From Marine Group II euryarchaeote MED-G34 (GTDB lineage: Archaea > Thermoplasmatota > Poseidoniia > Poseidoniales > Thalassarchaeaceae): a DNA stretch of 36,660 bases. Positions 1 through 36,660 of the stretch are shown here, one piece after another. The notes beneath the pieces are model-generated. The model saw nothing but the letters and a program-made list of their open reading frames with translations. It did no database searches and had not been told where the DNA came from. Numbering within the stretch: the stretch's first letter is position 1; every line of letters starts with the position of its first letter. The stretch spans positions 1-36,660 of the forward strand of contig NTJT01000011.1 in assembly GCA_002457605.1 (NCBI GenBank). Reading direction: 5' to 3'. A program made the position numbers and the translations under genes.

Positions 1-1
1 C

Positions 2-76
2 CGCTCGGCCACCAATCTCGCTGCCGAGACTCAGTCTGCCCGGAAGAAGGAAAAAACGACCCAGGAAACAAGCTGA
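2..76 (+). CDS. C-terminal end of an upstream gene (truncated by window edge)
   Basis: Open frame from window start (...RSATNLAAETQSARKKEKTTQETS*) ending at TGA 74-76; charged tail; partial only. Confidence 0.35.
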   Translation, partial: RSATNLAAETQSARKKEKTTQETS

Positions 77-98
77 CCATGGCCCGGAATACGCGAGT

Positions 99-584
99 TT
101 GGAGGTGAGCAGTCATGTGGCAGGTACCAAGGATCGTTCAGCAGTGGTGGCTTGGTTGCCCAGTAAGTGGGGAGACGTGGCGGAGTCCATCGAGAAAGCC
201 CAAGTGGCATTCGATGCGATGGACATCGGACCGGTGGCCTACCTGCACGACGGGGAAAGGGGGCTTGCCATCGTGCCGCGGGCAATCCCGCGAGATTTTC
301 TGATGGCCCGCCTGCCCCGCGCGGGACTGCACCAACTATCTCATGAGATTAGGCGGTTCGACCACTCATGGGTCAGAATCACTGGGAAGATGGATGATGA
401 TGGCTGGGAAGGTGAGCTTGAGCCCATCACCGTGCTCGGCTACGAGACCAGCGAGCGCTGCTCGCACCCGTGGTCGGCATCGCACCTCGAGCTGTGCAAG
501 CGCCTCGGGCTGCCCATCAGACAGGGCGGAGGGGATGTTGCGGGCGGTTCCGAGCCATCAATCAGAGTCGCTGTCCGGCGCTGA
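99..584 (+). CDS. hypothetical protein
   Basis: 161 aa ORF (TTG or GTG start) on the same strand as the flanking gene; longest local frame; no recognised family. Confidence 0.5.
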   Translation: MEVSSHVAGTKDRSAVVAWLPSKWGDVAESIEKAQVAFDAMDIGPVAYLHDGERGLAIVPRAIPRDFLMARLPRAGLHQLSHEIRRFDHSWVRITGKMDDDGWEGELEPITVLGYETSERCSHPWSASHLELCKRLGLPIRQGGGDVAGGSEPSIRVAVRR

Positions 585-685
585 GTTTATCGTCCGAGGG
601 GCCAACCCCGTATTGTCCCGAAGAAGGAGCCCAATGGGCAATGACTGCAGGTGCGTGCCGCACCAATCGCTTTGGTACCTCACCC

Positions 686-714
686 GACCCCGGCGCCGGG
701 ACAGCGCCGGGGTC
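686..714. repeat. strong inverted repeat/hairpin (11-bp arms, 7-nt loop)
   Basis: GACCCCGGCGC-CGGGACA-GCGCCGGGGTC read directly; lies 20 nt before the TTG start at 735. Confidence 0.85.
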
Positions 715-734
715 ATTCGAAGGAGTTGTGCTAG

Positions 735-1388
735 TTGACAAGTGATATCGAAGCCATATTCTACATCTGTGGGGCAATAATTTGGGGTTTGGTAAACTAT
801 CCGGTTCCGACAATTATCATCCTCGCCTTGTTCTACTGGTTTTTCATCAAAAGCGAGTCAGACGAATGGCAGGCTGCCTTGGGAGGAGGGCATCACTCCA
901 AGTCTCGGAAGCCACTGGATCTCAACCGAACACTTGCACCCAGTTACATTAGAGCTTATGACAGGTTGATTGAATATATTCAGTTTAGTGGAGGTGCAAT
1001 AAAATCTCGAGAAGATGGAAGGCAAAGGCTCTCAGAAATTTGGGGAGTCCCTGAATCGGATGTAGGGCGATTCTTCGACAGTCCCTACGTAATCAAGACA
1101 CTTGGACTTGAGGAGCCCAGTAAAGAGAACGAGATTGTTGGAGATGATTGGTGGGAAAAGGGATATTCTGGCGATGAGGGAACAAGTGACGCTAGTCCCA
1201 AGACGGTCGTTGAGATGGATTCCTCGCCCGCTCCCTCGACGATAGAGGTGGGCTCTGAGGATGCCTGTGGAGAAGCGGGGTGCTCCACTTCTGTGACTGC
1301 ATTCGACTTCAGGTGCTTCACCTGCAGGAAGAGGTTCTGCCAGAGCCATGCTGGCTCTTCGGTGCACTGTAGCAATTGCGAGTCTTGA
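735..1388 (+). CDS. membrane-anchored protein with C-terminal AN1-like zinc finger
   Basis: N-terminal TM segments (IFYICGAIIWGLVNYPVPTIIILALFYWFFI); C-terminus CGEAGCSTSVTAFDFRCFTCRKRFCQSHAGSSVHCSNC matches AN1-type Cys/His spacing closely. Confidence 0.75.
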   Translation: MTSDIEAIFYICGAIIWGLVNYPVPTIIILALFYWFFIKSESDEWQAALGGGHHSKSRKPLDLNRTLAPSYIRAYDRLIEYIQFSGGAIKSREDGRQRLSEIWGVPESDVGRFFDSPYVIKTLGLEEPSKENEIVGDDWWEKGYSGDEGTSDASPKTVVEMDSSPAPSTIEVGSEDACGEAGCSTSVTAFDFRCFTCRKRFCQSHAGSSVHCSNCES

Positions 1389-1389
1389 C

Positions 1390-4188
1390 TCACACGAAGA
1401 CGCTCTTACTGTGGAAGTTCACCGATGGTGGAGAATACCCTGCTCTCTTAACGAGGTCGACCCTTTCCTTACCTGATTGGCTGTGCCCATAGACCACCTC
1501 TCCGGGACTGACCTTCAGGTTCCAGTATCTCTGGAATACTGCGACCCTCTCCTTGTTCCTAGACATTAGCTTGGGTACAGTGTGAAACATGACTAACTCA
1601 TTCTTCGTACCCCTGAAGTACTTGGCCAGTACTTCGGGAAGCAGGTTGCTCAGCCAGTTATCGGTGATGTACTTGACATCTCTCGATATGATGTAACGTG
1701 GGTTGTCGAGCGGCCCCAAAACCTCTTGCATTGCTTTGGCAAAGACCTCCGAGTCCTCCTCTGAGGAGCCTTCCAAATAGGTCCTGACCCATCCTCCCGA
1801 ACGGCTCCCACCTGCTACTCTTGATGCAACAGGGCTAATCTCTTTGACCTCCATCAACGATGAGGCGACGGCGTCTGCAATCGCCATAATCAATGACTCA
1901 TCAGTCCACTGGGCCGAACCTATGTTCCTCACAGGAGGGAATCCCCCTCCAAGTCCCCCTCCCATCTTCACCTCTAATGCTTCCTTCGGGACCGCGTTGA
2001 AGGGCACCCCAACATTCCACAGATCTCTGGAACGAGGCCTGTTCCTCGCCCTCCTAATCATATCCTCGTTGAAGGCCGCTAAATTCTCCGAAATTCCCTC
2101 TGGGCGAACTTCGGTGAAGGCCGCGTGAACATGCCCCACACCCTTCTCTATGGCCCCGTCGTCGCAGACGCCATACAACTGCCTGTGCTTCTGCTTGAAT
2201 CGGTCATAGTCATCGAACCCCTTACTGAACTCCTCTGCCAAACAGACGATGTCCCAGTTGTTTGCGACCTTCTCAGGCCATTCCTTATCCAACCTGAAGG
2301 ATCGTCCCCTCAGTTGGTTGATGCTCATGCTTGTTGTCACCGTAGTCAGGTCAATCAGGACGTTGATTCGACTGGCATCCCAACCCTCGCCGAGCAAACC
2401 CCTAGTCCCGACGATGCACTTGGTAACTCCTTCTTGGAAGAGTTCGGTAATCATCATCGTGTAATATCGGGGCTGCCAGTGCTCACCGCTCCCACGGATT
2501 TCCATGAAGCCATCACGTTCGATGGAATTGAATTTGATGTCAAGGTTGCGCTCCCCTACCCATTGCTCAAATCTGGGAAATATCCTCTCCAAGAGGTCGT
2601 CATCCACAAGCACGGTGGAACCGGTCATCAGAACGGGATCTAGGATGTCGGTCGAATCGGATTCAAGAATGGCCCGATAGGCCGCTACGGCCCCCCCTGC
2701 TCCCTTGTCTAGTACGCCTTCGACGATGGCGGTTGCCGATGTCTTCTCGAAATCAGTCACTACAACTGCCCTGATGTCAGAACCCAGTGCCTGCATCTCG
2801 GCAGTGAGGACGTCCCTGAGGGCATCGTACTTCGCATTGGCGTATGCCATCACTCTGCCAACCGGAGAGGCGCATGCTCTAGCCCCAGACTCGGTGATTT
2901 GGACTCCCAGCATCCTGAGTTTTTGCTTGGCGTCATCGGCGAGAGCGTGGTCCTTCTTGCTCTTCGAGCGCATCAAGCCGTTCCTGATGTACCTGTCAAG
3001 CAGAGGGATCAGGTCGTGCTGGTTCCACTGCTCAATACCTGACTCGATTGGGGCCGGGACTCCAGAAGGTAGGCTGAGTCCCTTGTAGGATAGATAGAGC
3101 GGAGCCAGTCGAGATAGAGCAGGGTCCCTTCTGCTGAAGGAGCCCCAATCTTTCGCAGGTCCGCTTGGGAGGCGGAGTTCGTCCAAGGTCTGAGCCAGCC
3201 AGACTTCCAGAGGAGGGGTTCTTCCTTTCTTTTCTTCACCGGAACCCAAACTAATCTGGCTGACTAGTTCGTTGAATTCGTCATCTACATTGGCGATGTA
3301 TCTCAGTTCGTCCTGAGTCGGACGGACGAAGTAGGCGAGATCCTGATAGGGGGCCAGATTACCATCACGGACCAAAGCAGGAACCGGTACCTCATAGTCG
3401 ACTTCACCGAAGAACTCCGAGTACATGTCTGCAGACGATGTGCTGGCGGAATCCACATCTGGGGGGGTCGCTGTGAGGCCGAGTATCACGGGGTCTCCAA
3501 ATAACTCCCTCATCTCAACTAGGACCCTGCCCCAGTGCTCCATCAGATGATGGCACTCGTCTAGGATAATCAGGCCGATGCCCACTTCCGATAATCTCCT
3601 GAGGTTCTCCTTCGATGACTCATGGAGTATCCACAGTGCATTGCCGTGCTGGGCTAAATCATCTCGAACCTTCTTGCGGTAGAATCCTAATCTCTCTGAG
3701 TAATACTCTGGGTTCTTGTCCCGGAGGTCATCAATCCAGGCTATCGCAGATTCCGCGTCCTCGGCTTGGCTGATTCCGGATTTATCCGGCTCCATTAGCT
3801 TGGCCTTCCAGATGTCGATTGCTGCCTCGTCCAAATTATCACCTCCTTTGGATGGCATTGTCACTGATTGATAGGTCAGTGAGGTCAGAATGCCAGGGTC
3901 CTTCGGATTGGTCCCAATTTCGGCTTCCCTGCCATCCAACTCGAAGAGTTCCTTCGCACGCGCTATCCATTGTGCTTGGATGGCGGAGTTTGGACTGAGG
4001 ACCAGAGTGGGTTTCCTAATCAAGTCGGACCAGACATACAGGCCGAGGACGGTCTTGCCAGAGCCGGGTGGGGCCACCACCAGGAGTTTCTTCTCTCCGG
4101 TCGAGAGTTGGTTTTCGATTATCTGCGATGAGGCTACTTGTGAAGGACGCAATTTGCCCGAAAAACCGATATTTCCGAAGCCAGGCAT
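1390..4188 (-). CDS. superfamily II DEAD/DEAH-like helicase
   Basis: Walker A APPGSGKT, motif II LDECHH, motif III-like GLTATPP, GTRGLLGEGWD, motif VI-like QLRGRSFR; ORF extends to 4245 but an ATG at 4186-4188 (MPGFGN...) is a likely start. Confidence 0.88.
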   Translation of the reverse strand: MPGFGNIGFSGKLRPSQVASSQIIENQLSTGEKKLLVVAPPGSGKTVLGLYVWSDLIRKPTLVLSPNSAIQAQWIARAKELFELDGREAEIGTNPKDPGILTSLTYQSVTMPSKGGDNLDEAAIDIWKAKLMEPDKSGISQAEDAESAIAWIDDLRDKNPEYYSERLGFYRKKVRDDLAQHGNALWILHESSKENLRRLSEVGIGLIILDECHHLMEHWGRVLVEMRELFGDPVILGLTATPPDVDSASTSSADMYSEFFGEVDYEVPVPALVRDGNLAPYQDLAYFVRPTQDELRYIANVDDEFNELVSQISLGSGEEKKGRTPPLEVWLAQTLDELRLPSGPAKDWGSFSRRDPALSRLAPLYLSYKGLSLPSGVPAPIESGIEQWNQHDLIPLLDRYIRNGLMRSKSKKDHALADDAKQKLRMLGVQITESGARACASPVGRVMAYANAKYDALRDVLTAEMQALGSDIRAVVVTDFEKTSATAIVEGVLDKGAGGAVAAYRAILESDSTDILDPVLMTGSTVLVDDDLLERIFPRFEQWVGERNLDIKFNSIERDGFMEIRGSGEHWQPRYYTMMITELFQEGVTKCIVGTRGLLGEGWDASRINVLIDLTTVTTSMSINQLRGRSFRLDKEWPEKVANNWDIVCLAEEFSKGFDDYDRFKQKHRQLYGVCDDGAIEKGVGHVHAAFTEVRPEGISENLAAFNEDMIRRARNRPRSRDLWNVGVPFNAVPKEALEVKMGGGLGGGFPPVRNIGSAQWTDESLIMAIADAVASSLMEVKEISPVASRVAGGSRSGGWVRTYLEGSSEEDSEVFAKAMQEVLGPLDNPRYIISRDVKYITDNWLSNLLPEVLAKYFRGTKNELVMFHTVPKLMSRNKERVAVFQRYWNLKVSPGEVVYGHSQSGKERVDLVKRAGYSPPSVNFHSKSVFV

Positions 4189-4231
4189 CCTACTGCCCTC
4201 AATCAGTCCGGTATTTGCGGTTTTTCCCGGC

Positions 4232-5191
4232 CTAAACAGATGCACCGTGGCCTATCACAAGACCAGAATAATTCGAGTCGGGGGCTACATTGGCACCCTG
4301 GCCCACTAGGCAACCATCGAGTCGGGCCCCTGTCCCTATGTTGGCCCCCGACAAGACGACGCAATCGGAAAGCGAAGTGCCCTGCGCGATGTTGGATTCC
4401 GAACCGATGGATGAGGAGTGTACTGTGCCAAAGCAGTTGGAGCCTTCGCCGAACCATGAGCCACCCTCGACACGGCCGCTATCATAGCGGCCATTGGCTA
4501 TGCATACCTGTGCGGCCTCGATGAACGAGTCTGGAGTGCCAGCATCGACGAAGTAACCGGTGAACGCGAGTCCTGCCATCCCTCCTGCCTCGGCGAGGCC
4601 TGGGAAGACCTCGCGCTCCATGCTGTGCTTGTCGCTGGAAAGACCATTCAACACGTCGCGCTCAATCAAGTAGCAGCCTGCGTTGATTAGATTGGAGAAC
4701 TCTGTGCCCGGCTCTGGCTTCTCTTGGAATCTACCAATCATGCCTGACTCATCGAGGTCGCAGACCCCGAAGCGACTCGGGTCCTCAACCTCCCATAGGG
4801 ACAGAGTGGCCTTGGCACCTGTTGCCGTATGGTGAGCGGCAAGAGCGGCCACATCGACGCTTGAGATTAGGTCTCCATTGAGCACGAGAACTGGGCCCTG
4901 CCCGCTCAGGTGCTGCCGCGCCAACGCCACCGCACCGCCTGTCTCCATGGCCTCATGCTCGACGGACAGTATGGTCTCATAGGGTAGGTTCGCACCCGCG
5001 AGGAACGACTTCATCTCGGCGATCCCATAGCCTGCGGCGACAACCACTCGGTCGACCATCTCAGAGGGAACTGCTTCAATCACGCGCTCCAGAAGGGTCT
5101 TGTCGAGTAGCGGTAGCAGCGGCTTGGCCCGTCCCTCTGTCCACGGTCGCAGCCTTGTGCCGAAGCCACCGGCCAGAACTATGACGTCCAT
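4232..5191 (-). CDS. sugar-phosphate nucleotidyltransferase (NDP-sugar pyrophosphorylase) with C-terminal left-handed beta-helix repeats
   Basis: MDVIVLAGGFGTRLRPWTEGRAKPLLPLLDKTLLERVI signature; LNGDLIS; FQEKPEPG; hexapeptide-like C-terminus. ORF extends to 5239; start chosen at MDVIVLAGG. Confidence 0.9.
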   Translation of the reverse strand: MDVIVLAGGFGTRLRPWTEGRAKPLLPLLDKTLLERVIEAVPSEMVDRVVVAAGYGIAEMKSFLAGANLPYETILSVEHEAMETGGAVALARQHLSGQGPVLVLNGDLISSVDVAALAAHHTATGAKATLSLWEVEDPSRFGVCDLDESGMIGRFQEKPEPGTEFSNLINAGCYLIERDVLNGLSSDKHSMEREVFPGLAEAGGMAGLAFTGYFVDAGTPDSFIEAAQVCIANGRYDSGRVEGGSWFGEGSNCFGTVHSSSIGSESNIAQGTSLSDCVVLSGANIGTGARLDGCLVGQGANVAPDSNYSGLVIGHGASV

Positions 5192-5289
5192 ACCCTGTCG
5201 GGCGTGCGGCCGCGTTTGAGCGCTTCGCGTCCGCGCCACGCACGGCGCGCATGCGCATCGTTGAAAGACAGGGTTGAGGTGGCCGGGCC

Positions 5290-6501
5290 GTGAACATCCA
5301 CGAGTTTCAGGGCAAAGCCCTGTTCAGAGAGTCGGGTATCGCCGTTCAGGACGGAGTCCACTGCACCAGCGTTGAGCAGGCCCTCGCAGCCTACGATTCG
5401 CTGGGCTCTGAGGTGGTCGCGGTCAAGAGTCAGATTCACGCCGGAGGCAGGGGCAAAGGCAGCCTGTACGCTTCGGACACTGGCGAGCTAGTGATGGAGG
5501 GCGGCGTGAAGATTGCGTTTTCGCGCAAAGAGGTCGAGAACTACGCCTCAAACATTCTCGGGCATAGGTTAGTCACCAAGCAGACTGGTCCCGCTGGTAA
5601 GATGGTCAACAATCTGTACATCGAGGCTGGCTGTGCCATCGCTCACGAGTACTACCTCGCCCTACTGGTCGATCGAGAGGCAGACTCTGTCTTGATTATG
5701 GCATCGACCGAGGGCGGCGTGGATATCGAGGAAGTGGCAGAGAACACTCCCGAGGCTATCCACAAGGAATGGGTGGACCCTAGGGAGGGCTTGCAGAACG
5801 AACAGAAAAATTCTCTCGCTGACTCACTGGGACTTACAGGAACGGCCCACGACTCCTTCGTCGAGATGATTGGGCAACTAGAGAGGATGTTTGTCGAGCG
5901 GGACTGCTCCATGATTGAGATTAACCCGCTCGTCAGGACCGAGGGAGGCATCATGGTCGCACTGGACTCAAAGGTCAGTTTCGATGATAATGCATCTTTC
6001 AGACACCCTTGGAGGGCCGAATTACGTGACCTATCTGAGGAAGAGGAGACTGAGGTCAGAGCGAATCAATCCGGTCTTTCCTATGTCAAACTCGACGGTA
6101 ATATCGGCTGCTTGGTCAACGGCGCTGGCCTCGCTATGGCCTCGATGGATGTCATCAAACTGTACGGCGGCGAGCCGGCGAACTTCCTCGATATTGGCGG
6201 TGGAGCCAACAAGGAGTCCATCACAACCGCCTTTGGCATCATTCTCGAAGATCCTAATGTCGAAGGAATCCTCGTCAACATCTTCGGTGGTATCATCCGC
6301 TGCGATATGGTCGCTCGCAGCATCATAGACGCCTCTAGAGAAGTTGGTCTTGAGGTTCCGCTTGTGGTCAGATTCTCCGGAACCAATCACAAGGAAGGCA
6401 AGGAAGTTCTCGAGTCAAGCGACTTGGACGTAATCACGACCAGTACCCTCGCTGATGGTGCTGAGGCAATAGTCAGTGCAATCGGAGGTGGGAACTCATG
6501 A
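5290..6501 (+). CDS. sucC: succinyl-CoA synthetase (ADP/GDP-forming) beta subunit
   Basis: [73 protein letters not shown]. Confidence 0.96.
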
Positions 6502-7427
6502 GCATCTGGGTCCACGAAGATAGTAAGGTCCTCGTGCAGGGCATCACCGGCAGTCAGGGAACCTTTCACGCCACTCGGATGATTGAGTATGGCACCGATA
6601 TCGTCGGCGGAGTCACTCCCGGAAAGGGTGGCCAGACAGTGGACTTGCCCGGTCGCTCAGTACCTGTCTACGATAGCATGGCTGAGGCAGTCTCGGATAC
6701 TGGTGCAGACGTCAGCGTGATTTACGTGCCAGCCAGGTTCGCCGCCTCAGCCATCATCGAAGCTGCCGAAGCCTTCCATGAACTCAACGATGGCGGCATG
6801 ATTGTGTGTATCACAGAGGGCATTCCAACCCTAGACATGGTGCGCTCGATTGGTCACATCGCCGACAAACCCGGAGTTCGGCTGATTGGCCCAAACTGCC
6901 CAGGAATAATCACACCTGGAGATCAAGGCGGTTGCAAGGTTGGAATCATGCCAGGGTATATCCACGCCAAGGGCAGGATAGGAATCATCTCCAAGTCGGG
7001 CACGTTGACCTACGAAGCAGTGGCTCAGACAATGAGCATAGGCGAGGGGCAGACCACTTGCATCGGTATCGGTGGCGATCCGGTCAGCGGGACTGGTTTC
7101 ATTGACTGCCTAGCCGCCTTCGAAGAGGATTCGGATACCGAGGCAGTGGTTCTGATAGGAGAGATTGGCGGCACCGCCGAGGAAGATGCAGCTGCATGGG
7201 CTGCGGATAACTTCAGCAAGCCCATCGTAGGCTTCGTCGCCGGTGCCACTGCACCTCCGGGCAAGAGAATGGGACACGCGGGGGCCATCATCTCAGGCGG
7301 TAAGGGAACCGCTGAGGAGAAGTTCGCAGCATTCGAAGCCGCCGGCATCCACGTCGCCAGAGACCCTTCGGCGATTGGAGAGGTTTTGCGTGGGGTGCTT
7401 ATCGAAGCAGGGCTGCGAGAGTCTTAG
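6498..7427 (+). CDS. sucD: succinyl-CoA synthetase alpha subunit
   Basis: [52 protein letters not shown], GRxxGHAGAI-type histidine motif; ATGA overlap with sucC. Confidence 0.96.
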
Positions 7428-7435
7428 ATGAGGGA

Positions 7436-8476
7436 TTGACTGAGTCGGACCGAGGGATTGCTATGGCAGACCTACTGGACACGGAGTTGGATGCAATACT
7501 AGAGGGCACCTCGCGCTCATTCTATCTCAGTCTCAAAGAGTTGCCTTCAGGCGTACGTTCGCAAGTTGGTCTACTCTACCTTCTGGCCCGAACCTCCGAC
7601 ACCATAGCAGACTCAGAGCAAGGATCTGTTGAGAGTAGGCTTGTAGTACTGGAACATTACAATGAATACGCGCAGGGCCGCTCGGACTCGCTGCCAGACC
7701 TCTCTGAACTCGCTCGCCTACAGAGAATCGATTCCGAGAGGAAATTGCTGGAGAGCATGCCAGCCACAGTGGCGTGTATCGACCAGTTCTCTGACTCCGA
7801 CCAACTCCATATCCGTCACTGCCTCGACGTTATCGTAGGAGGGCAGATCCTCGATCTGCAGCGTTTCTTCGGTGCAACGGAAGAAAAAGTGGTAGCCCTG
7901 TCAGAGGATAATGAACTGGACGACTATGCATACAGGGTCGCGGGTAGCGTTGGAGAGTTCTGGACAAGGATGGCCCTAGACCATCTGTTCGACGCCGATT
8001 CCGAGGTCGAAGCGGATCTTTTCGAGAAGGGAGTTCGCTTCGGCAAGGCACTGCAGATGATCAACATCCTACGTGACATCCCCGTAGACTTACGAATGGG
8101 CAGATGCTACATCCCAAGCAGTTCACTGTCGGCTCACGGCTTGGATCCCTACGATCTTCTAGACAAGGGCAACATGGAGCGTTTCAGACCGTTATTCGAC
8201 TCTTACATCGACGTAGCTGAGTCCCATCTCGATGCGGCCGTGAGCTACATCGAAATGCTACCGCACAGCCAGTTTCGGCTTCGTGGATCCTGCATGCTGC
8301 CCGTGCTTATCGGACAGCGTACCCTGAAGCTTCTGAGAGGGAGTAACGTGCTTGATGAGAGTAGTAGAATCAAGATTACTAGATCGGATATCAATGCGCT
8401 TCTGAAGAAGGTTGCTTTCGCAATTCCCTTCGCCGGGAGTAGCAAGAGACTACTGAACGAATATCGTGATTCCTAA
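7436..8476 (+). CDS. squalene/phytoene synthase family protein (squalene synthase-like)
   Basis: SRSFYLSLKELP, first Asp motif TSDTIADSE, second Asp motif NILRDIPVDLRMGRCYIP. Confidence 0.88.
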   Translation: MTESDRGIAMADLLDTELDAILEGTSRSFYLSLKELPSGVRSQVGLLYLLARTSDTIADSEQGSVESRLVVLEHYNEYAQGRSDSLPDLSELARLQRIDSERKLLESMPATVACIDQFSDSDQLHIRHCLDVIVGGQILDLQRFFGATEEKVVALSEDNELDDYAYRVAGSVGEFWTRMALDHLFDADSEVEADLFEKGVRFGKALQMINILRDIPVDLRMGRCYIPSSSLSAHGLDPYDLLDKGNMERFRPLFDSYIDVAESHLDAAVSYIEMLPHSQFRLRGSCMLPVLIGQRTLKLLRGSNVLDESSRIKITRSDINALLKKVAFAIPFAGSSKRLLNEYRDS

Positions 8477-8497
8477 GAATTTGAGAAAACGCTTCAC

Positions 8498-8516
8498 TGC
8501 GGTCCTAAGGACCGCA
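8498..8516. repeat. inverted repeat (9-bp arms, 1-nt centre)
   Basis: TGCGGTCCT-A-AGGACCGCA in the intergenic region between the two prenyl synthases. Confidence 0.85.
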
Positions 8517-8519
8517 TGA

Positions 8520-8534
8520 CGCGCGGCCCGCGCG
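8520..8534. repeat. inverted repeat (7-bp arms, 1-nt centre)
   Basis: CGCGCGG-C-CCGCGCG, 3 nt after the previous palindrome. Confidence 0.8.
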
Positions 8535-8585
8535 CACGAGGGAGAGGTTCAAAGGCAGGCTGCGGTCGCTCGACTCGGGAATAGC

Positions 8586-9836
8586 ATGACTCAGCGTCAG
8601 GATTCAGAATCGGCCATAACCGCCGAATACGGCGCCGAGCAGAGCATATCCCTGTACGAGGCTGACGAGCCAGCAAGGGGTATCGAGAGGGTACGCTCGG
8701 CCGTCAGTCTGACCAAGGAGGCAGCCCGAGCAATCAGCATCACCGCCCTTGAGGCAGTGAGAGAGGGGGCCATCTTCATGGGAGTCATCGGAACTCGTGG
8801 CGAGTTAGTAAATCCGTTCAGGCACATCGACGCGGCAATATGGACCGAACCGGATGTTCCTGAAGAGATGACAGAGACTGCTTACGACTACTGCGAGGAA
8901 CTCACTAGGAGAGAGGCGGGCAACTTCTACCACTCGTTCAAGTACCTGCCAAATCTTGAGCGTCGGTCCATAATGGCCTACTATGCGTTCTGCCGGCGTG
9001 CTGATGACATCGCCGACGGAGACTACGTGGATGTATTCCCAGGCGGTTCATCGGACGAGCCTGAGTCGGTTGACTACAGATCCAAGATCGAACTGCTCAG
9101 TCCAGGCAGACCAGTCGTAGACAGATCAGCCTACAACGACAAGATGTCACAGTTGTTCTACTACAGGAAGAAGCTCTCCACTGCGTACGGAGAGATTACC
9201 TCAACTGACCCAATTTTCATGGCGATGAAAGACACCGTCGAGACCTTTGGGATTCCTCGGCAATTGCTCGATGATATGGTCAGCGGGATGGAAGACGATT
9301 TTCACCGCAACCGCTACCAGACCTTCGAGGACCTCTACTCATATTGCTACAGGGTCGCCTCTACTGTCGGTCTCGTGTGCATCGAGATCTACGGCTACGA
9401 CGACCAGAGGGCCCGTGAGTATGCTGAGTCATGGGGGGTCTTCATGCAACTTACCAACATCCTGCGCGACGTCGCCGAGGATGCCGAACGAGACAGAATC
9501 TACCTCCCTCTCGACGACCTTGCCCGCTTTGGCATCACTGAGGAGGATGTGAAGAGCGGTAAGGAGCTACTCAAGCACCCTGGATGGAAGCCTTTCGTAG
9601 ATGAGTACATCGAGAGGTGCGATAGGTACCGCGAAAAGGCGTTCAAACTATTTCCAATGCTTGACCGGTCATCTCGCTATTCACCTGCTGCAATGGCGAC
9701 ATTCTACCAGTCCATCCTCAAGAAGATTCAGAAGAAGGATGGCGATGTCTTCACCGAGAGAATCCAACTAAGCAAGACCGAGAAGATGGTCTTCGCCGCG
9801 TACGTGTACGTGCGCTACCGCTTCCTCGTACTCTGA
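8586..9836 (+). CDS. crtB: squalene/phytoene synthase family protein (phytoene synthase-like) with N-terminal extension
   Basis: NFYHSFKYLP, CRRADDIADGD, YCYRVASTVGLVC, NILRDVAEDAERDRIYLP; about 95 aa N-terminal extension before the synthase core. Confidence 0.85.
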   Translation: MTQRQDSESAITAEYGAEQSISLYEADEPARGIERVRSAVSLTKEAARAISITALEAVREGAIFMGVIGTRGELVNPFRHIDAAIWTEPDVPEEMTETAYDYCEELTRREAGNFYHSFKYLPNLERRSIMAYYAFCRRADDIADGDYVDVFPGGSSDEPESVDYRSKIELLSPGRPVVDRSAYNDKMSQLFYYRKKLSTAYGEITSTDPIFMAMKDTVETFGIPRQLLDDMVSGMEDDFHRNRYQTFEDLYSYCYRVASTVGLVCIEIYGYDDQRAREYAESWGVFMQLTNILRDVAEDAERDRIYLPLDDLARFGITEEDVKSGKELLKHPGWKPFVDEYIERCDRYREKAFKLFPMLDRSSRYSPAAMATFYQSILKKIQKKDGDVFTERIQLSKTEKMVFAAYVYVRYRFLVL

Positions 9837-9904
9837 GTAGAAGCGGCTGCCTATGGCAAGCCACATAGAAGAAGTATTGAGCGATTCGCAACGGGGGAAG
9901 TAGT

Positions 9905-11683
9905 ATGAGGGTAGCAGTTCTACTGGAGGATCGTTGCCAGCCGAAGAAGTGCAACGCCGAATGTTGGGCATTCTGCCCACCAGTACGCAACGGTATCGAA
10001 TGCATTGTCCTCGATGATTCCAATGGTAAGCCGCTGGTCTCGGAAGCCCTGTGCATAGGTTGTGGCATCTGCGTCGTCAAGTGTCCATTTGACGCTCTCA
10101 TTATCACCAACCTGCCCGAGGAACTCGACGGCGAGATGACACATCGCTACGGTGAGAATGGTTTCCGTCTGTTCAGGTTGCCCGCTCCTCGAGAGGAGCA
10201 GGTGGTAGGAATTCTAGGTCCCAACGGGATGGGGAAATCGACCGCGGTAAACCTACTCGCAGGAACCATCCAGCCAAATCTAGGTGACTGGACTGTGGAC
10301 TCTCGAGACTGGTTCGAGGTTCTCGAATCATTTCCGCGTGGAGAATTGCGTGATTACCTCGGTATGGTCGCTGAAGAGGGAGTGTCGGTCGCTGTAAAGC
10401 CACAGTACATCGACAAACTGCCGAAGATTTTCGAAGGTGATGTGCGCGAGTTGCTTGAGAGGGTAGATGACCGCGGTGAGCTGGTGGATTATACTACCCT
10501 CTTAGCGATTGATCACGTGCTCGACCGCAAGCTCGGCGCTCTGTCAGGAGGAGAATTACAGCGCGTGGCACTATGTGCTACGCTTCTCAAGGAGGCTGAT
10601 GTCTACTTCTTTGACGAGCCGTCCTCGTACCTAGACATCCATGAGAGGATGAGGATGGTCAGGATAATTCAGAATCTGGCCGAGCGCGGCAAGCGCGTCC
10701 TAGTCGTCGAGCATGACCTTGCAATACTCGACGTGTTGTGCGACCTGCTGCACGTGGTTTACGGTGAGCGTGCAGCCTACGGAATTTTCACGCCTCCACG
10801 CTCGACACGTACTGCAATCAACGCCTACCTAGACGGTTTCCTTCCTGAAGAGAACATCAGGATTCGTGATAAGCCGATACAGTTCTTACGGGGACGTACT
10901 AGAGGAGAAGAGGTCGGTGCACCGATTCTGAAATGGGGTGGTATCGAGAAGACGCTTGGTGATTTCCACCTCAAGACCGGCGAGGGTGAAGTCAAATCGG
11001 CCGAAGTGGTAGGTGTTGTAGGGCCCAACGCCACCGGGAAGACCACGATGGTCAGAATCATCGCTGGCGAGATGGACCCTGACGAAGGATGGTGCACGAT
11101 GGATGCAAAGGTGTCCTACAAACCCCAGCATGTCAGCGCCGACTTTGATGGGACTGTTCAAGACTGGCTCGACACCGAACTGGGCAACAAGTGGCGAACT
11201 GGAGAGTTCCACACGCAGGTAGTTCGAACTCTACAGGTAGACAAAATGCTAGAGTTACAGGCCAAGAAACTCTCTGGTGGTGAGCTCCAGGCAGTAAGCA
11301 TCACTATCTGCCTCGGCAAGGAGGCGGATCTATACTTACTCGACGAGCCTAGCGCGCACCTAGATGCCAACGCTAGGATGGAGACAGCGAAGGCCATTCG
11401 TAGGACCATGGAGAGCAATGAGAAGGCCGCCATGGTAATTGACCATGACATCTACTTCATCGACATCGTCAGTGATTCTCTTCTGGTCTTTGAGGGTGAA
11501 GGTGGCCGCAACGGCGACGCCGTGGGCCCGCTCAGTCTACGCAAAGGGATGAATCGCTTCTTGTCTGACGTGGACGTCACCTTCCGTCGTGATCATGACT
11601 CCCACAGGCCCCGAATAAACAAGCCCGGGAGTGTCAAGGATAGAGAACAGAAGGCCAAGGGAGAGTACTTCTATGCTGAATAG
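9905..11683 (+). CDS. ribosome recycling ATPase ABCE1 (Rli1)
   Basis: N-terminal Fe-S cysteine motifs (CQPKKCNAECWAFCP, CIGCGICVVKCPF), two ABC domains (GPNGMGKST, GPNATGKTT), LSGGELQ twice. Confidence 0.97.
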   Translation: MRVAVLLEDRCQPKKCNAECWAFCPPVRNGIECIVLDDSNGKPLVSEALCIGCGICVVKCPFDALIITNLPEELDGEMTHRYGENGFRLFRLPAPREEQVVGILGPNGMGKSTAVNLLAGTIQPNLGDWTVDSRDWFEVLESFPRGELRDYLGMVAEEGVSVAVKPQYIDKLPKIFEGDVRELLERVDDRGELVDYTTLLAIDHVLDRKLGALSGGELQRVALCATLLKEADVYFFDEPSSYLDIHERMRMVRIIQNLAERGKRVLVVEHDLAILDVLCDLLHVVYGERAAYGIFTPPRSTRTAINAYLDGFLPEENIRIRDKPIQFLRGRTRGEEVGAPILKWGGIEKTLGDFHLKTGEGEVKSAEVVGVVGPNATGKTTMVRIIAGEMDPDEGWCTMDAKVSYKPQHVSADFDGTVQDWLDTELGNKWRTGEFHTQVVRTLQVDKMLELQAKKLSGGELQAVSITICLGKEADLYLLDEPSAHLDANARMETAKAIRRTMESNEKAAMVIDHDIYFIDIVSDSLLVFEGEGGRNGDAVGPLSLRKGMNRFLSDVDVTFRRDHDSHRPRINKPGSVKDREQKAKGEYFYAE

Positions 11684-11724
11684 AATACCATTGGATTATT
11701 GAATGAGCCATAAGACGCATTAGC

Positions 11725-12222
11725 GTGACAGACGAGGCTGGAGAGGAGACCGTCGAGCAAGACGAGGAGTCCGATCCGATTGAGGATCTGGAGGCCAGAG
11801 TAGCAGAACTCGAGAAAGAGCTCCAGTACTCTGCTGCAGAAATGGTCAATGTAAGGCAGAGGGCAGCAAAGGAGAGATCTGAGGCATTGCGTTACGGCGG
11901 CATGTCGATGGCACTGAGGATGTTGCCTCTTGTTGACAGTCTTGAGAAGGCCTTAGAAGCTGCAAACGGAGATGATTCAGATGCTCTCAGCGAAGGAGTC
12001 AGACTCACTCTCGAAGGGGCCAAGTCGGCTCTGGAGGCTGAGGGAGTGAGCCAGATCGAGGTCGAATCTTCATTCGACCCGACGATGATGGAGGCGATTG
12101 CAACAGTTCCAGTCCCAGAGGGCAGCGGGCCGGGTAGTGTCATCGAAGTTATCGAGGTCGGTTACATGTACCATGACCGCGTCCTCCGCGCCGCTAGAGT
12201 GATAGTGGCCGAGGGTGAATGA
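11725..12222 (+). CDS. grpE: nucleotide exchange factor GrpE
   Basis: Acidic N-terminus, coiled-coil (VAELEKELQYSAAEMVNVRQRAAKERSEALRYG), C-terminal FDPTMMEAIATVPVPEGSGPGSVIEVIEVGYMYHDRVLRAARVIVAEG. Confidence 0.93.
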   Translation: MTDEAGEETVEQDEESDPIEDLEARVAELEKELQYSAAEMVNVRQRAAKERSEALRYGGMSMALRMLPLVDSLEKALEAANGDDSDALSEGVRLTLEGAKSALEAEGVSQIEVESSFDPTMMEAIATVPVPEGSGPGSVIEVIEVGYMYHDRVLRAARVIVAEGE

Positions 12223-13283
12223 TGCCAGACAGTGGATTGATTGACCCTGATATCAGGAAAGCGAGGACGCTTCCCTCGCGTTACTACGCCGATGAGAAAG
12301 TTTTCTCAAAGATAGTAGATGGATTCGCAGAGTGCTGGCACTTCGCCGCTCACGAGAGTCAATTGGATAAGCACAACGTGCTCCCTCTCGAACACATGGA
12401 GAGCCTTGTGGGAGAACCGATGTTACTCTCCCGTGATGATGCAATCAGGTGTCTTTCCAACGTCTGTACTCATCGCGGGATGTTAGTGGCCACTGAGGCG
12501 TGCAGCGCCTCGACTCTTCGCTGCGGTTACCACGGCCGCACATTCGGCCTAGACGGCTGCTTCCGAAACATGCCGGAGTTCGATGAAGTGGAAGATTTTC
12601 CTAGCCCTTCAGACAACCTCTCTGCTTTTGCCATGAAGCGATGGAAGGGGCTTCTCTTCGCCGGAACCAAGCCGCATCGCTTCGAAGATTGTCTTGAAGA
12701 ACTGGAGTCGCGAATTGGATGGATGCCCATTGAGTCATTCCAGCATGACCTTTCGCGTCACCGGTCTTACGACATCGATGCGAATTGGGCACTCTATGTT
12801 GACAACTACCTCGAGGGATTTCACATTCCTTACGTCCATGGTGATTTGCATGAGGAACTCGACTATGACTCATACCGGACTGAGCTTTTCGAAGGAGGCG
12901 TTCTGCAGATTGGTATTGCCCGCAGTAACGAGACATGCTTCGAACTACCTGATTCATCACCCGATTATGGACAGCGAATTGCCGCCTACTACTACTGGCT
13001 CTACCCGGGTGTGATGCTGAACTTCTATCCTTGGGGGCTGTCTGTCAATATCGTCACCCCTCTCTCAGTAGACCGCACAAGAATAGTTTACCATGGCTTC
13101 GTATGGGACCATTCGAAGCTTGGAATGGGAGCAGGAGGGGATCTTGACAAGGTGGAGAGTGAGGACCAGGGAATCGTCGAGGCTACACAGAGAGGAGTGG
13201 CATCAAGAGTGTATGATAGGGGACGATATTCCCCTACAAAAGAGACGGGTGTTCACCACTTCCACAGGATGCTTGCATCCTAA
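12219..13283 (+). CDS. Rieske [2Fe-2S] aromatic-ring-hydroxylating oxygenase alpha-subunit-like protein
   Basis: Rieske motif CTHRGMLVATEACSASTLRCGYH; mononuclear iron motif NWALYVDNYLEGFHIPYVH; DQGIVEATQRG. Confidence 0.9.
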   Translation: MMPDSGLIDPDIRKARTLPSRYYADEKVFSKIVDGFAECWHFAAHESQLDKHNVLPLEHMESLVGEPMLLSRDDAIRCLSNVCTHRGMLVATEACSASTLRCGYHGRTFGLDGCFRNMPEFDEVEDFPSPSDNLSAFAMKRWKGLLFAGTKPHRFEDCLEELESRIGWMPIESFQHDLSRHRSYDIDANWALYVDNYLEGFHIPYVHGDLHEELDYDSYRTELFEGGVLQIGIARSNETCFELPDSSPDYGQRIAAYYYWLYPGVMLNFYPWGLSVNIVTPLSVDRTRIVYHGFVWDHSKLGMGAGGDLDKVESEDQGIVEATQRGVASRVYDRGRYSPTKETGVHHFHRMLAS

Positions 13284-13320
13284 CGACAGTTCATAACTAA
13301 TCAGAGCCTCACAAGGTAGG

Positions 13321-15402
13321 ATGAATAGTGACTCTAAGACTAGAATAGCAATTTTACTTGTGATTTCCATATTGCTTTCCGGTTGTAGCGGAGGGGAAAC
13401 TGAGATTGCGCCTCAGGAAATCGCCGGGTGTACCGACGAGGCGGCGGAAAACTTCAATCCCGACGCAACTGTATCTGACAGGTCCTGCGTATATTCCGAA
13501 CCTGAGCCAGAACCTGGGCCAGAAGTAATCGCGGTACCACATACTGATGATTGTGACAACACCAATCCTGATCACTGCCTCCTTCCTTTCCCATCGGGTG
13601 CCTTCTTGGTAGAGGATTCGACTACTGTTACGGGATTCAGACTGAACATAGAGGGTAGCGCAATTCCTGATTCTGGGTCTGCCGTATCTGAATCTTTCAC
13701 GATTTTTAATCTCAAAGACGGTAATTCACCCTCTTCTCAAATCTTCACTACATTTGAACGAACTCCTGATATCTCTGACCTCGCTTCACAGTATGATATT
13801 GCACTATCACTTGATGCAAGTCACGGAACAGTATTGCTCAACATGGATTCTGGTCAAATAGTCCCTCACTGGGTAGAAGTCTCTTCAAGAACTCAAGATG
13901 ACGAGGCGCCCCTAGTCCATATTCGATCAATCAAGGGATTGGAGCACAACACTCAGTATGCGGTAGCCTTCAGAAATCTGAGTGATGAAACTGGGACGGA
14001 AATTAATCCTTCCTTAGCTTTCATGGCACTAAGAGATGGAGCAATTACTGACTCTCCAGATATTGAGAATCGTAGAGGAGGTTACGACGTAATGTTTGAT
14101 GCATTGGATGCCATAGGTTTCGAGCGAACGACTTTGCAATCTGCTTGGTGGTTCCATACTGCATCTACTGAATCTATCACTAGTGACTTGATTACTATGC
14201 GTGATGATGCTTCGGCACGACTAGGAGAGGGCGGAATAGGTTGCAATGTCACATCTGTGGATGAAAACTACCAAAACGACAACACCACCTTTAGGAGAGT
14301 CAGAGGTACGATTACAACCCCTCACTATATCGAGTCAATTTTCCCTCCAACTCTGATGAGTAGAGATTCCGATGGAACTCCACTTTTCACCTTCAATAGC
14401 GAGGTTGTATTCACTCTGTTGATCCCTCAATCAGCCGCAACCTCGGGGAATCCGGTTCCACTAGTGGTACTTGGACACGGCTTCCTTGGTAACGGAGAAG
14501 GTATGGTCTCCGGATTCAGAGGATGGGCGAACGAACATGGATACGCCACAATTGGTACCGACTTCAAAGGCTGGAGTTCGGATGGTGATTTCGATGCTAT
14601 TACATTCGGACTGATGAACGTAAACTATCTTCAGCATCAGGCTGAGAGGCTTCAGCAATCTGTAATCAATCACTTAGCAATGATTAGGACGATAAAGGGT
14701 GTTTGTTCTGATTTACCCGAATTCCACAATGAGGGAGTGAATCTCGTTGATTCGAGTGGCGATTTGAATTATCTTGGAGTATCATTGGGCGGCATCAGAG
14801 GTCCGTCGATGCTATCTCTGATACCTGAACTAAACAGAGGAGTACTATTTGTTGCCGGATCATCCTTCAGCTTCATCGCAGAGAGATCTACGCAATACAC
14901 ACAGTTCGAACTTCTTTTTGGAAATGATTTGGCTTATCCGTCCACCAATGACAGGTCCATACTACTCTCCCTAATGCAGTCCATGTGGGATTCTACTGAG
15001 GCGGAAACCTATCTTGCGTTCAGAGAAGGTGGTTTGAATGGGCAACTAAACGCATACGAAATGTTGTACATCGTTTCGATTAACGATGCTCAGGTTACCA
15101 TATTGTCTGCCGATCGGGCAGCTAGGACGTCGGGCATACCTGTTATCGACAACTCAACTTATCACCCCTACGGAATCGGAGTAGCACAAGCACCGATTGA
15201 CGGTTCTGGCATTGTGTATTTCGATGGTGGTTTTCCAGAAGTTCCAGCAGGAAATATTCAGGGTCCGATGGAATACCATTCGTTAGCCCACAATCAGGTA
15301 CTCGGTCAAGATTCAGCGGTTAATCTCGCCAATGAATACCTGTTGACAGGAGTAGTTGCCGACACGTGTTCGGGCGAGTGCTATTTCGAAGGTACATGGT
15401 GA
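13321..15402 (+). CDS. secreted lipoprotein with predicted alpha/beta-hydrolase (lipase-like) domain
   Basis: Signal peptide and lipobox (ILLVISILLSGCSGG), GCTDEAAENFNPDATVSDRSC motif, VVLGHGFLGNGEG and nucleophile-elbow-like GVSLGGIRG. Confidence 0.72.
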   Translation: MNSDSKTRIAILLVISILLSGCSGGETEIAPQEIAGCTDEAAENFNPDATVSDRSCVYSEPEPEPGPEVIAVPHTDDCDNTNPDHCLLPFPSGAFLVEDSTTVTGFRLNIEGSAIPDSGSAVSESFTIFNLKDGNSPSSQIFTTFERTPDISDLASQYDIALSLDASHGTVLLNMDSGQIVPHWVEVSSRTQDDEAPLVHIRSIKGLEHNTQYAVAFRNLSDETGTEINPSLAFMALRDGAITDSPDIENRRGGYDVMFDALDAIGFERTTLQSAWWFHTASTESITSDLITMRDDASARLGEGGIGCNVTSVDENYQNDNTTFRRVRGTITTPHYIESIFPPTLMSRDSDGTPLFTFNSEVVFTLLIPQSAATSGNPVPLVVLGHGFLGNGEGMVSGFRGWANEHGYATIGTDFKGWSSDGDFDAITFGLMNVNYLQHQAERLQQSVINHLAMIRTIKGVCSDLPEFHNEGVNLVDSSGDLNYLGVSLGGIRGPSMLSLIPELNRGVLFVAGSSFSFIAERSTQYTQFELLFGNDLAYPSTNDRSILLSLMQSMWDSTEAETYLAFREGGLNGQLNAYEMLYIVSINDAQVTILSADRAARTSGIPVIDNSTYHPYGIGVAQAPIDGSGIVYFDGGFPEVPAGNIQGPMEYHSLAHNQVLGQDSAVNLANEYLLTGVVADTCSGECYFEGTW

Positions 15403-16017
15403 TTAGCCTACTGGCTCGCCGCCTTCGCCGAGGAAGGCAAGACGTCTCAATCCGTTGCTACTGATGAGATGGTCCACAATCACTGACGGGACGGAGTGAG
15501 AAAGGACACTGCGAACTGCTTCCTCATCATCCACGGTCGACATCATCCTCGCTGTCTCTCTGACCCTCCACCCCTCGAAGTTGTCTCGCTGCTCTAGTGA
15601 CGACATTACAACAGGCCAACCAGCATTTTCGTAGAGCTCTGCTGAAGGGATGTCGCTGGTGAAGAAGACGCCGGCTACTCCGTGATACATTTCAGCGTGA
15701 ACTACCCAATTAGGAGGATCCTCGATATCCGGGACCGAGACTATGCTAACATCAACAATACCCTCTGCCTCCAACCATGTATTGAGCATTGCAATTCTCT
15801 CTTCTGAACTCCACGGATTTTGCATTGATTCTGGCCTGTTAGAAGATCCTATCACGATGACCAGTGGCATCTCTGAGGCATTGAGTTTGCGCCACTCTTC
15901 TGCGGCCTTGATTAATTGTGCATGACCGCGGTGAAACGGCTGGAACCTTCCCAGGACCACTAGGCTAGGATTTGGCGGCGATGCCGGTGGCTCCGGGTGA
16001 ATTGGAAGATTAGTCAT
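15403..16017 (-). CDS. nicotinamide-nucleotide adenylyltransferase-like (cytidylyltransferase superfamily)
   Basis: LGRFQPFHRGHAQLI, IGSSNRPES...NPWSSEERIAML signature of archaeal NadM-type enzymes. Confidence 0.85.
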   Translation of the reverse strand: MTNLPIHPEPPASPPNPSLVVLGRFQPFHRGHAQLIKAAEEWRKLNASEMPLVIVIGSSNRPESMQNPWSSEERIAMLNTWLEAEGIVDVSIVSVPDIEDPPNWVVHAEMYHGVAGVFFTSDIPSAELYENAGWPVVMSSLEQRDNFEGWRVRETARMMSTVDDEEAVRSVLSHSVPSVIVDHLISSNGLRRLAFLGEGGEPVG

Positions 16018-16712
16018 GCTGCCACCCCCACCACCTCACCCAGACTCTGAGAGTCGAGATTCCAAAGTTCCGGTTCAAGGAACTCTCTGCCGATTAGTAT
16101 CGGCAATCCCTCGCTACGTGCCCTGTAGACGAAGTCGAACAGCAATTTGCTGGCACTGCGATGGGACTCCATAGTGGGTAGTATACGAGGATCCTCAGAA
16201 GGCTCCATTGTCTCGCCCAAACTCTGTCGACGCGTCATCCAGTCAAGCACCACTGACTCCGAGTAAGATATCCTGTCAATACTAGAAAGAGACTCTGAGA
16301 ACTCTGACCAGACCTGCTGTTGCAGAAACTCCTCGACAGACAGATTTCTACCCAGAAGAGGCTCGATGTACAGAAACAGTCTGGCATCCCAGCAACTCCA
16401 CTCTCCAAACGAGCACCAGCGTGCCAATGCTAGTGCCAGTTCGCAGGATGAGTTGGAATCCAATCCCTGTTCAGCGAGTGGTTTGGTCAGATCCAAATTG
16501 GCCTTTGCGTCCGACCACTCCAACACATCTCCCTCGATATCTACATCGAAGCTCCTGTGGAAGCGCGCATCTGGCTCCGGTCGCAGTGCCCTGAGGGCAC
16601 GGCCCTCCATGCCATCCAACAATTCGCCAAGAGGCTTCAAACAGAGACTATCGAAGCCCTCTCTATCGACTAGAAGGAGGATGACATCGGCCAAAGTACT
16701 CGCCCCATACAC
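16014..16712 (-). CDS. hypothetical protein co-transcribed with the NMNAT-like gene
   Basis: 232 aa ORF overlapping the downstream gene start by 4 nt; no recognised family. Confidence 0.65.
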   Translation of the reverse strand: MYGASTLADVILLLVDREGFDSLCLKPLGELLDGMEGRALRALRPEPDARFHRSFDVDIEGDVLEWSDAKANLDLTKPLAEQGLDSNSSCELALALARWCSFGEWSCWDARLFLYIEPLLGRNLSVEEFLQQQVWSEFSESLSSIDRISYSESVVLDWMTRRQSLGETMEPSEDPRILPTMESHRSASKLLFDFVYRARSEGLPILIGREFLEPELWNLDSQSLGEVVGVAA

Positions 16713-16739
16713 ACCACTCGGTGGTACGCAAAGAACCCT

Positions 16740-16758
16740 CGCTCGCCTACGGCGAGCG
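16740..16758. repeat. inverted repeat (8-bp arms, 3-nt loop)
   Basis: CGCTCGCC-TAC-GGCGAGCG between two divergent genes. Confidence 0.85.
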
Positions 16759-16830
16759 CTGTAACGCCACCGGATTCAAGAACTCGGGGCGGGGCGTGGG
16801 TGGCGTCCGAATGGGCGCTGAGGGATTGCA

Positions 16831-17946
16831 TTGGCCACCATAGAAGAGCAAATCAAGTCCCTCGAAGAGGAGATTGGCAAGACCAAGTACAACAAGGCAA
16901 CTCAAGGCCACATTGGTAAGCTCAAGGCCAAGATCGCCGCCCTCAGAGCTCGTAAAGAGAAGGCTCAGGCGCATGCCAAGTCCAGTGGCGGAGGACCGGG
17001 GTTCGAGGTCAAGAAATCCGGTGACGCATCAGTCGCACTGGTCGGTTTCCCAAGCGTCGGTAAGTCAAGTCTAATCTCCCAGTTGACAGATGCAGAATCG
17101 AATATCGGAGATTTTGCATTCACCACGCTGACATGTATCCCAGGACTGATGGAGCACCGAGGGGCTAAGATCCAGATTCTCGATCTGCCTGGACTAATCA
17201 AGGGAGCAGCTGAAGGAAAAGGCAGGGGTCGCGAGATTCTCAATGTAATTCGCAGCACTGACATGGTACTGTATGTGATGGATCCGTTCCAAGAGGCGCA
17301 CTTCGAGATATTGGACCAAGAACTATGGAAGTCAGGGATGAGGCTCAACCAACAGCCGCCACAGGTCTTCATCACGAGGACAAAACGAGGAGGGATTGTC
17401 GTACGGTCGACACTTGAGCAGACCAATCTGACCGAAGAGGAGATTCGAGAGATAGTCCGTAGTTTCGGAATTGTCTCTGCCACGGTTACCCTGCGCACCG
17501 ATGTTACCGACGACCACATCGTCGACACATTGGCTGGGAGTCGTGTCTACAGTCGCGCAGTCGTGGTCCTCAACAAGATTGACCTAGCTACCGAGAACGA
17601 TCTTGAGCGAGCTAGGTCGATGTTGCCAGAGGGGTGGCCAGTGCTAGAGGTCTCAGCGAAGACAGGTGAAGGTATCGACCAGATGAAGGACTTCATCTTC
17701 GACCACCTGCACTTCATGTCGATATACCTCAAGCCACAGAGTAAAGAAGCGGACCTAATCGAACCTCTAATAGTCAAGGACACCTCAACGGTTCGCGATG
17801 TCTGCGCCAAGTTGCACCGTGATTTTGTACGCAAGTTCAGATACGCCAGAGTCAAGGGTCCGAGTGCAAAGTTCGATTGGCAGAGAGTCGGGTTGGATCA
17901 TGTCCTCAAAGACGACGATCTACTGACAATTATTACACGGAAATAA
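16831..17946 (+). CDS. DRG-family (Obg-like) GTPase with TGS domain
   Basis: GFPSVGKSSLISQLTDAESNIGDFAFTTLTCIPG, DLPGLIKGAAEGKGRGREIL, NKIDL, C-terminal TGS-like region. Confidence 0.95.
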   Translation: MATIEEQIKSLEEEIGKTKYNKATQGHIGKLKAKIAALRARKEKAQAHAKSSGGGPGFEVKKSGDASVALVGFPSVGKSSLISQLTDAESNIGDFAFTTLTCIPGLMEHRGAKIQILDLPGLIKGAAEGKGRGREILNVIRSTDMVLYVMDPFQEAHFEILDQELWKSGMRLNQQPPQVFITRTKRGGIVVRSTLEQTNLTEEEIREIVRSFGIVSATVTLRTDVTDDHIVDTLAGSRVYSRAVVVLNKIDLATENDLERARSMLPEGWPVLEVSAKTGEGIDQMKDFIFDHLHFMSIYLKPQSKEADLIEPLIVKDTSTVRDVCAKLHRDFVRKFRYARVKGPSAKFDWQRVGLDHVLKDDDLLTIITRK

Positions 17947-18003
17947 ATCCGTGGGACTAGTCTGTGTTGCGATGTATTCAGGAACAGGACGCCTACCCAC
18001 AGC

Positions 18004-18768
18004 ATGGCCGAGGGTTCAGCCGATGTACTACCCCGTGCCGCCGTTCGCGGACTCATCGAGCATATGGCTAGAAGGTTGTATCTGCTCGTGGCAGTATTCG
18101 TAATCGGCCTCATCGGCGGATACCCTGCCGCTGGTGATGCCATAGAGTGGCTCCTACAGGCCGATGGTTACCGTCCCGATGGTGTGCAGGTAATCATTTT
18201 ACAGCCGATGGAGGTTGTACTATTGAGACTCAGGATTGCAACAAATCTCGGTATCGCACTTGTGGTTCTAGTGGTTCTCTGCGACATGGGCTATAACGGT
18301 CGCAAAATCCTATCCGATGCCTACCGCAGGAAGTTCGTTCCTATGGGAGGGGGGCTCGTTGCTCTGCTCTTTGTTCTTGTTTGCGCTCTTGGCCTCGGTG
18401 CAGGAGGAGGAATGTATGCGCATGAGATACTGGTACCGATGCTTCTTGAGTATCTGTCCGAGGACGCTGCTGCTGCGGGGCTTGAATCAACCTGGCAGCT
18501 ACAATCGTGGATTGGATTCATTGTTGGCTTGTACTTCGCATCCGTAGTCGGCTTCCAAGTGCCACTGGCAGTACTCCTAATGCTTCGATATGATGTGATT
18601 GAACGCTCGAGTATCACTGATAATAGGGAGATTCTATGGTTCTCAGCACTGCTCTTAGGAGCATTACTATCTCCTCCAGACCCGCTTTCACTCTTCCTCG
18701 TCGGCGGCCCTATGCTGATCCTCCTAGAGGTTGCTCTGATAATCGATCGACTGACTAATCGAGGCTGA
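18004..18768 (+). CDS. tatC: Sec-independent protein translocase TatC-like
   Basis: Multi-TM protein, N-terminal GLIEHMARRLYLLV, C-terminal LLGALLSPPDPLSLFLVGGPMLILLEVALII typical of TatC. Confidence 0.82.
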   Translation: MAEGSADVLPRAAVRGLIEHMARRLYLLVAVFVIGLIGGYPAAGDAIEWLLQADGYRPDGVQVIILQPMEVVLLRLRIATNLGIALVVLVVLCDMGYNGRKILSDAYRRKFVPMGGGLVALLFVLVCALGLGAGGGMYAHEILVPMLLEYLSEDAAAAGLESTWQLQSWIGFIVGLYFASVVGFQVPLAVLLMLRYDVIERSSITDNREILWFSALLLGALLSPPDPLSLFLVGGPMLILLEVALIIDRLTNRG

Positions 18769-20689
18769 TACCACGGTTGCGGGCGTCTTCGGCCCGAGCA
18801 TCTTCTCTGCCAGCTTCTAAGTCAACCATCCTCATCATGAGTGCCCCAATCAGAATCAGTAATGATATACTGAATACTCCAACTCTGCTATCATACATGA
18901 CTGTGAGAGTACCATAAAGAAGAGGTCCAATCATCGCTGCAACCTTACCGAAGAATCCGAAGAATCCGAAGAATTCAGCGCTCCTCGTCTCTGGTACCAT
19001 CTGGCCGAACATACTCCTAGAGAGACCTTGTGAACCTCCCAGAAGGGTCCCCATTCCGCAACCGAGAATAAGGAACTGCAGGCCTACTGAGAGTCCCAAT
19101 GGCGCCCATACTTTGTCCCTAACTACTATAGGAATTCCATCCAGTGGGCCATCTCCAAGATTTGTAGGGTGGTCGACACCTACTGCATTGGATGAGTCAA
19201 GTGGCCCCCCTTGTACACTAGCACTGAACCTAGTATCATCTACTGAAACTAGGAAGTCCTGGATAAGAGATTGGTTTTCTGCCTTTACCGTGTAGGGATC
19301 ATCGGCTGAGTTACCCCACGACCACTTGTAGATTCCACTATGTTCGCCAATAGTTACGGGTAATATGCTCGAGTGTGTCTGAGCCCATTCTTGCTCGTTG
19401 AATTCATCTTCGGAAAAATCGGTCTTCTGGGCTATCTGATAGTCAAAGTTGTAATTCATGTATGAAACATAAGAGCCAGCCGTGCTCAATCTCTCTTGGA
19501 GCCAACTCTGAGGAAGTTCAGATGGGCTGTCCATGTAATCAAGAGGGTCTGTTCCAGCCTCAATTTCTTCTAGATTACTGAACCAATCTCCGTCCACGTC
19601 GTCATCATAAGAATCGGCGATGCCATCGCCGTCTGAATCCCACTCAAACAGAACATCGTGTTGATCGTGGGAGTCAAAAGATAGAGGTGCGAACGCACAT
19701 GCGGCAAAGCATAGGACTACCCATCCGACTAAAGAAGCGTTCAGAGCCTTTTTTGTTCCCCATTTATTTGCCAGTCTGGTGAATCCAAGCGCGCTTGGCC
19801 ATGCTACGAATTGTATGGCTAGAATGGTTATCATTAGCTCCGTGGTTGTAACTCCCAATACAGTGGAGCCGAATACACCACCCATTGCTGTAACAGTGTT
19901 AATCCCATCTATGAAGAAGAAAAAGGCTAGCATGTAGATGAAAAGTGTGCGGAACTTGCTTACTTCTTTGAGAGTCTGGACTACCTGCCTGTAAGCATCT
20001 CCCAAAGCAATGGCTTCTTCCTCTGCTTCCAGAGGTGGCTCGGGTACGTACTTGAAGGTCAATAGCGCGAATCCATACCACCAAATTCCAGCAGATGCTA
20101 GACAAAGACGAATGACGAAGTCACCACCAATCCCCAAGACAAGGATGAAGTGTACCAGAAGAAGAATGCCCCCTCCAAGGTACCCATATGCGAAAGCACG
20201 ATTGGAAATGTCGTCCATCTCATCATCGGTACCCATGTGAGGTAGCATGGCGTTGTAGAACACACCAGCTCCATTCAGACCTATGTTAGCAAGAACGAAG
20301 AAGACCATTAGCCAAATCCATTCAGATCCCCCATAAAGGAAGTCAAATCCGATAAGGAAAGTTGCGCCTGCTCCGATATAGGTCAAATATCTGAGCCACT
20401 TCATTTTGATCGGTTTTTTATCTGCCATTACACCAAAAGCTGGAGCTAGAATAGCCACCAATAGGGTGGCAGCAGCCACAGCATAAGCCCAGACAGCATC
20501 TCCCGTCAACTGAATAGACCCAATAGTGGTGGTAAGTCCGTTAGCCTCTAGGAACAGATATGCATACCAAGCAGGCAGTATTGCTACTGTGACGCTGGTC
20601 TCAAAAGCCGACTTTCCCCAATCATAGAATGCGTACCCTTTGACTGCTTGTGGGTCCGACGCGCGGTCCAATTCTACTGTCTCTGACAT
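18755..20689 (-). CDS. MFS transporter (Atg22/UMF22-like) with EF-hand/thrombospondin-3-like extracytoplasmic insertion
   Basis: YAFYDWGKSAFETSVTVAILPAWYAYLF N-terminus, about 12 TM segments, inserted DSDGDGIADSYDDDVDGDWFSNLEEIEAGTDPLDYMDSP; ORF extends to 20791 but an ATG at 20687-20689 fits the family start. Confidence 0.85.
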   Translation of the reverse strand: MSETVELDRASDPQAVKGYAFYDWGKSAFETSVTVAILPAWYAYLFLEANGLTTTIGSIQLTGDAVWAYAVAAATLLVAILAPAFGVMADKKPIKMKWLRYLTYIGAGATFLIGFDFLYGGSEWIWLMVFFVLANIGLNGAGVFYNAMLPHMGTDDEMDDISNRAFAYGYLGGGILLLVHFILVLGIGGDFVIRLCLASAGIWWYGFALLTFKYVPEPPLEAEEEAIALGDAYRQVVQTLKEVSKFRTLFIYMLAFFFFIDGINTVTAMGGVFGSTVLGVTTTELMITILAIQFVAWPSALGFTRLANKWGTKKALNASLVGWVVLCFAACAFAPLSFDSHDQHDVLFEWDSDGDGIADSYDDDVDGDWFSNLEEIEAGTDPLDYMDSPSELPQSWLQERLSTAGSYVSYMNYNFDYQIAQKTDFSEDEFNEQEWAQTHSSILPVTIGEHSGIYKWSWGNSADDPYTVKAENQSLIQDFLVSVDDTRFSASVQGGPLDSSNAVGVDHPTNLGDGPLDGIPIVVRDKVWAPLGLSVGLQFLILGCGMGTLLGGSQGLSRSMFGQMVPETRSAEFFGFFGFFGKVAAMIGPLLYGTLTVMYDSRVGVFSISLLILIGALMMRMVDLEAGREDARAEDARNRGISLD

Positions 20690-20795
20690 GGTAATACCTA
20701 CGCGGCGGTGAGGGAACAAGGGTTTGAGCATTGGGGAGGCATCGAAGGAAACCAGTCCGTGCATTCTTGGGCCTATTGCCCTTCGAATCATCCAG

Positions 20796-21914
20796 ATGAG
20801 TTGGGAGCAGCCACCTGAGAACTCCCTAGAGTCCTTGGTCCATGGGATGCAAACATCTGATGGAGTTGAGTTTGATCTGCGACTGTCTGCCGATGATGAA
20901 CTGGTTGTTTATCACGATACGCAGACCGCCGACGGACGCTATCCTGAGTGTGAAGAAGCATCATCAATGCCTGATTACGTATGCAACTTAGATGATCTTC
21001 TAGCCGAGCCTAGATTCGTAGAACCTTGGGTGAATGAGGGGAAGTTTGCGTGTATCGAACTCAAGATACCTCACCCCAGTAGTGGAAAAGTGGGGGGGAT
21101 GTTCTCAGGAGAAATGAAAATCGACCACATGAGGAGAATGATAGAGATTGTCGACGAGTCGATTCTTCCCCTGGAACTCAGTTCTTCTGGGGCAGTGGTC
21201 TATTCATTCGAGCCTCGACTGCTCAAAGCCGCTGCTAGGACCAGCAGCAAACTTCGATTCGCCAGACTGGTGCCATATCTCAGGCCGTGGGGGAGTAGTT
21301 TTGTCAAGAGAGTATTTGCCTCTCCCTATTTCATCGGACTCTCGTTGCCCCGATTAATGGCAATGCAGCGGAGAGCCGGTGCGCCGATGCTGCCTGCAGC
21401 TCTGGATTATCTGGACGGTAGCAAGCGCCACCTAACGATAGGCACTACTGTAGGTCTGCACGGCCGCCAACTTACCAATCTAACAAGAAAACGGAAGGGT
21501 TTCCCTGTCTATGTCTGGCCGGCTAAACTGCGTGTGGAAAGAGCAATTCTAGATGCCGGACTAACGGCGATATCCGACGAGCTCTCTCCGGATGTCACAA
21601 CACTTCCGACGGGTGAGCCACGATGGTTGAGGCCTGCTACCCAACCCCTAAACGACGAGATGAGAGAAGATTTGGATTCGACTCCCATAGGTGGACATGC
21701 AGACGCAATTCGACAACTCCAGAGGGAAGTTGCACCATGGTCAGAGATCTCAGATACCGAGAGAAGAGTTTTCATCGAGGGCTGGAGAAAGAAGTGGCTC
21801 TGGGAGAGGAGTGTTGATGTCCTAATGTCTGAGGCGTCAGAGACCAGTATGCCCTGGGAAGCCTCAAGGGTGATTGGGCACAGAGGCGCTGGCAAGACCT
21901 ATGGGTCTGGCTAA
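20796..21914 (+). CDS. glycerophosphodiester phosphodiesterase-family protein with permuted motif order
   Basis: N-terminal PPENSLESLVHGM, DGVEFDLRLSADDELVVYHD, ACIELKI, YVWPAKLRVERAILDAGLTAISDELSPD; HRG motif only at the C-terminus (VIGHRGAGKTYGSG*). ORF extends up to 20724. Confidence 0.82.
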   Translation: MSWEQPPENSLESLVHGMQTSDGVEFDLRLSADDELVVYHDTQTADGRYPECEEASSMPDYVCNLDDLLAEPRFVEPWVNEGKFACIELKIPHPSSGKVGGMFSGEMKIDHMRRMIEIVDESILPLELSSSGAVVYSFEPRLLKAAARTSSKLRFARLVPYLRPWGSSFVKRVFASPYFIGLSLPRLMAMQRRAGAPMLPAALDYLDGSKRHLTIGTTVGLHGRQLTNLTRKRKGFPVYVWPAKLRVERAILDAGLTAISDELSPDVTTLPTGEPRWLRPATQPLNDEMREDLDSTPIGGHADAIRQLQREVAPWSEISDTERRVFIEGWRKKWLWERSVDVLMSEASETSMPWEASRVIGHRGAGKTYGSG

Positions 21915-23084
21915 TCACTCAAGTCGCTGGTGCGGCTGGTCGCGTGGGATGTATTTGGGCCTGTAAATCGGTGTGCCCCTGCCTTCACGTGCACTGCGCT
22001 CGTCCAGTATCTGTGCACAAATCCCGGCAACACGGGCCCAACCGAAGAAGGTCGTGTAATAGTCCGGCTTACGGAAGCCAACCGAGTGTAGCAGACTGCC
22101 ACTGGCCAAATCCACATTTGGATACGGATTACTAATCTTCGGAATCTCCTTGAGGATTGGTGGAACGACCTCTCGCAGGGTAGTGACTGTCCTGAAATTC
22201 TCGTCATCCGGACATATCTCACTACCAAGTTCGATAAGTAATCTCGCGCGTGGGTCTTCAGCACGGAGAACGCCATGGCCGAATCCGTAGATAGGTCGCC
22301 TCGCGGCCAGTTCGGAGCGGACGAAAGTCTCGATCTCGTCGCGATCCGATGACCCAATCCTCTGCACGAACTCCAAGCAGGCCTGATTGGCGCGGCCGTG
22401 CAGGGGGCCCGACAGTGCATTCATCGCGCTGGCAATCGATGCGTAGATTGATGCGCGTCCAGAAGCAACTGCTTTGCCAGAGAATGTCGAGAGGTTTCCA
22501 CCTCCGTGGTCCATGTGCAGGATGAAGAAGAATCGTAGCATGCGCTCCATGCGTTCGGCCTCTTCGCCTTTGACTCCGAGCATGTGGACGAAGTTTTCGA
22601 CCAGTCCGAGTTCGGGCTTGCGAGGCATTAGGTTCTCCGGTTTTCCGCCACGAAGCAGGAATAGTCTAGCCATCAGTTCGGGCATTCTAGCGATGAGATT
22701 CATCGAGTCAGCGCGAGCATCGCCCGTTGAGTCTGCCGCCCCTAGTGCCATGATACCGATAGCCAGCCAGTCCATCGGATGGCCACTCCCTGGAGTCAGA
22801 GACTCCAGTACTCGGAGCGCCCCAGTGGGTATTTCCTCGGCCCTGTGTGCAAGTTCAGCGTGGAAGGCCTCGGATTCCTCAGGACTAGGGAGGCGCTTGT
22901 GCATCAGAAGGTAAATTACGTCCTCTTCTTCGAGATTGGCTAGGTCGCCTACTGGATAGCCGACGTAGTGGACTCCCTCTATGGGGTCGACAAAAGAGGT
23001 CTTACAGGTGCCCACTGGTACTCCCCTGAGGCCTGAGTCGAGATTGGCTTCGGTGATTGTGAATATTGTCTCCTCGTCACCCAT
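21915..23084 (-). CDS. gltA: citrate synthase
   Basis: HMDHGGGNLSTFSGKAVAS, SAMNALSGPLHGRANQACLEF, GFGHGVLRAEDPRARLL, C-terminal ILDERSAREGRGTPIYRPKYIP; start at M6 of the ORF (ORF to 23099). Confidence 0.94.
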   Translation of the reverse strand: MGDEETIFTITEANLDSGLRGVPVGTCKTSFVDPIEGVHYVGYPVGDLANLEEEDVIYLLMHKRLPSPEESEAFHAELAHRAEEIPTGALRVLESLTPGSGHPMDWLAIGIMALGAADSTGDARADSMNLIARMPELMARLFLLRGGKPENLMPRKPELGLVENFVHMLGVKGEEAERMERMLRFFFILHMDHGGGNLSTFSGKAVASGRASIYASIASAMNALSGPLHGRANQACLEFVQRIGSSDRDEIETFVRSELAARRPIYGFGHGVLRAEDPRARLLIELGSEICPDDENFRTVTTLREVVPPILKEIPKISNPYPNVDLASGSLLHSVGFRKPDYYTTFFGWARVAGICAQILDERSAREGRGTPIYRPKYIPRDQPHQRLE

Positions 23085-23168
23085 GTTATCCCTCAGCAAC
23101 CAACGTATAGAGGGTCACATGATAACTCCTCCGACATTGAAATCAGCAAAGCCTGAGGACTCACAAGA

Positions 23169-23870
23169 GTGCGGGTGTATCGATATCAGCGCATAGGAAA
23201 CCGCCGAAAAGCACCCGTAACGGTGATAGCGAGGAGGTCTGCGGGCAGGGTCGTGTCAGGTTGGCGTGATAGGCTCGATGAGTTGGATTCAGAGCATAGG
23301 TACATGCTCGAGGGCGGTTCGCTCAGCCAGATGTTTCTGCGTTATCCCCTGACGGTTTCGCATCCGGTTTTCGTTGGTGGGTTCTACGGGCTTTTGATAG
23401 GCTTGACTCTGCTTCTGCCATATGGCTACATAGGAAATATCGAGGATCAGGCAGTAGAGGAGATCCTCAGAGATTGGGGCCTGCAGACACTGATTCTCAT
23501 CACCCTGACGGCTTTTCTCGGCGGTTTCTCCTCAATACTGGCATCGGTAGTAAAGCGTCCTCCGATTCGCCTTGAGAACCGTCGCAGATACCTGTTCCCA
23601 TTCCCTTTCATTGGCTTGGCGGTGCTCTCTGTCTCGATGATGAACGAGGTTCCTGAGTATGCGACTTGGGCGGGTTGGTTCTGCTTCGTCTACCCTGGTC
23701 CCCTCTACATCCACCTTTCGTACGCGCCCAGATGGAGGATACTCGACAGGCTCGATCGAGGCCTCGCACCATTCGAGGGGATGCGCAGAACGATTGACGA
23801 GGGGTCTTCGGACGAGCCTGTGGAAGCGGATGATGGAGATCTTGAGGAAGTCGTCGAGGCTTCCTTCTAG
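23169..23870 (+). CDS. hypothetical membrane protein
   Basis: 233 aa with several hydrophobic TM segments (FVGGFYGLLIGLTLLLPYGYIG; TLILITLTAFLGGFSSILASVV). Confidence 0.7.
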   Translation: MRVYRYQRIGNRRKAPVTVIARRSAGRVVSGWRDRLDELDSEHRYMLEGGSLSQMFLRYPLTVSHPVFVGGFYGLLIGLTLLLPYGYIGNIEDQAVEEILRDWGLQTLILITLTAFLGGFSSILASVVKRPPIRLENRRRYLFPFPFIGLAVLSVSMMNEVPEYATWAGWFCFVYPGPLYIHLSYAPRWRILDRLDRGLAPFEGMRRTIDEGSSDEPVEADDGDLEEVVEASF

Positions 23871-24307
23871 TCGCCCCCGGTGGCTTCGAGTTGTAGAATA
23901 CTGGCCCTCAAGGAATCAGGCATAGGTGTGCTAGAGTTGGAATTGTAGTCGAAGACGACGCCTGAGACAGTACCAGTAGCGACGGTTTCATCACCCTTGA
24001 CAGAGCTAGTGATTCGGTATCCCATCTCAAACGACGCGTTGCCTATACGAGTGACAGTGGTGTGGACAGTTACGGTATCTGGGAATCCAACAGGGGAACT
24101 GTAATCCACTTTAAGCCCGGCGAGAATAGGTCCGATTCCCTCAGAATCAAACAGGTCAGTGAAGCCACAGGCGATGAAGTAGTGCATGCGAGCAGTTTCC
24201 ATCCACCTGATGAACACGGTGTGGTTGACATGATTGAGGGCGTCCATCTCACCCCACTGTACAGGAATCTCACAACTGATTGGCCAGCGGCCCAACTCAC
24301 TCATCAC
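23867..24307 (-). CDS. acyl-CoA thioesterase (4-hydroxybenzoyl-CoA thioesterase-like hotdog fold)
   Basis: VQWGEMDALNHVNHTVFIRWMETARMHYF matches the hotdog thioesterase active-site region. Confidence 0.9.
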   Translation of the reverse strand: MMSELGRWPISCEIPVQWGEMDALNHVNHTVFIRWMETARMHYFIACGFTDLFDSEGIGPILAGLKVDYSSPVGFPDTVTVHTTVTRIGNASFEMGYRITSSVKGDETVATGTVSGVVFDYNSNSSTPMPDSLRASILQLEATGGD

Positions 24308-24521
24308 CTGGACCTCCCGGTATATTACGGGCGACTATCCAATACAGAGCCAATCCAGTAAACACAGCGAGCAGTCCTTTCCATGCCCCCAGTTCCTCGG
24401 CAGGAGGTAGGACTCCCGATTCCTGCATCCAAGATAGTACGGCGAACATTATACCGAAAGCTGATGCGATTAGCCACACCACAAGCAGTTTTTCCCTATT
24501 CTCAGTTGTCTGTGTGGCCAT
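24297..24521 (-). CDS. small two-TM membrane protein
   Basis: 74 aa, two hydrophobic segments, overlaps the downstream thioesterase start by 11 nt; sits in a minus-strand gene string. Confidence 0.6.
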   Translation of the reverse strand: MATQTTENREKLLVVWLIASAFGIMFAVLSWMQESGVLPPAEELGAWKGLLAVFTGLALYWIVARNIPGGPGDE

Positions 24522-24530
24522 CTTATCTCC

Positions 24531-25718
24531 TCAAATCAATCCAAGTTCCCGTCCACAGGTTTCGAACTTACTCAAAACCACCTGCAAATCATCACGAGTA
24601 AGTCCGGCAGACATCTGTGTCCGCACTCGTGCCTTGTCACGAGCTACCATGGGGAAAACAATGGCGCCCACCAGTACTCCTTCCTCCCTCAATGCAGTAG
24701 ACAGGTCCTGCGCCAATCGGCTCTCTTCACACATCACCGGAATAATAGGAGTCTCACTCACGCCCGTGTCGAAGCCCAAGGAGTCTAGTTCTCCCCGGAA
24801 GTATTCGGTGTTGTCCCATAGCCTACGGACGTGTTGCGGCTCGGACATCAGGACCTCTATGGCCGCCTTCTGTGCAGCAGCCACTCCGGGTGGCTGGCTG
24901 CCCGAGAGCAGCCACGAGCGGCTGTGGTTAAGTGCGTGCCTTCGGACGTCCTCCGAGCCTGCGACAATGCCGCCTTGGACACCCAGTGCCTTGGAATAAG
25001 AGCCAATCTCAAAGGTTACTCGTCCCTGCAATCCGAAGTGCGCGACTATCCCTCGACCGTTTCCCAGAACGCCTTCGCCGTGGCAGTCGTCGACGAACAC
25101 CATAGCGTCGTGCTGCTCGGCGAGTTCGGTAATCTCGTCCAGCGGTGCAATGTCACCATCCATGCTGAACACGCCATCGGTGATGATCAGTTTCCTCTCG
25201 CTACTCGAGTGCTCCTTCAGGACCTGTTCAAGCGCAGCCATGTCGTTATGCTGGTACACCGCCCTAGATGCCTTGGTCAGTCTGACTCCGTCGATGATGG
25301 AACCGTGGTTCAACTCATCTGAGATTATGACATCCTCAGAGCCGCGAACGAGAGTAGGGATGAGGCCCACATTGGCAGTGTAGCCAGCTGAGTAAATCAG
25401 CGCTGCCTCGACCTCTTTGAAGCGGGCGCATACTCGTTCGGCCTCAAGATGTAGATCGAGAGTTCCGGCTATTGCGCGCACCGAACCCGAACCGGCCCCA
25501 TACTTGCGAGTGGCTTCCACGGCTGCTTCGACAACCTTGGGGTGAGTTGTCAAGTTGAGGTAGTTGTTGGCTGAGAGCAATATCATCTCCCTACCGTCAA
25601 CCATGCAGCGCGGTTCGCTGGCCGATTGTAGGGCCGGCGGGTCCCAGTCAAGACCCTGAGAGTGCAGTTGCTCGTAGCGCTCACGCATCCACGACAGGTC
25701 GGCCGCCATGCTCCGCAA
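24531..25718 (-). CDS. kbl: alpha-oxoamine synthase family PLP enzyme (glycine C-acetyltransferase/2-amino-3-ketobutyrate CoA ligase-like)
   Basis: NNYLNLTTHPKV, GAGSGSVRAIAGT, DGVFSMDGDIAPL, DDCHGEGVLG, PLP lysine motif SYSKALGVQGG. Confidence 0.88.
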   Translation of the reverse strand: MRSMAADLSWMRERYEQLHSQGLDWDPPALQSASEPRCMVDGREMILLSANNYLNLTTHPKVVEAAVEATRKYGAGSGSVRAIAGTLDLHLEAERVCARFKEVEAALIYSAGYTANVGLIPTLVRGSEDVIISDELNHGSIIDGVRLTKASRAVYQHNDMAALEQVLKEHSSSERKLIITDGVFSMDGDIAPLDEITELAEQHDAMVFVDDCHGEGVLGNGRGIVAHFGLQGRVTFEIGSYSKALGVQGGIVAGSEDVRRHALNHSRSWLLSGSQPPGVAAAQKAAIEVLMSEPQHVRRLWDNTEYFRGELDSLGFDTGVSETPIIPVMCEESRLAQDLSTALREEGVLVGAIVFPMVARDKARVRTQMSAGLTRDDLQVVLSKFETCGRELGLI

Positions 25719-25805
25719 ATGCCGGTGAGGTTCATGGCTCCATCGGAACAGCCAACACAGTTTCGGTATCCGAGTGCTTCATTTCTGATACCGCTACCGC
25801 GAATC

Positions 25806-26672
25806 ATGGAAGTGACTCTGGTACTTCTCGGAATTGCGCAGGACGGAGGCGTACCGCATGCAGGCTGCTCGTGCGTGCGATGTATGGCGGCGCATCGCGA
25901 TCCTTCGCTCCGCCGACACCCTGTAGCGTGCGGAATTCGCGGAAGTGATGGTAGTCTGCATCTCGTCGAGGCGAGCCGTTCTCTGCCTGATCAGATGTGG
26001 CTATGGGCAGAGGCGATGGGTGCCGAGGGAGTTGCACGTCCGGACAGCGTCAGCCTGACTCATATTCATCTAGGGCACATAGACGGGCTAGGGCAGTTTG
26101 GAAACGAGGTGATGGGGTGCTCAGAACTGCCGCTGTTCGCTAGTGCATCTGTCTTGGAGGAGTTGGCCAAGAGAGAGATGTTGGGGCCATTCGAGGCTAC
26201 GGAGGCAGTGCCGATGGAGCGATTTAGCCCAAGCGTGAACTGTGGCTTCGAGATGGAGTTCGTACCCGTCCCACACAGGGATGAGCACGCCGACACACAC
26301 GCCGTGATAATCAGGGGACCTTCTCACTCCGTACTCTTCCTGCCGGACCACGATGACTGGGCTCAGACTCTTAACAGACATGGCGCTAACTCGATTCGTC
26401 AGTGGTTGTCGGACCTCGATGTCGACATTGCCTTGCTCGACGGTTCGTTCTGGGACTCGAGCGAGTTGCCCAATCGTGATATGTCCGAGGTACCTCACCC
26501 GACCGTAACCGAGACCCTAGCAAGACTGGGTGAACGAGTTGAGGGCGATGTCGAGATACACTTCATCCACCTGAATCACTCCAACCCTCTTCTAGGCCAG
26601 GGGCCAGAGGTTGAGGAGTTGACAGACTTAGGTTGGCAGGTTTCAGCACAGGGGCAACAGTTTACTCTTTGA
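25806..26672 (+). CDS. PqqB-like metallo-beta-lactamase-fold hydrolase
   Basis: LLGIAQDGGVPHAGCSCVRC, SLTHIHLGHIDGL; ORF starts at 25662 but an ATG at 25806 fits the family N-terminus. Confidence 0.82.
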   Translation: MEVTLVLLGIAQDGGVPHAGCSCVRCMAAHRDPSLRRHPVACGIRGSDGSLHLVEASRSLPDQMWLWAEAMGAEGVARPDSVSLTHIHLGHIDGLGQFGNEVMGCSELPLFASASVLEELAKREMLGPFEATEAVPMERFSPSVNCGFEMEFVPVPHRDEHADTHAVIIRGPSHSVLFLPDHDDWAQTLNRHGANSIRQWLSDLDVDIALLDGSFWDSSELPNRDMSEVPHPTVTETLARLGERVEGDVEIHFIHLNHSNPLLGQGPEVEELTDLGWQVSAQGQQFTL

Positions 26673-27151
26673 TTCACAATGAGGAATATTATGAGCGGTC
26701 GCCGCGGGGCAGGGCCGTGTATCTGAGTGGGATTGTATCGAGCGGGTTGGGCAGAGCCCATGTCTTCATGGCACAACCGCACTACCAGAATCAGTTCAAG
26801 GGCGTCTTGGGCACTGGTGCTTGGCCGGGCACTCTGAACATCGACCTGTATGGAGATAATCTATCCAACTACAAAGGACTGAGGGTCCTAGCAGGTCTTG
26901 AGGAAGGCGAGAGTGCCGAGAGTGCGGAACCGATTAGGATACAGGGTTTCGAGCGGTCGGGTCGCTCGTTCGGAGGTGCGACTGCGTTCAGGGCTGAAAT
27001 CAGCAGAGGCGGAGACGATTGGATATCCTGCGCCATCCTCATCCCGGACCTGACCCGACACACCCAAACAGCCGAGGTGATTTCGGCCTCGTTCCTGCGT
27101 GAGGCATTGCCATGCGAGGATGGCGACGAGATTTCCATCAGGCTCATTTGA
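26669..27151 (+). CDS. ribK: archaeal CTP-dependent riboflavin kinase (DUF120)
   Basis: YLSGIVSSGLGRAHVFM, YQNQFKGVLGTGAWPGTLNIDLYG; ORF from 26633; TTGA overlap start at 26669 is plausible. Confidence 0.85.
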   Translation: MIHNEEYYERSPRGRAVYLSGIVSSGLGRAHVFMAQPHYQNQFKGVLGTGAWPGTLNIDLYGDNLSNYKGLRVLAGLEEGESAESAEPIRIQGFERSGRSFGGATAFRAEISRGGDDWISCAILIPDLTRHTQTAEVISASFLREALPCEDGDEISIRLI

Positions 27152-28037
27152 GCCGCTTCAGCCACTCCCGCTCCAGTAGCGTAGCCATCTCGAGACGGGC
27201 AAGTGCAAGCCACCTAGTGTGCCCTCTCATGTCACTCGGTGGCTCGGAGAACCAACTTGTGTCAGGCAACAAGCCGTTAGTCATCCCATCTGAATGTGGG
27301 TTCTCTATCGACCACAGGACGAGTCCATCTGAAGGCGAGCGGCCGAGATCGATGGGGTCTTCGGGATTGTCGAGGGCGGTTCGGATATCATCCAGTGTGT
27401 TCCTGCCTGATACTACTCCTGAGATTGCGCTGGCTATCCTACGCACTTGATTCCAGAGGAATGCGCGGGACCTCACCGAGATACCGATTACCCTGCCGTT
27501 GGAGGAGAGCCATGGACTGCACTCGTCAATTATCCTCATCGGATCTTTTCCCTCCTCCAGCCTACACATGTTGGTGAAGTTATGCTCTCCCTCAAACAGG
27601 GAGCATGCCTCGGCAAAGATCTCGGCATCGACCTCGTGTGGCCAATCGTGCATGACCTCGGTGCGAAACAGGTAATGGCGCGAAGTAGGGTACCTGATGT
27701 GGGCCTTCTCGGGTATGCCCCTCGCACTCCAAACCACCATCCCGATGGGAAGATTGTCGTTCATCGCCCTCAGGAGATTCGTCTCCTCAATGGAGCGAGC
27801 GACCTCGGCAGGGAGATCGATTCGGGCCAGATTCATCCTGACACTGACTCCAGCGTCGGTCCGACTTGATATTTCTAAGCAGCCCTCTCTCCACCAGTCC
27901 AGTCGCTCAAGCGCCCGGATAAGAGCGCCCTCGACGGTTCGGATATCGGGCTGGACTTGAGAACCGTGGAAGGCGTCGCCGTGGTAGCCGAGCGCGACCA
28001 TCACGCGGTCGCTGTCCAAGGGCCTGCCACCCCTCAA
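27144..28037 (-). CDS. truA: tRNA pseudouridine synthase A
   Basis: LGYHGDAFHGSQVQPDIRTVEGAL, catalytic SSRTDAGVSV, RSRAFLWNQVRRI. Confidence 0.92.
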   Translation of the reverse strand: MRGGRPLDSDRVMVALGYHGDAFHGSQVQPDIRTVEGALIRALERLDWWREGCLEISSRTDAGVSVRMNLARIDLPAEVARSIEETNLLRAMNDNLPIGMVVWSARGIPEKAHIRYPTSRHYLFRTEVMHDWPHEVDAEIFAEACSLFEGEHNFTNMCRLEEGKDPMRIIDECSPWLSSNGRVIGISVRSRAFLWNQVRRIASAISGVVSGRNTLDDIRTALDNPEDPIDLGRSPSDGLVLWSIENPHSDGMTNGLLPDTSWFSEPPSDMRGHTRWLALARLEMATLLEREWLKRLK

Positions 28038-28579
28038 TCCTCAGCGAGGTACTCCGTCGCCTCATTAGCAGATGGGAAACCGAGACCAAGCAGGGCGAAC
28101 TCTATGGCGACCGGGACGTATTGCCTAGCAAAAGAGTGGCTGCGGTCGAAGTCGGTCTTGAGGTCGACTGCATCGATTAGCATCCGAGCAGCTTCGTAAA
28201 GGTGGAAGGAGACATCGACCTCGTCGTCCGAGGCCCCGAGGTCACGCAACTTCTGGAACTCGCGCACGGCCATTGGTATGCGGTCAAACTCCAGTAGAGC
28301 GTTGGCGTGCGCGGCTAGATACTCGGAGTTATCGGGAGCGAGTCCGGACGCCTTGCGGAAGTATGCTGCAACCTGCCCTTCATTGATACGGTCCTTGCCA
28401 TTGTCATCGATATTGCCGTTCTGCTGAATTTCGAAAAGTGCTGCCTCGGCCCAACCATGGTATCCCAGTGGGTCGTCCGGATTAGTATCGACATGGGACT
28501 CGAAAAGTGCCATTGCCCCCATGAAATCGCCCTGTGTGATATGTTGGGCAGCTCTTGTCACCAAGTCCTCCTCACTCAT
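28034..28579 (-). CDS. TPR-like repeat protein
   Basis: MSEEDLVTRAAQHITQGDFMGAMALFESHVDTNPDDPLGYHGWAEAALFE; helical repeats; ORF extends to 28876 but the upstream part overlaps the neighbouring gene. Confidence 0.72.
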   Translation of the reverse strand: MSEEDLVTRAAQHITQGDFMGAMALFESHVDTNPDDPLGYHGWAEAALFEIQQNGNIDDNGKDRINEGQVAAYFRKASGLAPDNSEYLAAHANALLEFDRIPMAVREFQKLRDLGASDDEVDVSFHLYEAARMLIDAVDLKTDFDRSHSFARQYVPVAIEFALLGLGFPSANEATEYLAED

Positions 28580-28650
28580 TCCATCGCCTCGGTCATGACT
28601 TGGTGGGCCCACTGTTATGAACGGTGCGGAAGGGGTGCTTGCCTGCCACT

Positions 28651-29844
28651 CTAATGCAAGACACCCCAAGTATGCTCTGCGTTGCCCATAATCCACTCGT
28701 AGTCGTCGATTGTCCTGAGGCCCTGCTCGTCGAGGATAGCAATCTTCTCCACCTCGAGCGGGTATTCGTTGTAGGTCAGATGGCTCACCATGCCCGCTCG
28801 CGTTGGTTGATCGAAGGTCCAGCGCGCCCGGCTGCACGCACGGACATCTATCGATATCTGCGTGCGGCCGTTCCATATCCTGATTCTGAACTTCGGCAGG
28901 GCATTTCCCTGCTCGTCCCTCAGTGGCTCCTCGCCATCGGGCTCTGAGACCTCGACCTCGCAGCGCTTGAAATTCTCAGTCCTACCTCGGTTAGCGTCAT
29001 GGAAAATGCCAGTTCCTATGGCAGGTGTCCTGAGGAAATCCCGGCGACGCCACGGCTTGTCGTCCATCGAAGTCATCCCCGGAGTAGCGTGGGGCTTGAA
29101 CCAGTCGATGTATGAGCCGTCGTTGAAGTGCAGCATGCCCCAGAACCATGGAAATGAAGGAGCCTGTACAGAGACCTTCTGGAAGTAGGCGGTACCCTCG
29201 AACTCCTCACCGTCTACCTTGAGATTCAGTTTGGTGCCCTGTAGTCTCAGTATGTCGTATCCCATGTCTAAACCAAAGACGTTGTTTCTGTATGTCAGAG
29301 TACTCGGGGGGCCCCACCACGGAGTGAGTTCGGCCTCGAACGATGTTGGCGCCCCCTCGGCTCGAGCCTCTGGATCGCTTGTGAGACAAAGCCAGAAGCC
29401 CTTGTTGCCGGGCCGCATCCCGAGCGAGAAGTCCTCATCAAGAATCGGGACGATGGCCCCGGTGCCCTCACCTGAACCGTCCGCCGGCCATAGGGGGTGC
29501 CCATCGTTGACCAAAGCCATCCGGCACTCTTTGATGACAAGCGGCTCAAACATCCGCTTGCCGTCGTACCACCACGCGCAAACCATCCCCGGAATGACGT
29601 GTCCGCCATCCTCGTCTATCGACATCCTTGAGCCTGGTTTCCACCAGTGCCCGCTTACCCGGATGGCGGGAGTCTCCTTGGTCGACCACAGGACCATTAA
29701 TTGACGCGAGCGACCTGGGTTGTCTGGGTCCGGCACGAACATGATTACCCAGTACCACCACCAAGACAGGCGTGGAATAGGAGGCATCACGTCGAGTCGC
29801 CACAGCAACGACAGGTCTCCAACGAACTTTTCCATAGAGCGCAT
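28651..29844 (-). CDS. CrtC/AttH-like (lipocalin-type hydratase) protein, tentative
   Basis: 397 aa, Trp- and beta-rich (WWYWVIMFVPDPDNPGR, GTAYFQKVSVQAPSFPWFWGMLHFNDGSYIDWF) resembling carotenoid 1,2-hydratase/AttH lipocalin-like proteins; last gene of the ABC block. Confidence 0.6.
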   Translation of the reverse strand: MRSMEKFVGDLSLLWRLDVMPPIPRLSWWWYWVIMFVPDPDNPGRSRQLMVLWSTKETPAIRVSGHWWKPGSRMSIDEDGGHVIPGMVCAWWYDGKRMFEPLVIKECRMALVNDGHPLWPADGSGEGTGAIVPILDEDFSLGMRPGNKGFWLCLTSDPEARAEGAPTSFEAELTPWWGPPSTLTYRNNVFGLDMGYDILRLQGTKLNLKVDGEEFEGTAYFQKVSVQAPSFPWFWGMLHFNDGSYIDWFKPHATPGMTSMDDKPWRRRDFLRTPAIGTGIFHDANRGRTENFKRCEVEVSEPDGEEPLRDEQGNALPKFRIRIWNGRTQISIDVRACSRARWTFDQPTRAGMVSHLTYNEYPLEVEKIAILDEQGLRTIDDYEWIMGNAEHTWGVLH

Positions 29845-29854
29845 TATTTCTGCC

Positions 29855-31468
29855 TCACATAATCTCTCGGTTCTTGAAGCTGGCCTGACCTATCCCTATC
29901 ATCGCGACGGTGATTAGTAACAAGACGGTGATGCTCACTAGGAGGGCTGCTACAGGACTCTGTGTGCCCAGAGTGTGCACCGGGGGCTGCCAAAAGAAGG
30001 GGAGTCCGGAGTCGATACCGAAGGCTGAGGTGATTTGGGCATATTGTAGAGTATCGGGCCAAGCGATTAGTACGATGGCGTCTATCAGTTGAAGGGCCCA
30101 GTGAGAAATCGATAACATCGGCACTGAGGCTTCAGGCAAGGTCATGGTGAACATCCCCATGATGAACTCCCATATCCCGAGAATAATACAGAAATAGACT
30201 CCGTACTTAGGCGCAATCAGGCCCAGAGTGTTATACAGCGCCCCATATGCGGCGAGCACTAAGACTGTGGCAAGGCCTATGCCGAGCCACACCGGGAAGT
30301 CCGAGAGTCTGATTAGACTATCTCCCGGGCCTATCAGCGAGGTGACTAGAGCCATCAGCAAAACCAGCACAAGGATGTAAGTTCCCGCCAACAGCAGGTA
30401 TCCAAGCAGCCTGTAGAGGATGAACTCAGCACGATGTATGGGCTTCGACAGCAAGTAGTGTAAAGTGCCGTTCTCGGTCTCATCCCTGACCAGTCCGAGA
30501 GCAAGGAAAAGCGGTATGAAGATACCAAGCATCATGACAAAGGCCATCTTACCGGTGCCGATAATGAATGTCCTATGGGATGACTCTCCGAGATATTTGC
30601 TCTCCTCGGGGTCCTCGTTGACATTGTAATCCGCACGAATCTCGATGATTTCATTTCCGTCAGCGTCGAGTATCCAAATCACGTTACAAGGAATGCCGTC
30701 GCGATTATCGTCATTCGGATTTGCCAAGCAGTCGCCGTCATCATCCACTTCGGTGCCAATCTCAGAGACGTCTTCGCCGTCCCATAGTATGCCATCCTCA
30801 TCTATGTACATCGAAGCAGGTTCCGGCTCCACATAGGACGCTAGTGTCATGTGGCCCCACTGCAGGTAGAGGCTTTCGGGAACACTCACTGATCCAGATG
30901 CCCTGAACTTGCCCGAGAATGCGTAGGATCCATCGTCGTAGATGCAAGCCTCACCCCATTCGAGATACCAATCATCGAACGCATCGCCTTCCTGACAGGA
31001 GTTCGTATCGCCCCAGTCAATGAGTCCGGACCACCTACTTCCAGTGTAGTCAAGGTCTACCCACTCGGCATCAAGATAGCCCTGCCCCTCCCAAGTGTGA
31101 TTTCCACTGTGAGATCTCGGATTGTCATTCCAGTCAATCTCTCCGGTCATGACATAGTATCCCGAGCCAGGATACTCCTGTCCATCCCAGTCGCTGGTAC
31201 CGTACTTATTCTCTTGGCCCTGTGGATACCCATCTTTGTCCCAGTCAACTGAATCTCCGTCGTTGTCTACTGGTTCGAAGTCGTCCCTAATGGCATCGAC
31301 GTAGAATGCCAAGAGCAGAGCCATGACGAGAGCGCCGACAGCGAGGACGACCCAGGTAGATATGCGATGCCTGAGCTGCCTGATTGTAAGTTCGGTGATG
31401 GCCCCGGCCTTGCGGTCCAAACGTGTCCAGACGGTCTCGCTGAGCTCCCTTCCCTTGGGATCCATCAC
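29855..31468 (-). CDS. ABC-2 type transporter permease with large acidic EF-hand-like extracytoplasmic insertion
   Basis: N-terminal TM, about 230 aa D-rich region (DNDGDSVDWDKDGYPQGQENKYG; DDDGDCLANPNDDNRDG), then RDETENGTLHYLLSKPIHRAEFILYRLLGYLLL and further TMs. Confidence 0.85.
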   Translation of the reverse strand: MMDPKGRELSETVWTRLDRKAGAITELTIRQLRHRISTWVVLAVGALVMALLLAFYVDAIRDDFEPVDNDGDSVDWDKDGYPQGQENKYGTSDWDGQEYPGSGYYVMTGEIDWNDNPRSHSGNHTWEGQGYLDAEWVDLDYTGSRWSGLIDWGDTNSCQEGDAFDDWYLEWGEACIYDDGSYAFSGKFRASGSVSVPESLYLQWGHMTLASYVEPEPASMYIDEDGILWDGEDVSEIGTEVDDDGDCLANPNDDNRDGIPCNVIWILDADGNEIIEIRADYNVNEDPEESKYLGESSHRTFIIGTGKMAFVMMLGIFIPLFLALGLVRDETENGTLHYLLSKPIHRAEFILYRLLGYLLLAGTYILVLVLLMALVTSLIGPGDSLIRLSDFPVWLGIGLATVLVLAAYGALYNTLGLIAPKYGVYFCIILGIWEFIMGMFTMTLPEASVPMLSISHWALQLIDAIVLIAWPDTLQYAQITSAFGIDSGLPFFWQPPVHTLGTQSPVAALLVSITVLLLITVAMIGIGQASFKNREIM

Positions 31469-32403
31469 GAATCACCTCCTATCAGATATCCGAGTAGTGA
31501 CTCAAGATTGTCGTCGGGGTTCTCGATTGCCGAGACATCTGTCCCCGAATCCACGATGACGCGCGGTAGGATAGCGTGGGCGGCTGACAGATCGTTGGTC
31601 TGAATCTCTAGTTTGCCTTCTTCGGGGAAACGGACTCCATAGACTGGGTCTTCAGAGATGAACTCGGAAGCGAGGTGTCGCGGGTTTTCACAGGTGAGCA
31701 GGATGCGATGAGGGTGCTTGTCGAGAAGGGCCCTGATGGCATGCAAGTTTCCAAGCGCCAGCAATCTGCCATTGTGGAGTATGACAATCTGCTCGGTGAT
31801 GCGCTCTATCTCCTCGAGAATATGGCTCGAGATGATGACGGTCTTGCCCTGTGAGCCGAGTTCCCTGATTACGCTCATGATGCTTGTCCGAGCTATCGGA
31901 TCACAGCCGTGCAGCGGCTCATCGAGGATGATGAGATCAGGATCATGAACCAGTGCGTGGGCTATCTTCACACGCTGCCTCATACCCTTGCTGTACTTGC
32001 CTACCTCCTTGTTCTGAACATCGGACAGGCCTACGAAATCAAGCACGTGCTCGGCTCTCGCTGTAGCCTCCTCGCGAGTCATCCCATGCAGCCTCGCAAG
32101 GGTTGTGACAAAGTCCAGAGCAGTCATCCAGTCGTACATCCTCTCGGACTCGCTGACATATCCGACCCGTCGGTAAGGTGAGGTGTTAGTCCACGGGTCG
32201 ATACCGAACAGCCTGACGCTTCCTTGGCTTGGCTTGAGTCGACCCATCAGGAGTTTGAACAGAGTCGATTTACCGGCCCCATTGGGGCCAAGCACGCCGG
32301 TGACGCCACCATCTATGGCCAAGGACACATCGTTGATTCCAATGACTTCTCCGTACCACTTCGAGGCCTGATCGACGAGAACGGCAGGTGTTTTGTCGCT
32401 CAT
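31465..32403 (-). CDS. ABC transporter ATP-binding protein
   Basis: GPNGAGKSTLFKLLMG, YSKGMRQRVKIAHALVHDPDLIILDEPLHGCDP, ISSHIL. Confidence 0.95.
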   Translation of the reverse strand: MSDKTPAVLVDQASKWYGEVIGINDVSLAIDGGVTGVLGPNGAGKSTLFKLLMGRLKPSQGSVRLFGIDPWTNTSPYRRVGYVSESERMYDWMTALDFVTTLARLHGMTREEATARAEHVLDFVGLSDVQNKEVGKYSKGMRQRVKIAHALVHDPDLIILDEPLHGCDPIARTSIMSVIRELGSQGKTVIISSHILEEIERITEQIVILHNGRLLALGNLHAIRALLDKHPHRILLTCENPRHLASEFISEDPVYGVRFPEEGKLEIQTNDLSAAHAILPRVIVDSGTDVSAIENPDDNLESLLGYLIGGDS

Positions 32404-33425
32404 TCTCTAGTCACCTCCAGAGAGCTGACACGTGCGGCCAGAAGTGCTATGCAGGCCGCATTGATTGTGATGATTGATACTAGTGAGAAGGCCAACGGGT
32501 GATTGTAATTGGAATCAATGCCTAGCAACCACTGACCTATTTGGGCCAGACAGTCGTAAGGGCTGAGGACATAGAGTATTGAGGTGTCGAACTGGGTTTC
32601 TATTAACAGCGCCAGCAGCTTGGTTCCGTAGATTACGCTGAGGAACGCGATTGCAGCGAAAAAGCGACTCTGGCTGATGCTTGAGAGGGCGAGGCCTATC
32701 GAGGTGTAGGTGATGACCACGAGGATTCCAGCAATCAGCCCACCAGCAAACATTGGCAGCGTGTCAACGAGATAGGCCCAGCCCTCGCCGTTGAATACGA
32801 TTGCAGAAGTGTAGTAGATGAAGTAGGACAACACGATGACGAAGCCCAGTACCACAGCGACGCTGAGATACTTCATCGCAGTGTAGTCAAGCCTTGTCAC
32901 GGGACGCGAGAAGTAGATAGCACTGGTGCCGTTCTTGCGGTCATCCGAAATCATCCCTCCCACTACCAGAGCGGTCAGTAGAGGCCAGCAACACAAATTA
33001 CGAGGGAAGTACCCAAGGACCTGTCCCCACAGGTTGTAACGATTGATGCCCCACATCCTCGAGAAGACGTCGGCCATGTAACCGTCACCGGTGAGGGAGG
33101 CGAGGAACAGCATCAGCACGGGCATCAATGAGAACAGGAGTATGACGAAGATAGTTAGTCTGACCATCGGATGGTAGTGCCGGTGCCCAGTACTTCGAAA
33201 CATGCCGTAGACGTGGTGTCTGAAAATCGCGTAGTTCCTTGTCCATCTGGGACCCAGTTCACCATCCCAAGGCCGATAAGATTGCTCAAAGATAGTTCCC
33301 AGTTCGGCCTCCTTACTGGCAACGATGGCCTTGGCTTCGTCGTCGCCATCGCCGGCACCGTAGGCCACCTCCATCCGAGTCTTGCCTCCCTCGATGTCTA
33401 TGCCATCATTACTCATCGCGATCAT
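32400..33425 (-). CDS. ABC-2 type transporter permease
   Basis: Six or more TM segments, MISDDRKNGTSAIYFSRPVTRLDYTAMKYLS; overlaps the neighbouring ATPase genes. Confidence 0.88.
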   Translation of the reverse strand: MIAMSNDGIDIEGGKTRMEVAYGAGDGDDEAKAIVASKEAELGTIFEQSYRPWDGELGPRWTRNYAIFRHHVYGMFRSTGHRHYHPMVRLTIFVILLFSLMPVLMLFLASLTGDGYMADVFSRMWGINRYNLWGQVLGYFPRNLCCWPLLTALVVGGMISDDRKNGTSAIYFSRPVTRLDYTAMKYLSVAVVLGFVIVLSYFIYYTSAIVFNGEGWAYLVDTLPMFAGGLIAGILVVITYTSIGLALSSISQSRFFAAIAFLSVIYGTKLLALLIETQFDTSILYVLSPYDCLAQIGQWLLGIDSNYNHPLAFSLVSIITINAACIALLAARVSSLEVTRE

Positions 33426-34407
33426 CTCCTGTGTGCGCTGCTGTCATTAGATCCGAAGTGCCCCTGACTTCAGCACCGAGTTTTTCCATGATGAGCAGGA
33501 AGATGTCCTCAAGGTCCGGCACGTACTCCTGCATCTGCCTGACTTGCACGTCAGCGGAGACAGCGGCCTCGAGGATTTTTCTTGAGGTGCTATCATCGGC
33601 CCTATCTACTCGGAGCACCCTCCCCAGACGTCGCACCACGAAGCCTCTGGACTCTAATTCCTGCTGCATTCTACTAGCACCACCCCACACGGAGATTTCG
33701 ATCTCGCGCTCAATCTGCCTAGCGAGATCCTCGATTCGACGCTGCACCACGATTTTGCCATTGTGAATCATCACTATCCTATCGCAGACCTCCTGCACAT
33801 CGTCCATCACGTGGCTGCTCATCAGAACGGAGCGGTTTCCCTCCGAGACCGTGCGGCGAAGAGTTTGTAGCATGAATTCACGGGCCCTCTGGTCGAGTCC
33901 ATTCGTGGGCTCATCGCATATCAGAACATCAGGATCGTGAACCAAGGCGCAGGCCAGTTTGGCGGCCTGCTTCATCCCGGTGCTGTAGGTCTCAATCTTT
34001 CTGTATCGCTGATCCTTCAGGCCGACGTACTCAAGCACCTCGTGGGCCCTGCGGGTCGCGTGTGCTGGATTCATTCCTAGCAACTCGCCAGCGTACCTGA
34101 CCTGGTCGATCGCAGAGAGACCAGGGTCGAGGGCGTCATACTCTGGCATGTAGCCGATACGGGAGCGAATTTTGTCTCCCTCTGTCCTGATGTCGTAACC
34201 GAGGACGGTGCCATCGCCAGAAGTAGTAGTAATCAGTCCGAGTAAGCACTTGAACAGGGTCGATTTTCCGGCCCCATTAGGACCGAGAACACCGACTGCT
34301 CCTGAAGGAATCTCAAGATTGACGTCGTCCAGCGCGAGGTGCGGACCGTACATCTTGCGCAGATTACGCGCTGTGATGACAGATTTGCCATCCCATTCTT
34401 CACCCAT
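33409..34407 (-). CDS. ABC transporter ATP-binding protein
   Basis: GPNGAGKSTLFKCLLG, YSTGMKQAAKLACALVHDPDVLICDEPTNGLD, MSSHVMDDV. Confidence 0.95.
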   Translation of the reverse strand: MGEEWDGKSVITARNLRKMYGPHLALDDVNLEIPSGAVGVLGPNGAGKSTLFKCLLGLITTTSGDGTVLGYDIRTEGDKIRSRIGYMPEYDALDPGLSAIDQVRYAGELLGMNPAHATRRAHEVLEYVGLKDQRYRKIETYSTGMKQAAKLACALVHDPDVLICDEPTNGLDQRAREFMLQTLRRTVSEGNRSVLMSSHVMDDVQEVCDRIVMIHNGKIVVQRRIEDLARQIEREIEISVWGGASRMQQELESRGFVVRRLGRVLRVDRADDSTSRKILEAAVSADVQVRQMQEYVPDLEDIFLLIMEKLGAEVRGTSDLMTAAHTGDDRDE

Positions 34408-34416
34408 TTTTCAACC

Positions 34417-34438
34417 CCGACTCCCTTAGGGGAGTCGG
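34417..34438. repeat. inverted repeat (9-bp arms, 4-nt loop)
   Basis: CCGACTCCC-TTAG-GGGAGTCGG, about 10 nt upstream of the minus-strand ATPase start. Confidence 0.85.
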
Positions 34439-34494
34439 ACTACGCTAGTAAGTGCGCCACTTGAATTAATCCCCGGCAAGACCGGAGGAAGAGT

Positions 34495-36621
34495 CTAATC
34501 GTCCCTCAACGCACCGTCGCGCACCCTGACTGCGATTCCCTTCTTGAGATGAGCCATCTCCCGTGTGGTTGCCATAGCAGTGCCATGAGCAATCAGCCCA
34601 CCGTTTCCGTCGACTACTAGGCAGGGCTGGCCCGGGGTCAGATGAGGGTCTGCACCAAGCACGTAGCCCTGCATCACGTTGCGACCCCTGCCAACAAACG
34701 GAATGGCATCATCAAGCAGCCAGACACGTGGCATCCCGGGGTGGTCTGAGCCGTCATCGGCCGGCTCGCCGAAGCGACTGGGTGGGCCGGGATTGAGAGC
34801 ATTGAGGCGCCGGGCGCCGTCGAGGGCGAGACTGATGCCGCCATCAGACAGACGCGGCGAGAGAATGTGTTCATCCTCCAGCAGTACGTTGACCATCCGA
34901 TCTGTGCGAGAACGACGAGAGCTCATGCCCTCAGTCAGACTGCAGCCGTGGCTCGGTGAGACTCCGCACAGTACTGTGAGCTTGTCGACCACTGCGCAGC
35001 GGTCGAGCCAATCCCTCACATCGGCGACTTGTTTTTCTTCGGGCATAGTACATTGCTCGGCGCGAACTAGGGGGAATTCGGCGAGACCTAGTTCGGCTAG
35101 TCCTTCGGCAATCTCCTCCTCCTCATACGAATCTAACCAAACATCATCGGGACAATCGAGGTGGCACCAAGGGGAGACGTCCTCCAAGGTGAATGGGATG
35201 GGGCCAAGGGGAGTCGAGAGCATGATGACACTCCTAGGTTCTTCAAGAAGTGCCGATACCACCGCTCCGAGTGCGGAATCACGCCACGGCGGAGTTGTCC
35301 CTTCAATCAGCACAACCCTCTCAGGATCAGAGTCGGAGCCATCCCACCAAGACCCTGGTAATCTCCATCTCATAGAGAGGAGGGCGTGTAAATGCAGGAT
35401 GTGGGGCCTTGCCCCAATGTCGACACTGAGTTTCTCACCGCCACCCCTCACAGGGTCTGTGGAAGCCATGAGATTGAGGACCGAGACGCCGACGGGCCCG
35501 TCTGGAATTTCTTCCAGTTGCTCCAGCACCCAAGTGAAGGCATCTCTGAGTTGCGGTGATACGTGACTACGTTGTTCTGCAAGCTGCCAAATCGAGCCGT
35601 CGCGAATCGCCTCGCGGCAACGTGCCAACTCGGCCTGAGTAACCTCGAGGTTGTGGTGGGCAAGTAGGACCGAGCGTTTCTCGGAATCCATGTTGCGAAC
35701 CTCCTCGGGGGTAAGGCCGAATAGGGCTGCGGAGTGAATCGGCCACTCATTGAGATCTTTCAGTCTGACAGTGCCATGAGGAGACAAGATTCGGTCATCT
35801 CGAGCGAATATTGCGTAGGCCGCGCTGTCGAATAAGTCAGCACCTAGAGCAATGGCCAAAGGAAACAGCATCGGATGGCCGCAGCCAAACAGGTGTACTG
35901 GGCGGTCGGGAGGAGTGGTCGATCTAACGGCAAGCAGAATCTGGAACAGCTCTCTGTAGCGCTGATTCTCCATCAAAGGGACGATGCCACCCACCGGGTG
36001 GATAGTAAAGCCCCTGAACTCCCCCTCGGTTTTGCCCATCAGGTTGCCGGCCTTAGCCCTCAGATCTTCATACAGGCCCCCTTGGACTGGCCCATTTAGA
36101 AGCAAGGTGGCTCCTGCTGATTCGAGTGATTGCTTGGCCCTCAGGGCTGTTTCATCAACACATTTCTCGAGCTCTTCGCGGCTCATGTCAGGGCGCCCAA
36201 AAACATCGAGCATGGTACCAATATCAACACCGATATCGCGCTGGAATTCTACTATCTCCGAGACTCCTACTTCGACATCGCCGTAGACATAGGACTGGAA
36301 GGTACCCGAATCAGTGACTATTACACCTGGGAAGTCGAGCATTGAGTGTACGCCTTCGTCCAGCGCCCTCTCTCTCAAATCGTCGTGCTTCCAGATAACG
36401 TATGAGTTGGTAATTAGGGCTTCGACACCGTACCTCTCCCACATCTCACGCGGTTCTATTGTCCGGAGATTGGGGTTAACGACTGGGAGCAGAGCTGGTG
36501 TATTCATCGAACCGTGTGCGGTGTGTAGTCGCCCTATCCTCGCAGCACCATCCCGAGCGATTACCTCGAATAGGCCGAGGTCTTGTTCTCGGCAAGGTTC
36601 GGGGTCGCTTCGCTTAGACAC
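34495..36621 (-). CDS. tgtA: archaeosine tRNA-guanine transglycosylase with C-terminal PUA domain
   Basis: NPNLRTIEPREMWERYGVEALITNSYVIWK, VTDSGTFQSYVYGDVEV, HLFGCGHPMLFPLAIALGADLFDSAAYAIFARDDR, C-terminal PUA-like VMQGYVLGADPHLTPGQPCLVVDGNGGLIAHGTA. ORF extends to GTG at 36639; GTG at 36621 is the likelier start. Confidence 0.92.
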   Translation of the reverse strand: MSKRSDPEPCREQDLGLFEVIARDGAARIGRLHTAHGSMNTPALLPVVNPNLRTIEPREMWERYGVEALITNSYVIWKHDDLRERALDEGVHSMLDFPGVIVTDSGTFQSYVYGDVEVGVSEIVEFQRDIGVDIGTMLDVFGRPDMSREELEKCVDETALRAKQSLESAGATLLLNGPVQGGLYEDLRAKAGNLMGKTEGEFRGFTIHPVGGIVPLMENQRYRELFQILLAVRSTTPPDRPVHLFGCGHPMLFPLAIALGADLFDSAAYAIFARDDRILSPHGTVRLKDLNEWPIHSAALFGLTPEEVRNMDSEKRSVLLAHHNLEVTQAELARCREAIRDGSIWQLAEQRSHVSPQLRDAFTWVLEQLEEIPDGPVGVSVLNLMASTDPVRGGGEKLSVDIGARPHILHLHALLSMRWRLPGSWWDGSDSDPERVVLIEGTTPPWRDSALGAVVSALLEEPRSVIMLSTPLGPIPFTLEDVSPWCHLDCPDDVWLDSYEEEEIAEGLAELGLAEFPLVRAEQCTMPEEKQVADVRDWLDRCAVVDKLTVLCGVSPSHGCSLTEGMSSRRSRTDRMVNVLLEDEHILSPRLSDGGISLALDGARRLNALNPGPPSRFGEPADDGSDHPGMPRVWLLDDAIPFVGRGRNVMQGYVLGADPHLTPGQPCLVVDGNGGLIAHGTAMATTREMAHLKKGIAVRVRDGALRDD

Positions 36622-36625
36622 GGAA

Positions 36626-36642
36626 CCGGTGCGAAGCACCGG
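36626..36642. repeat. inverted repeat (7-bp arms, 3-nt loop)
   Basis: CCGGTGC-GAA-GCACCGG immediately upstream of the preferred tgtA start. Confidence 0.8.
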
Positions 36643-36660
36643 GAGTCATCAAACCTCTCC

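Follow-up and report, generated by a model that had tools for sequence, protein, structure and literature searches.

The window, i.e. the complete stretch of 36,660 nucleotides analysed here, carries a gene whose product combines the motifs of a glycerophosphodiester phosphodiesterase (GDPD) in rotated order. The gene is flanked by a divergent transporter gene and a convergent citrate synthase gene. The following features were assigned, with residue numbers referring to the encoded protein and counts to the loci or orthologous sequences compared:

18755..20791, minus strand: ATG22/MFS transporter, divergent neighbour; retained beside most of the genes in the window's family
20796..21914, plus strand: permuted GDPD, whole gene, 372 aa plus stop; position of the start codon common to the orthologues
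20814..20855, plus strand: PEN[ST] motif and helix α1, residues 7-20, right at the N-terminus (in canonical GDPDs after the HRG strand)
20862..20885, plus strand: strand β2 (from the model), DGVEFDLR, with metal ligands E25 and D27 (both 80/80)
20910..20918, plus strand: YHD, second catalytic histidine H40 in the GDPD insert (80/80)
21045..21065, plus strand: strand β3 (from the model), IELK, with metal ligand E88 and K90 (both 80/80)
21192..21401, plus strand: strands β4 (133-137), β5 (155-157) and β6 (199-202), by DSSP on the model
21507..21575, plus strand: strands β7 (238-243, PVYVWP) and β8 (257-260, AISD), from the model, at the canonical VWTVN and TD positions
21585..21851, plus strand: linker of variable length from β8 to the displaced β1, with helices 287-346
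21852..21911, plus strand: displaced β1 PWEASRVIGHRGAGKTYGSG, strand 359-362, with catalytic H362 and R363 (80/80)
21915..23099, minus strand: citrate synthase, convergent neighbour; present in 79 of 80 loci and nearly always adjacent

The reading frame opens with ATG at 20796 and closes with TAA at 21912-21914. The protein begins with MSWEQPPENSLESL and ends with SMPWEASRVIGHRGAGKTYGSG. PENS (residues 7-10), DGVEFDLR (22-29), YHD (39-41), IELK (87-90) and YVW (239-241) follow each other along the chain, and the sole HRG occupies residues 362-364, eight residues before the end; the chance expectation of an HRG from the composition of the protein is 0.05. The open reading frame, motifs and coordinates of the original prediction, according to which the protein opens at PENS and has the HRG strand last, were reproduced. 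The same applies to its statement that none of the three forward frames upstream of PENS encodes an HRG, as no HR[GAL] was found in these frames over about 500 bases of the window. The linker is helical as predicted (287-346), while its proposed length of about 75 aa had to be corrected to 98 residues, counted from the end of β8 (260) to the start of the C-terminal strand (359). The TTG at 20724, where the listed open reading frame starts, was rejected as spurious, since in the orthologues a W.QP.EN[ST] motif follows immediately upon a start codon. In many of them the open frame upstream of the PEN motif is short and extends barely beyond it, and such frames starting just before the motif rule out a longer N-terminus hiding β1.

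A first search of relatives detected the permuted protein in 57 of 60 genomes. Using a profile built from 19 orthologues (A1), the family was found in 279 of 294 sampled genomes of the Poseidoniales (Marine Group II) and in 22 of 22 genera; a few low-scoring matches among these are probably due to a canonical paralogue. Of the 35 genomes that were ≥ 90% complete and ≤ 5% contaminated, 34 contained the family. A scan of GTDB genomes yielded 282 relatives, 80 of which were examined as loci. These 80 belong to marine archaea with Poseidoniales-type or generic archaeal names, many being named Poseidoniales, Poseidoniaceae, Thalassarchaeaceae or Marine Group II. In all 79 intact loci, that is those with the N-terminal motif present, HRGxG occurs at the C-terminus only and is followed by a stop within 60 residues, and in none of the 79 does an HRG precede the N-terminal motif. 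Ten divergent genomes read by hand showed a GHRGxG end in nine cases and an N-terminal HRG in none. The check for orthologues with an N-terminal HRG, proposed along with the original prediction, hence gave none in either set. The canonical order HRG-PEN-ExD-HD-ExK is not followed, HRG being last in each intact locus, and the protein is therefore a permuted variant and not a canonical member of the GDPDs.

The tenth of the divergent genomes (G018) carries an orthologue (L155, G018:C3) with a stop ahead of the HRG strand, probably owing to a local sequencing error or a broken copy; the stop falls within the longer match that the first relatives search had given. In genus g8 of the window's family, the permuted gene is not strongly matched in two genomes, G019 and G352. 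In its place G019 carries a canonical GDPD (about 335 aa), while another genome of the genus, G029, contains a canonical as well as a permuted protein.

Between pairs of the 80 sequences the median identity is 41%. H362, R363, G364 and G366 are invariant (80/80), as are E25, D27, H40, E88 and K90, which correspond to the canonical metal and catalytic positions. All catalytic and metal residues of a GDPD (His and Arg of HRG, ExD, His of HD, ExK) are accordingly present in every sequence, and the C-terminal HRG, whose conservation had been named as a check, is conserved throughout. At the positions of H362 and R363 both His codons and all six Arg codons are in use; judged from the 80 sequences, the C-terminal strand is demonstrably under selection at the protein level. 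The roles of the two histidines and of the metal are taken from LpgD, in which His93 is the equivalent of H40 (PMC10404611). The two chain ends flank one canonical loop, with 4-15 aa after HRG and 4-12 aa before N[ST]. Among the 80 sequences the length of the linker ranges over more than 20 residues. It comprises about 71-74 aa in some genera (HRG counted from residue 263) and is shorter still in others, where the helical part is nearly gone and the final strand is kept. With an effective number of 36 among these 80 sequences, mutual information was uninformative on coevolution of the C-terminal strand with the barrel. The protein resembles canonical GDPDs only weakly in sequence, mostly within the first 70 residues, which would suit a degenerate GDPD-like scaffold that kept the barrel and lost glycerophosphodiester cleavage. 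Such a loss is very unlikely, however, given that every canonical metal and catalytic position has stayed invariant in 80 of 80 sequences as diverged as these.

The AlphaFold2 model of the window protein has a mean pLDDT of 91.7 and a pTM of 0.90. It starts with helix α1 (11-20), followed by strands at residues 23-30, 84-89, 133-137, 155-157, 199-202, 238-243 and 257-260; from these seven barrel strands the chain runs through the linker helices (287-346) to the strand at 359-362. A short extra strand (36-38) lies inside the GDPD insert. The same topology, with the last strand at 338-340, was predicted by AlphaFold from an alignment of 40 for a divergent orthologue whose linker is shorter (pLDDT 94.0, pTM 0.92). 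For both models, GDPDs make up nearly all of the top PDB fold matches, with target-normalised Foldseek TM-scores of about 0.4-0.7 from a sequential aligner that cannot include the moved strand. Both predicted structures have the (β/α)8 barrel with an insert after β2 that is expected of a GDPD. Whether β1 is filled by N-terminal residues was likewise checked: the models start at α1, and the eighth strand is the C-terminal HRG. We infer from the models that this strand would close the barrel between β8 and β2, a placement based on strand count, DSSP, pLDDT and pTM and not on coordinate contacts. Displaced terminal strands can swap, and this one is carried on a linker of widely varying length between genera; it might complete the barrel of another molecule, giving a domain-swapped dimer or ring. 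Nevertheless, in both models a single chain closes upon itself, at high confidence, and the short linkers of some genera leave less room for an exchange, which makes strand swapping very improbable.

GDPDs are distributed over most forms of life, and what usually identifies them is the His-Arg strand with which the domain begins. In native order, the Pfam GDPD profile (PF03009) matched the window protein with about 31 bits (30.8-31.0; cut-off 23.6), covering the first motif block only (38 residues, from profile position 9); all 19 aligned orthologues matched it at E ≤ 0.1. This fragment-only annotation is explained by the rotated motif order, and such proteins may be rated as truncated. For five orthologues the C-terminal piece was put first and the rotated sequence was rescored. 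The scores increased from 31.0 to 37.1, 42.1 to 45.5, 39.4 to 48.7, 38.6 to 43.8 and 31.4 to 35.0 bits, a gain of 3.4-9.3 bits, and all five matches now began at profile position 1. On some of the phylum's canonical GDPDs, the native-order family profile gave two aligned pieces in swapped order, e.g. profile positions 361-375 on residues 29-43 and then 5-46 on 45-87 of L043; the swapped second-piece matches are weak if taken alone (about 1 bit or less). The rotated profile aligned with 4oec from near its first position through HRG, and its best stretches on 2otd and 3no3 likewise start near the first position. The circular permutation that had been postulated is thus supported both by the better fit of the rotated sequence to the GDPD profile and by the swapped pieces in canonical GDPDs.

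Neither a duplication intermediate, among the genomes searched, nor a clear canonical sister sequence was found, as might be expected if the C-terminal HRG had arisen by convergence on a GDPD lacking the N-terminal strand and were not the permuted ancestral strand. We give convergence hardly any weight, since the segment matches canonical β1 beyond HRG (R.IGHRGxG) with the Pfam profile in register. Misassembly, a frameshift or a wrong gene call that moved the HRG might be feared in a draft genome of 66% completeness and 31 contigs but is refuted by the identical motif order of 79/79 intact loci from independent assemblies in 22/22 genera and has a negligible probability.

Very probably, the gene encodes an active GDPD whose barrel is circularly permuted at the β1-α1 loop. 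Our confidence is high for the permutation and moderate for the enzymatic activity, which is deduced from sequence. The chain would start at α1 and continue from β2 to β8 in ordinary order; the variable linker would pass over the exterior of the barrel, and the chain end would insert β1 (IGHRGxGK) between β8 and β2. H362 and R363 would thereby come to lie beside the metal ligands E25, D27 and E88, opposite H40. Catalysis is expected to be of the two-histidine, metal-dependent type via a cyclic phosphate, resulting in hydrolysis of cytosolic glycerophosphodiesters. The enzyme is probably cytosolic, because a chain starting at α1 leaves no room for a signal sequence, and as a best guess from sequence its substrates may be headgroup diesters from own or imported lipids. 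Conceivably, though this is unlikely, the active site forms only upon docking of the free C-terminal strand, and activity would then be switched by docking and release or by subunit swapping. If true, this would be a kind of regulation that a canonical GDPD cannot have.

Most likely, the protein is a cytosolic active GDPD whose permutation arose on the Poseidoniales stem. The GDPD matches listed outside the Poseidoniales in the phylum, those of the sister lineage included, start at profile position 1 and hence have canonical order. The A1 profile scored 281-583 bits in Poseidoniales versus at most about 33 bits elsewhere in a 118-genome sample of the phylum, there over its first 81 positions only, and no permuted relative outside the Poseidoniales was found in this sample. 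Because of this gap in scores, we infer that the permutation would have occurred on the Poseidoniales stem or before a transfer into the Poseidoniales. Duplication, fusion and truncation, or another rearrangement, are its likely origin by analogy; permutation by duplication has been proposed for GH70 (PMC4919382). Canonical GDPDs, both those of the class's sister lineage (L142-L147) and those of other families of the phylum, share the barrel, HRG, HD and E.K with the permuted protein but have normal motif order and no linker, and in the compared genomes they do not adjoin citrate synthase. No direct canonical 'before' gene was identified in the sister lineage: in the compared genomes its GDPD gene does not share a contig with citrate synthase, and outside the order the best profile scores reach only about 35 bits.

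A second GDPD-like protein of 194-236 aa occurs in several genomes of the window's family (L150-L153; G190:C19, G022:C8, G018:C26 and G241:C15). These proteins have canonical order (HRLGASG..ENT, EFDIRES, HDD, V.VEIK) and a conserved tail ending in PKW.FG, and their Pfam match stops at about profile position 140, as though they comprised only half a barrel.

Members of PF03009 such as GlpQ and UgpQ, with solved structures 2pz0, 4oec, 1v8e and 8ghh (LpgD), have HRG, PEN[ST], ExD, HD, ELK, W and D in common with the permuted protein, and the predicted barrel is alike. The latter differs in its C-terminal HRG/β1, in the extra linker and in its start at α1. Permuted TIM barrels are already known: the GH70 glucansucrases are a natural circular permutation of the catalytic (β/α)8 barrel of GH13 α-amylases (PMC4919382). 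GH70 enzymes start at α3 and have the barrel among other domains, whereas here a single small domain is cut in the β1-α1 loop by the active site. In circularly permuted NlpC/P60 enzymes (LRAT-like, YaeF/YiiX) a catalytic residue was moved from the N- to the C-terminal end (PMC3142127), the same shift as described here but in a papain-like fold with unrelated chemistry. The original prediction knew of no described permuted GDPD, and our literature search, the coverage of which leaves out most subscription journals, found no description either. A structure-based screen listed 137,020 AlphaFold domains with a permuted partner (PMC12667903), and a GDPD pair could sit unnamed in these data.

The order-wide lineage shows that the first strand of the barrel can change place together with its catalytic pair while every conserved active-site residue is retained, and the rotated order has been maintained across 22 genera. 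It offers a clean natural case for the origin and folding of permuted enzymes, with the differing linkers as ready-made variants.

In the window, the stop ends of the permuted GDPD and citrate synthase genes abut (21914/21915), and the convergent pair is found order-wide. The ATG22/MFS transporter is absent beside most permuted GDPD genes of the other family. Its adjacency in the window's family would fit substrate uptake or product export, which is only a lead. Between its membrane segments the transporter (18755-20791, minus strand) contains an acidic, calcium-binding-like insert, DSDGDGIADSYDDDVDGDWFSNLEEIEAGTDPLD, which resembles thrombospondin type 3 repeats.
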